Below, piece by piece: positions 1 through 64,000 of a DNA stretch of 64,000 nt (the first letter of the stretch is position 1; every line of letters begins with the position of its first letter). Source of the stretch: an uncultured bacterium (GTDB taxonomy: Bacteria > Cyanobacteriota > Vampirovibrionia > Gastranaerophilales > Gastranaerophilaceae); the NCBI GenBank assembly GCA_902777855.1, contig CACYVN010000009.1, positions 1-64,000 of the forward strand, in the 5' to 3' direction. Made by a program: the position numbers and the translations under genes. Below the pieces are notes generated by a model. That model had not been told where the DNA came from, ran no database searches, and worked only from the letters and a program-made list of their open reading frames with translations.

Positions 1-27
1 TTGTACCACAGCGTGTTTTTCTTTTCG

Positions 28-70
28 GTTCACTTTTCTTTTTGCGTCGCAATCAAAAAGAAAAGTGAAC
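28..70. repeat. perfect 17-bp palindrome, dispersed repeat
   Basis: Two 17-bp arms (28-44 and 54-70), perfect reverse complements, flank a 9-nt loop. The arms read GTTCACTTTTCTTTTTG and its complement. Similar hairpins with a CTTTTG/CAAAAG core lie at 8344-8375 and 8712-8735, so this looks like one member of a dispersed family. It lies about 70 bp before the first gene and could also be a terminator for a gene outside the window. Confidence 0.6.
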
Positions 71-142
71 AAGAAAAAATAATTTATCAAATAATATACT
101 GATAATATGTTTTATGTATTCAGATATAATGAGGATTATAAA

Positions 143-607
143 ATGAAAAAAGAAAACATTTGGATTATCGGAGCGTGCGCTCTGTTTTTTATCGGCGGTT
201 ACACAATGAATGATGTTGCAATTTCTTTGCCACGTTACAAAGTTGCAGTTGTCGATATTACAAAAGTTATGGATCAATCTAAAGATGTCCGGAACCTGAA
301 AGCCTCACAAGATAGACAGTTAAAAGAACTTCAGACTCTTATTTCTAAAGCACAAAATGAAATTGCAAATACACCTGACCCAAATAAAGCCATAGAACTT
401 CAGGCAAATTACAGAAAAGAAATAGAAACAAAGCAAAATGCTATTGACGAAGAATACAGCAAAAAAATCGTTCAAATTACTTCAAATATCAAAAATCTTA
501 TTTCAACTCAGGCAAAAAAAACAGACTACAACCTTGTACTGCCGACAGGAATGGTTATTTCAGGCGGTGAAGATATTACAGAACACGTTATTAAAGAAAT
601 GCAGTAG
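143..607 (+). CDS. OmpH/Skp-like periplasmic chaperone, membrane-anchored paralogue
   Basis: This 154-residue protein belongs to the OmpH/Skp family, periplasmic chaperones that hold unfolded outer-membrane proteins. An N-terminal hydrophobic segment (about residues 5-22) has no clear cleavage site, so it may stay anchored. The body has the family layout: a short strand beginning VAVVDITKVM, a long Gln/Lys-rich coiled coil, and a closing segment with NLVLPTGMVISGGEDIT. The ATG at 143 is chosen over the upstream one at 107 because GAGG lies about 9 nt before it. A paralogue with a normal signal peptide is at 11449-11904. The family assignment is fairly sure; a chaperone role is inferred from the family. 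Confidence 0.8.
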   Translation: MKKENIWIIGACALFFIGGYTMNDVAISLPRYKVAVVDITKVMDQSKDVRNLKASQDRQLKELQTLISKAQNEIANTPDPNKAIELQANYRKEIETKQNAIDEEYSKKIVQITSNIKNLISTQAKKTDYNLVLPTGMVISGGEDITEHVIKEMQ

Positions 608-610
608 AAA

Positions 611-641
611 AAAGGGCGGAGTTTTTAGTTCCGCCCTTTTT
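611..641. terminator. bidirectional Rho-independent terminator
   Basis: The 9-bp GC-rich stem AAGGGCGGA/TCCGCCCTT (612-620 with 630-638) is followed by a T run on the plus strand and preceded by an A run. It lies between two convergent stop codons and can end transcription from both genes. Confidence 0.85.
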
Positions 642-652
642 ATATAAATCAA

Positions 653-1378
653 TTATTTAATCCTAAAAGTTACATTTGCAACTGATGTTACTTTCTTTTT
701 GATAGACGAAGAGTCACTTATACCGCTGTCAGATACATCATTTGAATCTTCAGGAGTGATTTGGAACACTCCCATCTGAAGTGACTGAATTTTTCCGACA
801 GAATTATGAGTTGCTTTTAACATCGCTTTTGCACGTTGCTTAGCATCATTTGAAGCTTTTTCAAGCATTGCAATTTTTAAATCGGAAAGTTTAGAATAAA
901 AATATGACGGTTCATATCCTGAAATTTCAATACCTTGTTCGGTTAAAGTATTAATATCAGTAGAAAGTTTTTTAATTTTTTCTACATCATCAGATTTTAC
1001 GGTATATTTTTGATTAGCATTAAAACCGATAATTTCTTCTGTTGAATTGCCGTTATAATTTGTTTTGTAAAGATTGTATCCGTTTACATATTTTTCTTCA
1101 ATTTGGTTGTCTTTAAAACCCTGTGATTTCAGGTATTTTACAATAATCGGTTTTTGTTTTTTCAGTGTCGCATAAGCAGCCGCTCTTGATTTATCTCTTG
1201 CTATTACATCAAAATCATAAGTTCCTTTATCAGAGGTAACCGTTTGAGAATAAGAACCGGTAACCGTAATTACATCTTTTGACATTGTATTTGTGACGAT
1301 AACTGTCGCAACAATACCTGAAATACCTAAGATTAACGCCAATAAGAGTAACTGGAATTTTTCAATTTTTTCTAACAT
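653..1378 (-). CDS. SIMPL (DUF541) domain protein
   Basis: This 241-residue protein has one N-terminal membrane segment (about residues 10-30) followed by a SIMPL/DUF541 domain, so the domain should face the periplasm. Family features seen are the opening ITVTGSYSQTV strand, the conserved Asp-rich VIARDKSRAAAY region and a central helix with repeated Lys-Ala. Family members are found in periplasmic or surface contexts, but no biochemical activity is established that could be assigned here. A Ser/Asp-rich loop near residue 215 interrupts the last strands. The start is supported by AAAGGAG upstream. The gene diverges from ftsY across 72 bp. Confidence 0.8.
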   Translation of the reverse strand: MLEKIEKFQLLLLALILGISGIVATVIVTNTMSKDVITVTGSYSQTVTSDKGTYDFDVIARDKSRAAAYATLKKQKPIIVKYLKSQGFKDNQIEEKYVNGYNLYKTNYNGNSTEEIIGFNANQKYTVKSDDVEKIKKLSTDINTLTEQGIEISGYEPSYFYSKLSDLKIAMLEKASNDAKQRAKAMLKATHNSVGKIQSLQMGVFQITPEDSNDVSDSGISDSSSIKKKVTSVANVTFRIK

Positions 1379-1435
1379 ATCTCTACTCCTTTTTATAAAA
1401 ATATTATATCCACTAAAATAAGATTTGCAACTTTA

Positions 1436-1450
1436 TGATATAATTATCTT
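1436..1450 (+). promoter_or_regulatory. extended -10 promoter of ftsY, predicted leaderless
   Basis: TGA-TATAAT (hexamer at 1439-1444) forms an extended -10 element. The ATG of ftsY begins 6 nt after the hexamer, so transcription should start on or next to the start codon. No Shine-Dalgarno sequence is present. No good -35 was found, which the TGn extension could offset. Confidence 0.55.
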
Positions 1451-2368
1451 ATGTTCGGATTTTTCAGAGAGAAAATAGATAATTTTAAACAAACTGTATC
1501 AAATACCGCAAAATCACTTGTAGGGAATGTGCTTAACACTATTGATGATTCGGAAGAAGAATACTCTGAATTTGCGCTTGACGATATTGAAGATACATTG
1601 ATTAGTGCAGATTTGGGTGTAACTTATGCATCCGAGCTTGTTGATAACCTGCGTTCTAAAAGAAATGCCAAACCTTCAGAACTCAAAAATTATCTGAAAG
1701 AAGAATTTATAAAAACTTTAGCAGAAGCCGGGGCAACTGAGTTAAATTATAAAGACGGAGAATTAAACATTTACTTTATAACAGGGGTAAACGGTGCCGG
1801 GAAAACAACACTTATAGCAAAACTTGCCTATAAATTTAAACAAGAAGGCAAAAAAGTTCTTGTTGCAGCAGGTGATACTTTTAGAGCCGCAGCAGAAGAA
1901 CAGTTAAACATCTGGTCTGTCAGAGCGGGAGCAGATATTGTAAGACGTGATAAGGCAGATCCGGCATCTGTCGTTTATGAAGCTATACAAAAAGCAAAAA
2001 ATGAGAATTATGATGTAATTCTTGTCGATACGGCAGGCAGATTGCAAAACAAGTTTAACCTAATGGAAGAACTGAAAAAAATTAAAACTGTTATTGACAA
2101 ACAAGCTCCTGAGGCTTTGCGCGAGAGCATTTTGGTCTTAGATGCGAATACCGGTCAAAATGGGCTACAGCAAGCTAAAGTTTTTGGCGAATGTGTAAAT
2201 TTAACCTGTGCGGCATTAACAAAACTTGATGGAAGTGCAAAAGGTGCAATAATTCTTGCAATTGCAAAAGAAATGAAATTGCCGGTAAAACTCGTCGGAG
2301 TCGGCGAAAAAATGGAAGATGTAAAACCATTTAATGCGGACGATTTTATTGATGCATTGTTTTCTTAA
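1451..2368 (+). CDS. ftsY: signal recognition particle receptor FtsY
   Basis: FtsY is the membrane-associated GTPase that receives SRP-bound ribosomes and delivers them to SecYEG. The 305-residue protein has a short acidic N-terminal region, the N-domain helical bundle (about 30-95) and the G domain. Visible GTPase motifs are the P-loop GVNGAGKTT (about 112), the SRP-type DTFRAAA, the switch DTAGR (about 192) and the guanine-specificity motif TKLDGSAKG (about 257). The long A domain of enterobacterial FtsY is absent, as in many bacteria. It starts with ATG without a Shine-Dalgarno sequence, right behind a -10 element. A palindromic repeat follows the stop codon at once. Confidence 0.96.
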   Translation: MFGFFREKIDNFKQTVSNTAKSLVGNVLNTIDDSEEEYSEFALDDIEDTLISADLGVTYASELVDNLRSKRNAKPSELKNYLKEEFIKTLAEAGATELNYKDGELNIYFITGVNGAGKTTLIAKLAYKFKQEGKKVLVAAGDTFRAAAEEQLNIWSVRAGADIVRRDKADPASVVYEAIQKAKNENYDVILVDTAGRLQNKFNLMEELKKIKTVIDKQAPEALRESILVLDANTGQNGLQQAKVFGECVNLTCAALTKLDGSAKGAIILAIAKEMKLPVKLVGVGEKMEDVKPFNADDFIDALFS

Positions 2369-2370
2369 AA

Positions 2371-2422
2371 ATACCCTCCCCCTTGAGGGAGGGTCGAAAT
2401 CTGTGATTTCGGGGAGGGGTAT
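2371..2422. repeat. family-1 palindromic repeat (CCCTCCCC...GGGGAGGGG) carrying a ribosome binding site
   Basis: This 52-bp element begins ATACCCTCCCC and ends GGGGAGGGGTAT, with an inner hairpin CCTCCC...GGGAGG and the core TCGAAATCTGTGATTTCG. It fills the whole space between the ftsY stop and the next gene. Its last bases, GGGGAGGGG, lie just 5' of the TTG start codon and act as an apparent Shine-Dalgarno sequence. A nearly identical copy lies inside the next gene at 2575-2626. Other copies are at 2960-3009, 16498-16549 and 38764-38812. Confidence 0.85.
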
Positions 2423-3514
2423 TTGAATATTTTACAATCTGCAACCACAAAACTTGGAAATAGAATTGAACTTATCGGTATGCCGTCAGAGAATAATGTT
2501 TTGATAATCGGTGTTTTTCACGGTGACGAACCTCAAGGGAAATATTTAATTGAGAACTACTTGAACGAAAATGAATACCCTCCCCTTGAGGGAGGGTCGA
2601 AATCTGTGATTTCGGGGTGGGGGCATAAATATAGTGTGTTCGCAAAGGAGAAAGCAAAAGAATTAAGAAATAATGCAACATTACATGAACAAATATTGTG
2701 GAATTATTTAAGAAAAAGTCAATTTATGGGTTTGAAATTCAGAAGACAACAACCTATAAATACATATATTGTAGATTTTGTTTGCTTTTACCCAAAAATA
2801 ATAATTGAACTTGACGGTAGTCAACACATTAATAACAAAGATTATGATAAAAATAGAGATGAATTTTTTAAAAATTTAGGCTTTAAAGTTATACGAATAT
2901 ATAATAATGACATTTCGAATAATATAGAAGGTGTTTTAGAACATATAAAAAATGAAATTACCCCCACCCGGAAATTAAAAATTCCCACCCTCCCTCAAGG
3001 GGAGGGTACTAATGATAGTCTTTTGTTCATCCCATGCCTGAATCCTGACGGGCTTCAAAACGGTACACGCACAAACGCAAACGGTGTTGATTTGAACCGT
3101 AATTTCCCGACAAATAATTGGGGTGATGATACAAGCGGAGCAGGGGAAAATCCGAAAGATTATTACTCAGGCGAAAGTGCAGGAAGCGAAATTGAAACGC
3201 AATTTGTCATTGACATTATTGAAAAATATCAGCCCAAAATGATTTTGACTTTACATGCGCCTTACAAAATCGTCAATTTTGACGGACCTGCACAGGATAT
3301 CGCAAAAAAAATCTCTGATATAATAGGTTACCCCGTTGAAGAAAGTATCGGCTACCCGACTCCGGGGAGTTTCGGGACTTATTGCGGAATTGAACGAAAC
3401 ATCCCGACAATTACATTAGAATTAGACGAAAAAATACCGGTCGAAAACTTAGTCCAGCCGGTATCTGAAATTTTTAATCTTTGTATGGATCAAAGAAACT
3501 TTGCCCAAAGGTAA
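2423..3514 (+). CDS. M14-family zinc carboxypeptidase (MpaA-like) interrupted by an in-frame DUF559 nuclease element
   Basis: The host protein resembles MpaA, a zinc amidase that removes diaminopimelate-containing residues from murein peptides. Zinc ligands are H33 and E36 in FHGDEPQG and H278 in LHAPY. The substrate-binding stretch reads VDLNRNFP and the catalytic glutamate is E333 in TLELDE. Without the insert the protein would be about 218 residues, normal for this family. Residues 52-196 are foreign: a palindromic repeat, a DUF559/Vsr-like domain (D118, E129, D131, H135 in YIVDF and ELDGSQH) and an inverted repeat copy, all in frame. The insert lies in a loop between the HGDE helix and the next core strand (SLLFIPCLNPDG). 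The start is TTG, with its ribosome binding site inside the upstream repeat. The 3' end overlaps the convergent gene by about 40 bp. Confidence 0.88.
   Translation: MNILQSATTKLGNRIELIGMPSENNVLIIGVFHGDEPQGKYLIENYLNENEYPPLEGGSKSVISGWGHKYSVFAKEKAKELRNNATLHEQILWNYLRKSQFMGLKFRRQQPINTYIVDFVCFYPKIIIELDGSQHINNKDYDKNRDEFFKNLGFKVIRIYNNDISNNIEGVLEHIKNEITPTRKLKIPTLPQGEGTNDSLLFIPCLNPDGLQNGTRTNANGVDLNRNFPTNNWGDDTSGAGENPKDYYSGESAGSEIETQFVIDIIEKYQPKMILTLHAPYKIVNFDGPAQDIAKKISDIIGYPVEESIGYPTPGSFGTYCGIERNIPTITLELDEKIPVENLVQPVSEIFNLCMDQRNFAQR
2575..3009. mobile_element. composite element: DUF559 endonuclease domain between inverted family-1 repeats
   Basis: A family-1 repeat (2575-2626) and an inverted copy (2960-3009) enclose about 330 bp coding for a DUF559 domain of the PD-(D/E)xK, Vsr-like fold. 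The domain has its usual signatures: an N-terminal helix LRNNATLHEQILWNYLR, the strand LKFRRQQPI, YIVDF, and ELDGSQH. The 435-bp span is a multiple of three and both host flanks are in frame. No stop codon interrupts the domain and the catalytic residues are intact, so the nuclease fold may be functional. There are no intein splice-junction residues or intron features. The mobility itself is inferred from structure and repeat copy number. Confidence 0.7.
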
Positions 3515-4142
3515 AGAGTTTTTCATTATCCGACGGACCTAAGGTCATACCTCTGTAATCAGGATGATCCACTATTTTACTTCTATTAAACCATCCGCCT
3601 TTTGGTCCTTTTGTTTCAATATATCCGTCACTATATCTTATGACCGCTCCGTTTCCGCTTGAATTGTATACTGCACGTTGCTCTGCTTCAGTTTTCGCTC
3701 CATTAGTATATTGTGCATGTACGGTTCCGTCTTTTAATCCGTTTTCATGTTTCGTCTTAAGATAATCTCTGAGATATCCATCCCCAATTTCGAAAACTTC
3801 TTTAAAATCTTCAACATTGATACTATCTTTAAATACAAATCGTACAGAACCATCGTCATTGATTATGTAATCTGTTTTATTTACAACATTATTTAATCTT
3901 TGCCATTTTGCATATTTTTCATTTTCTTCTTTTGTAGCATTAGAACCATGATTACCGGTAAAACCATACCAACGGTTTTTACAATTCTGTAAATATGATT
4001 CCGTTTCTATATATGCATCTGTTTTATCTCTCTGCATTTGGACATTACTTTGTGATGTTTTTTGAGCAGTTTTTATGTCTTGTGTTTTTGTAGCCTTACG
4101 TACAGGTTTTGCTCCGCCCGCACCTTGTATTTGTTTTACCAT
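3474..4142 (-). CDS. hypothetical protein, low-complexity N-terminus
   Basis: I do not recognise this 222-residue protein. It has no signal peptide or membrane segment. The first 45 residues are rich in Lys, Thr, Gln and Ala; the rest looks like a soluble domain rich in Asn, Gly and aromatic residues, with phrases such as WYGFTGNHG, YIINDDGSVRFVF and GDGYLRDYLK. The C-terminus reads FTFGQSFFDPYKD. The ATG at 4142 is chosen because AGAGGAG lies about 8 nt upstream; an ATG 10 codons earlier lacks this. Its end overlaps the convergent peptidase gene. It may be lineage-specific. Confidence 0.7.
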   Translation of the reverse strand: MVKQIQGAGGAKPVRKATKTQDIKTAQKTSQSNVQMQRDKTDAYIETESYLQNCKNRWYGFTGNHGSNATKEENEKYAKWQRLNNVVNKTDYIINDDGSVRFVFKDSINVEDFKEVFEIGDGYLRDYLKTKHENGLKDGTVHAQYTNGAKTEAEQRAVYNSSGNGAVIRYSDGYIETKGPKGGWFNRSKIVDHPDYRGMTLGPSDNEKLFTFGQSFFDPYKD

Positions 4143-4237
4143 TTCTATACTCCTCTGATTAATTGCATACACTTCATATATACATGTTAAGTATTTTTTT
4201 TATTTAAAATTGCACTAAAATTTATACATGTTCACAT

Positions 4238-4266
4238 TTGTTTACACTTATTTGTGATAATATAAT
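4238..4266 (+). promoter_or_regulatory. sigma70-type promoter of cysS
   Basis: The -35 TTGTTT (4238-4243) and -10 TATAAT (4261-4266) are separated by 17 nt. The transcript would begin near 4273, at the base of the REP hairpin that follows, so the hairpin would form the very 5' end of the cysS mRNA. Confidence 0.6.
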
Positions 4267-4269
4267 TTT

Positions 4270-4293
4270 GTAGGTCGGCGTTGCTACGCCGAC
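4270..4293 (+). repeat. GTAG-headed REP hairpin in the cysS leader
   Basis: The tetranucleotide GTAG is followed by the perfect 8-bp stem GTCGGCGT/ACGCCGAC with a TGCT loop. GTAG ahead of a short palindrome is the hallmark of REP elements mobilised by RAYT (TnpA-REP) proteins. It lies between the cysS promoter and its ribosome binding site. Confidence 0.7.
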
Positions 4294-4312
4294 ATTGTAA
4301 AAGAGGTATATT

Positions 4313-5686
4313 ATGCAATTATTTAACACGTATTCTGGTAAATTAGAAGAATTTAAACCTATTGAAGATAAAAAAGTCAAAATGTATGTCTGCGGACCGA
4401 CTGTTTATGATTACGCACATTTAGGACACGCCAGATGCTACATTACCTGGGATGTTTTATATCGTTATCTCAAATTCCGAGGGTACGATGTTACATATTG
4501 CAGAAACGTCACAGATGTTGATGATAAAATCCTTAAAAAGGCGGAAAAAGAAAATAAAACTCCGGAAGAAATCTCACAATATTGGTATGAACAATTTACG
4601 AACTCAATGCAAAAACTCAATAATTTACCCCCTGATATAGAACCTTTTGCCACAAAAACCTTAGGCGAAATGATTAAAATGGTAAAAGATTTAATTGAAA
4701 AAGGCTATGCATATGAGGTAAATGGGGATGTTTATTTCAGGGTAAAAAAATTCGGCGGTTACGGAAAACTGTCAGGACAACCAATTGACCAATTAGAAAG
4801 CGGAGCAAGAATAGCAGTTGGTGAGCAAAAAGAAGATCCGCTTGATTTTGCATTATGGAAAAAAGATGAAAAATTCGGTTATAATTCCCCGTGGGGAGTT
4901 GGTCGTCCGGGATGGCACATAGAGTGTTCCGCTATGAACCGCAAGCATTTGGGCAATACTATTGACATTCACGCAGGCGGAGCGGATTTGATTTTCCCTC
5001 ACCACGAAAACGAAATTGCACAAAGTGAATGTGCTAACGGATGCAAATTTGTAAATTACTGGCTTCACAATGGATTTGTAACTATAAACAAAGAAAAAAT
5101 GTCAAAATCGTTGGGCAATTTCTTGACCATAGATGATATGCTGAAAAATTATGATGCCAATACTTTGCGCTTGTTCATTCTGACAAATCATTACCGTATG
5201 CCTGTTGAGTTTTCTGATGAAGCATTGGCTTCCGCTCAGGCAGGAGCAAAACGGCTTACAAATGCAAAGCAGACTCCAATCAATGAGAACTTGGATATTT
5301 CTCAAACCTCTGAATACAAAGCATTTTGCGAAGCAATGGATGAGGATTTGAATACTTCAAAAGCACTTGCCGTTTTGTTTGATTTAACAACAAGAGCAAA
5401 TAAAGACGAAAAAGATGCTTACACAATGCTATATAAACTTGGTACTGCCTTAGGTTTTACTTTTGAAAAGGCAGGTTTAAGTGATGAAGATTTATCCAAA
5501 GCGGTCGCTGTAGTTTCTGAAGCAATAGGTCTGAATTTTGCTTCTGTAGATGAAATTCTTGAACTTCGTAAAAAAGCAAGAGCGGAGAAAAATTGGGATA
5601 TTGCAGACAAAATCAGAATTTCACTTGATAATATCGGAATTGTATTAAAAGATACTCCTGAAGGGACAAAAATCGAATTAAAATAA
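4313..5686 (+). CDS. cysS: cysteinyl-tRNA synthetase
   Basis: CysS joins cysteine to its tRNA. The 457-residue length is normal for the family. The class I signature HIGH appears as HLGH in CGPTVYDYAHLGHAR (about residues 27-41) and the second signature is KMSKSLGN (about 262). Cys28, the Cys in WHIECSAM (about 207) and the His/Cys residues in the following stretch fit the family's zinc site, which selects cysteine. The C-terminal anticodon-binding domain is complete. AGAGG precedes the ATG. The gene is monocistronic, with a promoter and REP hairpin upstream and a terminator downstream. Confidence 0.97.
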   Translation: MQLFNTYSGKLEEFKPIEDKKVKMYVCGPTVYDYAHLGHARCYITWDVLYRYLKFRGYDVTYCRNVTDVDDKILKKAEKENKTPEEISQYWYEQFTNSMQKLNNLPPDIEPFATKTLGEMIKMVKDLIEKGYAYEVNGDVYFRVKKFGGYGKLSGQPIDQLESGARIAVGEQKEDPLDFALWKKDEKFGYNSPWGVGRPGWHIECSAMNRKHLGNTIDIHAGGADLIFPHHENEIAQSECANGCKFVNYWLHNGFVTINKEKMSKSLGNFLTIDDMLKNYDANTLRLFILTNHYRMPVEFSDEALASAQAGAKRLTNAKQTPINENLDISQTSEYKAFCEAMDEDLNTSKALAVLFDLTTRANKDEKDAYTMLYKLGTALGFTFEKAGLSDEDLSKAVAVVSEAIGLNFASVDEILELRKKARAEKNWDIADKIRISLDNIGIVLKDTPEGTKIELK

Positions 5687-5708
5687 AATATTTATTTTCA
5701 TAAAAAAA

Positions 5709-5735
5709 TAATACCCTTATCGGGTATTACTTTTT
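5709..5735. terminator. terminator after cysS, likely bidirectional
   Basis: The stem AATACCC/GGGTATT (5710-5716 with 5722-5728) is followed by a T-rich tract on the plus strand and by A-rich sequence on the other side. It lies between convergent cysS and the small gene ending at 5762. Confidence 0.7.
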
Positions 5736-5761
5736 ATTTTTGAAAATCTTTAAATTGAATT

Positions 5762-6073
5762 TTAGTCTTCAATATCAAGATTAATATCGGCTTGAAGCTG
5801 TTTTTTCATGATGTTGTTTATTACAGCATCTACTAACAACTCATAGGATTTCTTATTTTCAATTCCGGGAAATTCCTCTTTGAGTTGGTTTCTGACCATT
5901 GCTTCCAGCTCATTTCTGTCAGAAAACAAGTTTACACCACTAACGGATTCCAAATAATCCATGGTGCTTTTATCTAATTGTGTTTTATCCGAATATTCCT
6001 GTAATCTCGATTTCGGAGATACACTTTCTTTAATCTTTTGAACGAGTTTTAAATTCTTAATTCGGTCAAACAT
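5762..6073 (-). CDS. small hypothetical cytoplasmic protein
   Basis: This 103-residue protein is not recognised. It has no signal peptide or membrane span. It is charged and predicted mostly helical, with segments such as LKLVQKIKESV, DYLESVSGVNLFSDRNELEAMVRNQLKEE and an acidic C-terminus DINLDIED. The ATG at 6073 is preceded by GAGG at 8-nt spacing, which favours it over a GTG six codons upstream. It follows glyS-sized spacing on the same strand upstream of a 100-bp gap, so it probably has its own transcript. Confidence 0.65.
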   Translation of the reverse strand: MFDRIKNLKLVQKIKESVSPKSRLQEYSDKTQLDKSTMDYLESVSGVNLFSDRNELEAMVRNQLKEEFPGIENKKSYELLVDAVINNIMKKQLQADINLDIED

Positions 6074-6175
6074 GACTTTTGCCTCACACACTATTTCTTG
6101 TATTATTTTAAAGTACCGTAAAATAATTAATTGACTACTTTACACATTATATTTACAAATATTTACAATTAAATC

Positions 6176-8164
6176 CTACAATTTGCTGAAATCTGTTAAA
6201 TAATCGTATTTTTCTTTTAACAATCCGAGTAAAGATACTCTATTGTTTTTAACATTTTCGTCTTTATCCATTACAAGGACATCATTAAAGAATTTTGTAA
6301 CAGTCGGATTAAGTTTTTCTAAATTTTCTAAATATAATTTATAATCGCAGACAGGCTCAACTGTTTTAATTTCATCATAAAGAGCCTTTTCAACAGGTTC
6401 TGTGAAGTATTGTTCATTTACAGAATTAACTGTTGAATCTTTAATAATTCTTATTACCCTGTTCGCATTTTCTAAAAGCTGTGGAGCATTAAGTTCTGAA
6501 ACGATTTCAACACGCTTAACATAATCAGCCAAATCTCTGAGTGGATTATTCATTGCGCACGCTTCTAAAATATTTTTATTATATTTTTCCGATAAGAAAA
6601 TAATCATTCTCTGAATAAAAAATTCATTTACTTCATCTGCGCAGTCAGACTGTACCGGCAAACCTATTAAAGCTTTTTTTATATATTTGTCAACATCAAT
6701 TTTTAAATCCGCATCCAAAATGGTTTTAATAACACCCAAGGCAGCACGTCTTACACCAAGCGGATCTGAAGAACCTGTAGGTTTTTTCCCGCCTGCAAAT
6801 ACTGCGCAAACAGTATCAATTTTATCAGCAATACCGACAATCTGACCTTCGAGACCCTTTGCTGTTTCACTTTCGGCATTAATCGGGAAGTAATGCTCTT
6901 TTATACCTTCAGTAACTTTTTCGTTTTCTCCGGAAACTCTTGCGTAATCCGAGCCTATATAACCCTGTAACTCGGTAAATTCAAATACAAGGTGAGTTGT
7001 TAAATCTGCTTTGCATAAAAGTGCAGTGCGTTCAACATCGGCAGAATCTACTTTCAAATCAGTACAAATATCTTTTGATAATTTGAGAAGTCTTTGAGTT
7101 TTGTCATACATTGTTCCCATACCTTTTTGGAATGTAACTCCTTTAAGGCTTTCAACGTAATTTTCAAGTGGTTTTTTAGTATCTTCTCTGAAGAAAAATA
7201 CCGCATCATCAAGTCTTGCTTTAATTACACGAACATTACCCTCTTTGATATTTTTAAATTCAGTACCGACATAATTTGCCATTGTAATAAATTTATTTAT
7301 GAGTTTACCGTCTTTATGCAGTGCAAAATATCTTTGGTGTGAGCTCATAACCGTAACTGTTACTTCTTCAGGAATTGTTAAAAATTCCTCATCAAATTCG
7401 CAAATGACAGGAACCGGATATTCCGTAATAAATGTTACTTCTTCCAATAAATCGTTGGTATAATATGGAACGGCACCAATTTTTGCCGCTTCATCCTTTG
7501 CTTTTTGAATAATGAGTTCTTTGCGCTCAGTTTGGTCAACGATAACACAGGCATTTCTCATTGTTTCAATATAATCTTCAGGACGCCCGATGGGAAGGCT
7601 TTGTATGGCGAATCTGTGCCCTCTTGTATAAACTGAAGATTCTTTGTCAATGATTTTTATTTTAACTTCTTCATTGTCCAAAATTGACACAATCCATTTA
7701 ATAGGGCGAGAAAATTTTTCGTCATTATAGCCCCAGCGCATAAAATGTGCTCCCTGAAGTTTCATAAATATTGACGGAACATTTTGTGCAAGTAGTTCTT
7801 TTATATCTTTACCTTTAATAATAATTTTGGCGTGAACATAATTATCTTCAACATATAATGATTCGGGTGAAATATTATTTTTCTTTGCAAAACCTTCTCC
7901 TGCTTTGGTTAAATTACCGTTCCCGTCAAATGCAATATTTGCCATTGGACCTTTGACAATTTTTTCTTCATCCGATGTGGCATTTTCAAGGCCGTAAATA
8001 AGGACTGCCAAACGTCTTGGAGTCGCATAAACTTTTATACTATCAAATTTTACTTTATTTTCGTTTAAAAATTTTGTAAAACTGTCATTTAGTTGTTCTA
8101 TTGCTTGCGGTATAAATTTGTAAGGTAATTCTTCAGTTCCGACTTCTAATAAATATGTACTCAT
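6176..8164 (-). CDS. glyS: glycyl-tRNA synthetase beta subunit
   Basis: GlyS is the beta subunit of the heterotetrameric bacterial glycyl-tRNA synthetase; it provides tRNA recognition, while the alpha subunit GlyQ holds the active site. The 662-residue protein opens with LLEVGTEELPYKFIP, the family signature, followed by YATPRRLAVLI and the HRYFALH-type stretch (SSHQRYFALHKDG). The C-terminal region carries the HD-like and DALR-like helical domains (ADKIDTVCAVFAGG, SSDPLGVRRAALG). glyQ is not adjacent and must be elsewhere. AAGGATG precedes the start and a good promoter is found at 8198-8226. Confidence 0.96.
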   Translation of the reverse strand: MSTYLLEVGTEELPYKFIPQAIEQLNDSFTKFLNENKVKFDSIKVYATPRRLAVLIYGLENATSDEEKIVKGPMANIAFDGNGNLTKAGEGFAKKNNISPESLYVEDNYVHAKIIIKGKDIKELLAQNVPSIFMKLQGAHFMRWGYNDEKFSRPIKWIVSILDNEEVKIKIIDKESSVYTRGHRFAIQSLPIGRPEDYIETMRNACVIVDQTERKELIIQKAKDEAAKIGAVPYYTNDLLEEVTFITEYPVPVICEFDEEFLTIPEEVTVTVMSSHQRYFALHKDGKLINKFITMANYVGTEFKNIKEGNVRVIKARLDDAVFFFREDTKKPLENYVESLKGVTFQKGMGTMYDKTQRLLKLSKDICTDLKVDSADVERTALLCKADLTTHLVFEFTELQGYIGSDYARVSGENEKVTEGIKEHYFPINAESETAKGLEGQIVGIADKIDTVCAVFAGGKKPTGSSDPLGVRRAALGVIKTILDADLKIDVDKYIKKALIGLPVQSDCADEVNEFFIQRMIIFLSEKYNKNILEACAMNNPLRDLADYVKRVEIVSELNAPQLLENANRVIRIIKDSTVNSVNEQYFTEPVEKALYDEIKTVEPVCDYKLYLENLEKLNPTVTKFFNDVLVMDKDENVKNNRVSLLGLLKEKYDYLTDFSKL

Positions 8165-8197
8165 TTTTCATCCTTATTTTTCTGTACTCTTACGATA

Positions 8198-8226
8198 ATT
8201 ATAGTAAAAGCACAGTAGAATGTAAA
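8198..8226 (-). promoter_or_regulatory. sigma70-type promoter of glyS
   Basis: On the minus strand, -35 TTTACA (8221-8226) and -10 TATAAT (8198-8203) are separated by 17 nt. The leader to the ATG at 8164 would be about 28 nt and contains the ribosome binding site. Confidence 0.7.
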
Positions 8227-8807
8227 ATTAATTTTCGCAATTATACAATACCTATTTCAAGTTATAATTTACATAAACAATATTATATGAATCTCTCGCA
8301 TAGGTATTGATAGTATATTCATTTTTCTTTTTTTATTGCCAAAACCGCTTTCTTTGAGCGGGCAAAGAAAGCGGTCAGAAAGAAACCCGCAGGCTGATGC
8401 TGTGTTCATAAAACATTGTAATTGTTCCACAAAAAGGCGGGACAGACAAATCCCGCCCTGAAATCGTGTCACAAACAATGTTTAATTCACTACACAAAGC
8501 CTGAAAAGCGACGATAGCGAAAGTGAACAATAATTGCAGGCGAAACGAAAGTCAAAAGCGGACTTTGTCTGAGGAACATTAGTTCCGAGTTAGTCCGCTT
8601 GGTAGTTGAGCCGTGCAAGCCCGAGCAGAGGATGTAAGGCGTTTGCCGTATCCGTTTTATGCGAGGGCGTTATTATTAGTGAACGAAGCGTGTCGCTGGT
8701 TTTGGTTTTGAGGCACTTTTGCCACCAAAAGTGCCCCTGCACGGAGTGCCCTGCGGAGCATATATTTTATTATTTTATATACCGATAATATTGTTTATAT
8801 AATAAAA
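8227..8807. repeat. repeat-rich intergenic region with several strong hairpins
   Basis: I see no convincing gene in this stretch of about 580 bp. It holds four stem-loops: 8344-8375 (ACCGCTTTCTTTG arms), 8436-8457 (GGCGGGA/TCCCGCC), 8556-8600 (two-tier AAGCGGACT/AGTCCGCTT with inner GGAAC/GTTCC) and 8712-8735 (GGCACTTTTG/CAAAAGTGCC). Phrases such as CCCGAGCAGAG and CGAAACGAAAGT recur in degraded form upstream of rpoB and between ribosomal protein genes (60.2 and 61.05 kb). It could be decayed mobile DNA or contain a structured RNA. No tRNA or known RNA consensus was recognised. Confidence 0.6.
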
Positions 8808-8839
8808 ACAAAAGCCGTGATTTTTCATCACGACTTTTA
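8808..8839 (-). terminator. terminator of the tpsB transcript
   Basis: The hairpin CGTGAT/ATCACG with flanking AAAAG/CTTTT lies just after the tpsB-like stop codon on the minus strand and is followed by a T-rich tract (complement of AAAAACAAAA). Confidence 0.7.
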
Positions 8840-8865
8840 TTCATTTTATATTACATTATTTATTA

Positions 8866-10845
8866 TTATAATGCAGTTGCACTGCCGTCTAACATGTAGT
8901 CATAGTGTCTGACATCGTCATAGTTGTTCGGCAAATCGAGAGGCGGAAGTTCTTTAGGTTCTTCTGCTTTTGGTTCTTCCGGAGCAGGTTTAACAACCGG
9001 AGCCTTGTTTCTTCTCGCAAGTAAGCCGTCCAAATCAGGTTCAAGTGACAACTCGAAGTGGAATCTGCCCATTTTTCTGTCTGTTTCGTACTTGTTATTA
9101 ACAAGCGGCCAGCCCCAATATAGTCTTGCACTCAAATCCCCCGGTAATTGAACTCTTAAACCAAGTCCGATTGATGCAAGGAAGTAACTTTCAAGATAGT
9201 CTTCTCTATGTACCGGGAATACCCCAGCAGTATCTGCAAATACCGCTCCCTTGATGTAATGACCTATGAAGTTATGAGTTTTACCGTCTTTTGTTGTTAT
9301 TGTTCTTGGAGCTAATGGGAACATCAATTCTCCGCTAATGAAGTATCCGTTTTTACCCATCATAACACCTTCAGAGTAACCTCTGACAGTTGCCAAACCG
9401 CCTGTCTGGAATAAATCCATATAAGGAATGTGCTTGTTGTTTGGGATGATTTGATAATTACTTCTCAACTGACCGATAAAGCCATGAGAGAAGTCGTGTA
9501 ATCTCAACAATCCGCCGGAATATTTGAAGTAGCAAGATTCGCTGTCAAATATCGGTAATGCCATTGTAGCCATTTGGTTCAAATACCAAATACCGTATTT
9601 TGTATCTTTTCTTAAATTGAAACCAGCATCGATACTTGTAATTTGAGATAGTTTGTCAAATGACATCCCAAACGGTTTTAATTCTTTATCATACTTTGAC
9701 CAAGTTCTTGAACGTTTATAGTTCAATGCTGCGTAAGTTTTAAATTCAAAACCTCTTTTTCTTACAATAGGTTGATCATAGTACAAACTGTATACATAAG
9801 AGTTACTTCTCAATCCCAATGCATTGATAGCTGCTCCGCCATTTATGACTTTAGAAAAAGTTGAAGAGAATGAAAATCCGATTCTACCATCTTTTTTGTT
9901 GATTGGAATGCTATAATCAAAGAATGGGCTTGTTGCACCTTTAGAGAAGTATACCCCTGTTGACATTTGATCTCTTTGATGGAAAAGAGAATCTACGATA
10001 ATTGCCGGACCGCCTCTTAAAACACCTGTCGATTTACGACCTGCGTTATCCATCATACCGATAATGTGCAGAGGAAATGTTTCTTGTGCAGTCAATTCAA
10101 TGTCTGTTGTTCCCGGTTCTTCACCTGCTTTTAAGTTTGCACTAAGATTAACTCCATCGTGATATCTGTTAAAATCTAATACATCGTTCTCCAAATCTAC
10201 AATGTCAAATAACTGACCTGCTTTTTCAGGCATACGATTTAAAATATATTTACTTGTTGTATATCTGTTGTTTGTTACGGTAACTTTACCGATTTTACTT
10301 TCAATAAGTTCAATTTTGATGTTACCGTTAGTAACTGTTTGTTCGGGAAGATATGCTCTTGCTGTTACATATCCTTTTTCGGCATACAGTTTATTGATAC
10401 CATTAATTGCTTCCTGAATATCACTCATAAATACGTTTTTACCGACATATTGTCCAATAACTGAATTTATTTCGTCTTTGGATAAAATTTCTGATGGAGA
10501 AACCTCTATAGAGTTTATATAAACCCCTTTTGTTCCGATTTCATCAATCGTTGCTTTCATATAATCGTTGTTCGGGGCTGCGGTATTTTTAACTGCACTT
10601 CCGCCTGTACCGTAACGTCTTTGGTTGTATTGATTATAATCCGATTGTTCAGCACGACCCTCCTTGTCATATTTCATCATATCTATGTCGTGCAAGGTAG
10701 ATGCGCCCTGTTCATATTTACCCTGATTGTAAATATCTACCGGGCTCGGACCTGCACTATATGCTGGAGATGATGTTAGAACACAACAAACCGATGCGGC
10801 TACAGCCATACCAAAGAATGTTTTTAAATTTCTAATCTTTTTCAT
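8866..10845 (-). CDS. TpsB-type outer-membrane transporter (ShlB/FhaC/HecB family)
   Basis: This 659-residue protein resembles TpsB pores, which move a TpsA exoprotein through the outer membrane. A signal peptide (cleavage near residue 31, AYSA) is followed by a low-complexity linker (about 35-95), two POTRA-like domains (about 98-245; the second begins IGKVTVTNNRY) and a 16-strand-type barrel. The diagnostic L6 loop motif VRGYSEG is at 487-493. The barrel seems to end near residue 602 (HFELSLEP). A Pro/Glu/Lys-rich tail of about 57 residues follows, which is unusual because barrel proteins normally end in the last strand. No tpsA gene lies nearby. The short gene just upstream repeats its N-terminal motif. 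AAGGTG supports the start. Confidence 0.88.
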   Translation of the reverse strand: MKKIRNLKTFFGMAVAASVCCVLTSSPAYSAGPSPVDIYNQGKYEQGASTLHDIDMMKYDKEGRAEQSDYNQYNQRRYGTGGSAVKNTAAPNNDYMKATIDEIGTKGVYINSIEVSPSEILSKDEINSVIGQYVGKNVFMSDIQEAINGINKLYAEKGYVTARAYLPEQTVTNGNIKIELIESKIGKVTVTNNRYTTSKYILNRMPEKAGQLFDIVDLENDVLDFNRYHDGVNLSANLKAGEEPGTTDIELTAQETFPLHIIGMMDNAGRKSTGVLRGGPAIIVDSLFHQRDQMSTGVYFSKGATSPFFDYSIPINKKDGRIGFSFSSTFSKVINGGAAINALGLRSNSYVYSLYYDQPIVRKRGFEFKTYAALNYKRSRTWSKYDKELKPFGMSFDKLSQITSIDAGFNLRKDTKYGIWYLNQMATMALPIFDSESCYFKYSGGLLRLHDFSHGFIGQLRSNYQIIPNNKHIPYMDLFQTGGLATVRGYSEGVMMGKNGYFISGELMFPLAPRTITTKDGKTHNFIGHYIKGAVFADTAGVFPVHREDYLESYFLASIGLGLRVQLPGDLSARLYWGWPLVNNKYETDRKMGRFHFELSLEPDLDGLLARRNKAPVVKPAPEEPKAEEPKELPPLDLPNNYDDVRHYDYMLDGSATAL

Positions 10846-10893
10846 TATCTATTCACCTTCTATTTTTTATATATCTGTTATTTATTATTGTTC

Positions 10894-11187
10894 TTAGAAT
10901 TGTTGTCTGGTTTGATAGGTATTTCCCTGATTATTACTGTCTTGACCGCTATTTTCGTCTTTAATACGGCTATTTTTGTCATATCTCATAATTGCTGCAT
11001 CGTGAATTTCCGGTCTGCCCGAAGATTGAACAACAGGAATTCTGCCGTGTGTATATCCAAATCCTGCTGGAATTAAACCGGCATTTGATACCATATCTGC
11101 AGATGCAGGTGTAATTGTTAAAAGAGTGCAGACAAAGACAGGTGTTACCATAGTAAGTAATTTTTTCAAAATGTTAACTTTTTTCAT
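10894..11187 (-). CDS. small secreted protein, paralogue of the TpsB N-terminal region
   Basis: This 97-residue protein has a signal peptide ending near ITPASA and no recognised domain. Its segment HDAAIMRYDKNSRIKDENSG matches LHDIDMMKYDKEGRAEQSD in the linker of the neighbouring TpsB protein, and both are followed by Asn/Gln/Tyr-rich sequence ending in RR or RQQF. The DNA before the two start codons is also alike (GTGAATAG-ATAATGAAAAA), which points to a duplication of the 5' end of the gene. It lies 48 bp upstream of the TpsB gene, probably in one operon. A function as secretion partner or plug is speculation. Confidence 0.65.
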   Translation of the reverse strand: MKKVNILKKLLTMVTPVFVCTLLTITPASADMVSNAGLIPAGFGYTHGRIPVVQSSGRPEIHDAAIMRYDKNSRIKDENSGQDSNNQGNTYQTRQQF

Positions 11188-11392
11188 TATCCTATTCACT
11201 TTCTACTATAAATTTATATATCCAGTTGTATATCTTTAAGTATATTTTCTTACAAATAAATCAAATAAGAACCTAATATTACAACATTTTTACAATAACC
11301 GTAAAAATATCCTCTGTCGCTACCGTAATTATATTAAATTTATCAACCCATGTAAAGAATGTTACAAAAATATCAACCATATGAATGAGGTC

Positions 11393-11421
11393 TGGCTAAA
11401 AAAATACATTTGTGGTAGTAT
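11393..11421 (+). promoter_or_regulatory. possible promoter of the second OmpH-like gene
   Basis: TGGCTA (11393-11398), 17 nt, then TAGTAT (11416-11421) preceded by TGG as an extended -10. The match is modest. The remaining 11188-11392 stretch is AT-rich and shows nothing else. Confidence 0.35.
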
Positions 11422-11448
11422 ATAAAGTGTCAATAAGGAGAGTTTATT

Positions 11449-11904
11449 ATGAAAAAAACATTAAGTACTTTGGCAGTAACAGCTGCTGTATTGGGTGGAT
11501 TAGTATTAGGTTCTGCTGCAAAAGCTGCTGATTTTTCTGTTGCAATTGTAGATGTTCCTGTTGTTGTTAATGCATCTGCACAGGTTCAGGCTTTGAAGAA
11601 AGATCAACAAGCAAAAGCTCAGGAAATTGTAAAATTTATTGAAAAAGCAAGAAAAGACGTTGCTTCAATTTCTGATGCTAAGAAAAAACAGGCAGCAGAA
11701 GAAAAATACAACAAAGAATTGCAGGCTAAGAAAGAAAAAATGGACAGTGAATATGCTGCTAAGTTAAAAGCAATTGATGAATCTATTTCTTCACAAATTG
11801 CCGCAAAAGCAAAAGCAGACGGTTATGATATCGTTTTAAGCAAGGGCATTGTTCTTTACGGTGGAAAAGATATCACTGCTGAAGTTGCTAAAATTATTAA
11901 GTAA
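11449..11904 (+). CDS. OmpH/Skp-like periplasmic chaperone
   Basis: This 151-residue OmpH/Skp family protein would act in the periplasm on outer-membrane protein precursors. It has a clear signal peptide (cleavage after SAAKA, about residue 26), then the strand FSVAIVDVPVVV, a long Lys/Ala/Glu-rich coiled coil (about 45-125) and the closing segment YDIVLSKGIVLYGGKDIT. It is a paralogue of the protein at 143-607; the two share VAxVD, the coiled coil and the VLxxGxVxxGGxDIT ending. AAGGAG precedes the ATG. A terminator follows, so it is probably monocistronic. TpsB is a plausible client, but this is only inferred from closeness. Confidence 0.85.
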   Translation: MKKTLSTLAVTAAVLGGLVLGSAAKAADFSVAIVDVPVVVNASAQVQALKKDQQAKAQEIVKFIEKARKDVASISDAKKKQAAEEKYNKELQAKKEKMDSEYAAKLKAIDESISSQIAAKAKADGYDIVLSKGIVLYGGKDITAEVAKIIK

Positions 11905-11930
11905 TTTTACTTGATTATTTGAAGATTTTA

Positions 11931-11963
11931 AAAGACCTTTCGTATGCACGGAAGGTCTTTTGT
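11931..11963 (+). terminator. terminator of the OmpH-like gene
   Basis: The 9-bp stem AAAGACCTT/AAGGTCTTT (11931-11939 with 11952-11960) is followed by TTGTT, 27 nt after the stop codon. Confidence 0.8.
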
Positions 11964-11991
11964 TACGAAAAGTAAAGAGAATTAATAAATA

Positions 11992-12023
11992 AACAGCGGG
12001 ATTTGTAATAAATTCCCGCTGTT
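11992..12023 (-). terminator. terminator of hydCBA
   Basis: AACAGCGGGA/TTCCCGCTGTT forms a 10-bp stem (11992-12001 with 12013-12023). Read on the minus strand it follows hydA and is trailed by TTTATTTATT. Confidence 0.8.
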
Positions 12024-12047
12024 TTGTAAAATATTTAACTTATACTA

Positions 12048-13811
12048 CTAAATATCTCTGTATGAACCGTCATATTTGTTACGGTAGGTTGTGTGCAACA
12101 ATTCGTGTGCTTTGTGTGAACCCGGATGTTCAAAATCTTGAGAATAAAGTTTTTGAATAGACGGATTCATGTGCGATTTTCTAATCGGAAGTTCTTTATC
12201 TTCTTTGTATAAACCGCAGGCACGTTTACCCTTGATAGATGAATCATTGTGGCTGTTTGGCTGACCGCCGCCGTTGATACATCCGCCCGGACACGCCATA
12301 ACTTCTAACATATGGAAGTTAGCAGTGCCGTTTTTGATTTCTTTAATCGCTTTTTCTGCTTCAACCATCGTTGAAACTACGCGAACAGTAACTTTTGTTC
12401 CTTTGATATCAAGTTCAACGGTTTTGGAACGATTAGAAGTTCCTCTAATTTCTTTTATATCAACTTCATTAAGAACTTCGCCTGTTGCGTATTCGTATGC
12501 CGTTCTGATTGCGGCTTCGGCTACTCCGCCTGATGCACCAAAGATTGTACCTGCACCTGAATATTCTCCAAACGGTGTATCTGCCTGTTCAGGTTCGATA
12601 TTTTTAAAGTCAATCCCTGCGCCTTTAATCATTGCACCGAGTTCTTTTGTTGTAAGAACTATATCGGTATCAGGTCTGCCGTTTGTATAAAGTTGTTCAC
12701 GTTTTGCTTCGTACTTTTTAGCGGTACAAGGCATAATCGCAACGATTGTAAGGTCTTTTCTTTCAATGTTGAAATATTTTGGCATTAAATCAATTAATGT
12801 TGATGACATCATACTCATTGGTGATTTACAAGATGATAAATGATGTAACATATCAGGATGTAACATTTCCAGATATTTTACCCAAGCAGGACAGCAAGAG
12901 GTAAATATCGGCAAGTTTTGTCCTGATTTTAATCTTTCCAAAAATTCTGTTGCTTCTTCCGTGATAGTCAAGTCTGCAGAGAAGTTTGTATCAAATACAT
13001 ATTTGAATCCGAGCCTTCTCAATGCAGCGTTGATTTTGCCGATAGTATTCTCGCCAGGTTCGAGTCCGAACATTTCGCCTAACGCTACACGAACAGACGG
13101 AGCCATCTGAACAACAACAGTTTTTTCAGGATTGTTAATTTCGTCCCAAACTTTGTCAACTTCGTTTTTGATAGTCAAAGCACCTGTCGGGCAAACTGCA
13201 ACGCACTGACCGCAGTTGATACAATCAACCTGACCGATAGGTCTGCCGTTTAACGGTTGTACTTTTGTTTTAGAACCTCTGTTTGCAAAGCCTAAAACAG
13301 AATGTCCCTGAAATTCGGTGCAAGCACGAACACACGCACCGCAAAGAATACATTTATTCGGGTCGCGAACAAATGACGGGCTTGAATCGTCAATCGGTAA
13401 ATATTCTTTTTCTGCTTTGTCAGGGAAGCGAATTTCTCTGATATTGTATTCTTCTGCGTATTTTTGGAGTTCGCAGTCGCCTGATTTGTCACAGGTTAAG
13501 CATTTTCTGTCGTGGTTTGCAAGTAACAATTCAAGAACAGTTTTTCTGATACGACGAACTTTTTCAGTGTTCAAATATACTTTAATATTTGCTTCCGGAG
13601 GCATTGTACAAGAAGAATTGATAATTTTTCTTCCGTTTGGATATTCAACTTCCACAACACACATTCTGCAGGCACCGAAAGAAGTCAAATCGGGTCTGTA
13701 ACAGAATGTAGGAACATTCATTCCCGCTTTTCTGATAACTTCAAGCAAATTTGGTTCGTCCGTAAATTCAACTTCTTTGCCTTCTATTATTAATGTTTTC
13801 TTATCTGTCAT
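12048..13811 (-). CDS. hydA: [FeFe]-hydrogenase catalytic subunit HydA of the bifurcating HydABC complex
   Basis: HydA carries the H-cluster that makes or consumes H2 in the cytoplasmic electron-bifurcating complex, which couples NADH and reduced ferredoxin to proton reduction. The 587-residue protein has an N-terminal [2Fe-2S] plant-type ferredoxin domain, the His-Cys cluster segment HDRKCLTCDKSGDCELQ, two [4Fe-4S] motifs (CILCGACVRAC and CINCGQCVAVCP), then the H-cluster domain. All three signatures are intact: TSCCPAW (about 304, including the proton-relay Cys), MPCTAKKYEA (about 360) and MACPGGCINGGGQP (about 505). A small-subunit-like C-terminal tail follows. It is last in hydC-hydB-hydA. 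The maturases HydEFG are not in the window. Confidence 0.96.
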   Translation of the reverse strand: MTDKKTLIIEGKEVEFTDEPNLLEVIRKAGMNVPTFCYRPDLTSFGACRMCVVEVEYPNGRKIINSSCTMPPEANIKVYLNTEKVRRIRKTVLELLLANHDRKCLTCDKSGDCELQKYAEEYNIREIRFPDKAEKEYLPIDDSSPSFVRDPNKCILCGACVRACTEFQGHSVLGFANRGSKTKVQPLNGRPIGQVDCINCGQCVAVCPTGALTIKNEVDKVWDEINNPEKTVVVQMAPSVRVALGEMFGLEPGENTIGKINAALRRLGFKYVFDTNFSADLTITEEATEFLERLKSGQNLPIFTSCCPAWVKYLEMLHPDMLHHLSSCKSPMSMMSSTLIDLMPKYFNIERKDLTIVAIMPCTAKKYEAKREQLYTNGRPDTDIVLTTKELGAMIKGAGIDFKNIEPEQADTPFGEYSGAGTIFGASGGVAEAAIRTAYEYATGEVLNEVDIKEIRGTSNRSKTVELDIKGTKVTVRVVSTMVEAEKAIKEIKNGTANFHMLEVMACPGGCINGGGQPNSHNDSSIKGKRACGLYKEDKELPIRKSHMNPSIQKLYSQDFEHPGSHKAHELLHTTYRNKYDGSYRDI

Positions 13812-13827
13812 TTTATTATTCCTTTAT

Positions 13828-15681
13828 TTATTCCAAAACTATTGCCTTGAACGGACAATTTTTCAGACACGCTTCACATTTAATACATTTAGACTGGTCA
13901 ATGTGATGCGGTTGTTTAACTTCACCCGAAATTGCTTCGACCGGACAATTTCTTGCACATTTTGTACAACCCTTACAAAGACTTTCGTCAATAACAATCT
14001 TTTTCATTGCCGTACAAACACCTGCAGGACATTTGTGATCCCTGATGTGTGCAATATATTCATCTCTGAAATATTTTAATGTTGAAAGAACAGGATTTGG
14101 AGCAGTTTTACCTAAACCGCAAAGTGAACCGTCTTTGATGGTATGTGCTATTTCTTCCAATAAATCCAAATCTTCCATTGTTGCTTTTCCTGCAACTATT
14201 TTTTGCAGAATTTTCAACATATTTTTTGTACCTTCTCTGCAAGGAACACATTTTCCGCAAGATTCGTTTTGAGTAAAGTTCATAAAGAATCTTGCAACTT
14301 CAACGATACAAGTGTCTTCTGCCATTACAACAAGACCGCCTGAACCGACCATTGCGCCTGCTTTTATAAGGTTATCATAATCCATCGGAATATCGAGATG
14401 TTCTTCAGTCAAACATCCGCCTGACGGGCCGCCTATCTGTACGGCTTTGAATTTCTTGCCGCCACGGATTCCGCCGCCGATATCGAATACGATTTCTCTT
14501 AATGTTGTTCCCATTGGAACTTCGATTAAGCCTGTATTATTAACTTCGCCTGTTAGTGCGAATGTTTTTGTACCTTTTGAGGTTTCAGTTCCCATTGAAT
14601 TGAACCAGTCGGCACCTTTTAAAATGATAACAGGTACATTTGCAAGTGTTTCAACATTATTAATTAATGTAGGTCTGCCAAACAAACCTTTGTTTGCAGG
14701 GAACGGCGGTTTCGGACGAGGCATACCTCTTTCGCCTTCGATTGATGCGATAAGAGCTGTTTCTTCTCCACAAACAAATGCCCCTGCCCCTTCTTTGATA
14801 TGAATAGTCAGGTTAAACCCTGAACCCATAATGTTTTCGCCTAAGAAATGTCTTTCTTCCGCCTGTGCAATAGCCTTTCTCAATCGTTTAATTGCAAGCG
14901 GATATTCGGCACGAACATAGATATATGCTTCATCTGCACCTACTGCGTAAGCAGCGATTGCGATACCTTCAAGGAGTTTATGAGGGTCGCCTTCCATAAC
15001 AGAACGGTCCATAAATGCACCCGGGTCACCTTCGTCACCGTTACAAACGACATAAGATTTCCCGCCTTTGTTTGCTGCAGTGAACTTCCATTTTGTACCT
15101 GTCGGGAAACCGCCGCCCCCTCTGCCTCGTAAGCCTGATTTGATAATTTCGTCAATAACCGCATCAGGATTGCCCTGAGTCAATACTTTTGATAATGCCT
15201 CGTAAGCTCTTAGTGCAATTGCCTCGTCTATGCTTTCTGCGTTCATTTCCCCACAGTTTGCAAGAGCAGTACGAGTTTGTTTTGCATAGAAATTTATATC
15301 TTCATTTTTGCGAACTTTTTCATTTGTATGAGGATCTGTGTATAAAAGTCTTTCTACAACCTGATTGTTTTTGAGTGCTTCGTATATTTCTTCAACATCA
15401 TCAAGTCTTACTTTTACATAAGTTAAATCCAAATCAGGGAATACAACCAAAACTCCCTGTTCGCAAAAGCCGTGGCATCCTGTCGGTACGATGGTAACCT
15501 TGTCATAATCTGACATAACCGATACATCTGCGCCGAGTTCTTTGAATTTTTCAATAATCTGCAAAGATCCGTTTGCAACACAACCGGTACCTGCACAAAC
15601 AAGAACTCTGAACCCCTGCTTTTTTATTTCGTTGCGAGCATTTTCCTGCTCTTTTGTAATATCAATATTTAAATTTGCCAT
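13828..15681 (-). CDS. hydB: NADH- and flavin-binding subunit HydB of the bifurcating hydrogenase
   Basis: HydB, a NuoF-type subunit, binds FMN and NAD(H) and is the proposed bifurcation site. The 617-residue protein has an N-terminal thioredoxin-like [2Fe-2S] domain (Cys pairs in CAGTGC and PTGCHGFC), the NADH/FMN site with GLRGRGGGGFPTG (about 184-196) and GAFVCGEETALI, a [4Fe-4S] motif ESCGKCVPCREG (about 472), and a C-terminal two-cluster ferredoxin module (CKGCTKCARNCP, CIKCEACLKNCP). This length and the extra C-terminal ferredoxin distinguish HydB from respiratory NuoF. It starts 4 nt after hydC and ends 16 nt before hydA, so translation is probably coupled. Confidence 0.95.
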   Translation of the reverse strand: MANLNIDITKEQENARNEIKKQGFRVLVCAGTGCVANGSLQIIEKFKELGADVSVMSDYDKVTIVPTGCHGFCEQGVLVVFPDLDLTYVKVRLDDVEEIYEALKNNQVVERLLYTDPHTNEKVRKNEDINFYAKQTRTALANCGEMNAESIDEAIALRAYEALSKVLTQGNPDAVIDEIIKSGLRGRGGGGFPTGTKWKFTAANKGGKSYVVCNGDEGDPGAFMDRSVMEGDPHKLLEGIAIAAYAVGADEAYIYVRAEYPLAIKRLRKAIAQAEERHFLGENIMGSGFNLTIHIKEGAGAFVCGEETALIASIEGERGMPRPKPPFPANKGLFGRPTLINNVETLANVPVIILKGADWFNSMGTETSKGTKTFALTGEVNNTGLIEVPMGTTLREIVFDIGGGIRGGKKFKAVQIGGPSGGCLTEEHLDIPMDYDNLIKAGAMVGSGGLVVMAEDTCIVEVARFFMNFTQNESCGKCVPCREGTKNMLKILQKIVAGKATMEDLDLLEEIAHTIKDGSLCGLGKTAPNPVLSTLKYFRDEYIAHIRDHKCPAGVCTAMKKIVIDESLCKGCTKCARNCPVEAISGEVKQPHHIDQSKCIKCEACLKNCPFKAIVLE

Positions 15682-15685
15682 ATCT

Positions 15686-16183
15686 CTAACCTCTTTCCTT
15701 TGTTAAAAGAGTGTCTAAAACTATTTTTACGGCATCAGATGTCATTTGAGGATAAACCTTGCCGTTTATTACGCAAACCGGTGCAAGACCGCAGGCACCC
15801 AAGCAACTGACTGTTTCTAATGAGAATAAACCGTCAGGTGTTGTCATTTTTCCTTCTTCAAGTTTTAAATGTGCTTTAATTGCATTCAAAACAGGCATTG
15901 AACCTCTAACATGGCATGCTGTTCCGTCACATACTTTAATTTCGTATTTACCCTTCGGATCCAAAGAGAACTGGGCATAAAATGTTGCAACACCGTAAAC
16001 TGTTGCAGGAGATAAGCCTTCAATCTTTGTACCAATGTAAATCAGTGCATCTTCAGGGAGATATTTGTATTCTTCCTGTACTTTTTGTAAAATCGCAATC
16101 AAATGGGACTTATCTCCGCCGCAGGCTTCAATAATGCCATCCAGTTTCTTAGTGTCGATTTTACGAGAATTGTCTTCCATCAT
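15686..16183 (-). CDS. hydC: [2Fe-2S] subunit HydC (NuoE-like) of the bifurcating hydrogenase
   Basis: HydC is the small thioredoxin-like [2Fe-2S] subunit of HydABC. The 165-residue protein has the NuoE fold with an N-terminal helical part and four cluster Cys in CDGTACHVRG and SCLGACGLAPV. It is the first gene of the operon. The start may be either of two adjacent ATGs; AGGAG lies upstream. A promoter is predicted at 16259-16287 and a GTTGTT/AACAAC palindrome lies in the leader. Confidence 0.94.
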   Translation of the reverse strand: MMEDNSRKIDTKKLDGIIEACGGDKSHLIAILQKVQEEYKYLPEDALIYIGTKIEGLSPATVYGVATFYAQFSLDPKGKYEIKVCDGTACHVRGSMPVLNAIKAHLKLEEGKMTTPDGLFSLETVSCLGACGLAPVCVINGKVYPQMTSDAVKIVLDTLLTKERG

Positions 16184-16226
16184 TCTCGCTCCTATTCCTT
16201 CTTTTTTGTCTCATTCAACCCACAAC

Positions 16227-16287
16227 TGTTGTTAAAAACAACAATCAATATTAATATTAATGTACGTGAAAAATATTTAAAAAGCAA
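16227..16287 (-). promoter_or_regulatory. hydCBA promoter and leader palindrome
   Basis: On the minus strand TTGCTT (16282-16287), a 17-nt spacer and TACATT (16259-16264) make a plausible promoter. About 20 nt downstream is the palindrome GTTGTT-TTT-AACAAC (16228-16242). The half-sites recall the TTGTT/AACAA ends of Rex operators, but the spacing differs from the usual 8 nt, so it may equally be a simple hairpin. Confidence 0.35.
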
Positions 16288-16406
16288 ATTAATTTTATGA
16301 AAAAGCCATAGGGTAATAAGTTTAGTTCAGTAGGGTGCAATTTTTGTACAAAAAATTGTACCTTGCATTTTTTTCATGATAATATTTGAATGAGTTATGT
16401 AGTTAT

Positions 16407-16478
16407 GTAGGATGGGCAAAGCGAAAGCGTGCCCATCTTTATTATCTTTGTGGGCACATTACATTTTGCCCACACTAC
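16407..16478. repeat. pair of inverted GTAG-REPs (GTAGGATGGGCAAAGC type)
   Basis: The left unit begins GTAGGATGGGC and closes with GCCCATC after the loop AAAGCGAAAGCGT. The right unit is inverted, running GTGGGCAC...GCCCACACTAC. The same pair recurs at 23799-23870. Single units are at 33572-33603 and 59627-59656. This arrangement is that of a BIME-like REP doublet. Confidence 0.8.
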
Positions 16479-16497
16479 TTTCTTTCTGACAAATATT

Positions 16498-16549
16498 TAT
16501 CCCCACCCGAAAATCAAAGATTTTCACCCTCCCTCAAGGGGAGGGTATA
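16498..16549. repeat. family-1 palindromic repeat, inverted orientation
   Basis: It runs TATCCCCACCCG...CAAAGATTTTCACCC and ends TCCCTCAAGGGGAGGGTATA. It matches the reverse complement of the copy at 2371-2422 and has the same orientation as the right end of the DUF559 element (2960-3009). Confidence 0.8.
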
Positions 16550-16641
16550 AGATTTGCAGAACGGTAAATCTTGTGCGGATTTATTTTTTTGACAAATTTA
16601 TCTCGATAATTTTATTTATGCTAATATATTGAAAAAGGGAT

Positions 16642-17337
16642 ATGAAAATGGCAAATGTATTAGTTTATGAGTTAGACGGAAAAATATATATAAATCTGAC
16701 AAACAAATGCACAAATGACTGTATATTTTGTCTTCGCAAAGACAAAGATGATGTCAAAGGTCAGACACTATGGCTTGATGATGAAAATTGTACGGCTCAG
16801 GATGTAATAGCACAACTAAATAAATATTACCCTCACCCCAACCCTCTCCCAAAGGGCGAGGGAGCAGTTGCAAACGAGTTTACGAGTTGTGCAAATGCGG
16901 GTGAGGGTTTAAACGAAGTCATTTTCTGCGGTTACGGTGAACCGTTATTAAAACTTGATGTTTTAAAAGAAGTTGCAGCATATATCAAAGCAAATTATCC
17001 TGACACAAAAATCAGAATTAACACAAACGGACACGCAAACTATGTTTATAAAAGGGATATTGTGCCGGAATTAAAAGGCCTGATAGATACAATTTCCGTC
17101 AGTCTGAACGGTGAATCTTCAAAAGAATATGACGAATTATCCCAGCCTGTTTTTGAGGGTGCTTATGATGAGGTTAAAAAATTTATAAAATCTTGTGCAG
17201 ATAATGGTATAGAAACAATTGCAAGTGTTGTTGAAGGTTACAGGGGCAGACATTTAAATCTTGAAAAATGTGAGCAAATTGCTTATAATCTCGGTGCAAA
17301 GTTCAGGGTGCGTGAATGGATTAAAAATGGTTATTAA
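16642..17337 (+). CDS. TatD-associated-type radical SAM protein with in-frame repeat insertion
   Basis: This 231-residue protein is a short radical SAM enzyme of the type often found with TatD nucleases. The [4Fe-4S]/SAM motif is C23-x3-C27-x2-C30 in NKCTNDCIFC. Later come EVIFCGYGEPLL (the glycine-rich SAM contact), IRINTNGHAN and ISVSLNG. Its substrate is unknown. About 27 residues (63-89, PHPNPLPKGEG and following) have no counterpart in the family and are encoded by a palindromic repeat inserted before the EVIFCGYGEP strand. AAGGG lies 9 nt before a second ATG at 16648, which may be the true start. No tatD gene is adjacent. Confidence 0.82.
   Translation: MKMANVLVYELDGKIYINLTNKCTNDCIFCLRKDKDDVKGQTLWLDDENCTAQDVIAQLNKYYPHPNPLPKGEGAVANEFTSCANAGEGLNEVIFCGYGEPLLKLDVLKEVAAYIKANYPDTKIRINTNGHANYVYKRDIVPELKGLIDTISVSLNGESSKEYDELSQPVFEGAYDEVKKFIKSCADNGIETIASVVEGYRGRHLNLEKCEQIAYNLGAKFRVREWIKNGY
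16829..16908. repeat. family-2 palindromic element inserted in frame in the radical SAM gene
   Basis: Perfect 10-bp terminal inverted repeats ACCCTCACCC (16829-16838) and GGGTGAGGGT (16899-16908) enclose an inner hairpin CCCTCTCCC...GGGCGAGGG. The right part contains AACGAGTTTACGAGTTGTGCAAA. An intergenic copy with the same right part is at 33606-33690. A 33-bp short form lies in pgeF at 23080-23112. Confidence 0.8.
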
Positions 17338-17347
17338 GGAGTGAATT

Positions 17348-17770
17348 ATGCAGATAAAACCAGTTTCAAACGGTCAAAATTTTCAGGGATCTTTAACCGC
17401 AAGCGGTTTAAGTAATTCTCAGGAAAAAGTTTTTAACGGCATAAAAAATATGTTATACCAAAAAGTTAAGGATAAAGATTATCTTATTTTACATATCAAC
17501 GGGAGTACGTCTCCTTTATACGAATCAAGAGATTATTATAAGAAACCAAAATATATAATAATTCAGTCTCAGGTGAAACCTGCAACAGTACCGACAGCAC
17601 GTGCGACTACAGACAGCTTAAATCCTAATGAATGGTTAAAAAATGCCGATAGGGTAATCAGTGCACATTTAGAATCAAATTTATATCAAAAAGCTATTGA
17701 TGGCGGATTAGACAGTTTTTGGGTGAAGCTGAAAAATAAATTTAATAAGTTACTAAATAAGGAAAAATAA
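17348..17770 (+). CDS. hypothetical protein, NFxG-motif paralogue 1
   Basis: This 140-residue soluble protein has no known domain. It opens MQIKPVSNGQNFQGSL, and the two next genes open in the same manner (MKTENVSAQNFNGGL and MQVERVNSGINYTGK). A core phrase, about residues 28-55 (VFNGIKNMLYQKVKDKDYLILHI), lines up with the corresponding part of the other two. The C-terminus is Lys-rich and helical. AAGGAG precedes the ATG, 10 nt after the radical SAM gene, so all four genes are probably cotranscribed. No function can be given. Confidence 0.7.
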   Translation: MQIKPVSNGQNFQGSLTASGLSNSQEKVFNGIKNMLYQKVKDKDYLILHINGSTSPLYESRDYYKKPKYIIIQSQVKPATVPTARATTDSLNPNEWLKNADRVISAHLESNLYQKAIDGGLDSFWVKLKNKFNKLLNKEK

Positions 17771-18172
17771 ATGAAAACCGAAAATGTTTCTGCACAAAAT
17801 TTTAACGGTGGATTGTATGTCGTAAATAAATTGAGCAGGAAGCCTGCACAATGCATCTTAAAAGAAAAAACAAATCTTCTTGAACTTATTAAGAAAGAAA
17901 AATTCGATTTGTTCATCAAGCAGGATTATTCTGCAAACAAGGTTGATATTGTTGCAATGACAAAATCAGAACCGCAGATTAGTGCTTCAAATGATGTTTT
18001 GGTAACTGCAAACCATTCTCAATATCTTGAAACAGCTCAAAAAACCGTTGAAAATTATAAGACAGTCAGAGAAGATTATTTTTGGAATGCCTACGAGAAA
18101 TCCCGCACATTCAAAGATAAATTTTCCGATTTTATGTGTAAAGTTTTGTCCGCACTTGTTTGGGGGAAATAA
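17771..18172 (+). CDS. hypothetical protein, NFxG-motif paralogue 2
   Basis: This 133-residue protein starts right after the previous stop codon and has AAGGAAAAATAA as its ribosome binding region, inside the end of the upstream gene. It shares the NFNGG opening and the core LLELIKKEKFDLFIKQ...NKVDIVA with its neighbours. The C-terminal part is helical with aromatic residues (YFWNAYEKS) and a hydrophobic end (FMCKVLSALVWGK). It is unrecognised outside this set. Confidence 0.7.
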   Translation: MKTENVSAQNFNGGLYVVNKLSRKPAQCILKEKTNLLELIKKEKFDLFIKQDYSANKVDIVAMTKSEPQISASNDVLVTANHSQYLETAQKTVENYKTVREDYFWNAYEKSRTFKDKFSDFMCKVLSALVWGK

Positions 18173-18630
18173 TGCAGGTTGAAAGAGTTAATAGCGGTAT
18201 AAATTATACGGGTAAAATCATTTATCCAGAAAAATTGACTCCTGAAATTGAAAAATTTAAAGGATTTGCACATGAAAGAATATTAGAAATTATAGAAGAT
18301 AAACCATTTGATATTTATGTAAAAAGCAAGAAAACAGGTGACAAAGTTGATGTCAGATTAAAACCGACAGGCGAACAAAAAGAGGCAAATTTCTTTTTCT
18401 TATATATTCTTTATGATGCGGTAAAAAGTGCAAAAGATAAAATGCTTATGGATGATGTTAAGGAATTTATGGAGAAATCCTTAATACAGGCAAATGCGGT
18501 AAAAGAAGTGCAATTGGAAGAAAGTGTTAAGCAGAGCAAATTTATCCCAAGAATAATCGGTTCCAATCGTGACATTTCTTCCCGCTCAAAATTTGGCAAA
18601 AATCGTCCCAAATATATTAAACGTGGTTAG
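18172..18630 (+). CDS. hypothetical protein, NFxG-motif paralogue 3
   Basis: This 152-residue protein begins at the ATG overlapping the previous stop by one base (TAATG), a sign of coupled translation. It opens MQVERVNSGINYTGK and shares the core ILEIIEDKPFDIYVKS...DKVDVRLKP with paralogues 1 and 2. The last 30 residues are basic (RSKFGKNRPKYIKRG). Its end overlaps the convergent pilin-like gene by 4 bp. Function is unknown. Confidence 0.7.
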   Translation: MQVERVNSGINYTGKIIYPEKLTPEIEKFKGFAHERILEIIEDKPFDIYVKSKKTGDKVDVRLKPTGEQKEANFFFLYILYDAVKSAKDKMLMDDVKEFMEKSLIQANAVKEVQLEESVKQSKFIPRIIGSNRDISSRSKFGKNRPKYIKRG

Positions 18631-19214
18631 TAGCGAGGCACTACTTTAACGTTGTCGATTACATCATCATCAGGATCATAGTTTCTGATTCTTGCTTTGA
18701 TTTCAAATGTTCTTAAATCTTTGCCGTAAACATTTGGCCCATCTGTTCCGTTAACATCAATAATTCCGGTTATGTTTTCTTTTTTAATTTGCGGAATCAT
18801 ACATACGGAAGGTCCGTTTTTGAGGGTTGCACAAGCACCTTTGAATACCGGAGTGTAGGGCTGACCGTTTTCGTATTTGTATTTTTTTGCAAAGCAATCT
18901 CCGTTAGAGTTTCCGCAATATTTTGAAACTCCTACGATTTCTTTTAAAAATTTCCCCGGTCTCAATTCATAATCTTTCAGTTCTTTATCGGAATACATCG
19001 GTGAGTGAAAATAGTCTGTTCCGACGGCATCCATTGCATTGATTGCATTTTCAAGTCTTACAATTGCATTTTGATATGCGAGATTGAGAGTCTTAATTTT
19101 GTAGTGCTTTATCCCGCTCAATCCGAGGATTACGAGTATAGCAACCATAACCGCTAAAATGATTGGTGTTTTTGTATCAGCAAGTGCTTTTCTTTTATTA
19201 TTGATATTAATCAT
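18627..19214 (-). CDS. pilin-like protein without a recognisable prepilin cleavage site
   Basis: This 195-residue protein has a short charged N-terminus, one hydrophobic helix (about residues 15-38, TPIILAVMVAILVILGLSG) and an extracytoplasmic domain with four Cys (SKYCGNSNGDCF, GACATLKNGPSVCM). The ending VNGTDGPNVYGKDLRTFEI resembles the DVNGxKGPNxxGKD pattern I associate with pilin-like proteins of this lineage. The usual Gly-Phe-Thr-Leu-x-Glu prepilin site is missing, so it may be an uncleaved relative. AAAGGAG supports the ATG at 19214. A type IV pilus/type II secretion core is encoded 20 kb away. Confidence 0.6.
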   Translation of the reverse strand: MININNKRKALADTKTPIILAVMVAILVILGLSGIKHYKIKTLNLAYQNAIVRLENAINAMDAVGTDYFHSPMYSDKELKDYELRPGKFLKEIVGVSKYCGNSNGDCFAKKYKYENGQPYTPVFKGACATLKNGPSVCMIPQIKKENITGIIDVNGTDGPNVYGKDLRTFEIKARIRNYDPDDDVIDNVKVVPRY

Positions 19215-19273
19215 TATTCTCTCCTTTGTTATTCGGATTATATATATTTTTTTGTTTTTAATCAAGTTTGCGG

Positions 19274-19302
19274 TTGAAATAATTTTTTGAAAATTGTATT
19301 AT
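19274..19302 (+). promoter_or_regulatory. promoter of the glycosyltransferase gene, predicted leaderless
   Basis: TTGAAA (19274-19279), 17 nt, TATTAT (19297-19302), then 6 nt to the ATG at 19309. The predicted start of transcription falls on the ATG. No Shine-Dalgarno sequence is present. Confidence 0.65.
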
Positions 19303-19308
19303 TTTTTT

Positions 19309-20298
19309 ATGAAAAAGATATTGGTTGTAAGGTACGGTACTATCGGAGATACAATATTTGCGAGTGCTTTTTTAAGGGAACTCCGTCAAAATCTGCCCGA
19401 TGTACAAATTGATTTTCTTGCGGATAAAGTGGCCAAAGAAGTCGTTAATAATTGCACTTATATTAATAATATTATTGATATAAAGCGTAAATGGAAAGAT
19501 ATTGTATATTATATTAATATATTTAAAAATTATGATACGATTTATTTTCTAAAAAATGATAGTTTTCTGACACTGACGGCATTTTTAAGCAGAGTAAAAA
19601 ATCGCATAGGGTTTGGGATTTTGCGCAATAAATTTTTGACAAAAACTGCACCATATAAAGAGGACAGAAACGAAATTGACTGCTATCTTGACCTTTTAAA
19701 AATATGCGGCTATGAAGTTAATTCCGACAAAACAGAACTTTGGCTTACCCCAAAAGATGAAGAAAAAATTAAAGGTAAATTAAAAGACATTAACGGTAAA
19801 AAAGTTATAATTCAGGCATATAGCAGATTTAGTCAGAAAAACTGGATAGATGATTACTGGGTTGAAGTCATTAAATACTTATCGGATGTTATGGAATGTC
19901 AGGTTTTTTATTCCGGCGGTCAAAAGGATTTTGAATTATATGAAAATCTTAATAAAAAACTTTCCGATGTAAAAATTAAACCTGTAAATCTTTGCGGACA
20001 GCTTTCAGTAACGGAATCTTTTGCGTTTATAAAAAATGTGGATTTATTTATCGGTATTGATTCAGGACTGATTCATGCAGCTGCGGCTCTTGATATTCCT
20101 TCAATTTTATTAAACGGTGCAACATCCCTAAAACGCTGGACTCCCCGAAGTGATAAATGCACTGTGCTTAGTAAAAATTTTCCCTGTAATCCCTGCTGTA
20201 TTCAGACCGGGGTTAAAAAAGGATGTAAAAATCAAACTCCAAGATGTATGCTTGCGCTTACTCCGGATTTGGTTATTGATATCCTCAAAAAATTATAA
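19309..20298 (+). CDS. glycosyltransferase family 9 (heptosyltransferase-like)
   Basis: This 329-residue protein has the GT-B fold layout of ADP-heptose:LPS heptosyltransferases. It opens KKILVVRYGTIGDTIFASAF, the family's acceptor-side loop, and the C-terminal half has FIGIDSGLIHAAAALDIPSILLNG, the nucleotide-sugar site. Enzymes of this type add sugars to lipopolysaccharide core or other surface glycans at the inner face of the cytoplasmic membrane. The C-terminus is Cys-rich (PCNPCCIQTGVKKGC), which is common in this family. The ATG at 19309 is chosen from the promoter position. The stop abuts the convergent yqeG stop. Confidence 0.85.
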   Translation: MKKILVVRYGTIGDTIFASAFLRELRQNLPDVQIDFLADKVAKEVVNNCTYINNIIDIKRKWKDIVYYINIFKNYDTIYFLKNDSFLTLTAFLSRVKNRIGFGILRNKFLTKTAPYKEDRNEIDCYLDLLKICGYEVNSDKTELWLTPKDEEKIKGKLKDINGKKVIIQAYSRFSQKNWIDDYWVEVIKYLSDVMECQVFYSGGQKDFELYENLNKKLSDVKIKPVNLCGQLSVTESFAFIKNVDLFIGIDSGLIHAAAALDIPSILLNGATSLKRWTPRSDKCTVLSKNFPCNPCCIQTGVKKGCKNQTPRCMLALTPDLVIDILKKL

Positions 20299-20778
20299 CT
20301 ATTTTTTGATACTTAATCTTTCAAGTGCCCTTACAAAACGGACAATTTTATGTTCTTTGTCTGCTGTTATTGAATCTACAAGAATAGTTTTGCAACCTAA
20401 AAATTTCCCGCACAAAATATCTGTTAAAGGTCTGTCACCCACAAGCACGCAGTCTTTGGGTTCAATGTTATGCTCTGATAAAAATTTACGAACAACACCC
20501 GTTCTTGGTTTGCAGGCTTCAAAAAGTATCGGGAAATCCGTTACTTTTCTGACTTTTTCCATATATTTTTTGTTCGTGTTATTTGAAACAACAGCTATAA
20601 AGAATTTTTCCTGAACGCTGCGGATAAAACTATATGTTTCGTCGGTATAAGTTCCTGATTTTGAAGCCATAAGAGTAGAATCCAAATCAAATAACATCGC
20701 TTTCACTCCCTGTTTTTGCAGTTCATCTAAATCGATATCATATATGCTTTTTAAGTTGTAATCAGGTTTTATAAACAT
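20299..20778 (-). CDS. yqeG: YqeG-family HAD IIIA phosphatase
   Basis: This 159-residue HAD-type phosphatase matches the YqeG family. The nucleophile loop is FDLDST (Asp at about 31), motif II is VVSNN, the Lys is in EACKPRTG and motif III is GDRPLTD. Family members are cytoplasmic and often sit with shikimate or ribosome-assembly GTPase genes, but their substrate is not established with confidence. The start codon lies 3 nt after the U32 peptidase stop, so the two genes are one operon. Confidence 0.85.
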   Translation of the reverse strand: MFIKPDYNLKSIYDIDLDELQKQGVKAMLFDLDSTLMASKSGTYTDETYSFIRSVQEKFFIAVVSNNTNKKYMEKVRKVTDFPILFEACKPRTGVVRKFLSEHNIEPKDCVLVGDRPLTDILCGKFLGCKTILVDSITADKEHKIVRFVRALERLSIKK

Positions 20779-20781
20779 ATC

Positions 20782-22095
20782 TTATTCCTTAATCCCGACA
20801 GTTCTTGCTATTGCATATTTGTAACTTTGCGGTTCTTTTTCAAATTTTATATATACTTCTGCATTTGTGTTGCCGACATCAAGTTCAAAACCGTTTTCGT
20901 CATATATTCCAACGATTTTTGTAACAAATTGCTCTGTCGGAGTGATAATTTCCACTTCATCATTTGGTAAAATTTTATTTTTTATTTTTACGAAAAATAA
21001 ATAACTGTCATCCTGAACTTGTTTCAGGATCTCATTATTAGAAATTTTTGGAGATTCTGAAATAAATTCAGAATGACAAAAATTCCTTTCTTTTTCTTTC
21101 CCGTGAAATTCAAACAAGAAATCTGCACCGGCAAGTCCTTTTGACAGGTTATAACTGTATCCGCCGGAGCCGTTACCAAGAGCAAAGCCTGTTGTATAAC
21201 CCCTGTTGCCGACTTTTTTGAGTTCATAAAAATATTTTTCCATATCGGCGTTCGGGTTTTGGTAAAGTTCATCAATTGCCGCACGATAAGTTTTTGCAAC
21301 CGCAGAAACATAATAAAGGCTCTTTGTCCTGCCCTCAACCTTGAATGAATCAACTCCTGCATCTATCATCTCTTTTAAATGGTGAACAAGACATAAATCA
21401 TTCGGACTTAAAATGTGTGTGCCGTGTGCATCTTCATTGATTTCATAATATTCATTCGGTCTTGTTTCTTCAACAAGTTTGTAACTCCATCTGCAAGGCT
21501 GACAGCAATTCCCCTGATTAGAAATTCTCTCGCCTTTTGTAAAGTAATCGCTTAACAGACATCTGCCTGAATAAGATACGCATTGTGCCCCGTGAATAAA
21601 ACATTCCACTTCCATCTCGGGAACTTTGTTTTTGATTTCCGCAATATCATGAATTGAAAGCTCTCTTGCGAGAACAACTCTTGTCGCACCCATATCCTGC
21701 CAGAATTTTACACATTCATAATTCAAAATATTTGTCTGGGTACTTATGTGAAGCGGGGTATCAGGCATGTATTTTTTCAATAAATTCATTATCCCGAAAT
21801 CGCTGACCAAAATTGCATCAGGGTTTGCGTCTTTTATTATCTCAATACATTGTTCAAGATGTTTTATATCTTTATTAAAAGCAAAAATATTTAGTGTCAT
21901 ATAGGCTTTTTTGCCGTATTTATGCGCCAAATCTATTGCTGTTTTGAGGTTTTCAAAGGTAATGAGTTCACCCTTACGCATCGCTCTCAGGCTAAAATCT
22001 ACAACTCCGAGATAAACCGCATCCGCACCGTAATTTATTGCATAATCAAGTTTTTCGATATTGCCCGCAGGCAACAATAACTCCACTTTTCCCAT
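20782..22095 (-). CDS. peptidase U32 family protein with in-frame repeat insertion
   Basis: The 437-residue protein has U32 family signatures: ELLLPAGNIEKLDYAINYGADAVYLG at the start, the TIM-barrel segment PLHISTQTN, and the motif EVECFIHGAQCVSYSGRCLLSDY followed by NQGNCCQPCRW. The Cys cluster suggests an Fe-S site, as in relatives that hydroxylate rRNA or tRNA (RlhA, TrhP); the proteolytic role of the family is doubtful. Residues about 340-363 (CHSEFISESPKIS through ILKQVQDD) are encoded by a palindromic repeat inserted near the C-terminal beta domain. A promoter with a -10 six nt before ATG predicts a leaderless mRNA. Confidence 0.88.
   Translation of the reverse strand: MGKVELLLPAGNIEKLDYAINYGADAVYLGVVDFSLRAMRKGELITFENLKTAIDLAHKYGKKAYMTLNIFAFNKDIKHLEQCIEIIKDANPDAILVSDFGIMNLLKKYMPDTPLHISTQTNILNYECVKFWQDMGATRVVLARELSIHDIAEIKNKVPEMEVECFIHGAQCVSYSGRCLLSDYFTKGERISNQGNCCQPCRWSYKLVEETRPNEYYEINEDAHGTHILSPNDLCLVHHLKEMIDAGVDSFKVEGRTKSLYYVSAVAKTYRAAIDELYQNPNADMEKYFYELKKVGNRGYTTGFALGNGSGGYSYNLSKGLAGADFLFEFHGKEKERNFCHSEFISESPKISNNEILKQVQDDSYLFFVKIKNKILPNDEVEIITPTEQFVTKIVGIYDENGFELDVGNTNAEVYIKFEKEPQSYKYAIARTVGIKE
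21007..21077. repeat. family-3 palindromic repeat (GTCATCCTGAAC...) in frame in the U32 gene
   Basis: The ends GTCATCCTGAA (21007) and TTCAGAATGAC (to 21077) form imperfect terminal inverted repeats; two inner hairpins are CCTGAAC..GTTTCAGG and GATTCTGAA..TTCAGAAT. On the coding strand it reads CHSEFISES and EILKQVQDD, peptides seen in many bacterial proteins at such insertions. Other copies are 33426-33560 (expanded) and 60948-60975 (half). Confidence 0.85.
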
Positions 22096-22101
22096 GACTT
22101 A

Positions 22102-22130
22102 ATGATAATAAAAAATAACTAAATAATCAA
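22102..22130 (-). promoter_or_regulatory. promoter of the U32-yqeG operon, predicted leaderless
   Basis: On the minus strand TTGATT (22125-22130), 17 nt, TATCAT (22102-22107), then exactly 6 nt to the ATG at 22095. There is no Shine-Dalgarno sequence. Confidence 0.65.
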
Positions 22131-22203
22131 CCAAATAGGTGATGACCTTTTTTTCTAAAAATGGAAAATAGAAGTATAGATTTTAAGAAAGAGAGAATAA
22201 AAT

Positions 22204-22338
22204 ATGAGAACAATAACGAACGCAACTGCAACCATCAAAGAAATCTGGTCTTACCAGCATCCTGTTATGCACACTTGGTTTTTATTCAGTGCAATTTCTT
22301 TGGGTTGTATGTTTACGGTATTGTTTCTCGCATTTTAA
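22204..22338 (+). CDS. 44-residue membrane microprotein
   Basis: This short frame codes for a 44-residue protein with a polar N-terminus (MRTITNATATIKEIWSY), a His-x4-His pair (QHPVMHTW) and one hydrophobic helix (LFSAISLGCMFTVLFLAF). AGAGAG lies 8 nt upstream of the ATG and a terminator follows 31 nt after the stop, so it looks like a compact transcription unit. A different frame across the same bases looks less protein-like. No family is recognised. Confidence 0.5.
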   Translation: MRTITNATATIKEIWSYQHPVMHTWFLFSAISLGCMFTVLFLAF

Positions 22339-22369
22339 TTAATATAATTTTTCGCAACCCCCAAATTTA

Positions 22370-22397
22370 AAACAGTCTTCGTATGAGGACTGTTTTT
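22370..22397 (+). terminator. terminator of the microprotein gene
   Basis: The stem ACAGTC/GACTGT (22372-22377 with 22387-22392), extended by weak pairs, is followed by TTTTTG. Confidence 0.7.
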
Positions 22398-22422
22398 GTT
22401 CATAAAAAGGTACTATGACCTT

Positions 22423-22812
22423 TTAATTATAGTAAGTTACCCCGTTCATAGTATAGCTTTTTTGAGGTAATGAAACATTATAATTTCTGTCAAGCCTTGA
22501 TTGGGTTGGGATTGTTGCAGATTGAACAGGAGCAAGGAAATTGTAATTAGTCAGTGGGGTCGGCATATGAGCGTGTCTCGTTCTATAGCCGTATGGCATA
22601 GCAGGACGTGACGGCACAGACGGATGTGCCGGTCTGGCATAACGAGTGTAGCCGTATCTTTGTGAAGCTTCAGACATTGTCATTGGTTTGCCGTAACCTC
22701 TTGTTACTGACAGCGGAGTGCCGGCATTATTGTATCTGACATAAGTCGAAACTGCATTTGCATTTGTTATTGAAAAAAGAAAAATAACCAGTAAAAGTAA
22801 AAATTTTTTCAT
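22423..22812 (-). CDS. small secreted protein rich in Tyr, Arg and Pro
   Basis: This 129-residue protein has a signal peptide (cleavage after ANA, about residue 20). The mature part has low complexity, is basic and is rich in Tyr, Arg, Pro and Ser, with stretches such as RYGYTRYARPAHPS and YGYRTRHAHMP. It contains no Cys. The end reads KSYTMNGVTYYN. It is probably periplasmic or surface-exposed; no family is recognised. AAGGTGG supports the ATG at 22812. Confidence 0.65.
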   Translation of the reverse strand: MKKFLLLLVIFLFSITNANAVSTYVRYNNAGTPLSVTRGYGKPMTMSEASQRYGYTRYARPAHPSVPSRPAMPYGYRTRHAHMPTPLTNYNFLAPVQSATIPTQSRLDRNYNVSLPQKSYTMNGVTYYN

Positions 22813-22907
22813 AAATTTACCCACCTTCTGATTTGCCTGAATATAATAAATACCATAAACTTAGATTTTTTGCTACATTTATAGTAATATTTTTACAAAT
22901 TTTAACC

Positions 22908-23630
22908 TTAATTTAGTTTCAGAACTGCGCTGTGGCGAAGTGTAGTTCCGTGGTCCTTTCTGTATGAGAAGAAATATTCATTATTACAACATGTACAATA
23001 CGGGCAAATATCAATTTTTTCTATCCCGATGTCGGCTAACTGTTTTGCATTAATTCCCTTGAGATCAACATTAAATTTTCCCTCGCTCTTTGGGAGAGGG
23101 AAAGGGTGAGGGTTGTCCATTATTTTATTATAAACCTCCTCTCCCACCTCATAACATTTCCCGCATATCGCAGGGCCGATTAGAACACATATATTTTTTG
23201 GGTTTGATTTATACTCATTTATTAATTTTTGTGCGGTAATCTGTGCGATTTTTTGTGCCGTTCCACGCCATCCGGCATGACTAATTGCTCCGATATTTTG
23301 TTTTTCATCATAAAAAATTAATGGAGTGCAATCTGCAAAATTTAAGAAAATGGCAAAGTTATTTTTTGTCAAAATTAATCCGTCAGTATCGGGGTATTCA
23401 AATTTGTTTTCTATTGCTATATCTACATTTGCGCTATGAGTTTGAGTCGGAGATATGAGTTTTGTTTTCAAATAATTTTCGATAATTCCTAAATTATTTT
23501 TTACTTCTTTGTTATCATTTCCCCCTTTATCACAAATACAAATTTCTCTTGTTGTAAAAAATGCCTGTGCATTTTTTATCAAATCGGATTTTAAAATCTT
23601 TTTTCCGTCAATTTCGTCAAAGTAATACAT
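22908..23630 (-). CDS. pgeF: YfiH/PgeF-type laccase-domain protein with in-frame repeat insertion
   Basis: The 240-residue protein belongs to the YfiH/PgeF family, cytoplasmic copper- or zinc-dependent enzymes. PgeF removes misincorporated residues from peptidoglycan precursors, and homologues deaminate or phosphorylate adenosine. The three metal ligands lie in TQTHSANVDI, DCTPLIFYDEKQNIGAISHAGWRG and GPAICGKCYEVGEEV. Residues about 173-184 (PHPFPLPKSEG) come from a 33-bp palindromic repeat and look foreign. The ATG at 23630 is chosen because a TATAAT lies exactly 6 nt upstream; there is no Shine-Dalgarno sequence. Confidence 0.87.
   Translation of the reverse strand: MYYFDEIDGKKILKSDLIKNAQAFFTTREICICDKGGNDNKEVKNNLGIIENYLKTKLISPTQTHSANVDIAIENKFEYPDTDGLILTKNNFAIFLNFADCTPLIFYDEKQNIGAISHAGWRGTAQKIAQITAQKLINEYKSNPKNICVLIGPAICGKCYEVGEEVYNKIMDNPHPFPLPKSEGKFNVDLKGINAKQLADIGIEKIDICPYCTCCNNEYFFSYRKDHGTTLRHSAVLKLN
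23080..23112. repeat. short family-2 palindrome in frame in pgeF
   Basis: The 33-bp element begins CCCTCGCTCTTTGGGAGAGGG and ends GGGTGAGGG (23104-23112). It matches the left half of the element at 16829-16908 in reverse orientation, including the CCCTCTCCCAAAG hairpin. Its length adds exactly 11 codons. Confidence 0.8.
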
Positions 23631-23636
23631 AAGGAA

Positions 23637-23666
23637 ATTATAAGAGAATTTTCTTAAATTATTCAA
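23637..23666 (-). promoter_or_regulatory. promoter of pgeF, predicted leaderless
   Basis: On the minus strand TTGAAT (23661-23666), 18 nt, TATAAT (23637-23642), then 6 nt to the ATG at 23630. Confidence 0.6.
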
Positions 23667-23713
23667 ATGTAACATAATGTAAACTTGGGTTTAAAATGGT
23701 GCGAGTTTAGTTT

Positions 23714-23738
23714 GTAGGCAGGGGTGCCAACCCCGACA
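23714..23738 (+). repeat. GTAG-headed REP hairpin
   Basis: GTAG is followed by GGCAGGGGTGCCAACCCC, an imperfect palindrome of the same layout as 4270-4293 and 29463-29486. Confidence 0.65.
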
Positions 23739-23798
23739 CTGTAATTTTGAGGGATAGTTATCCCGCCAAAATTTTGGGCAATGACTTCCAACAGTTAT

Positions 23799-23870
23799 GT
23801 AGGATGGGCAAAGCGAAAGCGTGCCCATTTTTATTATATTTATGGGCACATTACATTTTGCCCACACTAC
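23799..23870. repeat. inverted GTAG-REP doublet
   Basis: It is almost the same sequence as 16407-16478, with GTAGGATGGGC at the left and CCCACACTAC at the right, separated by an AT-rich linker. Confidence 0.8.
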
Positions 23871-24101
23871 AACTTTATTTTGTAAAGAGCAAATTTTTGC
23901 ACCAAATCTTGAAACATTTTGCTATTAAAGGGTTTTGACAATTTACCCAAAATCCTTTAATAGTGCAACCTTTACTATATTTGCAAAATGGGACTTGACA
24001 GCCAAACTCAATGATAGTGAAACTTTCAGCCCTGTAAAAATTTATTGTAAATTTTTATTACGAAATTTGATGTATTTATTGTATTTTTTACGCTAAATTT
24101 C

Positions 24102-24129
24102 TTGACTATTAATATTTATGTAATACGAT
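24102..24129 (+). promoter_or_regulatory. promoter of rpoB-rpoC1-rpoC2
   Basis: TTGACT (24102-24107) and TACGAT (24124-24129) are separated by 16 nt. A transcript starting near 24136 would have a leader of about 190 nt. Confidence 0.6.
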
Positions 24130-24137
24130 TAGAGAAC

Positions 24138-24232
24138 ATGCAAAATGTAAAGTAAGGCGAGCTATGCCTGTACGAACGAAAGTTTGATTACAAGCGGATT
24201 TTACCAACTTTACATGCCCATGAAAATTGCAT
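24138..24232 (+). promoter_or_regulatory. structured rpoB leader RNA candidate
   Basis: The arms ATGTAAAGT (24145-24153) and ACTTTACAT (24207-24215) pair over 9 bp, and outer ATGCA/TGCAT (24138-24142 with 24228-24232) can extend the stem across an internal loop. The intervening part contains CGAACGAAAGT and AAGCGGATTTT, similar to sequence at 8540-8565. This could be a regulatory leader or a decayed repeat. It matches no leader family known to me. Confidence 0.4.
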
Positions 24233-24323
24233 TATTTGTTCATTATGAGCAGAGGGTTAACAGCCATAAGTTAGAAAAAATTTTTTAGTAGTACGTACAC
24301 CATTTATTTTATGAGGTGATTTA

Positions 24324-27300
24324 ATGTCTGAGACAAAATACGAAAAAAGGGTAACGCCGATGGGTATCCCGCATACTCGTTTGGACGATTTACCGGATCT
24401 TATTGAAGTGCAGAAAAAATCCTTTGAATGGTTTTTAACTGAAGGTTTGAAAGAGGAATTGCTTGCTTTCTCTCCTATCAAAGACTATACGGGAAGATTA
24501 GAATTGCACTTTTTGCCGAATTATACTTTTGACAATGCAAAGTATACAATAGAGGAGGCAAGAATTCATGATGCTACTTATGCAAAACAATTAAGAGTCA
24601 TGATCAGATTAGTTAACCGTGACAGCGGTGAAATTAAAGAACAGGAAGTTTACATCGGTGATATTCCGACAATGACTGACAAAGGTACATTCATTGTAAA
24701 CGGTGCGGAACGTGTAATCGTTTCACAAATCGTTCGTTCTCCTGGTGTTTATTTTGACAAAACCATTTCTCCAAACGGAAAACGTTTGTACAATGCTACA
24801 ATGATTCCGAACAGAGGTGCATGGGTTAAATTTGAAACTGATGCTAATGACATCATTCACGTTAAAATCGATAAAAACAGAAAGATTTTGGCAACAACTT
24901 TATTAAAAGCAATGGGTATTACCGTTGCGGAAATGGAATCTAAGTTCACTCATTTTGATTTCTTAAAGAAAACTTTGGATAAAGACAGTGCTGAAACTAC
25001 AGATGATGCTTTAATTGATTTGTACAAAAAATTAAGACCGGGAGATCCTGCATCTCCGCAGGGCGGACGTCAGATTTTGGAATCGAGATTCTTTGATGCC
25101 AAGAAATATGATATTGGTCGTGTAGGTCGTTATAAATTAAACAAGAAATTAAACTTAAATATTCCAAAGAACCAGAGAACATTAACTGTTGAGGATATCG
25201 TTTCGACAATCGAATACTTAATCAACTTAACTTATGATGAAGGAACGTTAGACGATATCGACCATTTGGGTAACAGAAGAATCCGTTCGGTTGGTGAATT
25301 ATTACAAAACCAATTCAGAGTCGGTCTTTCAAGAATTGAAAGAATCGTTAAAGAAAGAATGACTTTGCAGGATTCTGAAACACTTACTCCGTTGAACTTG
25401 TTGAACACCAAACCTTTGGTGGCTTCATTAAAAGAATTTTTCGGCAGTTCGCAGTTATCCCAATTCATGGACCAAACTAACCCGCTTGCAGAATTAACTC
25501 ACAAAAGACGTATTTCAGCATTAGGGCCGGGCGGTTTGCAAAGAGAAAGAGCAGGATTCCCTGTTCGTGATATTCACCCTTCTCACTACGGACGTATTTG
25601 TCCTATTGAAACTCCGGAAGGTCCGAATGCAGGTTTGATTGGTTCGTTGGCTACTCACGCAAGGGTTAACGATTATGGTTTCATTGAATCTCCGTTCTTT
25701 GTCGTAAAAGACGGTGTTGTAACTGATGAAGTTGTTTATATGACAGCCGATGCCGATGAAAACTATCGTTGCGCTCCTGCTGATGTTAAACTGAATAAAG
25801 ACAGAACATTCAAAGAAGACATTGTTCCTGTAAGATACCGTTCAGAGTTCGTTATGGAACCGGCATCAAAGGTTGACTATGTCGGTGTTTGTCCTATTCA
25901 GATTATTTCAGTTGCGACCTCAATGATTCCGTTTATTGAACACGACGATGCTAACCGTGCTTTGATGGGTTCTAACATGCAACGTCAGGCGGTACCGCTT
26001 TTGATTACTCAAAGACCAAGAGTAGGTACAGGGCTTGAATCAAGAGTTGCAAAAGACTCCGGTATGGTTGTAGTCGCTGATGTTGACGGTACGGTTGAAA
26101 GAGTTGTAGGTGAAGAAATCGTTATCAGAGATCAACACGGAAAATCTCATATATATACATTAATGAAATATGTAAGAAGTAACCAGGATACTTGTATAAA
26201 CCAAAGACCTATCGTTCATGAAGGAGATAAAGTTAAAGCAGGCGATGTAATCGCAGATGGCGCATCAACTTGTGGCGGAGAACTTTCATTAGGTAAAAAC
26301 ATTCTCGTTGCCTATATGCCTTGGGAAGGTTACAACTATGAAGATGCTATCTTGCTTTCTGAAAGATGCGTTCACGATGACATCTTTACTTCATTACACA
26401 TTGAAAAATTAGAAATTGAAGCACGTCAGACAAAACTCGGACCTGAAGAAATTACCCGTGAAATTCCGAATGTATCTGAAGATGCACTTCGTCATTTGGA
26501 TGAAAGAGGTATTGTTCGTATCGGTGCGAGAGTTTATCCTGACGATATTCTTGTTGGTAAAGTTACTCCTAAGGGTGAATCAGAGCATCCGCCTGAAGAA
26601 AAACTTTTGAGAGCAATCTTTGCCGAAAAAGCAAGAGATGTAAAAGATAACTCATTAAGAGTTCCTCACGGCGGCGGAGGCAGAGTCCTCGACGTCAAAG
26701 TATTTGACAGAGAAAAGGGCGATGAATTACCGCCGGGTGCTAATACGGTAATCAGAGTTTATATTGCACAAAAACGTAAGGTTTCTGTCGGTGATAAACT
26801 TTCAGGGCGTCATGGGAACAAAGGTATTGTATCCCGTATATTACCGAAAGAAGATATGCCGTTCTTACCAGACGGAACTCCTGTAGATATCGTTTTGAAT
26901 CCTCTTGGTGTACCATCTCGTATGAATGTTGGTCAAACTTATGAATTGTTGTTAGGTTTGGCTGCGTACTTGACAGGTAAACACTACGAGGCTCCCGCAT
27001 TTGATGAAATGTACGGAGAAAATGAATCAGAAATAGTTACAAAAGGTGAATTATTAGAAGGTATAAAAAAATCCGGTGCAACTTGGGTTGGCGAAGACGG
27101 TAAGGTTACACTTATCGATGGTAGAACGGGTGAACCGTTTGACAGACCTGTTGCAGTCGGTTTGACATACTTCCTGAAATTAGTTCACCTGGTCGATGAT
27201 AAAATTCACGCAAGAAGTACCGGTCCTTATTCACTCGTTACTCAACAACCGCTCGGTGGTAAAGCACAATTCGGCGGACAAAGATTCGGTGAAATGGAAG

Positions 27301-27641
27301 TTTGGGCATTGGAAGCTTACGGTGCAGCTTATACTCTGCAGGAAATGTTAACGATTAAATCAGACGATGTTAACGGAAGAAACAGAGCATATGAAGCAAT
27401 AGTTAAGGGAGACAATATCCCAAGACCTGGTATTCCTGAATCCTTTAAGGTACTTGTAAGAGAATTGCAAAGTATTGGTTTGGATATCACAGTATCCAAA
27501 AAGGACGGAACTGAAGTAGATTTAATGACCGATATGGACGACTTAAGAAAAGCTGCTCCAAAAAGGACATTATCAGATGTGGATTCTGAATTGTTAAACA
27601 TCAATTTCTTTGAATCAACATCAAGTTTCGGAGAACTGTAA
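24324..27641 (+). CDS. rpoB: RNA polymerase beta subunit
   Basis: RpoB forms one pincer of RNA polymerase and part of the active site. The 1105-residue length fits cyanobacterial and Melainabacterial RpoB. The rifampicin pocket is of sensitive type: [20 protein letters not shown] (about 374-393) with the key Asp, His and Ser present. [13 protein letters not shown] and the C-terminal [24 protein letters not shown] are conserved. GAGGTG precedes the ATG. It heads a three-gene operon with rpoC1 and rpoC2, but rplJ-rplL are not upstream. Confidence 0.98.
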
Positions 27642-27644
27642 AGA

Positions 27645-27691
27645 CGTGAATAGTGAATCGTGAATTTAATTCATGACTCACATATTTCACG
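27645..27691. repeat. imperfect palindrome between rpoB and rpoC1
   Basis: CGTGAATAGTGAATCGTGAAT (27645 onward) pairs imperfectly with ATTCATGACTCACATATTTCACG (to 27691). It occupies most of the 73-bp gap and ends shortly before the rpoC1 ribosome binding site GGAG. Confidence 0.7.
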
Positions 27692-27714
27692 ATAAGAAAA
27701 GGAGAAAATGACAA

Positions 27715-29421
27715 ATGTCAACAAGCATAGATTATTTTGACTATATACGAATCAGTATTGCTTCTCCGGAAAGAATACTTCAATGGTCACACGGCGAAGT
27801 TGAAAAACCGGAAACAATTAACTATCGTACATTAAAACCGGAAAGAGACGGTTTGTTCTGCGAAAGAATCTTTGGACCGACAAAGGACTGGGAATGCTAT
27901 TGCGGAAAGTATAAAAGAGTAAGACACAAAGGTATTATCTGCGAACGCTGCGGTGTTGAAGTTACCGATTCAAAAGTAAGACGTCACAGAATGGGACACA
28001 TTAAACTTGCTGCTCCTGTTTCTCACATCTGGTTTTTGAAAGGTATTCCTTCATACTTAGGTTTGCTTTTGGATATGACCTTAAAAAATCTTGAACAGGT
28101 TATCTATTTCAACAGTTATGTTGTTTTAGACGGTGGCGATTCAGATTTCAAAAAGCTTCAGCTGTTATCGGAAGAAGAATACGAAGATTATATGGCTGAA
28201 AATGAAGAATCCACATTGAAAGTAGGTATCGGTGCAGAGGCTATTCAACAGTTATTGGGTGAAATTGATATCAATACACTTGCTGAAGAAATCAGAACCG
28301 AACTTGAAGGTAGTGTATCTGTTCAGAAAAAATCTAAATTAATTAAGAGATTAAGATTGTTAGATAACTTAATTCAATCAGGTACAAATCCGACCTGGAT
28401 GATTATGGATGTAATTCCAGTTACTCCTCCGGATTTAAGACCGATGGTACAATTAGACGGTGGTCGTTTTGCGACATCAGATTTAAACGATTTGTACAGA
28501 CGTGTAATAAACAGAAATAATCGTTTAAAAAGATTGCTTGAAATGGGTGCACCTGAAATTATCGTAAGAAACGAAAAACGTATGCTTCAGGAAGCTGTTG
28601 ATGCTTTGATTGATAACGGCAGAAGAGGCAGAACGGTTGTAGGACCAAACAACAGAGCGTTGAAATCTTTATCTAATATCATTGAAGGTAAACAAGGTCG
28701 TTTCCGTCAAAACTTGTTAGGTAAACGTGTTGACTACTCGGGTCGTTCGGTTATCGTTGTAGGTCCGTCATTACGCTTGAATCAATGCGGTTTGCCGAAA
28801 GAAATGGCAATCGAATTATTCAAACCGTTTGTTATTAATAAATTAATAGAAAGAGGATACGTTCAGAATATAAAATCTGCGAAGAAGAAGATTGAACGTT
28901 CTGATCCTGTCATCTGGGATATCTTGGAAGAAGTTATTGACGGACATCCGGTATTACTGAACCGTGCTCCAACGCTTCACAGATTAGGTATTCAGGCATT
29001 TGAACCAAAACTTGTAGAAGGTCGTGCTATTCAGCTTCATCCGTTAGCTTGTACAGCATTCAACGCTGACTTCGACGGTGACCAAATGGCTGTCCATGTT
29101 CCTTTGTCAATCGAGGCTCAGGCAGAAGCAAGAATGTTGATGTTAGCAACAAACAATCTGCTTGCACCTGCAAATGGTAAACCTATCGTATCTCCTTCAC
29201 AGGATATGGTCCTGGGTATGTATTACTTAACGACTATGAAAGATCCTAATCAGGAAGTACAGGGTTACTTCTACAGTTTTGAAGATGCAATTTCGGCATT
29301 CGAAGTTAAGGTAATTAAACTTCATGATAAGATTGTTGTTCGTGACAGAAAAGGCGAAAGAATTGAAACAACAGTCGGAAGAATTATCTTTAACGAAGAA
29401 ATAAGAAAAGCGCTTGTATAA
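27715..29421 (+). CDS. rpoC1: RNA polymerase subunit gamma (RpoC1)
   Basis: RpoC1 is the N-terminal part of the beta-prime subunit, a separate protein in Cyanobacteria and plastids. The 568-residue protein has the zinc ribbon [20 protein letters not shown] (about 61-80) and the catalytic magnesium motif NADFDGDQ (about 450-457) with [14 protein letters not shown] just before. It is somewhat shorter than usual cyanobacterial RpoC1 (about 620). AAGGAG lies upstream of the start, inside a gap holding a palindrome. It ends with a clean stop, and two REP hairpins separate it from rpoC2, so the split is not a sequencing error. Confidence 0.97.
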
Positions 29422-29424
29422 TTT

Positions 29425-29448
29425 GTAGACCGGCATAGCAATGCCGGC
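29425..29448 (+). repeat. GTAG-REP between rpoC1 and rpoC2 (first)
   Basis: GTAGA is followed by CCGGCAT-AGCA-ATGCCGG, a 7-bp perfect stem. Confidence 0.75.
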
Positions 29449-29462
29449 AGGAAATAAATGTA

Positions 29463-29486
29463 GTAGGGCGGGGTACCTACCCCGCC
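29463..29486 (+). repeat. GTAG-REP between rpoC1 and rpoC2 (second)
   Basis: GTAG is followed by GGCGGGGTA-CC-TACCCCGCC, a 9-bp perfect stem, 14 nt after the first REP. Together they fill the 84-bp gap up to the rpoC2 ribosome binding site. Confidence 0.75.
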
Positions 29487-29505
29487 GAAATAAAAGGAAA
29501 AACAA

Positions 29506-32500
29506 ATGGAAATGACATATACACATGCAAAAAAAGATCCTGATTTCATTAACAAACAAATGGATAAAGGTTCATTGAAGAAATTGTTAGGTCAAATGTA
29601 TTTGGAATACGGCGGAGCAAAAGAAGCAAATCTTGCCGATGCTTTAAAAACATTGGGTTACAGATATGCAACTATATCCGGCACAACTATTTCAATTGCT
29701 GACTTATCAGTTCCTGAATCTAAAAAAGATTTGTTGAAATCAGCGGAAAAGGAAATTGAAGTATCACAAAACAGATACTTAAAAGGTGAAATCACAGAAG
29801 TCGAAAGATATACAAAGGTTATCGATACCTGGGCTGAAACAACCGCAAAATTGACAGAACAGGTTGTAGAAAACTTTGACAAATTAAATCCTGTATATAT
29901 GATGGCATTCTCCGGTGCGAGAGGTAACTTATCTCAGGTATCACAGTTGGTTGGTATGAGAGGTTTGATGGCAGATACGCAGGGACAAATTATCGACTTG
30001 CCTATTAAATCAAACTTTAAAGAAGGCTTATCTGTTACCGAATACATCATTTCATCATACGGTGCAAGAAAAGGTCTTGTAGATACGGCGTTGAAAACAG
30101 CGGACTCAGGTTATTTAACCAGACGTTTGGTTGACGTTGCTCAAGATGTTATCGTAAGAGATGAAGATTGTCACACTGATAAATATATTGATTTAAAACC
30201 GATTATGGACGGTGATGCCGTTATTGTTCCTTTAATCGACAGATTGTTAGGAAGAACGGTTGCGCAAGACATAACTGATAAAGACGGAAACGTAATTATC
30301 ACTAACGGTACAACATTAAATAGAGACGATATTAAGAAAATTTCTGCTCTTGATTTACAGGAATTGAGAGTACGTTCAGCATTGACTTGTGGCTTGGAAT
30401 ACGGCGTTTGTCAAAAATGTTATGGTTGGGCTTTAACATCACAAAAACTTGTTGATGTTGGGGAATCAATCGGTATTATTGCTGCTCAGTCAATCGGTGA
30501 ACCTGGTACTCAGTTAACAATGAGAACATTCCACACAGGCGGTGCTGTCGGCGTTAAAGAAGCGATGAAAGAAATCAAATCTCACGAGGCAGGTACGGTT
30601 ATCTCTAAAATCAAGACAAGAGAATTAAGAACCCGTCACGGGGATGTTGTTCAGGTTGCTATGTATGAAGCTGATTTGGAAGTTAAAGGTGAAAAAAGAA
30701 CTTCTAAATATCACATTCCGGCAGGTGCGACAGTATTTGTTAAAGACGGTGATAAGGTTACTAAAGGCTTTAAGATGGCAGAGCATGCTCCATCTTCAAG
30801 CAGTGATTCAAGCCGTTTGACAGAAAAAGCACAAAAGGATATTATTTCTGATATCAGCGGTGAAGTTGTATTTGAAGGTTTCAAAGCTGATGAAAAGAAA
30901 GACAGACAAGGCAACATTTTAAGAACTACAAATAAACAAGGTATTGTTTGGGTTTTAGGCGGTGACGTTTATACATTACCTGGCGGTTCAAAGGTTCTTG
31001 TCAAAGATGGTCAAAAGGTATCAGAAGGCGAAAAACTTGCTGAAACTCTAACAATCTGCGAACACGGAGGTGAAGTCAGAGTCGGAAGTGATTTAGTCGT
31101 TGAAGATGCAAAATTTGACGGTAAGAAAATCAAAAAGATTGTTTCAGGTAAAGAATTGACTATCGTTATAGCATCTTTAAGTCCTGAAAATGCATCTTTT
31201 GAACAAACCAAAAAAGAACAAATCTGGACAGTTGATAAGACCGGCGAAAAGTATATCGTTAAAGCAGTTGTTGATACAACGGTTGAAAACGGTATGATTA
31301 TTGGCGAACTTATCGATGATGATTGTTCTGTTCCGTCATCAGGTGAAATCAGATATGTTGATGTTGAAGTTGACGAAAATCAGATTATTACAAAACCTGG
31401 TAAAGTTGTATTTATTCCTGAAGAAGTACATCAGATTAATAAAGATTCAACCCTCAAAATGGTTGAAAACGGTACAACGGTTACAGCAGGTACCGAAGTT
31501 GTAAAAGACGTATACTGCCACATTGACGGGGTTGTTGAATTTAAGGAATACAATGATGTTATTCACGAAATTACAATCAGACCGGGTGAAGTTCATACCC
31601 TGTCAAGCATTCAGGAACTCAAGGTTGACGAAGGTGAAGTAATTAAAAAAGGTACCGTTATTGCTGACGGTATCAAGGCTAAAACTACTTCAGTCGTTAC
31701 GATTATGGATTCATCTGTTGAAGATTTGGCGATTGAAGATTTGGACGAAGATATTGATGCTTCAATGGGATTGGATGATGATGCTATTGAAAATCAACCT
31801 GTTCAAATTCTTGTCAGACCTGTTCAGGTTCTTGATATTGAACAAAAAGACGTATCTATCAAGTTTAATTCTTCTGATGAATTGATTGATGTAGTTCCTG
31901 TTACTCAATTGCAGTACAAAGATGGTGCAAGAGTAAGAAATATCGACGGTGCAACAATTACAAGAACAAGCTTGGTTCTTCAGATGGGCGGATATCTCTC
32001 TCACCTCAAAGGTGTTGTAGAACTCGATTCGCACGGAGAATTAAGAATTGTTGTTCTCGAAAACTTAATTGTTCGTCGTGAACTTGAAGGCTCTGCTAAC
32101 AAATCATTACAAACTGAATTGTTGGTCAAAGACGGTCAGGTTATCGAGCCAAAAACACCTGTTGCAAAAACTCAGGTACTTGCTCTGCACGATGCTGTTG
32201 CATCAATCAAAAACGAGGAAGAAGAAGCAAGAAGATTGTTGTTAATCTCTGAAAGTTCTTCAAATGATGTTAAAGTCAAAGGTAAAGCAACTGTTAAAAA
32301 AGGCGATTTAATCAAGACTGACAGCGTTATCGCTGAAAGCGGTGAAACAGCGCCGATTTCAGGCATTATTACAGCCGTGAATAAAGGTTCTGTTTCAATC
32401 AGGGTAGGTCGTCCTTACTTAATCAGCCCGGGTACTATGTTACTTGTAAACGCAGGTTCATTAGTATTAAGAGGTGATTTAATTGTATCTTTGACTTATG

Positions 32501-33366
32501 AAAGAGAAAAAACAGGCGATATCGTTCAAGGTTTGCCGAAAGTTGAAGAATTGCTTGAAGGTCGTCGTCCGAAGGATTGTGCTATCTTGGCAGAATTTGA
32601 CGGAACAACAAAAATTGAAGTTGATGAAAGCGGATTTCCGAGATTATATCTTGAAGATGAAAACGGTTCATCAACCGAAATTAAATACTCAATTGATGCT
32701 AACGTAATTGTCGGAAACAACCAAAAAGTTGTTAAAGGTCAGGCATTAACATCAGGTTCACCTGATCCGCATGATGTAATGCGTTTAAGAGGACCTGAAG
32801 CGGCTCAGCAATATCTTGTTGACGAAGTACAAAGAGTATATCGTTCTCAAGGTGTTGAAATTTCCGATAAACACATTGAAGTTATCGTTCGTCAAATGAC
32901 CAAGAAAGTCAAAGTCGTTGATGCAGGTGATACCAACCTGTTGCCGGGTGAACTTATCGAGGTTCAAATCTTTGAAAAAGAAAACAAAGAAGCGCAAGAA
33001 GCAGGAAAAGCACCTGCAACTTGTGAACACATGTTGCTTGGTATTACGAAGGCTTCATTGAACACTGAATCCTTTATTTCTGCGGCTTCATTCCAGGAAA
33101 CAACAAGAATCTTAACTGAAGCAGCGGTAGAAGGTAAAAAAGACATGTTGAGAGGTTTGAAAGAAAACGTTATCATCGGTCGTTTGATACCTGCAGGTAC
33201 CGGTTTCCATCATTTGATTAACGCAAATGAAGAAAGAGAAAAGGCTGAAAGAAAACAAGCCGTTGCTCAAAGAAATCAGGCAAGAAAACCGTCTGCTATT
33301 TTGGAAGAAATCGAAGGAATGTTCGGTTCTCCTGATTTTGCAGGTGACGATGATATTATTGAATAA
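29506..33366 (+). CDS. rpoC2: RNA polymerase subunit beta-prime (RpoC2) with large trigger-loop insertion
   Basis: RpoC2 is the C-terminal part of beta-prime. The 1286-residue protein carries the second zinc site (Cys in DEDCHTD and at about 295, 302, 305 in CGLEYGVCQKC), the trigger-helix region SIGEPGTQLTMRTFHTGG (about 327-344), and the C-terminal clamp part with VEELLEGRRPK (about 1010) and FISAASFQETTRILTEAA. The roughly 650 residues in between look like tandem sandwich-barrel-hybrid repeats and correspond in place and size to the cyanobacterial SI3 insertion. AAAGGA precedes the ATG. A terminator follows the stop. Confidence 0.96.
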   Translation: MEMTYTHAKKDPDFINKQMDKGSLKKLLGQMYLEYGGAKEANLADALKTLGYRYATISGTTISIADLSVPESKKDLLKSAEKEIEVSQNRYLKGEITEVERYTKVIDTWAETTAKLTEQVVENFDKLNPVYMMAFSGARGNLSQVSQLVGMRGLMADTQGQIIDLPIKSNFKEGLSVTEYIISSYGARKGLVDTALKTADSGYLTRRLVDVAQDVIVRDEDCHTDKYIDLKPIMDGDAVIVPLIDRLLGRTVAQDITDKDGNVIITNGTTLNRDDIKKISALDLQELRVRSALTCGLEYGVCQKCYGWALTSQKLVDVGESIGIIAAQSIGEPGTQLTMRTFHTGGAVGVKEAMKEIKSHEAGTVISKIKTRELRTRHGDVVQVAMYEADLEVKGEKRTSKYHIPAGATVFVKDGDKVTKGFKMAEHAPSSSSDSSRLTEKAQKDIISDISGEVVFEGFKADEKKDRQGNILRTTNKQGIVWVLGGDVYTLPGGSKVLVKDGQKVSEGEKLAETLTICEHGGEVRVGSDLVVEDAKFDGKKIKKIVSGKELTIVIASLSPENASFEQTKKEQIWTVDKTGEKYIVKAVVDTTVENGMIIGELIDDDCSVPSSGEIRYVDVEVDENQIITKPGKVVFIPEEVHQINKDSTLKMVENGTTVTAGTEVVKDVYCHIDGVVEFKEYNDVIHEITIRPGEVHTLSSIQELKVDEGEVIKKGTVIADGIKAKTTSVVTIMDSSVEDLAIEDLDEDIDASMGLDDDAIENQPVQILVRPVQVLDIEQKDVSIKFNSSDELIDVVPVTQLQYKDGARVRNIDGATITRTSLVLQMGGYLSHLKGVVELDSHGELRIVVLENLIVRRELEGSANKSLQTELLVKDGQVIEPKTPVAKTQVLALHDAVASIKNEEEEARRLLLISESSSNDVKVKGKATVKKGDLIKTDSVIAESGETAPISGIITAVNKGSVSIRVGRPYLISPGTMLLVNAGSLVLRGDLIVSLTYEREKTGDIVQGLPKVEELLEGRRPKDCAILAEFDGTTKIEVDESGFPRLYLEDENGSSTEIKYSIDANVIVGNNQKVVKGQALTSGSPDPHDVMRLRGPEAAQQYLVDEVQRVYRSQGVEISDKHIEVIVRQMTKKVKVVDAGDTNLLPGELIEVQIFEKENKEAQEAGKAPATCEHMLLGITKASLNTESFISAASFQETTRILTEAAVEGKKDMLRGLKENVIIGRLIPAGTGFHHLINANEEREKAERKQAVAQRNQARKPSAILEEIEGMFGSPDFAGDDDIIE

Positions 33367-33390
33367 TTAAAAGTTCAATAGAATAAATTA

Positions 33391-33425
33391 AAAGAGGTGC
33401 ATTATTACTGTAATGCATCTCTTTT
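33391..33425 (+). terminator. terminator of the rpoB-rpoC1-rpoC2 operon
   Basis: A 14-bp stem AAAGAGGTGCATTA/TAATGCATCTCTTT with a 6-nt loop ends in TTTTGT, 24 nt after the rpoC2 stop. Confidence 0.85.
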
Positions 33426-33933
33426 GTCATGCTGAACTTGTTTGACTGCTTTTGCCGAAATCTTTGATTTCGTGCAAAATGTCCCTTATCGGGCAGCATC
33501 TCCTTATTAATCAAATTCAAGAGTGTTCAGTAGGAGATTCCGAAATAAATTCGGAATGACAAAATAGATTTGTAGGATGGGCAAAGCGAAAGCGTGCCCA
33601 TCTTTAACCTCTCCTTCTCCTGATTTCAGGAGAGGGAGAGGTTGTAAACGAACTTGTGAGTTTGTACAACATCGGGTTAGGTTTTATAATAAGTAAGTTA
33701 TGTAGTGTAGTCTTCAGACTACCACCAAAAGCGGGAATTTTGTTTTTAACAAAATTCCCGCTTGTTTTATATTTATTATATTTTACCCTCACCCGAATTT
33801 CTAAATTCGCCTATGCTCATTAAGAAATTCTACCCTCAGCTTCACTTCGTTACGCATACAGGCTCACACAACTCGTTCCTCGTTGGTTCGCTTTGTATCC
33901 CAAAGGTAGAGGGGTTAGGTTTTATTTACCCCC
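33426..33933. repeat. repeat cluster between convergent rpoC2 and the acyl-CoA synthetase gene
   Basis: No gene is seen in this roughly 500-bp gap. It is a series of repeats: an expanded family-3 element (33426-33560, ends GTCATGCTGAAC and TCGGAATGAC), a single GTAG-REP (33572-33603), a family-2 element (33606-33690 with the AACGAACTTGTGAGTTTGTAC right part), a GTAG palindrome (33702-33724), a perfect 15-bp hairpin AGCGGGAATTTTGTT (33730-33762) that could be a terminator, and a further sequence beginning ACCCTCACCC (33784-33925). Repeats have apparently piled up where insertion does no harm. Confidence 0.75.
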
Positions 33934-36093
33934 TTAGTGGCAGCAAGTGCAGGTTGTTCCGCAGCCAAACTGTTCTTTTGCAGCATTCATATTAACTTTG
34001 ATTCTGCCGTCAACTGCGATACCTTCACCTGTTTTTTCAGAAATTAACAATGGGTTAATATCTAATTCGGTGATGAAACTAAAGTCTGAAACTAATTGAG
34101 ATAATCTCAAAATTGTTTCTTCAATCTGTTCCATCTGAGCAGGTGTTGTACCTCTTGCGCCTTCAAGTAATTTGTATGCTTTTACTGATTTAATCATTTC
34201 TTTTGCATCAACATCAGTCAAAGGAGCAATTCTGAAAGTTACATCTTTCATAACTTCAATAAATACACCGCCCAAACCGAACATCATCATGTGTCCGTAT
34301 TGCGGGTCTGTAGCAACACCGCAAACCATTTCACGGTTGCCTTTAACCATTTCTTGAATGATTACCCCTTCCAAACCGTCTAAGAGTCCTTTTGCTTCCA
34401 ATTTAGAAATAAGGTCTTGGTATTCTGCTCTCAATTGTTCAGCAGACTGAATGTTTACTCTTACACCGCCAACATCCGTTTTGTGAGAAGTTGTTTTTGA
34501 TGTCATTTTCATAACAACAGGGTAACCGATTGAATCAGCGATAGAAACGGCTTGGTCTTCAGTTGTTGCAAAACCTGATTTGCAAACTCTGATTCCGTAA
34601 GCATCTAATACATCAATTGATTCTCTTGTTGTTAACTGTTCTCTGCCGTCAGCGATAGATTGTTTAATGATAGATTCTGCTTTTGCTTTATCTACATTGT
34701 AAGACGGGATTTTGCCTTCCGGTCTTTCAATCCACAATCTTTGCTGATTTAATCTGTGTAAACCTTCAGCAGCTTCTTCAGCGTACATAAAGAACGGAAT
34801 ATTAACATCCATATCAGATAATGCAGTGAAGAATTCACTCTTAGTCATAAATACACCGATAACAGGTTTTTGTGGATTTTTAGCCTTAATTTCCATCAAT
34901 GCTTTAGCAACATCGATATCTTTCAAGCCCAAGAACGGTAAGTAGATACAAATAATCATATCAACGTTTTCGTCAGCGATAACTGTTTCAAGTGTTTGCT
35001 TGTAGTGTTCGATAGGAGCTGAAGCAATCATATCGATTGGGTTTTTAACAGATGCTGCAGAAGGTAAGAAACTTCTCAATTTTTCTTTTGTAGCGTCTGT
35101 AATTTTAGCAATTTGCATACCGTATTCACAAACAGCATCGGTTGCCATGATACCGGGGCCACCTGAGTTTGTAATAATTGCAACTCTGTCACCCTTTGGA
35201 ATCGGGCAGTTTGCAAAAACTTTAGCGGTTGAGAATAAGTTTTTCAAAGAATATTCTCTGATTACACCTGATTGATTTAACAAAGCGTTAGCGGCTTTAT
35301 CTGCACCTGCAAGTGAACCTGTGTGAGAAGACGCTGCAGAAGCACCTGCTGCACTACGTCCTGCTTTTAATGCTAAAATAGGTTTCTTTTTAGAAATTCT
35401 TGTTGCTAATTTTCTGAAGTTAGCAGGGTTTTGGATTGATTCCATATATAACAAAATTTGTTCAACGTCTTGTTCGTTTTCCCAGTATTCCAAAGCGGTT
35501 TCAGCGTTAACATCTGCTTGGTTACCGATAGAAATAAACTGTGCAAAACCTAAGTTGAGATCTTTTAAGATGTTCAAAATCCCGCCGCCTAAAGCGCCTG
35601 ACTGAGATACAAATCCGATGTGTCCTCTTTCAGGTAAGCTTTCAGCGAAACATCCGTCCATAGAAATTTCAGGTAATGTGTTTACAACACCCAAGCAGTT
35701 AGGACCGACACATCTCATACCGTATTCCTGAACTTTTGCCAAAAGTGCTTTTTCAGCTTCAGCTCCTTCGGCACCTGTTTCTTTAAATCCTGCAGTGATG
35801 ATGCAAAGACCTTTAATACCCTTTTGGTGGCACTGGTCGATAGTGTCAAGAACGAATTTAGCATTTACAACAATAATTGCCAAATCGATTTCACCCGGAA
35901 CTTCCAAAACGGAAGTATATGCCTGTAAACCTTCAATAATACCGCCCTTTGGGTTAATCGGGTAGATTTGCCCTTTGAACTTGTATTCCTGAAGTCTTTT
36001 CATGATGTCAGAACCGATTGTGTGTTCTTTTGTAGAAGCACCGACAACCGCAATTGACTTTGGTTTCATAATTTTGTCTAAATTTGCTGTCAT
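33934..36093 (-). CDS. ADP-forming acyl-CoA (acetyl-CoA) synthetase, fused alpha-beta
   Basis: This 719-residue enzyme converts acyl-CoA, ADP and phosphate into a free acid, CoA and ATP, the last energy-yielding step of acetate fermentation. The alpha part has a CoA-binding Rossmann domain (SIAVVGASTKEHTIG), then succinyl-CoA-ligase-like domains with FVSQSGALGG and the phosphohistidine loop SSHTGSLAG (His about 253). The beta part is an ATP-grasp domain (from about 490: VLDAYGIRVCKSG, PVVMKMTSKTTSHKTDVGG). The C-terminus ends in an unusual Cys-rich tail CGTTCTCCH, possibly metal-binding. AAAGGAT supports the start. Acyl substrate preference cannot be read from sequence. Confidence 0.9.
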   Translation of the reverse strand: MTANLDKIMKPKSIAVVGASTKEHTIGSDIMKRLQEYKFKGQIYPINPKGGIIEGLQAYTSVLEVPGEIDLAIIVVNAKFVLDTIDQCHQKGIKGLCIITAGFKETGAEGAEAEKALLAKVQEYGMRCVGPNCLGVVNTLPEISMDGCFAESLPERGHIGFVSQSGALGGGILNILKDLNLGFAQFISIGNQADVNAETALEYWENEQDVEQILLYMESIQNPANFRKLATRISKKKPILALKAGRSAAGASAASSHTGSLAGADKAANALLNQSGVIREYSLKNLFSTAKVFANCPIPKGDRVAIITNSGGPGIMATDAVCEYGMQIAKITDATKEKLRSFLPSAASVKNPIDMIASAPIEHYKQTLETVIADENVDMIICIYLPFLGLKDIDVAKALMEIKAKNPQKPVIGVFMTKSEFFTALSDMDVNIPFFMYAEEAAEGLHRLNQQRLWIERPEGKIPSYNVDKAKAESIIKQSIADGREQLTTRESIDVLDAYGIRVCKSGFATTEDQAVSIADSIGYPVVMKMTSKTTSHKTDVGGVRVNIQSAEQLRAEYQDLISKLEAKGLLDGLEGVIIQEMVKGNREMVCGVATDPQYGHMMMFGLGGVFIEVMKDVTFRIAPLTDVDAKEMIKSVKAYKLLEGARGTTPAQMEQIEETILRLSQLVSDFSFITELDINPLLISEKTGEGIAVDGRIKVNMNAAKEQFGCGTTCTCCH

Positions 36094-36139
36094 GTTCTTA
36101 TCCTTTCTTATTTCATATGTAAATTATATAACAAAAAAA

Positions 36140-37435
36140 CTATCTGACATAATATTTTCGCAGTTTTAGTATCATTACGATACAAAGTATAATTGATGAA
36201 CACAAAAGCCCAGTCCAAAAACCCGTAAGATACATTTTTAAATGTAATCCCAAATAACAACCTAAAGGAATTGATACGCACCAATATGCAATAAAGTTTG
36301 CAAGTAATATAATTTTTGTTTGCTTAATTCCTTTGCAGATGCCTGAAAGTGAAATCTGCAGACCGTCAAAAATCTGATATCCAGCCAGAATTATCATCAC
36401 AGGTAAAACAATTTGATATAATTTTGGGTCGGGAGTAAAAATTGAAACGATAAATTTTGGGGAAGCCAAATATACAAGCGAACAAATTGTCATAAAGGTT
36501 AAAGATAATCCTATTCCTGTCAGGGAATATTTTTTGAGGTCATAAAAATTATTTGAGCCGTTTGCAAATCCGACTTTTACCGCTATGCCGTTTGAAATCG
36601 CAAACGGAATCATAAATGTCATATTGACTAATGTTATTAAAATATTTTGTCCTGCGGCATAAACACCTGCTATTCTGCCCATCAAGATTGCGACAATATT
36701 AAATGCAACAAATTCCACAAGTATCGCCATTGCAATAGGGATTCCGATTTTAAACAATGCCATGTAATACCCTTTTTCGTGGTAATTGCGCAGTTCCATA
36801 ATCCTGTGGCAATAGATTAAAAGTACAAATCCCATAAAATATCTTACTATAAAACTTGACACTGCAAGCCCGATAACCCCCATTGACGGGATTATACCCC
36901 AACCGAAAACAAAAATTATGTTCAATGCCAGATTTAAAAATACGCTGAAAATTGTGACTAAATTCGGGAAAAGTACGATTTCAAACGCCTGTAAAAATTC
37001 TTTTAAACTGTGGTGCAATCCACCCCCAAAAGTTGAAAATGCGCTGATTAACATATAATCCTGAATTGGTTTGACAAGTTTCTGTTCAAAACCAATGTGT
37101 GGTATGATCGGAACAAAAAGAAGAATTAACAAACACGAAACCCCTGCAAGTGCCAGTGCAAAACGAATTGATGGGTAAAAATATCTTTTGATAGGCTTTC
37201 CTTCACCGTTGTAGTTTGATAAAAGAGGCGAAATGCTTGCAGTCAACCCGATTGCAAGAGTCATAATGCAATTGACTATTGCCGCTGCAAGACTTATTGC
37301 TGCAAATGTATCTGTTGAATGACGCCCCGCAACAATAACATCCCCAATCCCGATTAAGATAAATCCGATGTTGCCGAGTATGATGGGGAATGCTATTTTT
37401 AAAAGTTCTTTTATGTAATAAATCGGCTTCTGCAT
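36140..37435 (-). CDS. MATE-family efflux transporter
   Basis: This 431-residue protein has about twelve membrane helices in two similar halves, the layout of MATE/NorM sodium- or proton-driven multidrug exporters. The opening ELLKIAFPIILGNIGFILIGIGDVIVAGRHS is typical of the family's first two helices. It would act in the inner membrane. The start codon has no Shine-Dalgarno sequence but lies 6 nt after an extended -10, so the mRNA is predicted leaderless. It lies downstream of rplT but beyond that gene's terminator. Confidence 0.88.
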   Translation of the reverse strand: MQKPIYYIKELLKIAFPIILGNIGFILIGIGDVIVAGRHSTDTFAAISLAAAIVNCIMTLAIGLTASISPLLSNYNGEGKPIKRYFYPSIRFALALAGVSCLLILLFVPIIPHIGFEQKLVKPIQDYMLISAFSTFGGGLHHSLKEFLQAFEIVLFPNLVTIFSVFLNLALNIIFVFGWGIIPSMGVIGLAVSSFIVRYFMGFVLLIYCHRIMELRNYHEKGYYMALFKIGIPIAMAILVEFVAFNIVAILMGRIAGVYAAGQNILITLVNMTFMIPFAISNGIAVKVGFANGSNNFYDLKKYSLTGIGLSLTFMTICSLVYLASPKFIVSIFTPDPKLYQIVLPVMIILAGYQIFDGLQISLSGICKGIKQTKIILLANFIAYWCVSIPLGCYLGLHLKMYLTGFWTGLLCSSIILCIVMILKLRKYYVR

Positions 37436-37441
37436 AGTTTG

Positions 37442-37450
37442 ATTTTAGCA
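37442..37450 (-). promoter_or_regulatory. extended -10 of the MATE gene, predicted leaderless
   Basis: On the minus strand TGC-TAAAAT (hexamer 37442-37447) is followed by exactly 6 nt and the ATG at 37435. No clear -35 is seen, as the rplT terminator occupies that region. Confidence 0.5.
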
Positions 37451-37454
37451 CAAA

Positions 37455-37482
37455 AATAAGGTGCAAAAAATTGCACCTTATT
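37455..37482 (-). terminator. terminator of rpmI-rplT
   Basis: A perfect 12-bp stem AATAAGGTGCAA/TTGCACCTTATT, 24 nt after the rplT stop, is followed on the minus strand by a T-rich tract. Confidence 0.85.
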
Positions 37483-37505
37483 CTTATTAATCTTACTCAA
37501 CGTAA

Positions 37506-37850
37506 TTATTTTGAAACTGTTTCAAAAATTACATCAAATGCTTCAGAATCTCTTACTGCCATATCAGCAAGCATTTTTCTGTTTACAACAATGTTTGCCT
37601 TTTTGCAAGCGTTTACGAATTTTGAATAACTCATACCGCGTTGTCTTACTGCAGCGTTGATTCTTACTATCCATAATCTTCTCATGTTGCGTTTTGTGGT
37701 ACGTCTGTCTCTGTAAGCGTATTTAAGAGCCTTCATTACAGCGATGTTTGCAACCTTGAAGATTCTTGATCTTGCACCGATAAAACCTTTAGCAAGTTTT
37801 AATATTTTTTTGTGCCTTTTAACACCGGCACTGCCACGTCTAATTCTCAT
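37506..37850 (-). CDS. rplT: ribosomal protein bL20
   Basis: bL20 is a 50S assembly protein that binds 23S rRNA. The 114-residue protein is basic with the usual long N-terminal helix ([20 protein letters not shown]) and the conserved [25 protein letters not shown]. In many bacteria bL20 also represses its own operon by binding the leader; whether it does so here is unknown. AGGAG precedes the ATG, 11 nt after rpmI. infC, the usual first gene of this operon, is missing. Confidence 0.97.
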
Positions 37851-37861
37851 TTTTTATGCTC

Positions 37862-38071
37862 CTATCTTGAATACTTCTTGTATGGTAACTCTTTAGATAC
37901 CAGTGCTACATGTGACTCAGAAACGTCAACCATCTTGAAAATTCTGCGTTTTCTTGATGATGACTTGTGTTGGAGCAAGTGGCCGATGCCTGCTTGTCTT
38001 TTCATAATTTTGCCGCTTGCGGTAACTTTATAGCGTTTTGCAGCGGATCTGTGTGTTTTTAATTTTGGCAT
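37862..38071 (-). CDS. rpmI: ribosomal protein bL35
   Basis: bL35 is a small 50S subunit protein. The true start is the ATG at 38071 (MPKLKTHRSAAKRYKVT), giving 69 residues, with AAGGAG 6 nt upstream. A longer frame that begins 17 codons earlier is made up of repeat-derived sequence. The C-terminus has the usual KRRIFKMVDVSESHVALVS. A promoter (38174-38202) lies in the end of the upstream gene and a REP hairpin sits in the leader. Confidence 0.96.
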   Translation of the reverse strand: MPKLKTHRSAAKRYKVTASGKIMKRQAGIGHLLQHKSSSRKRRIFKMVDVSESHVALVSKELPYKKYSR

Positions 38072-38092
38072 TTCGTTTCTCCTTTTTGGTTT

Positions 38093-38116
38093 GTTGGCGT
38101 AGCAACGCCAACCTAC
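38093..38116 (-). repeat. GTAG-REP hairpin in the rpmI-rplT leader
   Basis: Read on the minus strand it is GTAG-GTTGGCGT-TGCT-ACGCCAAC, an 8-bp stem, almost the same as the one in the cysS leader and also placed between promoter and ribosome binding site. Confidence 0.75.
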
Positions 38117-38173
38117 TTTCATGTTTACTTCGCGTCATAGGCATACCAAAGCCTATTTCGGCTGTGTGAGTTT

Positions 38174-38202
38174 ATATTAGTACGAAAACATTTTATTTGC
38201 AA
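38174..38202 (-). promoter_or_regulatory. promoter of rpmI-rplT
   Basis: On the minus strand TTGCAA (38197-38202), 17 nt, TAATAT (38174-38179). It overlaps the last codons of the upstream membrane-protein gene and gives a leader of about 95 nt. Confidence 0.65.
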
Positions 38203-39563
38203 GCGGTTTGTGTATATTTGTTAATAAATTCTTCTATTGTTACTTTCCCTTTGAAAGTTGTTGGTGTGTTTTTTAATTCTTCCTGTTTTTCTTTTTCAAT
38301 ATTGTGACGCAGAAATTTATTCAAGAATTTAGGTAAAGCAAAACCAATTAAGGCGGTGTTTGTGAGCAATGAAAACCAATACAGCCCTGCACCGACATTT
38401 TTTGTTTTTTTCAAAATTCCCGGTGCAATATCTTTTGTTTCGTCTAAAGTTCTGAAATTTCTTATTGGCATTTTAAATTTTTGGATGAAATTTAAATTTT
38501 TACCGCCGTCGTTCATAATCTTTGTGCCTAAAAACTTATCTAAAAGTCGACCTGCAATATTATTAATAAGAAAATCTCCGCCAAAAAACATTGTAAATAA
38601 TCCTATATCTCTCAATGCTCTGTCTTTACGTTCGTTTGAATCTCTTGATGAAATAAGTTTTGCGGGAAAACTTGATAATACCCAGATTGATGCATAGATA
38701 AGTTTTGACATATTTGTTCCTGAGGTGTAATCAAAATTATGCGGATTCTTTGCAATTTTTTTGTATCCCCACCTCGAAATCAAAGATTTCGGTCCTCCCT
38801 CAAGGGGAGGACTTTTTAAAGATAAGGATAATCCTTTTGTTACTGTTTTTGCAAAAAGTATTCCGGGAATAACCGAAAAAGCAATATTCCATGCAAGTTT
38901 TTTGAGTTTTGATTTCTTAACTTCCTCATCAGATTTTGAATTATCTTTTTTTAGTTCAAATCCCGCCGAAAAATCTTTTCGTTTGGTTCTTTTTTGGGTA
39001 AATTCTGTTGCTATCCAAGGAATGGCAGACCACATAGCACCTGTCGTGATAAAATCCGTCATCAAAACTTTTTCGTGAACGGATAATAAGTCTTTTTTTA
39101 ATTTTTCTTCATCATTGTATCTGTTATAAATTTCTTCAAATGCCTTTTGATGTTCATTAGAACCGGTTTTTTTGTCAAAAATCTTTGCGGTTTTTTCTAT
39201 ACCTTCTTTTAAATTCCCTTCAGGAGTCAGGTATTTTTTTGATACCTGAATAATTTTTTTCTCAACACCGTTAAGTGACTTAATTATTCCTTTATTTTTC
39301 AAAAAATGTTTGTTATAAAGTGGGAGGAGTAAAACGGGAGTGAGGTAGGAAGCGACAAAATATATTCCGCCCATCAATGCACGCTCTTGTGCTTCATATT
39401 TGTTATTCGACATAATACATTGCGGCGCCGTGCTCCCGCCGAGTGTTGTAATCCCTCTGTTAACCAGAGTATGATTTTGAACGTAAGAGGTTGCATTATA
39501 TATATTAAGCCCCTTAAAGGGTAATGTATCAGATACTTTTTTACAATTCATAATCATATTCAT
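38193..39563 (-). CDS. hypothetical membrane protein with in-frame repeat insertion
   Basis: This protein of up to 456 residues is unrecognised. It has several probable membrane segments (for instance YFVASYLTPVLLLPLY, LAWNIAFSVIPGILFA, GLYWFSLLTNTALIGFALP). Near the N-terminus is LPFKGLNIYN, which recalls the NFxG motif of the tandem paralogues at 17.3-18.6 kb. Residues about 251-267 (SPPLEGGPKSLISRWGY) are encoded by a family-1 palindromic repeat and are probably an insertion. Three ATGs (39563, 39557, 39551) are possible starts and none has a clear ribosome binding site. Confidence 0.65.
   Translation of the reverse strand: MNMIMNCKKVSDTLPFKGLNIYNATSYVQNHTLVNRGITTLGGSTAPQCIMSNNKYEAQERALMGGIYFVASYLTPVLLLPLYNKHFLKNKGIIKSLNGVEKKIIQVSKKYLTPEGNLKEGIEKTAKIFDKKTGSNEHQKAFEEIYNRYNDEEKLKKDLLSVHEKVLMTDFITTGAMWSAIPWIATEFTQKRTKRKDFSAGFELKKDNSKSDEEVKKSKLKKLAWNIAFSVIPGILFAKTVTKGLSLSLKSPPLEGGPKSLISRWGYKKIAKNPHNFDYTSGTNMSKLIYASIWVLSSFPAKLISSRDSNERKDRALRDIGLFTMFFGGDFLINNIAGRLLDKFLGTKIMNDGGKNLNFIQKFKMPIRNFRTLDETKDIAPGILKKTKNVGAGLYWFSLLTNTALIGFALPKFLNKFLRHNIEKEKQEELKNTPTTFKGKVTIEEFINKYTQTACK
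38764..38812. repeat. family-1 palindromic repeat in frame in a membrane-protein gene
   Basis: It runs TATCCCCACCTCGAAATCAA...GATTTCGG and ends CCTCCCTCAAGGGGAGGAC. It matches the copies at 2371, 2575, 2960 and 16498 and is translated as PPLEGG and following residues, like the copy in the peptidase gene. Confidence 0.8.
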
Positions 39564-39832
39564 GGTATGTGCTAATAATTAAAAAACAATAATTTGTTAA
39601 ATAATTTTTATCTCAATCGAAAGATTGAAATTTTTCGCTTCTAAACAATCCGTAACATAATATAAAGTTTTAAAATGCTTATAAATATTGCGTTTATGGC
39701 AAAATTCCCCCAAATGAATGATAATTGTAAGGAATTTTGCCCATTATTCGCAATTATGCTATTATTTGTATTAGAGTGGTTATTTGTCGGATTGTAAATA
39801 AATAACTGCTATATGAAGACTTGACGGGAAAG
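39564..39832. other. intergenic region upstream of the pilus/secretion operon
   Basis: The region is AT-rich with no gene. A 10-bp inverted repeat GCAAAATTCC/GGAATTTTGC (39699-39708 with 39731-39740) stands out about 100 bp before the operon and could be a hairpin or a binding site. No clear promoter was found. Confidence 0.4.
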
Positions 39833-40549
39833 ATGAGAAGATTATTTAAAGATAAAATAAAAAATATATCGGGATTGATTCTTTCAGTGGCTGTGTTAGC
39901 TCTGTGCCTGTGCGGTTGCATTCCGCCGAAAGAAGAACCTGCTCCGGCACTTCCCCCTGCTCCTCAGGTAAATAATACTCCTCATAAGTCGGTAAATATT
40001 GATGTAGATGATGAGGAGCCGGCGAGCAAAATGATTTCTTATGATGTTACTTCTATCGGGAGAAGCAATCCGTTTATGCCTTATAATGAAATGATTGAAT
40101 ATGAAAAAGCTCGAAATTCTGCAATAGCAGAGGCTAATGAAAAAAATGCAAAGATTGCAAAAATGAAAAAGATGCAGGATTACAGAGTTAGAGAACAGGA
40201 TGATATAAGTCCGTATAGTTTTAATCTTCCGGTTCCTCCAACATCACTTGATGCTGACAGTGTTGCTGCAAAAATAACAAGAACAAAAGTTGTCGGTATA
40301 ATGTATAATATAAAAAGTCCTTCAGCCATTATAAATGTAGATAATAAAGATTATCTTGTAAGACCCGGAGATAAGATTATCGGGCAGGAATATAAAGTTG
40401 TAAAAATTACTCCGACCTGGGTTACGGCTGCAATGGGGTCAAATGTTTATTCTGCAGCAATCGGAGAATTATTTACAAAAGACGGTCTTGAAACAAACCA
40501 GACTGATATTTATAATTTGAAAGAAAGATTTGGCGGAAGAAAAATTTAA
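39833..40549 (+). CDS. PilP-like lipoprotein of a type IV pilus/type II secretion system
   Basis: This 238-residue lipoprotein has a signal peptide with lipobox LCGC (Cys near residue 28), a Pro-rich linker, then a C-terminal domain with GRSNPFMP, VVGIMYNIKSPSAIIN and PGDKIIGQEYKVVKIT. This layout resembles PilP/GspC homology-region domains, which bridge the inner-membrane platform to the secretin. The ATG at 39833 is preferred to an upstream TTG, although its ribosome binding site is weak. It is followed by the secretin gene, consistent with this role. The assignment rests on layout and context. Confidence 0.65.
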   Translation: MRRLFKDKIKNISGLILSVAVLALCLCGCIPPKEEPAPALPPAPQVNNTPHKSVNIDVDDEEPASKMISYDVTSIGRSNPFMPYNEMIEYEKARNSAIAEANEKNAKIAKMKKMQDYRVREQDDISPYSFNLPVPPTSLDADSVAAKITRTKVVGIMYNIKSPSAIINVDNKDYLVRPGDKIIGQEYKVVKITPTWVTAAMGSNVYSAAIGELFTKDGLETNQTDIYNLKERFGGRKI

Positions 40550-40577
40550 AATGAATAATAATCAATCAGGAGCAGAT

Positions 40578-42443
40578 ATGAAAAATAAAATTAGAAACAA
40601 AATTATTGCAGGTGTAATGATGCTATCGTTTGCGTTTAGCGGTGTTTCTCCCGTGGCATTTGCGCAGGATGTTTCTCCGGTAATCCGTTCACAACAGCCT
40701 ATTACATCAATGGATATAAATTCTGATACCCAAATTCAAAATGCTGATTCAATAGTAAATTTAAGTTTGAGAGATGCTGATGTAATGCAGGTTTTGAGAA
40801 TGTTTGCCGATCAAGCGGGTATGAATATAATTTTTGCTCAAAATGTAAGCGGAAAAGTTACGATGGATCTTGTAAACGTAACACTACAGAAGGCTTTGAG
40901 CCTTGTTACTACAACCGCAAAATTAAAATACGGTATTCAGGGTAATATAATGATTATTACAGGCAGTGATGATGACAGTGTTGATATGGGCGCAGGTTCA
41001 AAAGATATGATTATTGTTCCTGTTAAATATGTCAGTGCAGCCTCAATTGCAGCATTTTTGAATAAAAGTATATTTACAAAAAGCAGTATAAGTCCGGGAG
41101 TATCTTCCAAACCGGTTGTAACAACTAACCCTGCAAACAATGAATTGATTATTATGGGTACTCGTGCGGATGCTTTAATGGCACAAAAAATTATTGATAA
41201 ATTCGATAAAAAACCTCCTATAACTAATTATAAAGTTAACCATGTTACTCCTGCGGAGATGGCAGGGTTGATTTGTTCAACTTTAATACCGTCGTTTATG
41301 AGCAATGGTGATGGTTCAACGGGAGGAGCAGCAGGTGTTCCGACCGGTTTTGCTTCCGATTCTTTTGGCGGAGGTGATAGTGGCGGGCTTTCCATTGGCG
41401 GCGGAAAGTTGTTATGTTCTGTTGATCAGAAAGCTGAGGTTGAAGATTTGGCATCCTTGCCTTTTAAGAATATGACGGTTTCATATTTCCCGTCTATCGG
41501 CATGATACAGATTATTGGCGGATCTCCTACTCAGCTTGAAATGATAAAAGATTATATTGCCGCAAATGATATCAAATCTCCACAGGCTTATCTTGAAGTT
41601 CAAATTATTTCGCTGTCTGAATCCGGCAGTAAAACATTTGATAATACCTGGCAGTATATGAGTAAAAATTTGTCTATCAATGCTTCAAACGGTTTAAGAA
41701 CAGCAAGTTCAGGTGGCGGTAAAAATTACCCTATATTTTTTGCAGGTCATGGATTTAGTGAAGAAGCAAAAGGCACTTCAGGACAATCGACTTCAAAAGA
41801 TGATAACGGGGATATTAGTTATCGTCAGTGGGCTCATTCTCCGCAGTTAATTTGGACTATTAACTATTTGGTTGAAAATAATAAAGGAAGAGTTTTGGCT
41901 AATCCTCGTATTCTGATAACAAACGGTCAGCAATCTGTTATTGACTTGACATCTGACTATGTTTCAAAGGTTACTTCTCAATACTTGGATTCAACCGGTA
42001 CCGGTTCTTCTCAGGTACAAAAGGATTATGATATCCAAAGTGATAACGGTATTAAAGTTACAATTACACCGTTCATCAGTCCTGATGGATATGTTACTCT
42101 TGATATTAATCCTGAATATAGTACAATTGCAGGACAATTATACACAGATGGTGAGGTTGAAGGTCAAAAAGACCTTGCTGCAACATTGTTACAAAGACGA
42201 AATCTTAACCTTAAAGGTATAAGAATAAAAGATGGCGAAACTTTAATCATAGGTGGTATGATACAGGAATTAGAAACAAAAACTGTAAGCAAAATTCCTT
42301 TCCTTGGCGATTTGCCATTTTTCGGGATGTTCTTCAGAAGTACCGGAACATCAAGATCTAAGGAAGAAATGGTTATCATGATTACTCCGCAAATAATTAT
42401 TGATACGGAAGATGCGCAACAGATAACTGATTTGGATTTATAA
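40578..42443 (+). CDS. secretin (PilQ/GspD family)
   Basis: The secretin forms the outer-membrane gate for type IV pili or type II secretion. The 621-residue protein has a signal peptide (cleavage near AFA-QD), an STN/N0 domain (about 35-110, VNLSLRDADVMQVLRMFADQ), N1-type modules with a Gly/Ser-rich insert (about 245-275), and the C-terminal secretin domain with ENNKGRVLANPRILITNG, LQRRNLNLKGIRIKDGETLIIGG and KIPFLGDLPFFGMFFRS. The ATG at 40578 has AGGAG 6 nt upstream; a longer frame overlapping the previous gene is not needed. It sits between the lipoprotein and the ATPase gene. Confidence 0.92.
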   Translation: MKNKIRNKIIAGVMMLSFAFSGVSPVAFAQDVSPVIRSQQPITSMDINSDTQIQNADSIVNLSLRDADVMQVLRMFADQAGMNIIFAQNVSGKVTMDLVNVTLQKALSLVTTTAKLKYGIQGNIMIITGSDDDSVDMGAGSKDMIIVPVKYVSAASIAAFLNKSIFTKSSISPGVSSKPVVTTNPANNELIIMGTRADALMAQKIIDKFDKKPPITNYKVNHVTPAEMAGLICSTLIPSFMSNGDGSTGGAAGVPTGFASDSFGGGDSGGLSIGGGKLLCSVDQKAEVEDLASLPFKNMTVSYFPSIGMIQIIGGSPTQLEMIKDYIAANDIKSPQAYLEVQIISLSESGSKTFDNTWQYMSKNLSINASNGLRTASSGGGKNYPIFFAGHGFSEEAKGTSGQSTSKDDNGDISYRQWAHSPQLIWTINYLVENNKGRVLANPRILITNGQQSVIDLTSDYVSKVTSQYLDSTGTGSSQVQKDYDIQSDNGIKVTITPFISPDGYVTLDINPEYSTIAGQLYTDGEVEGQKDLAATLLQRRNLNLKGIRIKDGETLIIGGMIQELETKTVSKIPFLGDLPFFGMFFRSTGTSRSKEEMVIMITPQIIIDTEDAQQITDLDL

Positions 42444-42464
42444 TAAACCAAAATATTTAAACAA

Positions 42465-44513
42465 ATGAATGAAGTTATATCAAGAATAAAAAATAGTATA
42501 GATACGTCTATAATTGATAAAGTTGACAAAAGTGCGATGGGTAAAATGAAATTTGTACCTATCAGTATCAGGCAGGGTCAATTATTTGTTGCTGTTTCAA
42601 AAAAATCAAATATGGACAGGATAAGTCAATTGTTAAAAAAGTATTATCCTAATCCGATAAGATTTATGCCTGTTGGTGGCGACGATGATTTACAGGAACT
42701 TTTAAGTGATTTTATTCCGAATTCGGATGAAAAAGATGATACTCCAAAATTCCCGCAAAAAAAAGATGCCCCGGTTATGGTATCAGAACCGATTGGAGGA
42801 ATGTTAGGGGAGTTATTTATAAAAAAGGGTTTAATCACTCAGGAACAATTAAATGATGCTCTTGCCGAAACAAAACGTTCTAATGCTCCGATAGGTTCAA
42901 CTTTATATGAGATGGGCTATATTACATTAACTGATTTGAAAGAAACCTTAGGTGAACAAACCGGTTATAAGTTGGTATCAGCGGAACAGTTGCAGAGTCA
43001 AAAGAATTTTATAAATATTCTTCCTGAAGATTTTATCAGAACAAATTCGGTTATTCCTATTTCTTCCGATGGAAAGATTTTAACAGTCGGGGTCTTAAAA
43101 CCTTTAAAGCAGGATATTCTCAAGGCAATTATTTATATTACCGGTCAAAATCCCCGCCAGCTTTTAATGACTCACTATGAATTTAATAATTCATTAGAAT
43201 TATTCTTCTCAAAACGAAAAAAACAAACCGAAAGAATTCTTGAGCAAATCAAAACTGAAACAATTGAAGCTGAAACAGAAGCGAGTTTATCAGATCAGCT
43301 TGATGCCGAACTTCTGGATTCAACGGGTACCGTTGCAAAATTTGTTAATCAGATTATCACAAACGCGATAGACAACAAGGTATCCGATATTCATATAGAG
43401 CCGAGACTGAATGGTTATATTGTCAGATACAGAAAAGACGGTATCCTGCAAAAGGCTCTTGATATTCCTGATAAAGCTGAATCTTCCGTTATTACGCGTT
43501 TTAAAGTTTTATCAAGAATGAACATTGCAGAACAAAGACGTCCGCAGGATGGTACGTTCTCTCTGCCTTATAAAGATTGTACTTATGATTTTCGTATTAA
43601 TACTTTACCTGTTTCGGGTAAAGAAAAGGTCGTTATTCGTATTTTGGCACCGGCAGTCAGCTTAAAATCTGAAGATAAGCAGATTAAACTCGTTGGTGCA
43701 ACTCAATCTGATCTTGAAGAACTGACAAAAATGGTTTCCTGCCCGAATGGTGTTATCTTGACGTCAGGTCCTACAGGTTCAGGTAAAACAACAACCCTAT
43801 ATTCAATTTTAAAAAGTTTGAATGATGTTTCTGTTAATATTACAACAATTGAAGACCCGATAGAAATTAAGCTTGACGGTATAAATCAATCGCAGGTAAA
43901 CGTTAAAGCAGGTATTACTTTTGCATCCTGTATGAGAGCTATTTTACGTCAGGACCCTGATATTATACTGGTCGGTGAAATTCGTGACTATGAAACATTG
44001 GAAACTGCTATTTCAGCAGCGTTAACGGGGCACCTTGTATTAAGTACGGTTCACACAAATTCTGCCGCAGCTACGGTTACACGTTTAATTGAAATGGGTG
44101 CAAAAGATTATCTTGTATCTTCAACATTGTCCGGTGTAATTGCTCAGCGTTTGGTAAGACGTCTTTGTGATGACTGTAAGCAGGAGTATCATTGTACAAG
44201 AGAAGAAGCAATGAAAGTTACTCTTGATGAAGATGAAATTGAAAAATTGATGAAAACTCCTATATACAAAGCCGCAGGATGCAATCACTGCAATTTTACC
44301 GGTTACAGAGGGCGATTAGGTGTTTATGAAATTATGCCTATTACAAAGGAAATTAAAAAACTTATCGCTCAGGGCGCTCATGATTTGGAAATAGAAGAAT
44401 GTGCAGTTGACCATGGTATGACAACATTAAACGGGTCATGTATGCAACACATATTAAAAGGGCATACAACAATAAGCGAATTTGTCAGAGTCTTAGGTTT
44501 GGCAGGCGAATAG
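42465..44513 (+). CDS. secretion/pilus assembly ATPase (PilB/GspE family)
   Basis: This cytoplasmic hexameric ATPase powers pilus or pseudopilus extension. The 682-residue protein has N-terminal MshEN-type domains (second one at about 110-165, LGELFIKKGLITQEQLNDAL) and the C-terminal ATPase domain. The Walker A box GPTGSGKTTT is at about 435, Walker B is DPDIILVGEIRD at about 497, the His box is GHLVLSTVHTNSA, and a zinc tetracysteine lies in CDDC (about 568) and CNHC (about 606). There is no Shine-Dalgarno sequence, so translation may be coupled to the secretin gene 21 nt upstream. Confidence 0.94.
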   Translation: MNEVISRIKNSIDTSIIDKVDKSAMGKMKFVPISIRQGQLFVAVSKKSNMDRISQLLKKYYPNPIRFMPVGGDDDLQELLSDFIPNSDEKDDTPKFPQKKDAPVMVSEPIGGMLGELFIKKGLITQEQLNDALAETKRSNAPIGSTLYEMGYITLTDLKETLGEQTGYKLVSAEQLQSQKNFINILPEDFIRTNSVIPISSDGKILTVGVLKPLKQDILKAIIYITGQNPRQLLMTHYEFNNSLELFFSKRKKQTERILEQIKTETIEAETEASLSDQLDAELLDSTGTVAKFVNQIITNAIDNKVSDIHIEPRLNGYIVRYRKDGILQKALDIPDKAESSVITRFKVLSRMNIAEQRRPQDGTFSLPYKDCTYDFRINTLPVSGKEKVVIRILAPAVSLKSEDKQIKLVGATQSDLEELTKMVSCPNGVILTSGPTGSGKTTTLYSILKSLNDVSVNITTIEDPIEIKLDGINQSQVNVKAGITFASCMRAILRQDPDIILVGEIRDYETLETAISAALTGHLVLSTVHTNSAAATVTRLIEMGAKDYLVSSTLSGVIAQRLVRRLCDDCKQEYHCTREEAMKVTLDEDEIEKLMKTPIYKAAGCNHCNFTGYRGRLGVYEIMPITKEIKKLIAQGAHDLEIEECAVDHGMTTLNGSCMQHILKGHTTISEFVRVLGLAGE

Positions 44514-44514
44514 T

Positions 44515-45741
44515 ATGGCAAGATATAATTATACCGCATATAAAAATGGAACAAGTGATATTGTAAAGGGACAGGTTGAAGCTTCAAATCTGCGTGAAGC
44601 CCGTACCGAAATCCGTTCCATGGGTTATACTCCGACTTCAATAATTGAAGAAAATACACCTGTGAAAAAGGAGCAAAAAGGTAGTAAGAAAGCTCTTGCC
44701 AAAATGCCAAAAATGGGCTTGGGAGAGCAAATTGATTTTACTTCTACTCTGCAAATTCTTGCAGCTGCAGGTATTCCGATTATTGAATCTCTTTTGTTTA
44801 TTGAAAACGATGCTGCAAAGCTTAAGATGCGTCAGGTTGCGGCGGAGTTGAGGCGTCAGATTATGAATGGTGGTACATTTGCAGGTACGATTGCAAAATA
44901 TCCTGAACAATTCGGACATGTTTATATCGGCCTTGTAAAAACAGGTGAAGATGCCGGTGAACTTGAAAAAACTTTAGATCGTTTACTTGATCTTTTAAAT
45001 AAGCAGTCAAATATCAGAACAAAGGTTATCGGAACATTAATGTATCCTGCGTTTGTAATTCTTTTGGCTGTTTTTATCGTTATAGTCATGCTCGTATTTG
45101 TATTCCCTGTATTTAAAGATATGTTTGACCAAATGGGAATGCAGCTTCCTTGGATTACTGAGGTCTTAATGACAATGGGTATTGCACTTAAAAAGAACTG
45201 GTTTTTTATTCCTATCGGATTTGCCGGAGCAATTTTTGGAATTAATTTTTTGTTCAAGTGGAAACCCAGTAAATGGAAGATAGATGAATATGTCTTAAAA
45301 GTCCCAGTTTTGTCAAAACTGATACAGTTTTCAAATTTTGCAAACTTTATAGCAGTCATGCAGGTTGCTTACGATGCCGGTGTTCCGATTTTGGAATGTC
45401 TGTATCTTGCAAATATGACCTTAACAAATCATACGCTGGAAAAAAGAGTAGAAGAAGCAACGGTTAAAATTCAGCAAGGTCAGCATTTGTCTGCAGCATT
45501 AAGGGCAACAAGAACAATGCCCAAAATGATTTTATTTATGATTGCAACAGGTGAACAATCAGGTCGTTTAGGTGACATGCTCGGGCAGGCGGTAAGTTAT
45601 ATTGATAAAGCCTTAGATAATATTATTGATACTATGACAAAAATGATAGAACCGATAATGCTTGTTGTAATTGGTACAATTGTACTTGTTCTTGCTTCTG
45701 CACTTTATCTGCCGTTATTTGCTTCATATATGGGTATGTAG
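44515..45741 (+). CDS. inner-membrane platform protein (PilC/GspF family)
   Basis: This 408-residue polytopic protein anchors the ATPase and pilin assembly. It has two GspF domains (about 70-195 and 270-395) with three membrane helices, and the family phrases FTSTLQILAAAGIPIIESL and IAVMQVAYDAGVPILECL, plus GEQSGRLGDML. It begins 1 nt after the ATPase stop, in one operon. No pilin, prepilin peptidase or PilM-N-O gene is adjacent, so the system is dispersed. Confidence 0.93.
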   Translation: MARYNYTAYKNGTSDIVKGQVEASNLREARTEIRSMGYTPTSIIEENTPVKKEQKGSKKALAKMPKMGLGEQIDFTSTLQILAAAGIPIIESLLFIENDAAKLKMRQVAAELRRQIMNGGTFAGTIAKYPEQFGHVYIGLVKTGEDAGELEKTLDRLLDLLNKQSNIRTKVIGTLMYPAFVILLAVFIVIVMLVFVFPVFKDMFDQMGMQLPWITEVLMTMGIALKKNWFFIPIGFAGAIFGINFLFKWKPSKWKIDEYVLKVPVLSKLIQFSNFANFIAVMQVAYDAGVPILECLYLANMTLTNHTLEKRVEEATVKIQQGQHLSAALRATRTMPKMILFMIATGEQSGRLGDMLGQAVSYIDKALDNIIDTMTKMIEPIMLVVIGTIVLVLASALYLPLFASYMGM

Positions 45742-45790
45742 CAAATTCTTTTGAAAAATTTTTTATATAAAAACTGTTAAGGTATAGTAT

Positions 45791-45818
45791 TTGTTTATAT
45801 TTATATAGCAGATATTAT
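45791..45818 (+). promoter_or_regulatory. possible promoter of the RND efflux operon
   Basis: TTGTTT (45791-45796), 16 nt, TATTAT (45813-45818). The leader would be about 65 nt and ends with a GGAGAG ribosome binding site. Confidence 0.5.
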
Positions 45819-45889
45819 TATGTTAATCAGTTGAAAATGGGCGAATTTTATGGTTAAATTTATCAGTATAAACCGATTGGAGAGAACTA

Positions 45890-47062
45890 ATGAAATTTAA
45901 TATAAGAATGACAAGAAAAAAGCTTGCGATATTGCTTTTGGTAGTCATTATCGTGCCTATTGTTTATAACAAATTATCAGGTCTTGTAACCGGTATTATT
46001 ATGCAACAGATGATGAAAATGCCAAAAGAAGTCGTTATTAATACCCCGATATATTCAAATTCTTATGTCAGCGCGGAATCAACGGGGCGTGTTGAGGCGA
46101 AGTATTCAATTGACGTTATGGCTCGTGTTGCAGGATTTTTACAGAAAAAATACTTTAACGAAGGTGATGTTGTGAAAGAGGGGCAAGTTTTATTCCAGAT
46201 AGATCCTCAGGAATTTCAGCTTGAAGTTCGCAATTCTCAGGCAACAGTAAATCAGTATAATGCTTTGCTCTTAAATTCACAGCAGGAATTAGACAGAGCC
46301 AATGCCTTAATAAAAGAAGATTTGGTAAGTCATTCTTATGTTGACCAGTCTTTAGCATCAAGAAATCAAAATCAGGCCCTTTTGGATGCAGCAAGACAAA
46401 AGTTGCAGCTTGCGAAGGTTAATTTAGGTTATACAACGATAAAATCTCCAATAGATGGCAGGATAGGTAAAATTAAAATAACGGAAGGCAATTATGTTTC
46501 ATTAACTTCCGGGCCGTTGGTTAATGTGTCAAGTATAGACCCTGTTTATGTTACATTTAGCCTGCGTTCATCAGATTTTGTCAAATTGCTAAAAGCCAGT
46601 GATAAATTTAAAGATGTAAAAGTTAAGGTTCAGTTTGATGACGGGAAATGGTATGACAAAATCGGGACAATAGATTTTGTTGATAATCAAATTGATAAAA
46701 ATTCAGGTTCAATTCAGATGAGAGCAACTTTCGAAAACCCCAAAGGCTGGCTTGTTCCCGGAGATTATATGAAAGTTTCATTAGTTTCTCCTCAAAAATT
46801 CAGATACATGACGATTCCGCAGGCTTGTACAAAGGGTGATGCGATGAGCGGTTATTATGTTTGGGTTGTTGATAAGAATAACAAAGTTGTAAGAAAAGAT
46901 ATTAAAGTCTCCGATGAAATTGATAATCATTGGATTGTTGAATCAGGACTGGACAAAAATGACAAAGTTGTTGTTGCAGGAGTTCAAAATATAAATGTAG
47001 AAGGGCAAAAAGTTAAAATTTTGACTAAAGAAGAATATGATAAGAAACAAAAAGACGAATGA
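45890..47062 (+). CDS. RND efflux periplasmic adaptor (membrane fusion protein)
   Basis: This 390-residue adaptor links the inner-membrane RND pump to the TolC channel. An N-terminal membrane anchor (about 10-30) is followed by the lipoyl half-motif (VAGFLQKKYFNEGDVVKEGQVLFQID), an alpha-hairpin rich in Gln and Asn (about 105-170), the second lipoyl half (GYTTIKSPIDGRIGKIKITEGNYV) and beta-barrel and membrane-proximal domains. Substrates cannot be predicted. The next two genes encode the pump and the channel, 18 and 26 nt apart. GGAGAG precedes the ATG. Confidence 0.93.
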   Translation: MKFNIRMTRKKLAILLLVVIIVPIVYNKLSGLVTGIIMQQMMKMPKEVVINTPIYSNSYVSAESTGRVEAKYSIDVMARVAGFLQKKYFNEGDVVKEGQVLFQIDPQEFQLEVRNSQATVNQYNALLLNSQQELDRANALIKEDLVSHSYVDQSLASRNQNQALLDAARQKLQLAKVNLGYTTIKSPIDGRIGKIKITEGNYVSLTSGPLVNVSSIDPVYVTFSLRSSDFVKLLKASDKFKDVKVKVQFDDGKWYDKIGTIDFVDNQIDKNSGSIQMRATFENPKGWLVPGDYMKVSLVSPQKFRYMTIPQACTKGDAMSGYYVWVVDKNNKVVRKDIKVSDEIDNHWIVESGLDKNDKVVVAGVQNINVEGQKVKILTKEEYDKKQKDE

Positions 47063-47080
47063 ATGCAATCAGGATAAATA

Positions 47081-50000
47081 ATGAAAAAAATATTCGATAA
47101 AAATAAATTATATTTCTTTATACGGAAACCGAGATTTGCACTTGTAATCTCAATCTGTATTGTTTTGATGGGTTTAATTTCTCTTGCTGGATTAAAACAG
47201 GAAAGTTATCCTGATGTTACTCCCCCGCAAATTCAGGTTAGTGCAAATTATATGGGTGCAAGTGCAGAGGTCATAGAATCCTCTGTGGCAACGGTACTTG
47301 AACAAAAATTGAATGGTGTCGAAAACCTGACTTATATGACTTCTTCCTGCTACGACGGTATGTATTCACTAAAGATGTACTTCAAGGTAGGTACCAACAA
47401 AGATGTAAATCTGATGAATGTTCAAAACAGAATTCAGCAGGTACAGTCACAGTTACCTGAAGATGTGCAAAGAACGGGGGTTACGGCTCTTACAAGAACG
47501 TCAGGTTCCGGAGCTTTAATTTTTACTTTATTACCCGAACATGGAAATTGGTCGCAGTTAGATTTAACAAATTACGGAGCAATATATATAAAAGACGAAT
47601 TAAAGCGTGTCGATGGTGTTGCGGATGTCGAAGTATTTGGTTCGGGTGATTACTCAATGAGAATATGGCTTGACCCACAAAAAATGGCAGGTCTCAACAT
47701 TTCAACAAGTGAAGTTCGTGAAGCAATCAGGGCTCAAAACACTCAGGTAACAGCAGGTGCACTTGGCCAAAGACCGACAGATGATGAACAGGCTTTGCAA
47801 ATTACTCTTAAAACAAAAGGCAGATTGCAGAATGTTAAAGAGTTTGAAAATATAATTATCCGCTCAAACATAGACGGTTCAAATGTTAAAATTAAGGATG
47901 TAGCAAAGGTAGAACTCGGAGCGCAGACATACCAGAATTTGGGCCTTGTTGATGGTAAGCCTTCAGCGGTAATAGTTATATCTCAATTACCTGATGCCAA
48001 TATTATAAATATGTCTAAAGCAGTTCATAAAAAAGTTGATGAACTCAATTCAAGGTTGAATAACGGATTAAAAATTGTTACGGTTAAAGATGATGCGGAT
48101 TATATTGAAGAATCTATGTCAGAAGTTGAATTTACTATTCTTTTGACAGGTTTTATCGTTGTTTTGATTATTTATTTATTCCTTGGGGATGGGATGGCAA
48201 CGCTTGTTCCCTGCGCAACAATTCCGGTATCATTAATTGGTACGTTTTTTGCATTGAAAGCAATGAACATGTCAATTAATTTGTTATCATTATTTGCATT
48301 AGTGTTGGCTGTAGGTGTTGTTGTTGATGATGCTATTGTTGTAATTGAAAACGTAAAACGCCATATTGAAGAAGGAAAATCAGCTATTGTCGCCACTCAG
48401 TTAACAATGGAAGAAGTCGGTTCATCCCTTATTGCTATGGCTATGGTTCTGATGGCAGTATTTGTTCCTATTATATTTATGGGCGGAATGACAGGGATTA
48501 TGTATAAACAATTCGCCGTTTGTATTGCAGTTTCTATTGCAATTTCTGCCATTTGTGCGTTGTCATTATCCCCTGCTATGTGCTCGCATTTTTTAGGCAG
48601 AAAAAATCCGAATGAGGAAATTGATATTCATGAAAAATCAATTCAGGCAAAATTTAGGCATATTATAAGCAGAATAAACAGAAGAACATTGCGCTATGTA
48701 TCAAAATTTAACGAAATGTTTAATAAATTAGAAAATTTTTACATGGAATACGTAGAAAAATTTGTTTATAATAAAAAATTAACCATAATATTTTATATAG
48801 CAATTATTTTATTAACCGCAGGTGCATTCAAAATAACATCAACAGGTTTTATTCCTGATGAAGACCAAAAAGTTTTAATTGCAAGTATCACATTACCTGA
48901 TGGGGCATCTTTGCCCAGAACCGAAGAAGTTGCAAGAAGATTTGTTGCGCAAGTTCGAGAAATTGACGGAGTAGATAAGGAAAAAATTACGGTATTCAGT
49001 GGCAACGGGGCTTCAAATTCCGCTTTTGCAATTGTACTTTTAAAAGGTTATGATTACAGAAATATTGGACCGTTCAGATGGATAAAAAGAAAAATTCAGG
49101 GTCGGGAAACAGATCTTTCTCACAATGCAATTCTTAATAAAATACGGCGTATTGCTTCTAATACAAAAGAAGCATCAATTATATCATTTTCTCCGCCGGC
49201 AATTAACGGTATGAGTATGATGGGCGGTTTTGAATTTCAGATGCTTTCACAAGGTGATTATACTCCTCAGCAAATGGAACAGTGGGCAAATAAACTTATT
49301 ATGGAAGCAAATCATGATAAATCTCTTTCAAACGTAAATACTACATTTCAGGCAAATGTTCCGCAGTATATTCTTGATATTGATTATGCAAAAGCATTAG
49401 CACAAAATGTTGATTTACAAGAATTATATGCGACTCTCGCATCAATGCTTGGGACATATTATGTTAATGATTTTAATAAATACGGGCGTGTATTTAAGGT
49501 TGAATTGCAAGCTCTGAGCAGATTCCGAGATAAAGCAACCGATTTGGAAGGAATTTATGTAACAAACAGAGCAGGGGTGCAGGTTCCGATACTTTCACTT
49601 GTAAAATTAAGACAGACTATTGGTACGGCATCAATTACAAGGTACAACTTATATACATCAGTTCAGATTCAGGGTCAGCAGACACCCGGTAAGAGTTCAG
49701 GGGATGCGATGAAAGCGATGGAAGAAGTTGCAAAACGAGTTCTTCCGTCTGATATGACCTTTGACTGGTCAGGAACATCTGCACAGGAAAGAGAGGCATC
49801 AGGGCAAACTATTATGATAGTCAGTTTTGCTTTGATATTTGTTTACTTATTTCTTGTTGCTTTATATGAAAGTTATACAATACCGTTTGCAGTACTTTTA
49901 ATTTCGCCTGTTGCAGCTTTGGGTGCGTTGATATTTCAGTTGATGATTAATCAATCCTTTGACATTTATTCACAAGTGGGTATGATTACATTAATTGGTC

Positions 50001-50344
50001 TTGCGGCTAAGCAATCGATATTGATTGTTGAATTTGCAAAAACTGAGCATGAAGATAACGGGCTTTCAGTCAAAGATGCGGCAATTAAAGCTGCAAGACT
50101 TCGTTTCAGAGCAATTATGATGACAGAACTTGCGTTCATTATCGGTGTATTGCCTATGATTTTTGCAACCGGAGCCGGCGCAAATTCAAGAATTTCAGTT
50201 GGTTCAACCGTATTTGGTGGTATGGTTGCAGCGGCTACTTTGGGTGCGGTTTTGACTCCTGCATTCTATGTAATTGTTCAGGAATTTGTGGATAAATTCC
50301 CAAAACACCCGATAAAACAAGAAGATTTAACTTATGAAGAATAA
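47081..50344 (+). CDS. RND efflux pump, AcrB/HAE1 family
   Basis: This 1087-residue proton-driven exporter has the layout of hydrophobe/amphiphile RND pumps: a first helix (about 18-38), a large periplasmic loop, six helices (about 345-505) with the relay Asp pair in [20 protein letters not shown], a cytoplasmic linker that is longer than usual, a second periplasmic loop (about 610-880), and six further helices. [16 protein letters not shown] and [11 protein letters not shown] correspond to porter-domain segments. It forms a tripartite pump with the flanking adaptor and TolC genes. Confidence 0.95.
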
Positions 50345-50370
50345 TAATTAATAAAAATAAAGGATAGAAT

Positions 50371-51957
50371 ATGAAAAAGATTTTAAATTTAGCATTAATA
50401 GTTTCAATTGCTTTTACGGGAATAAACACAGTATTTGCTGAAAAAGTAGATATTAATATGGCTGATGAAGAAATTGTACAACAAATTAAAAATGATAAAG
50501 AAAAAGTTATTACTTCTTCAAAAGCATCAGTCGGAGTAGAACCTGTTCAGATTGTTAAGCCCGAGAAAAAACACAAGCCAAATAAACGTCAGGAAGCAAA
50601 GAAACAAAAAATTAAAGATACTTCAAAGAAAAAATCTTCACAGGAAGCTGAGGGGATGTATGAATCAAAATTCCCTGTTATTGACAGTCAAATTGACTAT
50701 AACGACATTTCAAATCTTCCCCAAGAGGTTAGTCTTGAAGATTGTATAAAACTTGCAATTACGCACAATCCGACAATAATGTCAGCGATTAGCAATGCTG
50801 AGATTTACAAAACAAAAATTGGTCAGGCTTGGAGTAATTATTTTCCGACTCTTACTGCAGGCATAAGTTTCTCAAAAAATGATATGCTTATGACAATGGG
50901 CAGCTCAATGACAAAATTAATTCCGCAAAAATATGATATGTATTATTTCCCTACCCTTTCAGCAGATATGCTATTGTTTGATTTCGGAAAAACTAAAGCT
51001 CAGGCTGACTATGCCAAAAGAACCTATGAATCAACGCGTTATGATGCGGAAACAAGTATTGAAAATGTTATTTATAATGTGAAAGTTGCATATTACAATA
51101 TGATTTTTGCAAAAGCTCAGAGAGAAGTTTATGCAGACACTGTTCAGGATTATGAACTTCAATTAAAGCAGGCAAGAGCATATTATGAAATAGGTAAAAA
51201 GCCTAAAATTGATGTTACTTATGCCGAATACAACCTTGGGAAAGCACAGTTAAACGAAATTAAAGCAAAAAATACTTTAGAACTTGCTGCAGTCGAGCTT
51301 GCCAACGCTGTTGGTATTCCTGAGCTTGCAGGAGTTGTACTAAAAGACACGTTGAACACAAAAGAATACATCGTAAATTTCACAGATTTAATCCGGACAG
51401 CACAGGAATCAAGACCATCACTTTTGTCTGCCAAGAAAAAAATGGATGCAGCAGAACTGACAGTCAGAGCATCAAAGAGGGCATTCACTCCTGATTTAAG
51501 CGCATTTGGATCATATCAGCATGGCGGACGTGAAATTAATGGTGATTCAGGTTATCAATTTGGAGCACAATTACAGTATAAAAGTGTTAATCTTATGAAA
51601 ATTAAAAAACAGGTTGATGAAGCAACAGCAACCTACAAAAAAGCCGTAGCAGATTATGAAAAAGAAAAACAGGATGTTTATCTTGATGTTAAAAGCGCAT
51701 ACATCAATCTTATGAATTCCTTTGACAGTATCAGAGTTGCAAAACTTGCTCTTCAACAGGCAAAAGAACAACAATATCAAGCTTTTCGCAAATATCAGGT
51801 AGGTTTGGGAGATGCAATTGAATTTAAAGATTCAGAAAATACATACCTAAACGCTCAACTCGATTATTACAATGTATTACTCAATTACAACACCAATGCT
51901 GCAGAACTTGAACGTGTAATTGGTGCGCCTATTCACGAATCGGATGTTGAATTGTAA
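50371..51957 (+). CDS. TolC-family outer-membrane channel
   Basis: This 528-residue protein is the outer-membrane exit duct of the RND system. It has a signal peptide (ending VFA, about residue 24), an unusual Lys-rich, probably disordered segment (about 60-100, KKHKPNKRQEAKKQKIKDTSKKKSS), then the two TolC repeats with SLEDCIKLAITHNPTIM and the long coiled-coil helices. The family's repeated YxxGxxxxxD phrases appear as YYEIGKKPKIDVTYAE and YQVGLGDAIEFKDSE. The basic segment between signal peptide and barrel is not typical. AAAGGAT precedes the ATG. Confidence 0.92.
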   Translation: MKKILNLALIVSIAFTGINTVFAEKVDINMADEEIVQQIKNDKEKVITSSKASVGVEPVQIVKPEKKHKPNKRQEAKKQKIKDTSKKKSSQEAEGMYESKFPVIDSQIDYNDISNLPQEVSLEDCIKLAITHNPTIMSAISNAEIYKTKIGQAWSNYFPTLTAGISFSKNDMLMTMGSSMTKLIPQKYDMYYFPTLSADMLLFDFGKTKAQADYAKRTYESTRYDAETSIENVIYNVKVAYYNMIFAKAQREVYADTVQDYELQLKQARAYYEIGKKPKIDVTYAEYNLGKAQLNEIKAKNTLELAAVELANAVGIPELAGVVLKDTLNTKEYIVNFTDLIRTAQESRPSLLSAKKKMDAAELTVRASKRAFTPDLSAFGSYQHGGREINGDSGYQFGAQLQYKSVNLMKIKKQVDEATATYKKAVADYEKEKQDVYLDVKSAYINLMNSFDSIRVAKLALQQAKEQQYQAFRKYQVGLGDAIEFKDSENTYLNAQLDYYNVLLNYNTNAAELERVIGAPIHESDVEL

Positions 51958-51994
51958 ATTTTAATCAATAAATTACCATTTGGGATAGTATACA

Positions 51995-52894
51995 CTACCA
52001 TCTGTATGGTTCTACATAAAACCAATAGCCCAAATCAGGCATATATTCTTTAGCGTTTGTTGCTTTTGCACTTTTCAGAGCTTTGATTGCAGCATCAACG
52101 GCTTCTTGTGAACCGCTTGAACTTATAACACGTTCATTTACAATGTTCCCATGTTGGTCAATGTCGTATCTGATTTGAACTCTGCTGTCTGAGTCAAGGG
52201 GCGGATTCCAGTTTCTTTGTATCTGCATTGAAATATTTATAGTGTGAGCATATTTTGCAGGATATGAACTCATTGTTCTTACATCTTTTGCATCGTCAAT
52301 TTTTAAGGGTTTTTTCTTAATAAATTTGTAATTAATAATGTTTGGCAAATCTGGGGCGGTTGCATAGCTTGCAAGATTCATATCATTACCTCTGATATGA
52401 ATTTGATATCCTATAACATCTTTTCCAAATTCATCCGGTATAGGCTCAAATGGAGTACTCTCAATAACCGTTTTTATTGCTTTTTCCTGAAAGTCTTTAG
52501 ATTTTGCAGGAGTAAGAATACCGTATGATATAATTTTCCCGTCTTTGCCTAAATTAAAATTCATTGAAAAGTCTTCGTTCACATCTTTTGAAACTTTTCG
52601 CCAATTTTTGCGAATACAGTATTCAATATAATTTGTATATTTAGAAAAACTTATTTTTGGGGGTACTTGTTGAGCTCGAAAGCTTATATTAGTGTTATTT
52701 TCTGCAACAGATTTTGGTTCCGCAGAGGGTTTTGACATTGGGACATTTTGCGGTTTTATATTGTTTTGACTTATTTCAACGGGTTTAACCGTTTTTTCTT
52801 TTGGGGTGAAATTTTTACTGTAAGTTCCGATTAATATGCCTATTGCAAAAGTCATTGCGACAATTCCGATAATTGTAAAACTATTAGTTTTCAT
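51995..52894 (-). CDS. membrane-anchored protein with two TonB/TolA C-terminal-like domains
   Basis: This 299-residue protein has one N-terminal membrane helix (about 7-26), a Pro/Lys/Asn linker, and two domains that look like TonB C-terminal modules. The first (about 85-170) has YIEYCIRKNWRKV and NLGKDGKIISYGIL; the second (about 215-295) has NISMQIQRNWNPP, IRYDIDQHGNIVNERVI and SSGSQEAVDAAIKAL. Such modules contact outer-membrane partners in TonB or TolA systems. Two copies in one chain are uncommon. No exbBD or tolQR genes are nearby. AAGGAG precedes the ATG. Confidence 0.75.
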   Translation of the reverse strand: MKTNSFTIIGIVAMTFAIGILIGTYSKNFTPKEKTVKPVEISQNNIKPQNVPMSKPSAEPKSVAENNTNISFRAQQVPPKISFSKYTNYIEYCIRKNWRKVSKDVNEDFSMNFNLGKDGKIISYGILTPAKSKDFQEKAIKTVIESTPFEPIPDEFGKDVIGYQIHIRGNDMNLASYATAPDLPNIINYKFIKKKPLKIDDAKDVRTMSSYPAKYAHTINISMQIQRNWNPPLDSDSRVQIRYDIDQHGNIVNERVISSSGSQEAVDAAIKALKSAKATNAKEYMPDLGYWFYVEPYRW

Positions 52895-52945
52895 GAATTC
52901 TCCTTAATTCCCTTATTATATAATATTTTTTTGAATAATACAATT

Positions 52946-53878
52946 TTACAATATACAGGCAAGTACCATCAGTATAAGTGTACCTATCTGAAATGCCGTT
53001 GCCATGTTTCTGCTCCACTTATCGCTGTCGTATTGCGAGGATGATTTTTGTGCCTGTATTGCACTTGATAATCTTTGCATACGCTCTGAGTCACTGTCAT
53101 CAGGGAAACTCGTTCCGAAAATGCTGTTTTCAATTCTGGTTAAACGGGCAGATGTCGGCTCGTTATCAAATTTTTTATGATAAATATGTTTTTCGATTTT
53201 TGAAAGGTTTAATGGTTTCGGATTTTGATAAGTTTTAGGGGTAGAATGAGCATTGCGATTATTATATGAATTATAATCAAAATTGTACGGATCGTAATTG
53301 TCTAAATGATAATCCTGCGCAAGTTTATCAGGAGTATATGTATAAAAATCGTTTTCCTGCTGGTGCATACCGTTTGCTATAAAACTTTGCGGTTTTAACT
53401 GCGCTTTTAGTCTGTCCACACGTGTTGAAAGGTCATCTTTGTCGTAGGTTTTATTAAAAGTTTTTTGTTCAAGCGCAGAAAGTCGTGTCTTTATATTCTG
53501 ACCTTTAGATAATTTTTTAAAGACCTGTTTTTCAAGTTCGTCTATTGCGGGATAATCCATTGAAGCAGCACTTGCCGGTTCTTTTTCATAAGCAAAATAA
53601 TCATCCTCAGTCATAAAAGTATCTTCTTTGGGGGTAATTTCTTTACCCATTTCATTCGCATTAAGGTCTTTAGATAGTTTGGCGATTCTTGCATCAAATT
53701 TACCTTTCTGAATTTCCCCGTAAACCTTTTGTTCAATTCGTTCTAATCTTGTGGTGTCGCTATTATTTGGGAAAGTAAACCCGTAGAGCGATTTTTCAAT
53801 CTTATCTATTGTAGTGTTTGCCCCGAAAGCGCAGCCGCAAAAAAGAAATATACTTATAACGATAATTATTTTTTTCAT
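52946..53878 (-). CDS. secreted/membrane-anchored protein with IEKxxYG-type repeats
   Basis: This 310-residue protein has a signal sequence (MKKIIIVISIFLFCGCAFGA, possibly a lipobox) and a C-terminal membrane helix (about 291-309). In between are three repeat blocks of about 45 residues: IDKIEKSLYGFTFPNNSDTT and following, IDELEKQVFKKLSKG and following, and LSKIEKHIYHKKFDNEPTSA and following. Each has the pattern I/L-E-K-x2-Y/F, then R-L-x2-I/L-E-x2-F/Y-G, then R-x2-R-L. I recall similar RLxRLExxVFG repeats in cyanobacterial proteins of unknown role. The middle linker is rich in Asn, Tyr and Asp. AGAGGAG supports the start. Confidence 0.65.
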   Translation of the reverse strand: MKKIIIVISIFLFCGCAFGANTTIDKIEKSLYGFTFPNNSDTTRLERIEQKVYGEIQKGKFDARIAKLSKDLNANEMGKEITPKEDTFMTEDDYFAYEKEPASAASMDYPAIDELEKQVFKKLSKGQNIKTRLSALEQKTFNKTYDKDDLSTRVDRLKAQLKPQSFIANGMHQQENDFYTYTPDKLAQDYHLDNYDPYNFDYNSYNNRNAHSTPKTYQNPKPLNLSKIEKHIYHKKFDNEPTSARLTRIENSIFGTSFPDDSDSERMQRLSSAIQAQKSSSQYDSDKWSRNMATAFQIGTLILMVLACIL

Positions 53879-53962
53879 AACAAATTCTCCTCTTATGCAT
53901 AATAATTTTTATGGAGGGAATTTTTAATTCTATGATTTATGGGTTTTGCTAAATCAAAAAAC

Positions 53963-53990
53963 AATCCCTTTGTCATAGTACAAAGGGATT
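53963..53990 (-). terminator. terminator of the nifU-nifS operon
   Basis: A perfect 10-bp stem AATCCCTTTG/CAAAGGGATT is followed on the minus strand by GTTTTTTGATTT. It lies 30 nt after the stop of the last gene of the operon. Confidence 0.85.
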
Positions 53991-54019
53991 AGTTTATATA
54001 ATACTTTATTTTAATTGGT

Positions 54020-54424
54020 TTATTTTTTATATTTTTTTCTGATTTTTTCCATTGCGGTAGAACTTGAATCGCCGCTGCAGGAGTATGTATAAAGTTTTTT
54101 CCCTGCAAACGTAACCAAACAATTTGAACCGTCAATTGTCATTTTCTTTTCAACTAATTTTAAACATTTGTGGTTTTTATAATTTTCAATCATCAATTTT
54201 TGTTTATTTATACATCTGTCTTTGTCTTCCTGATTTTTGTAGAAGAACGAATTATCACATTCCTGCATCAGTACGTCATCATTATTAGGAGTGTAAAACA
54301 GTGAATAATAAACTTGTCCGTCACTGAATGTACAAAGATATTTTTGTGAGGATTTTGCACCGGCTGTCATACCGCACATCAAAATAAACGAGCATAAAAC
54401 TCCAATAGTAAAAAACTTTTTCAT
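54020..54424 (-). CDS. small secreted Cys-containing hypothetical protein
   Basis: This 134-residue protein has a signal peptide (cleavage near AGA, about residue 23) and seven Cys overall (for example LCTFSDG, LMQECDNSF, RCINK, NHKCLKL, NCLVTF, YSCSGD), most of them in the mature part and so candidates for disulfides. No domain is recognised. It begins 16 nt after nifS and ends before the operon terminator, so it is cotranscribed with nifU-nifS although it is exported. The ATG at 54424 is chosen for the signal peptide and the upstream GGAG. Confidence 0.65.
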   Translation of the reverse strand: MKKFFTIGVLCSFILMCGMTAGAKSSQKYLCTFSDGQVYYSLFYTPNNDDVLMQECDNSFFYKNQEDKDRCINKQKLMIENYKNHKCLKLVEKKMTIDGSNCLVTFAGKKLYTYSCSGDSSSTAMEKIRKKYKK

Positions 54425-54440
54425 ATTAAAAAACTCCATC

Positions 54441-55643
54441 TTATTTATTAACCAATTTTAATTCTTTAAGAGCTTTTAATTCTGCCTGATAAGGGGAAAT
54501 TTTTGTAATATCATCTATAACTTTTGGTAATTTTTCTATTACATAATCGATTTCATCTTCGGTTGTAAAACGGCTCAGGCTCCATCTTATACTGCCATGG
54601 ATAGCCGTAAACGGAACATTCATAGCTCTTAAAACGTGACTTGGCTCTAACGACCCTGATGTGCAGGCAGACCCTGAGGATGCACAGATGCCCAAATCGG
54701 AAAGGTGAAGCAGAATAAGTTCACCTTCAATGTATTCAAAACCGATATTTGTAGTGTTTGGCACACGTTTTGCAAGTCCGGTATTTACTCTTGCGTTATA
54801 AATATTGTGTAAAATGCCCTTTTCTAATTTATCACGCAGTCTTGCAACTTCAGTAGTTTCATATTCAAGATTATCCAATGCCAATTCTGCTGCTTTGCCT
54901 AAACCGACAATATACGGAGTGTTTTCCGTACCTGCACGTTTGCCACGTTCTTGGTGCCCGCCGATAATTAAAGGGGAAATCATTGTTTTTGAATTGACAT
55001 ATAAAACCCCAACACCTTTTGGAGCATGAAGTTTATGTCCTGAAATCCCGAGCATATCAACTCCGCAATCAACAACGTTTATCGGCACTTTGCCTGCCGC
55101 CTGAACACCGTCAACAAAGAATTTTGTATCCGGATTTTTTGATTTAATAATCTGCGAAATCTCTTTTATCGGGTTGATTACACCTGTCTCATTGTTTGCC
55201 CACATGACAGATACAAGCGCAGTATCATCGTTTATAAGATGAGATAATTCGTCTGTGTTTAATTCTCCGTTTGAATTTACTCCGATATAATCAACCTTAT
55301 ATCCTTGTTTTTCCAAATATTTATAAACATTCAAAACGCAGGGATGTTCGATTTTTGTTGTTATGATGTGTTTTTTCTTTGTGTTGGCAAGATAACCTCT
55401 GATAGCGGTATTTGCACTTTCACTTCCGCAGGAGGTGAAAATAATTTCTTTTTCGTTTTCAGCACCTAAAAAATCTTTGAGTTTGCCTCTTGCCTCACGA
55501 ATTGCATGAGAAGATTTTTTGCTGAAATCGTACATACTTGACGGGTTTGCGTATTCTCCCTTAAAATACGGCATCATCTCTTCAAGCACACGTTCATCGA
55601 CTTTTGTAGTCGCATTATTATCTAAATATACCAATTTATCCAT
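54441..55643 (-). CDS. nifS: cysteine desulfurase (NifS/IscS family)
   Basis: NifS takes sulfur from cysteine for Fe-S cluster assembly using pyridoxal phosphate. The 400-residue protein opens YLDNNATTKVDERV, has the PLP-binding lysine in ISGHKLHAPKG (about 202) and the mobile catalytic Cys at about 327 in SSGSACTSGSLEPSHVL, the class I (NifS/IscS) form of the loop. It starts 2 nt after nifU, so the pair forms one unit. No nitrogenase genes are present; the pair is probably the general Fe-S assembly system that serves HydABC and radical SAM proteins. Confidence 0.95.
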   Translation of the reverse strand: MDKLVYLDNNATTKVDERVLEEMMPYFKGEYANPSSMYDFSKKSSHAIREARGKLKDFLGAENEKEIIFTSCGSESANTAIRGYLANTKKKHIITTKIEHPCVLNVYKYLEKQGYKVDYIGVNSNGELNTDELSHLINDDTALVSVMWANNETGVINPIKEISQIIKSKNPDTKFFVDGVQAAGKVPINVVDCGVDMLGISGHKLHAPKGVGVLYVNSKTMISPLIIGGHQERGKRAGTENTPYIVGLGKAAELALDNLEYETTEVARLRDKLEKGILHNIYNARVNTGLAKRVPNTTNIGFEYIEGELILLHLSDLGICASSGSACTSGSLEPSHVLRAMNVPFTAIHGSIRWSLSRFTTEDEIDYVIEKLPKVIDDITKISPYQAELKALKELKLVNK

Positions 55644-55645
55644 TA

Positions 55646-56488
55646 TTATTTTACCTCAATAACATTTATATCATCGCCTAAAGCGTGCTTTAAAGTAGTT
55701 TCAACAAATACTTTCAGGGTCATTGTTGAATTTTTACACCCCGAGCACATTCCTTTGAGTTTAACATAAATATCTTTGTCTTTGATATCAACGAGTTCAA
55801 TATCTCCACCGTCTTTATTGAGTTCCGGAGAAATTTGGCTTTCTATAACGCTGTTAACTTTCAAAATCCACTGTGTTGAAGTCATTTTTTCTTCTTTTTT
55901 GACTTCGGTTATACCGTTGTAGTAATTATCAATGATTTTTTGGATTTCACCTTTACATCTTCCGCAAGCCCCGCCTGCTTTGGTGTAGTTGGTTACTTCT
56001 TCAACGGTCTTTAAATTATTGGTCTTAATAGCATCAAGAATAACTTTATCAGTAACCTGAAAACAGGTGCAAATCATTTTTTCAGCCGTTTCATTTTGAA
56101 CGCTGTCTAAAGATACATAGCCATCTTTTTCGTAGTTTTTAAAAGCGTCTTCTAATGCTTCATAACCCATAACGGAGCAGTGCATTTTTTCGGGCGGCAA
56201 ACCGCCTAACTGGTCTGCAATATCTTTATTTGTAATTTTTTTAACCTCATCAACGGATTTTCCGATAATCATCTCAGTCAGAATACTTGAACTTGCAACT
56301 GCGCTTCCGCAGCCGAAAGTTTGAAATTTCGCATCTGTTACGATATTATCTTTTATTTTTAAATATATCTTTAATTGGTCTCCGCATACAAGTGAACCCG
56401 CTGTTCCAATTGCATCCGCATCTTCAATTGTGCCGACGTTTCTGGGGTTGCGGTAGTGATCCATAACTTTTTCGGAATAATCCCACAT
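55646..56488 (-). CDS. nifU: NifU-type Fe-S cluster scaffold, full three-domain form
   Basis: NifU builds Fe-S clusters and passes them on. The 280-residue protein has all three domains: an IscU-like N-domain with scaffold Cys in LVCGDQL, FGCGSAV and KMHCSVMG; a central permanent [2Fe-2S] domain with CTCFQV and GACGRCKG (about 140-185); and a C-terminal NifU/NFU domain with GMCSGCKNS. The ATG at 56488 (MWDYSEKVMDHYRNP) fits the family start and has AGGGA upstream. It is the first gene of the nifU-nifS operon. Confidence 0.95.
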   Translation of the reverse strand: MWDYSEKVMDHYRNPRNVGTIEDADAIGTAGSLVCGDQLKIYLKIKDNIVTDAKFQTFGCGSAVASSSILTEMIIGKSVDEVKKITNKDIADQLGGLPPEKMHCSVMGYEALEDAFKNYEKDGYVSLDSVQNETAEKMICTCFQVTDKVILDAIKTNNLKTVEEVTNYTKAGGACGRCKGEIQKIIDNYYNGITEVKKEEKMTSTQWILKVNSVIESQISPELNKDGGDIELVDIKDKDIYVKLKGMCSGCKNSTMTLKVFVETTLKHALGDDINVIEVK

Positions 56489-56576
56489 AATGTTGTCCCT
56501 TTCTTCAAATCTGTATGACAACATTATAAAACAAAAATAATTCTATAACCTTACCTTAATTATTATTTAATTATTA

Positions 56577-57545
56577 TTATTTATATACTTTTATATCGCC
56601 GGCTTCTATTATCAGCGGGGTTAATAAATCCCATGACTCTTCTGTTGGATGATTATCTTGATAATATTTTTCATCATTGGTAATCTTTTCATTTGTTAAA
56701 GCATTTGTTTTAACAATCTTAAAACCATTTTGTATTAATTTGGGGCAAAGATAATATGCGAATGGAAGCTCCCAGGGATGATCATAAAAAATAACAATGA
56801 ATTCTTTTTTCTTATTGTAATGTTTTTCAATATTTTCTTTTGCTTTAATAAAATGTAATGCTGCTATATTTGCAACATAATCATCATTTTTATGATTTTT
56901 CAATATATATTTTGCCATATGAGCATTAAAATAACCTGCAAGATAAGTTGATTTAAGCAGATTTATAAATTTGTTATCATATTTATCCGGAACTAAGTCA
57001 TTGTGTTTTTTATCATACTTATAATGATATGAAAAATAAGGTTCTGCAGGATTAAATTTGTATGTTAACATCCTTCTGAAAGTATCCGATATTATGATAT
57101 AGATATATGTATCAGCTTCAGGAACAGTTTCATAAAAATGTTCATCTTCTGTTTGGCGAAGCATTTGTGCAAGACCTTTTCCCTGAAGTGCTCTGTTATA
57201 AACAGGGCGTTTTGTTAATTTTGAAAGTTTATATCCAAAAGTTTGTGTCTTTTTTAAATAATGACCATGTGCAAAAGAGCATCCAAATATAACAATTGGC
57301 GGGGTTTTATATTCCAAACCGACAGGTTCTCTGAATTGCCACATACAATTGTTTTTGACGTTGCACTTGTAATGATCTAAATTTAAATCAGGACCTTTAT
57401 ACCTGTATACAGGTAATATTTTATTATGCGGGTATTCTTCATGAAATTGTTTTCTGCCTATTATACCGAGTAAAATTTCTGCAAAAATCAATAAAACAAT
57501 AGTTGATATGACATTTACAATAATTATTTTTTTTATATTTTTCAT
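56577..57545 (-). CDS. membrane-anchored SGNH-hydrolase-like protein
   Basis: The 322-residue protein has one N-terminal membrane helix (about 7-29) and a periplasmic domain with an SGNH/GDSL hydrolase-like pattern: block I is IFGCSFAHG with nucleophile candidate S90, and block V is DNHPTEESW with D297 and H299. Blocks II and III are less clear, with NRALQGKG (about 118-125) as a possible oxyanion Gly/Asn. It may act on surface glycans or lipids as an esterase or acyltransferase partner; this is inference. It begins 14 nt after ctpA in the same direction and is probably cotranscribed. Confidence 0.65.
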   Translation of the reverse strand: MKNIKKIIIVNVISTIVLLIFAEILLGIIGRKQFHEEYPHNKILPVYRYKGPDLNLDHYKCNVKNNCMWQFREPVGLEYKTPPIVIFGCSFAHGHYLKKTQTFGYKLSKLTKRPVYNRALQGKGLAQMLRQTEDEHFYETVPEADTYIYIIISDTFRRMLTYKFNPAEPYFSYHYKYDKKHNDLVPDKYDNKFINLLKSTYLAGYFNAHMAKYILKNHKNDDYVANIAALHFIKAKENIEKHYNKKKEFIVIFYDHPWELPFAYYLCPKLIQNGFKIVKTNALTNEKITNDEKYYQDNHPTEESWDLLTPLIIEAGDIKVYK

Positions 57546-57559
57546 AGTGATTTTCTGAT

Positions 57560-58783
57560 TTATTTAGACACCACATAAGAACCGGTTTGTAGTTCGTGCG
57601 CAATTTCAATTGCTTTTTTTAATTGTGCATCGTCTTTATTTTTAATCTGTTCGTCAGTCAGTTCAACAACAACGTCAGGAGTAATTCCTTTTTTGTGAAT
57701 ATCCGTTCCGTTTGGAGTCAGATATTTTTGAATAGTAATATTTATCCCAGAATTATTCGGAAGTTTGTTAATTTCCTGAACTAAGCCCTTGCCAAAGGAC
57801 TGCGTACCGACCAAAACCGCACGTTTATTATCTTTCATCGCACCTGAAAAGATTTCACTTGCAGATGCTGAGCCTTTATTGAGTAATACAACAAGCGGTT
57901 TGGTTGTCAAAAGCGCATTAGAAGCCTTTTGTGTTTCCTTATATCCGTCTCTGTCAACTGTGGCAACTATATCTCCGCCGTTTAAAAACATATCGGATAT
58001 ATAAATTGCATTGCTCAAAAGCCCTCCCGGATTTGAACGCAAATCCAATATAAATGATTTTTTATCAGGATTATTCAAAATAATTTCTCTGACTTCTTTT
58101 GAGGCGTTTCTGCTGATAAAAGAGCTTAACCTGATATAGCAAATATCATCAGGCATTTTTATATCAGTCGGAACTTTTTGGGTAACCGATTTGATTTCTA
58201 TTTCTGCTCTTGTAATTGTATAAGGTATAGGTTGTTCAACTCCTTTACGTTTGATAAGTAACGTGACCTGAGTTCCTTCTTCCCCTCTGATTTGATCAGC
58301 TGCTTTATCAACGGTTATACCTTTTGTGCTTTTGCCGTCAATAGCAAGAATTTCGTCATCGGCAAGCAAGCCCGCTTTTTCAGCAGGAGTGTCTTCAATC
58401 GGGGCGATTACCATAAGTTTACCGTCTTTCATCCCGATTTGAATGCCGATACCTTTTAGGGAACCTTTAATTGAGCTTGTTTCTTCCAAAAATTCTTTCG
58501 GATTCAAAAACTTTGTATAAGGGTCATTTAAACTTGCAACCATTGTATCGATTGCAACATAAGCATCTTCATCTGTCTGAAGCATTTTATCATATTTGTG
58601 ACGCCATTTTGCCCAGTTTTGTTCGTTATTTGTCTGGTCAACATATTTTGTATTAATCAGGCGCCATACATTATCATACATTTCAACAGGTGTTGCCGCC
58701 TGAACATTTGAACCTATAGCCCAACCAAATGAAATGACAAACAAACCCAAAAATACAGCACTTTTCTTTATAGAATTTTTCAT
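57560..58783 (-). CDS. ctpA: carboxyl-terminal processing protease (S41)
   Basis: CtpA-type proteases cut near C-termini of periplasmic proteins, including enzymes of cell-wall remodelling. The 407-residue protein has a signal peptide (ending VQA, about residue 29), a PDZ domain (about 85-170, GIGIQIGMKDGKLMVIAP) and the S41 catalytic domain. The Ser-Lys dyad is S307 in KGSASASE and K332 in GTQSFGKGLVQE. The usual fold cores FILDLRSNPGG and ITIQKYLTPNG are present. GGAGG precedes the ATG. The SGNH-like gene follows in the same unit. Confidence 0.95.
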   Translation of the reverse strand: MKNSIKKSAVFLGLFVISFGWAIGSNVQAATPVEMYDNVWRLINTKYVDQTNNEQNWAKWRHKYDKMLQTDEDAYVAIDTMVASLNDPYTKFLNPKEFLEETSSIKGSLKGIGIQIGMKDGKLMVIAPIEDTPAEKAGLLADDEILAIDGKSTKGITVDKAADQIRGEEGTQVTLLIKRKGVEQPIPYTITRAEIEIKSVTQKVPTDIKMPDDICYIRLSSFISRNASKEVREIILNNPDKKSFILDLRSNPGGLLSNAIYISDMFLNGGDIVATVDRDGYKETQKASNALLTTKPLVVLLNKGSASASEIFSGAMKDNKRAVLVGTQSFGKGLVQEINKLPNNSGINITIQKYLTPNGTDIHKKGITPDVVVELTDEQIKNKDDAQLKKAIEIAHELQTGSYVVSK

Positions 58784-58915
58784 ATTTATAAACCTCCAAT
58801 AATCCCACCCTACATAAATAAGACGAAATTATCTTGTAAAAGTTCCGTTATCTTGTGTATTATATTAACACAATTAAGGGAAAATGTGAAATAGTCAAGG
58901 GTAAAAAGTAGTATT

Positions 58916-59533
58916 TTATTGCTTGTCAAACTGTAAAACTTTTAACCCCAAAAAACTTGCCTTTTTCTTTACATCAGGCAATTCGTAGCATTTTATACAT
59001 CTTGCCTCGTAAGTTTCATCTCCGCCTATCATAATCAGCGGGGAACTTTTATCAGCAGGTTTTCCGTCAATGAGTCTTTGGGTTCTTGTCGCTTCCTCAC
59101 AACCGCATTTCATGCAGACAGCATGCAATTTATCTACTTTTGTTGCGATGCACATAAGTTCAGGCATTGAACCGAACGGCTCTGCTTTGAAATCTAACTC
59201 TAACCCCGTCCCGATAACTTTTTTGCCTTCACTCATAAGTTTTGAAATTACCTGAACAATGTTACTGTCAAAAAACTGTAATTCGTCAATCGCTACAATC
59301 TGAGCATCTTTAACTGCACTCATAATCTGTATTGAATGTTTAACCTTAACAGCATCAAGCCATAAACCGTTTCTTGACTCAATATAATCTCCGCCCGCTC
59401 TTGTATCAACATCAGGCGAAATAACCACAACTTTTTTCTTTGCAATAATGCAGCGTCTTATTCTGCGCAAAAGCTCCTCTGTTTTTCCACAACTCATAGG
59501 ACCCGTTATTAATTCAAAACAATATCCGTCCAT
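58916..59533 (-). CDS. tdk: thymidine kinase
   Basis: Tdk phosphorylates salvaged thymidine. The 205-residue protein is of the small type II class with P-loop GPMSCGKTEELLRR, the Asp-Glu motif AIDELQFFD, and a zinc site from Cys in MKCGCEEATRTQR and ARCIKCYE. The ATG at 59533 with GGGAG 5 nt upstream is preferred over a TTG seven codons earlier. It stands alone next to the end of the ribosomal protein cluster, separated by a REP. Confidence 0.95.
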   Translation of the reverse strand: MDGYCFELITGPMSCGKTEELLRRIRRCIIAKKKVVVISPDVDTRAGGDYIESRNGLWLDAVKVKHSIQIMSAVKDAQIVAIDELQFFDSNIVQVISKLMSEGKKVIGTGLELDFKAEPFGSMPELMCIATKVDKLHAVCMKCGCEEATRTQRLIDGKPADKSSPLIMIGGDETYEARCIKCYELPDVKKKASFLGLKVLQFDKQ

Positions 59534-59626
59534 TTTCTCCCTATTTTCTCCCAAGGCATGTTCAACTGTATTAATTATAGAACTTTAAATTTAAAAAGGG
59601 AAGTTAATTAATGTAAAATATAAAAT

Positions 59627-59656
59627 GTGGGCACGCTTTCGCTTTGCCCACACTAC
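59627..59656 (-). repeat. GTAG-REP hairpin after rplR
   Basis: GTGGGCACGC...GCTTTGCCCACACTAC, the same unit as the right arm of the doublets at 16407 and 23799. It sits 38 nt after the rplR stop and may also act as its 3' hairpin. Confidence 0.75.
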
Positions 59657-59694
59657 ATTCTGTACTGTTTTTCGATATTTTTAATTTTCTGAAA

Positions 59695-60063
59695 TTAAAA
59701 CATTAAACCGGCTTCTCTTGCGGCATCAGCTAATGCAGCAACTCTGCCATGGTACAAGAATCCGCCTCTGTCAAATACGACACATTCAATTCCTGCTTTT
59801 TTAGCTTTCTGAGCGATTGCTTCGCCGACAATCTTAGCAGCTTCAATATTTCCGCCGTTTGAAAGTTTTTCTTTCAAATCTTTATCGTTTGATGAAGCTG
59901 AAGCCAATGTTACATGGTTTTCATCGTCAATTAATTGAGCGTAAATATGTTTTGTACTTCTGTATACTGCAAGTCTTGGAAATTCAGCTGTTCCTGAAAC
60001 TTTCAGTCTGATACTTCTGTGTCTTTTTTGTACGATTGGTTTTCTTTCTTTTTGTTTAATCAT
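59695..60063 (-). CDS. rplR: ribosomal protein uL18
   Basis: uL18 binds 5S rRNA in the large subunit. The 122-residue protein has the basic N-terminus ([19 protein letters not shown]), [18 protein letters not shown] and [26 protein letters not shown] at the end. Normally rpsE would follow in the spc operon; here the gene is followed by a REP and tdk. The gap to rplF upstream is 278 bp, far more than usual. AAGGAT precedes the ATG. Confidence 0.97.
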
Positions 60064-60341
60064 TTTATTTTATCCTTTCTATTACCCAAACCTGCTTGAA
60101 AAACCACTTCAAGAGTTTATATGGGCTTTTTGTTTTCGGTAGCCTAACATCTACCATACATTTTATTTGTAATATTTGTTTGAGAGCCAGAAACAAGTTC
60201 GGGATAATCCCGCCTGTGCAATCATAGATTGCTTCGCTCATTTCACTTATGTTCAATTCGCAACGGCGGAGATATAATGTTTCGTGCCCTGCTCGTCTTG
60301 CTAATCGCAAGCCGACACCGGCACTCCACACCGGCTCACGC
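60064..60341. repeat. expanded rplF-rplR spacer containing decayed repeat sequence
   Basis: In most bacteria the rplF-rplR spacer is about 10-30 nt; here it is 278 bp. The sequence is locally GC-richer than its surroundings and contains short inverted repeats and phrases such as CGAGCAGGGC and AGGCGGGATTATCCC (minus strand) that resemble the repeat region at 8.3-8.75 kb. A frame reading through it looks like translated repeat, not a protein. Confidence 0.55.
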
Positions 60342-60881
60342 TTACTTCTTACCTGCTTTACCGACTTTACGTCTGATGTATTCGCCTTCGTATTTAACAC
60401 CTTTTCCTTTGTAAACTTCAGGCGGACGTTTTGATCTGATTAAAGCGGCAATATCGCCTACCATCTGCTTGTTAGCACCCTTAACTGTAATAAGTGTGTT
60501 GTTTTCAACAGTAATGGTAATTCCTTCCGGAGGAATAATATCAACAGGGTGAGAATACCCAAGAGCCATATTCAAAGTTTTGCCCTGCATTTGTGCTCTG
60601 TAACCTACACCGTTGATTTCTAATTTTTTAACAAAACCGTCTTTAACACCTGTAACTGCATTTGCTACCAAGGTTCTTGATAACCCGTAGAAAGCATCAG
60701 TTTGTCTTGATGTTCCGACTTTTGTTAATGTAATTGTATTACCGTCTAATTTTACGGCTATTTCAGGACGAACTTCCACAACTTCGGTACCCAAAGGTCC
60801 TTTTGCAGTAACTGTTTGTCCTTCTACTTTAACCTCAACACCTTGAGGTACTTCGATTGGTTTTTTACCTATTCTTGACAT
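60342..60881 (-). CDS. rplF: ribosomal protein uL6
   Basis: uL6 sits at the base of the L7/L12 stalk near the factor-binding site. The 179-residue protein opens MSRIGKKPIEVPQGVEVKVEG and has the two repeated L6 folds, with GYRAQMQGKTLNMALGYSHP and the rRNA-binding KRPPEVYKGKGVKYEGEYIRRKVGKAGKK. AAAGGAG precedes the ATG. The 200-bp gap to rpsH is also unusually long. Confidence 0.97.
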   Translation of the reverse strand: MSRIGKKPIEVPQGVEVKVEGQTVTAKGPLGTEVVEVRPEIAVKLDGNTITLTKVGTSRQTDAFYGLSRTLVANAVTGVKDGFVKKLEINGVGYRAQMQGKTLNMALGYSHPVDIIPPEGITITVENNTLITVKGANKQMVGDIAALIRSKRPPEVYKGKGVKYEGEYIRRKVGKAGKK

Positions 60882-61082
60882 TTTATTTTTCTCCTTTTGG
60901 TATATTTAATAACTTTTCGGGCTTTTCTACCAATTATACCCATTTTCGTCATTCTGAACTTGTTTCAGAATCTGATTGCTTTCGCCCTCGCCTTAAACGC
61001 CACCGCCTCTAATTAGTCAAAATATTCATTATTGGCATAATTGTCGGATTCTCGCTGACGCTCGTAGCTCTGCTCGGGCTCA
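60882..61082. repeat. expanded rpsH-rplF spacer with a family-3 half repeat
   Basis: The spacer holds GTCATTCTGAACTTG...CAGAATCTGA (60948-60975), half of a family-3 repeat, and a GC-richer block with CTCGCTGACGCTCG and CTCTGCTCGGGC (61050-61080) that resembles the CCCGAGCAGAG phrase at 8.62 kb. No gene is seen. Confidence 0.55.
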
Positions 61083-61481
61083 TTAATATACGTAGCAAAG
61101 AACTTCGCCGCCGATGTTTTCTTTTCTTGCTTTTCTGTCAGTCATCAAGCCTTTGCTTGTTGATACAACTGCAATGCCCAAACCGCCTAAAACTTTTTCC
61201 AAGTTTTTAGCTTTTGAGTATGTTTTTAAACCCGGTTTTGAAACTCTGACTAACTTTGTAATTACAGGTTTATTGTTTGAATCATATTTCAAAGTGATTG
61301 TAATTACGTCAAACTTTCCAGCTTTTTTAACTTCATAGTCTGCGATATATCCTTCTTCTTTCAAAACTTTAGCCAAAGCAACTTTAAGTTTTGAAGACGG
61401 AACATCAACGCTTGGATGAGATGCCTGCGCACCGTTTCTGATTCTTGTTAGCATATCTGCTATCGGATCTGTCATTGACAT
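61083..61481 (-). CDS. rpsH: ribosomal protein uS8
   Basis: uS8 is a primary 16S rRNA-binding protein of the small subunit and often the translational repressor of the spc operon. The 132-residue protein opens [16 protein letters not shown] and ends with [33 protein letters not shown] supports the ATG at 61481. Its usual upstream neighbours rpsN and rplE are absent; aroA lies upstream instead. Confidence 0.97.
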
Positions 61482-61653
61482 ATTTTGTCTCCTTTTTGTG
61501 AAACTTACCCGCAGTTCATCGGGCAGTATTTCTAACTATTACACCGCTTACGAATTTAAATTTGCTCAACTTTTTGGTGAACTTTTATCCGCAGTTCGGA
61601 ACTGTAAGATTAAATTATCACAAACGATTCTTATTTGCAATAACAATGTTAAA

Positions 61654-62925
61654 TTATTTTAATCTTTCAAACAATTTCAAAAATTCTGGGAAGGAAATGT
61701 TTACCCATTCAAAACCGTTTATTAAAATTTCTTTTTTGCAAATCAGACCGGCAACATAAAGTGTCATTGCAAGGCGGTGGTCTTTGTATGAGTCTGTTTC
61801 AACCCCGCCTTTTAAAGAAGTTTTGCCGTTAATTATCATTCCGTCAGGAGTTTGGTCAATATCTGCACCGAGTTTTTGAAGTTCACAAACAGTAGTTGTT
61901 ATACGGTCAGATTCTTTGTTGCGCAAATCCTGCGAATCTTTTATAACCGTCTGTCCTTCGCATTGCGTTGCAAGAAGTGAGATAACAGGCAGTTCATCAA
62001 TCAAAGTCGGAATGATTTTTCCTCCGATTTCAATCCCTTTCATATAAGGTGAATATTCAATTCTTATATCACCTACAACCTCGCCGCAAACATCCCTCTG
62101 GTCAAGGATTTCAATATCTCCGCCCATTTGTTTAACTACTTCAATTATACCGGAACGTGTTGGGTTCAGATCGATATTTTTTAGAATTATTCTTGAATCC
62201 GGAACAATTAGCCCCGCAACGATAAAGTACGCCGCAGAAGATATATCTCCGCAAATATTGATTTCAAGCGGTCTTAATTCTGATTTTTCTATGCAGATGT
62301 AATCGTTATCATTATAAATATTTGCGCCCATATTACTCAGCATAATTTCGGTATGATTTCTTGAAGGGTAGATTTCTTTATACTTTGTCACTTCATCAGC
62401 GAACAAGCCTGCAAGCAGAATACACGATTTGACCTGCGCTGATGCAATTTTGGATTCATAAGTTATACCTGTTAATTGTTCCCCTTTTATATTCAGCGGA
62501 GCGTGAAAATTATCTGAAGAAATCTTTGCACCCATCAAAGACAACGGCTCAATAACCCGCTTCATAGGACGTTTAGATAAACTCTCATCTCCTGTTAAGA
62601 CACTGTCAAAGTTTTGTCCGGATAAAACACCTGCCATCAACCGCATCGTTGTGCCGGAATTTCCACAATATAAGTTATCTGACGACTTTTTTAAAATCCC
62701 CGTTGAATTTACAATAATTGTTTGACCGTTTTGTATAATATCCGCACCCAGTTGTGCGCAAATTTCAAGAGAAGAATGAGGATCTTGCCCTTTTGAAAAA
62801 TTTTGTATGACGGATTTGCCTTTTGCAAGTGATGAAAATATAACCGCTCTGTGTGAAAGCGATTTGTCAGACGGTATTTCAATTTCTCCGTTTAATTTAA
62901 AACTTTTTTTTACCGTAAGATTCAT
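61654..62925 (-). CDS. aroA: 5-enolpyruvylshikimate-3-phosphate synthase
   Basis: AroA makes EPSP from shikimate-3-phosphate and PEP in aromatic amino acid synthesis. The 423-residue protein has GEIEIPSDKSLSHRAVIFSSLAKG at the N-terminus (substrate Lys, Ser and Arg), the PEP-site loop LYCGNSGTTMRLMAGVLSG, the mid-domain DISSAAYFIVAG and the C-terminal DLRNKESDRI and DHRLAMTLYVAG. The glyphosate-site loop GNSGTTMR has Gly-Asn-Ser-Gly-Thr-Thr-Met-Arg; class I versus II cannot be decided by eye. The ATG at 62925 follows an extended -10 by 6 nt and has no Shine-Dalgarno sequence. Confidence 0.95.
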   Translation of the reverse strand: MNLTVKKSFKLNGEIEIPSDKSLSHRAVIFSSLAKGKSVIQNFSKGQDPHSSLEICAQLGADIIQNGQTIIVNSTGILKKSSDNLYCGNSGTTMRLMAGVLSGQNFDSVLTGDESLSKRPMKRVIEPLSLMGAKISSDNFHAPLNIKGEQLTGITYESKIASAQVKSCILLAGLFADEVTKYKEIYPSRNHTEIMLSNMGANIYNDNDYICIEKSELRPLEINICGDISSAAYFIVAGLIVPDSRIILKNIDLNPTRSGIIEVVKQMGGDIEILDQRDVCGEVVGDIRIEYSPYMKGIEIGGKIIPTLIDELPVISLLATQCEGQTVIKDSQDLRNKESDRITTTVCELQKLGADIDQTPDGMIINGKTSLKGGVETDSYKDHRLAMTLYVAGLICKKEILINGFEWVNISFPEFLKLFERLK

Positions 62926-62931
62926 AAAATT

Positions 62932-62940
62932 ATTTTAACA
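62932..62940 (-). promoter_or_regulatory. extended -10 of aroA, predicted leaderless
   Basis: On the minus strand TGT-TAAAAT (hexamer 62932-62937) is followed by exactly 6 nt and the ATG at 62925. The -35 is weak. Confidence 0.5.
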
Positions 62941-63043
62941 TAAATTAATCCTACAAATAATCTATGCAATATTATTGTAAACAATTTATAATATAGTTGT
63001 ACAAGTTGTAAAAAAACATTATAATATCCCAAAAGAGGTGCTT

Positions 63044-63367
63044 ATGAAAATAAAATTATTACTTGTTGCAATAATTGCTTTATCAGTCCAAATTTCTGCC
63101 AACTGCGCAACCTCTGTTGACAGAACAGTATCGCAGGAATATTTGCGAAATAACGGTTATTCAAAACAGATATATGACACAATAAATGTCAGCCGGGCAA
63201 GGGCTTTGGGAGAAGAATTTTACAGCAGTGAAGAAATTAAATACAGAAGTTCTAAGGCTCCGGTCAGATGGTGGAAAAAATTCCACGCATATTTAGACCC
63301 AGCTAAAGACGATTTTTCATTCTATCATCATGACAATAATCCTGAACCGTCAGCATCAGATTTGTAA
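63044..63367 (+). CDS. small secreted hypothetical protein
   Basis: This 107-residue protein has a signal peptide (cleavage after NCA, about residue 22) and a mature part with no known domain. It is rich in Ser, Tyr, Arg and Trp, with phrases YLRNNGYSKQIYDTIN and PVRWWKKFHAYLDP. The ATG at 63044 has GAGGTG upstream. It overlaps the next gene and so probably works with or is coupled to it. Confidence 0.65.
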   Translation: MKIKLLLVAIIALSVQISANCATSVDRTVSQEYLRNNGYSKQIYDTINVSRARALGEEFYSSEEIKYRSSKAPVRWWKKFHAYLDPAKDDFSFYHHDNNPEPSASDL

Positions 63368-64000
63368 GATTAGTTTCGTAATTATGCTTGTCATTGCCTT
63401 GGCGTTGCCATTTGGCAATTTTGGCAATGTGTATGCGCAAGTCGATGAAGAAAAAAGTCTGAGTGTTGACTATTCACAATTTAATACGGAATCAACAAAA
63501 GATGCTGCAGATAAATTTTTTCAAATGGCTCTTGATTCTCAAAAAGAAGAAGAAAAAGCTCAGAATTTGAAAAATGCTGCGGCGCAATACTACATTTTGT
63601 CTAATATAGACATGTCAGATTCTTACCCTTGTATTCAGCTTGCAAGAATTTATGATTTGCAAAATAATGATGCTTATGCAAAAGCATATTTCTACAGAGT
63701 CTTGGGTTTAAATTACAAAGATGCGGATGCAAATTTCTATTTTGCCCAATTCTATTATACAAGGAAAGAATATAAAAAGGCGCTTGAATATTATCAAAAA
63801 GCTTTTACATACGGAAAAGAGGAAGATGCGCAGACTCTAAAAAGAATCGGCCAGATTTATGAAAGATTCAGCGATATTCCGAGAGCAAATTATTATTATA
63901 AAAAAAGTCTTGAATTAAATCCGCAGGACAGTGAGCTTTCAGTGAAAATTAATGAAAATATTAAACAAGAATACGAAAAATCAGGATACTATAAAAGGAG
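63330..64000 (+). CDS. secreted TPR-repeat protein, 3' end outside the window
   Basis: The frame is open from 63330 to the window end. It encodes a signal sequence (CKISFVIMLVIALALPFGN with cleavage near VYA) and then helical tetratricopeptide repeats, for example DANFYFAQFYYTRKEYKKAL and DAQTLKRIGQIYERFSDIPR followed by YYYKKSLELNPQ. Such proteins usually scaffold periplasmic complexes. The ATG at 63330 overlaps the previous gene and gives a normal n-region; the alternative at 63384 gives a shorter hydrophobic start. Neither has a clear ribosome binding site. At least 220 residues are seen and the C-terminus is missing. Confidence 0.7.
   Translation, partial: MTIILNRQHQICKISFVIMLVIALALPFGNFGNVYAQVDEEKSLSVDYSQFNTESTKDAADKFFQMALDSQKEEEKAQNLKNAAAQYYILSNIDMSDSYPCIQLARIYDLQNNDAYAKAYFYRVLGLNYKDADANFYFAQFYYTRKEYKKALEYYQKAFTYGKEEDAQTLKRIGQIYERFSDIPRANYYYKKSLELNPQDSELSVKINENIKQEYEKSGYYKR

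Follow-up and report, generated by a model that had tools for sequence, protein, structure and literature searches.

The window (the 64,000-nucleotide stretch of DNA analyzed here) contains, inside the gene for an MpaA-like zinc carboxypeptidase, what we interpret as a copy of a small and widespread mobile element. Triplex-forming inverted palindromic repeats would be its ends, and its only gene, encoding a DUF559 Vsr-like nuclease, would also supply the mobility enzyme. We give this reading a probability of roughly two in three. Most copies are intergenic, and a fraction lie in frame inside host proteins, apparently in loops.

A nuclease domain in frame within MpaA

The preliminary description had reported a DUF559 domain inserted in an MpaA-like ORF at about 2575–3009. 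The insert is real: in ORF 2423–3514, which has no stop anywhere along its length, Pfam places DUF559 at residues 75–179 (E = 4e-39; 133 bits against a curated cut-off of 20.6) and Peptidase_M14 at residues 200–285 (E = 7e-16). The insert sits between the HxxE motif and the NPDG strand. All host catalytic residues said to be intact were located around it, H33 and E36 of the HxxE motif on its N-terminal side and NPDG, the NR pair, H278 and E333 on its C-terminal side. The nuclease residues D118, E129, D131 and H135 are likewise present, and are invariant in 22 aligned relatives. We also confirmed that the host frame is read through the insert with no self-splicing partner. Pfam gave no match to an intein (Hint) domain in the ORF, on which ground an intein reading was rejected, and Rfam found no intron family in the mpaA/insert region, where the frame reads through.

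Table 1. Coordinates of the host gene, the element and the repeats (window positions unless a locus is named)
Feature	Position	Strand	Basis or remark
Host ORF, MpaA-like M14 zinc carboxypeptidase with in-frame insert	2423–3514	+	363 aa, TTG start; Pfam M14 and DUF559
Complete element (DUF559 segment between the left and the inverted right triplex repeat)	2576–3008	+	Repeat ends; missing from empty MpaA orthologues
DUF559 (PF04480), Vsr-like PD-(D/E)XK nuclease domain	2645–2959	+	Pfam; 3hrl by sequence and fold
Left terminal repeat (triplex/BoxC-type)	2578–2622	+	Triplex-motif finder; translated as PPLEGGSKSVISGWG
Right terminal repeat, inverted	2962–3006	-	Triplex-motif finder; translated as PTRKLKIPTLPQGEG
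Third copy of terminal repeat, without nuclease, between ftsY stop and mpaA start	2374–2419	+	
Solo repeat of the terminal-repeat family, intergenic	16501–16545	-	
Solo triplex repeat of another family, in frame in radical-SAM ORF 16642–17337	16842–16907	+	Translated as YYPHPNPLPKGEGAVANEFTSCANAGEGLN
Solo triplex repeat, in frame in ORF 38193–39563 (-)	38767–38811	-	Translated as PPLEGGPKSLISRWG
whalefall-1 matches, window	2575–2624, 2371–2421, 2960–3009, 16499–16548, 38765–38814		
whalefall-1 match, locus L217	2403–2463		
whalefall-1 match, locus L058	2795–2863		

The terminal repeats are triplex motifs

The left and right terminal repeats align with a score of 66, compared with a 99th percentile of 27 in shuffles. 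The preliminary description was right that the repeats are inverted, but plain palindromic hairpins do not describe them fully: they are motifs of the BoxC/PIT triplex type. Their layout is that of an intrastrand-triplex motif, in which a pyrimidine arm is followed by a purine arm, another small hairpin and a purine third strand mirroring the purine arm, and the pyrimidine arm, purine arm and mirror purine third strand that mark a BoxC-type motif were found in the window repeats and flanks. Structure prediction for the window repeats gave hairpins only, and the triplex assignment is that of a sequence motif. The repeat core CCTCCCCTTGAGGGAGG has eight copies in the genome and a reversed-pattern control has none. 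The terminal TA of the repeats seems to be part of the repeat itself. The solo repeat in the radical-SAM ORF is shared with one relative (G023) and is missing at that place in 28 others.

Triplex repeats are not unusually free of stops, an idea that we rejected because they have 3.98 open frames per repeat versus 3.82 in shuffles; their GC-rich composition is enough to explain why stops are scarce.

Full-length matches to the Rfam family whalefall-1 (RF01762) reached E-values down to 6e-6, all of them under the gathering score (for the left terminal repeat, 30.8 bits against 37). This family is listed as a certain RNA and was found solely in whale-fall metagenomes (PMC2864571). Whalefall-1 may be a DNA repeat of the triplex kind.

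Most DUF559 genes are flanked by inverted triplex repeats

We applied a fixed triplex-motif finder to the flanks of DUF559 genes and to control places in the same loci. Within the genus, oppositely oriented motifs flank 57 of 73 copies and none of the 219 control places. Among 103 copies from other genera and phyla, motifs were found on both flanks of 73, in opposite orientation in 70, compared with 1 of 309 control places (both sides, any orientation). Opposite orientation holds for 127 of the 130 copies having both repeats. The rate for composition-preserving random sequences was 0–0.3%, and GIY-YIG nucleases, taken as a control from the same genus genomes, were never flanked (0/25). The two ends of a unit also resemble each other: the left-right score averages 50.6 within units and 21.9 across units, and 50 of 150 units find their best match in their own right end, about one being expected. 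Solo type-A repeats were found in five of the eight genomes with type-A elements and in two of the 38 without them (p = 0.0008). No published link between DUF559 and triplex repeats was found in the open-licence literature, and our claim of novelty is bounded by that literature.

In E. coli, the DUF559 gene ycjD is present in 3366 of 5426 genomes, and about 38% of complete genomes are without it. In K-12 (L271, 1578–2299) a BoxC repeat lies between ycjD and fabI, and repeats occur on the 3' side of ycjD only, which counts against the mobile-element reading. The sapF-fabI interval was considered as an empty ycjD site and rejected, as an efflux operon occupies it in both ycjD-negative strains that were examined and it is therefore not a clean empty site. 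A DUF559 gene resembling 3hrl in N. gonorrhoeae NZ_CP119142 (L269, 2854–3336) has triplex-like repeats on both sides, with an inverted-repeat score below the shuffle maximum.

Copies in other genes and genomes

A check for other repeat-flanked DUF559 copies, proposed in the preliminary description, found many, also in unrelated genes. Units of repeat, DUF559 and repeat do recur as it anticipated, but they are not confined to Gastranaerophilales: the cross-phylum loci include Pseudomonadota, Spirochaetes, Chloroflexi, Omnitrophota, Patescibacteria and Cyanobacteria. Inside the genus, 24 of 78 DUF559 units lie within a longer host frame. Hosts confirmed by Pfam are PrmA (L165), ValS in Rickettsiales (L168), PriA (L233), an HI0933-like flavoprotein (L073), a GHMP kinase reading as IspE (L173, L249), an HsdS-type specificity subunit (L167), a UvrD helicase (L198), a radical-SAM protein reading as HydE (L246, C-terminal) and a CCA-adding-type enzyme (L033, N-terminal). 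Further hosts, identified by sequence reading only, are PriA (L245, L247, L250, L252, L253) and adenine methyltransferases (L057, L254, L263, L264).

Several individual loci deserve mention. One 577-residue frame reading as IspE (L243; G076 contig C3, 93779–95140) has two separate DUF559 matches. The ValS unit lies in the order in which the protein-coding palindromes known as RPE were described. Some free DUF559 copies have internal stop codons (L041 and L023 of G023), so that decay of the element is under way. Tandem arrays of repeat-containing units of about 130 bp (L053, 3320–5191; L082, 3320–3674) differ in copy number and sit 3' of DUF559 copies from two species that encode identical proteins.

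Occupied, remnant and empty alleles

Using a C-terminal host query, we located mpaA in 44 of the 46 genomes of the genus that were surveyed. The site is occupied in 13 genomes; about 6 contain a remnant repeat only, and about 25 have an empty site, so MpaA orthologues without the insert, which the preliminary description had suggested seeking, exist. Neither of the two outcomes that it had named as refuting was obtained. Occupied proteins are 357–403 residues long where complete, and empty ones about 209–235. Empty alleles have a short loop at the insert site (for instance KYISAKYHEGLLFIPC in L089), and remnant alleles have a repeat-derived peptide alone (LPPAKGRVRERG in L088, SPTSKSVISTWG in L087). 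On the host tree, the distribution of the occupied alleles implies a minimum of seven changes on branches with good support, and their grouping as one clade is rejected (AU p = 1e-33). The site therefore has the occupied and empty alleles, scattered on the host tree, that are typical of homing. Two pairs of sister elements, in G033/G044 and G009/G037, are not sisters as hosts (p = 6e-5 and 5e-4), and repeat families at the site vary from host to host.

PrmA presents a similar picture, with four occupied alleles (L054, L064, L067, L070), many clean empty ones (for instance KNGEKCEFELGS in L116) and solo repeats in L115 and L130 where the occupied alleles hold the element. Junctions in PrmA are unclean, additional bases being present next to the repeats. 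The PrmA and MpaA junctions, where the loops are divergent, gave no sign of a target-site duplication.

Evidence for movement

Related elements are found at unrelated sites. The MpaA type-A and PrmA nucleases form one clade (98/91) and share a repeat family, and the same is true of the UvrD-like and HI0933 nucleases (100/99). Loci L018 and L029 have only 424 bp in common, in different surroundings, as do L078 and L079 of one genome (about 390 bp), and the stretch common to L039/L043 and to L040/L026 is just ~480–490 bp. In L037 and L050 the element is 97.5% identical, compared with 86.6% upstream and 84.1% downstream in the orthologous flanks. In L061 and L062, the insert has a dS of 0.034 versus 0.30 for the host gene, and its divergence is 1.4% versus 7–9% in the flanks, in a region that also has other stretches of low divergence. 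The insert is younger than its host in L001/L061 as well. These comparisons show the element to behave as a unit that moves.

The homing-like mobile element of the preliminary description is supported by recurrence, by occupied, empty and remnant alleles, by read-through and by the lack of a splicing domain; its interpretation as a whole stands only in part, the targeting of the repeats by the nuclease being the conjectural part. Phages or plasmids as the vehicle were considered and rejected: DUF559 was found in just 5 phage records and 44 PLSDB records, several of the latter chromosome-sized.

Conservation and fold of the nuclease

All 182 copies compared, whether in frame or free, retain the D, E, D and H residues; in the 80 cross-phylum loci among them, the search pattern itself selected in part for E129/D131/H135. 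Most pairs of DUF559 segments have a dN/dS of ~0.05–0.35, and one very close pair has an uninformative value of 1.1. These values show catalytic residues conserved under purifying selection. In the AlphaFold model, the DUF559 domain has a pLDDT of ~90 and both repeat-encoded linkers are below 50. Foldseek matched the MpaA structures 4axv and 5hxd and the DUF559 structure 3hrl; 3hrl was also matched by sequence, and a profile search matched 3r3p, annotated as a 'mobile intron protein' (E = 1.6e-4). An anti-phage defense reading was rejected, as PADLOC gave no match to a defense model. In Caulobacter, a methyltransferase mutant needs the DUF559 protein VsrA for SOS induction in vivo (PMC12907096), which fits an active nuclease.

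Alternative explanations and proposed mechanism

The most serious alternative, although an unlikely one, is that another enzyme, slippage or recombination spreads the triplex repeats and that DUF559 genes, perhaps serving Vsr-type repair, merely accumulate between them. It would account for G007 and G032, which have a solo type-A repeat but no type-A nuclease, and it agrees with the report of no mobility gene near E. coli BoxC repeats (PMC4666352) and with the interpretation of VsrA as a mismatch-repair enzyme (PMC12907096). It does not explain why the association is specific to DUF559 and absent from GIY-YIG genes, why the repeats are almost always opposed and the two ends of a unit match, or why the stretch common to unrelated loci consists of repeat, gene and adjacent repeat. 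Less probable still is a single ancient insertion in mpaA that was inherited vertically and lost repeatedly, with no homing or transfer into the site. Remnant repeats show that loss occurs, and the DUF559s of the MpaA site group together on the gene tree (3 changes versus 12 for shuffles), where a single origin of all of them is compatible with the data (p = 0.32; the domain is short and the tree poorly resolved). Against this scenario, the insert is younger than the host in L061/L062 and L001/L061, element sisters are not host sisters, repeat families differ at the site, and the copies in PrmA, PriA, IspE, ValS and intergenic regions would be left unexplained.

We consider it very improbable that DUF559 is an adaptive nuclease domain of its host enzymes. 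In its favor, the reading frame, the fold and the catalytic motifs of the host are preserved, but the hosts are unrelated housekeeping enzymes with close orthologues that do not have the domain, and intergenic copies bear the same ends. An assembly or binning artefact around the repeats is hardly credible: the genus genomes are mostly metagenome assemblies, but the same junctions occur in several of them, in-frame copies are present in near-complete two-contig cyanobacterial genomes (G101, G139), and flanked intergenic copies were seen in isolates, among them Pseudomonas, Cedecea, Sphingomonas and Variovorax.

For the mobile element that we favor, the DUF559 nuclease would nick or cut either its cognate repeat, possibly in an extruded or triplex form, or an allele that lacks the element, and repair templated by an occupied copy would then install the element, as in homing. 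Solo repeats and gene-less inverted pairs would be remnants or non-autonomous derivatives. For in-frame copies, the nuclease would be an additional folded domain held by repeat-encoded Pro/Gly-rich linkers, and the host would retain its active site. Such insertions would persist because the loops are tolerant and the GC-rich repeats read as Pro/Gly-rich linkers; the linkers would tolerate insertion because about four of the six frames of such GC-rich repeats are without stops. Cleavage specificity, direction and production of the fusion protein are points that we infer.

A broader proposal, on which we are evenly balanced, is that DUF559 nucleases are the mobility enzymes of BoxC/PIT triplex repeats across bacteria. 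They would then define a new class of element that recognizes triplex-forming ends and enters coding sequence in frame, its ends doubling as linkers, with Rickettsia-type palindromes as non-autonomous relatives. Known since the 1990s, BoxC/PIT repeats are present in hundreds of genomes, and DUF559 would be the first candidate enzyme for their spread, their mobility being so far unexplained. DUF559 is itself a widespread domain of unknown function; E. coli K-12 has a homologue (ycjD), a structure has been solved (3hrl), and its link to the repeats makes BoxC/PIT repeats, Rickettsia palindromes and DUF559 testable in laboratory strains. The element also suggests a route by which a selfish gene could give a housekeeping enzyme an entire new domain, linkers included, and leave the enzyme unbroken.

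Comparison with known systems

The closest match to the repeats is the BoxC/PIT/TM_ECO family (Holder et al. 2015), which has the same architecture and near-identical sequence, for instance CCCTCTCCCTTGAGGGAGAGGGTTAGGGTGAGGGT (PMC4666352). In E. coli, inverted pairs of these repeats were reported and triplex formation in solution was demonstrated; the repeats were described as intergenic, with no mobility gene beside them (PMC4666352). In contrast, repeats of the window type bound a unit that carries a nuclease gene, and they are also found within coding frames.

There is also a likeness to REPIN/RAYT systems in the combination of inverted palindrome pairs, a single-gene enzyme and non-autonomous copies. 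REPINs are inverted palindromic repeat pairs with a dedicated single-gene enzyme and non-autonomous copies elsewhere; that enzyme, RAYT, is an HUH tyrosine transposase. An HUH tyrosine transposase is absent between the repeats here, where the DUF559 nuclease is the sole gene. The enzyme is thus of the PD-(D/E)XK type, the ends are triplex motifs, and in-frame protein insertions are common.

Rickettsia palindromic elements are in-frame palindromes whose host proteins still work, according to the account in PMC3733652 that cites Ogata 2002. The in-frame solo repeats at 16842–16907 and 38767–38811 resemble them. RPEs are without an enzyme, whereas the in-frame unit described here encodes a nuclease; no enzyme for the Rickettsia protein-coding palindromes was found in the open-licence literature.

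Among homing systems, the Vsr-like (EDxHD) endonuclease I-Bth0305I (3r3p) has a related nuclease and scattered occupancy of one site. EDxHD homing endonucleases of this type are located in introns or split-intein contexts. The window element, by contrast, has no self-splicing intron or intein partner, and its insert would stay in the protein. Finally, YcjD of E. coli, VsrA and NGO0050 (3hrl) belong to the same Pfam family as the window nuclease, and Vsr to the same superfamily. The role proposed for Vsr and VsrA is repair, whereas the genomic evidence presented here points to mobility.
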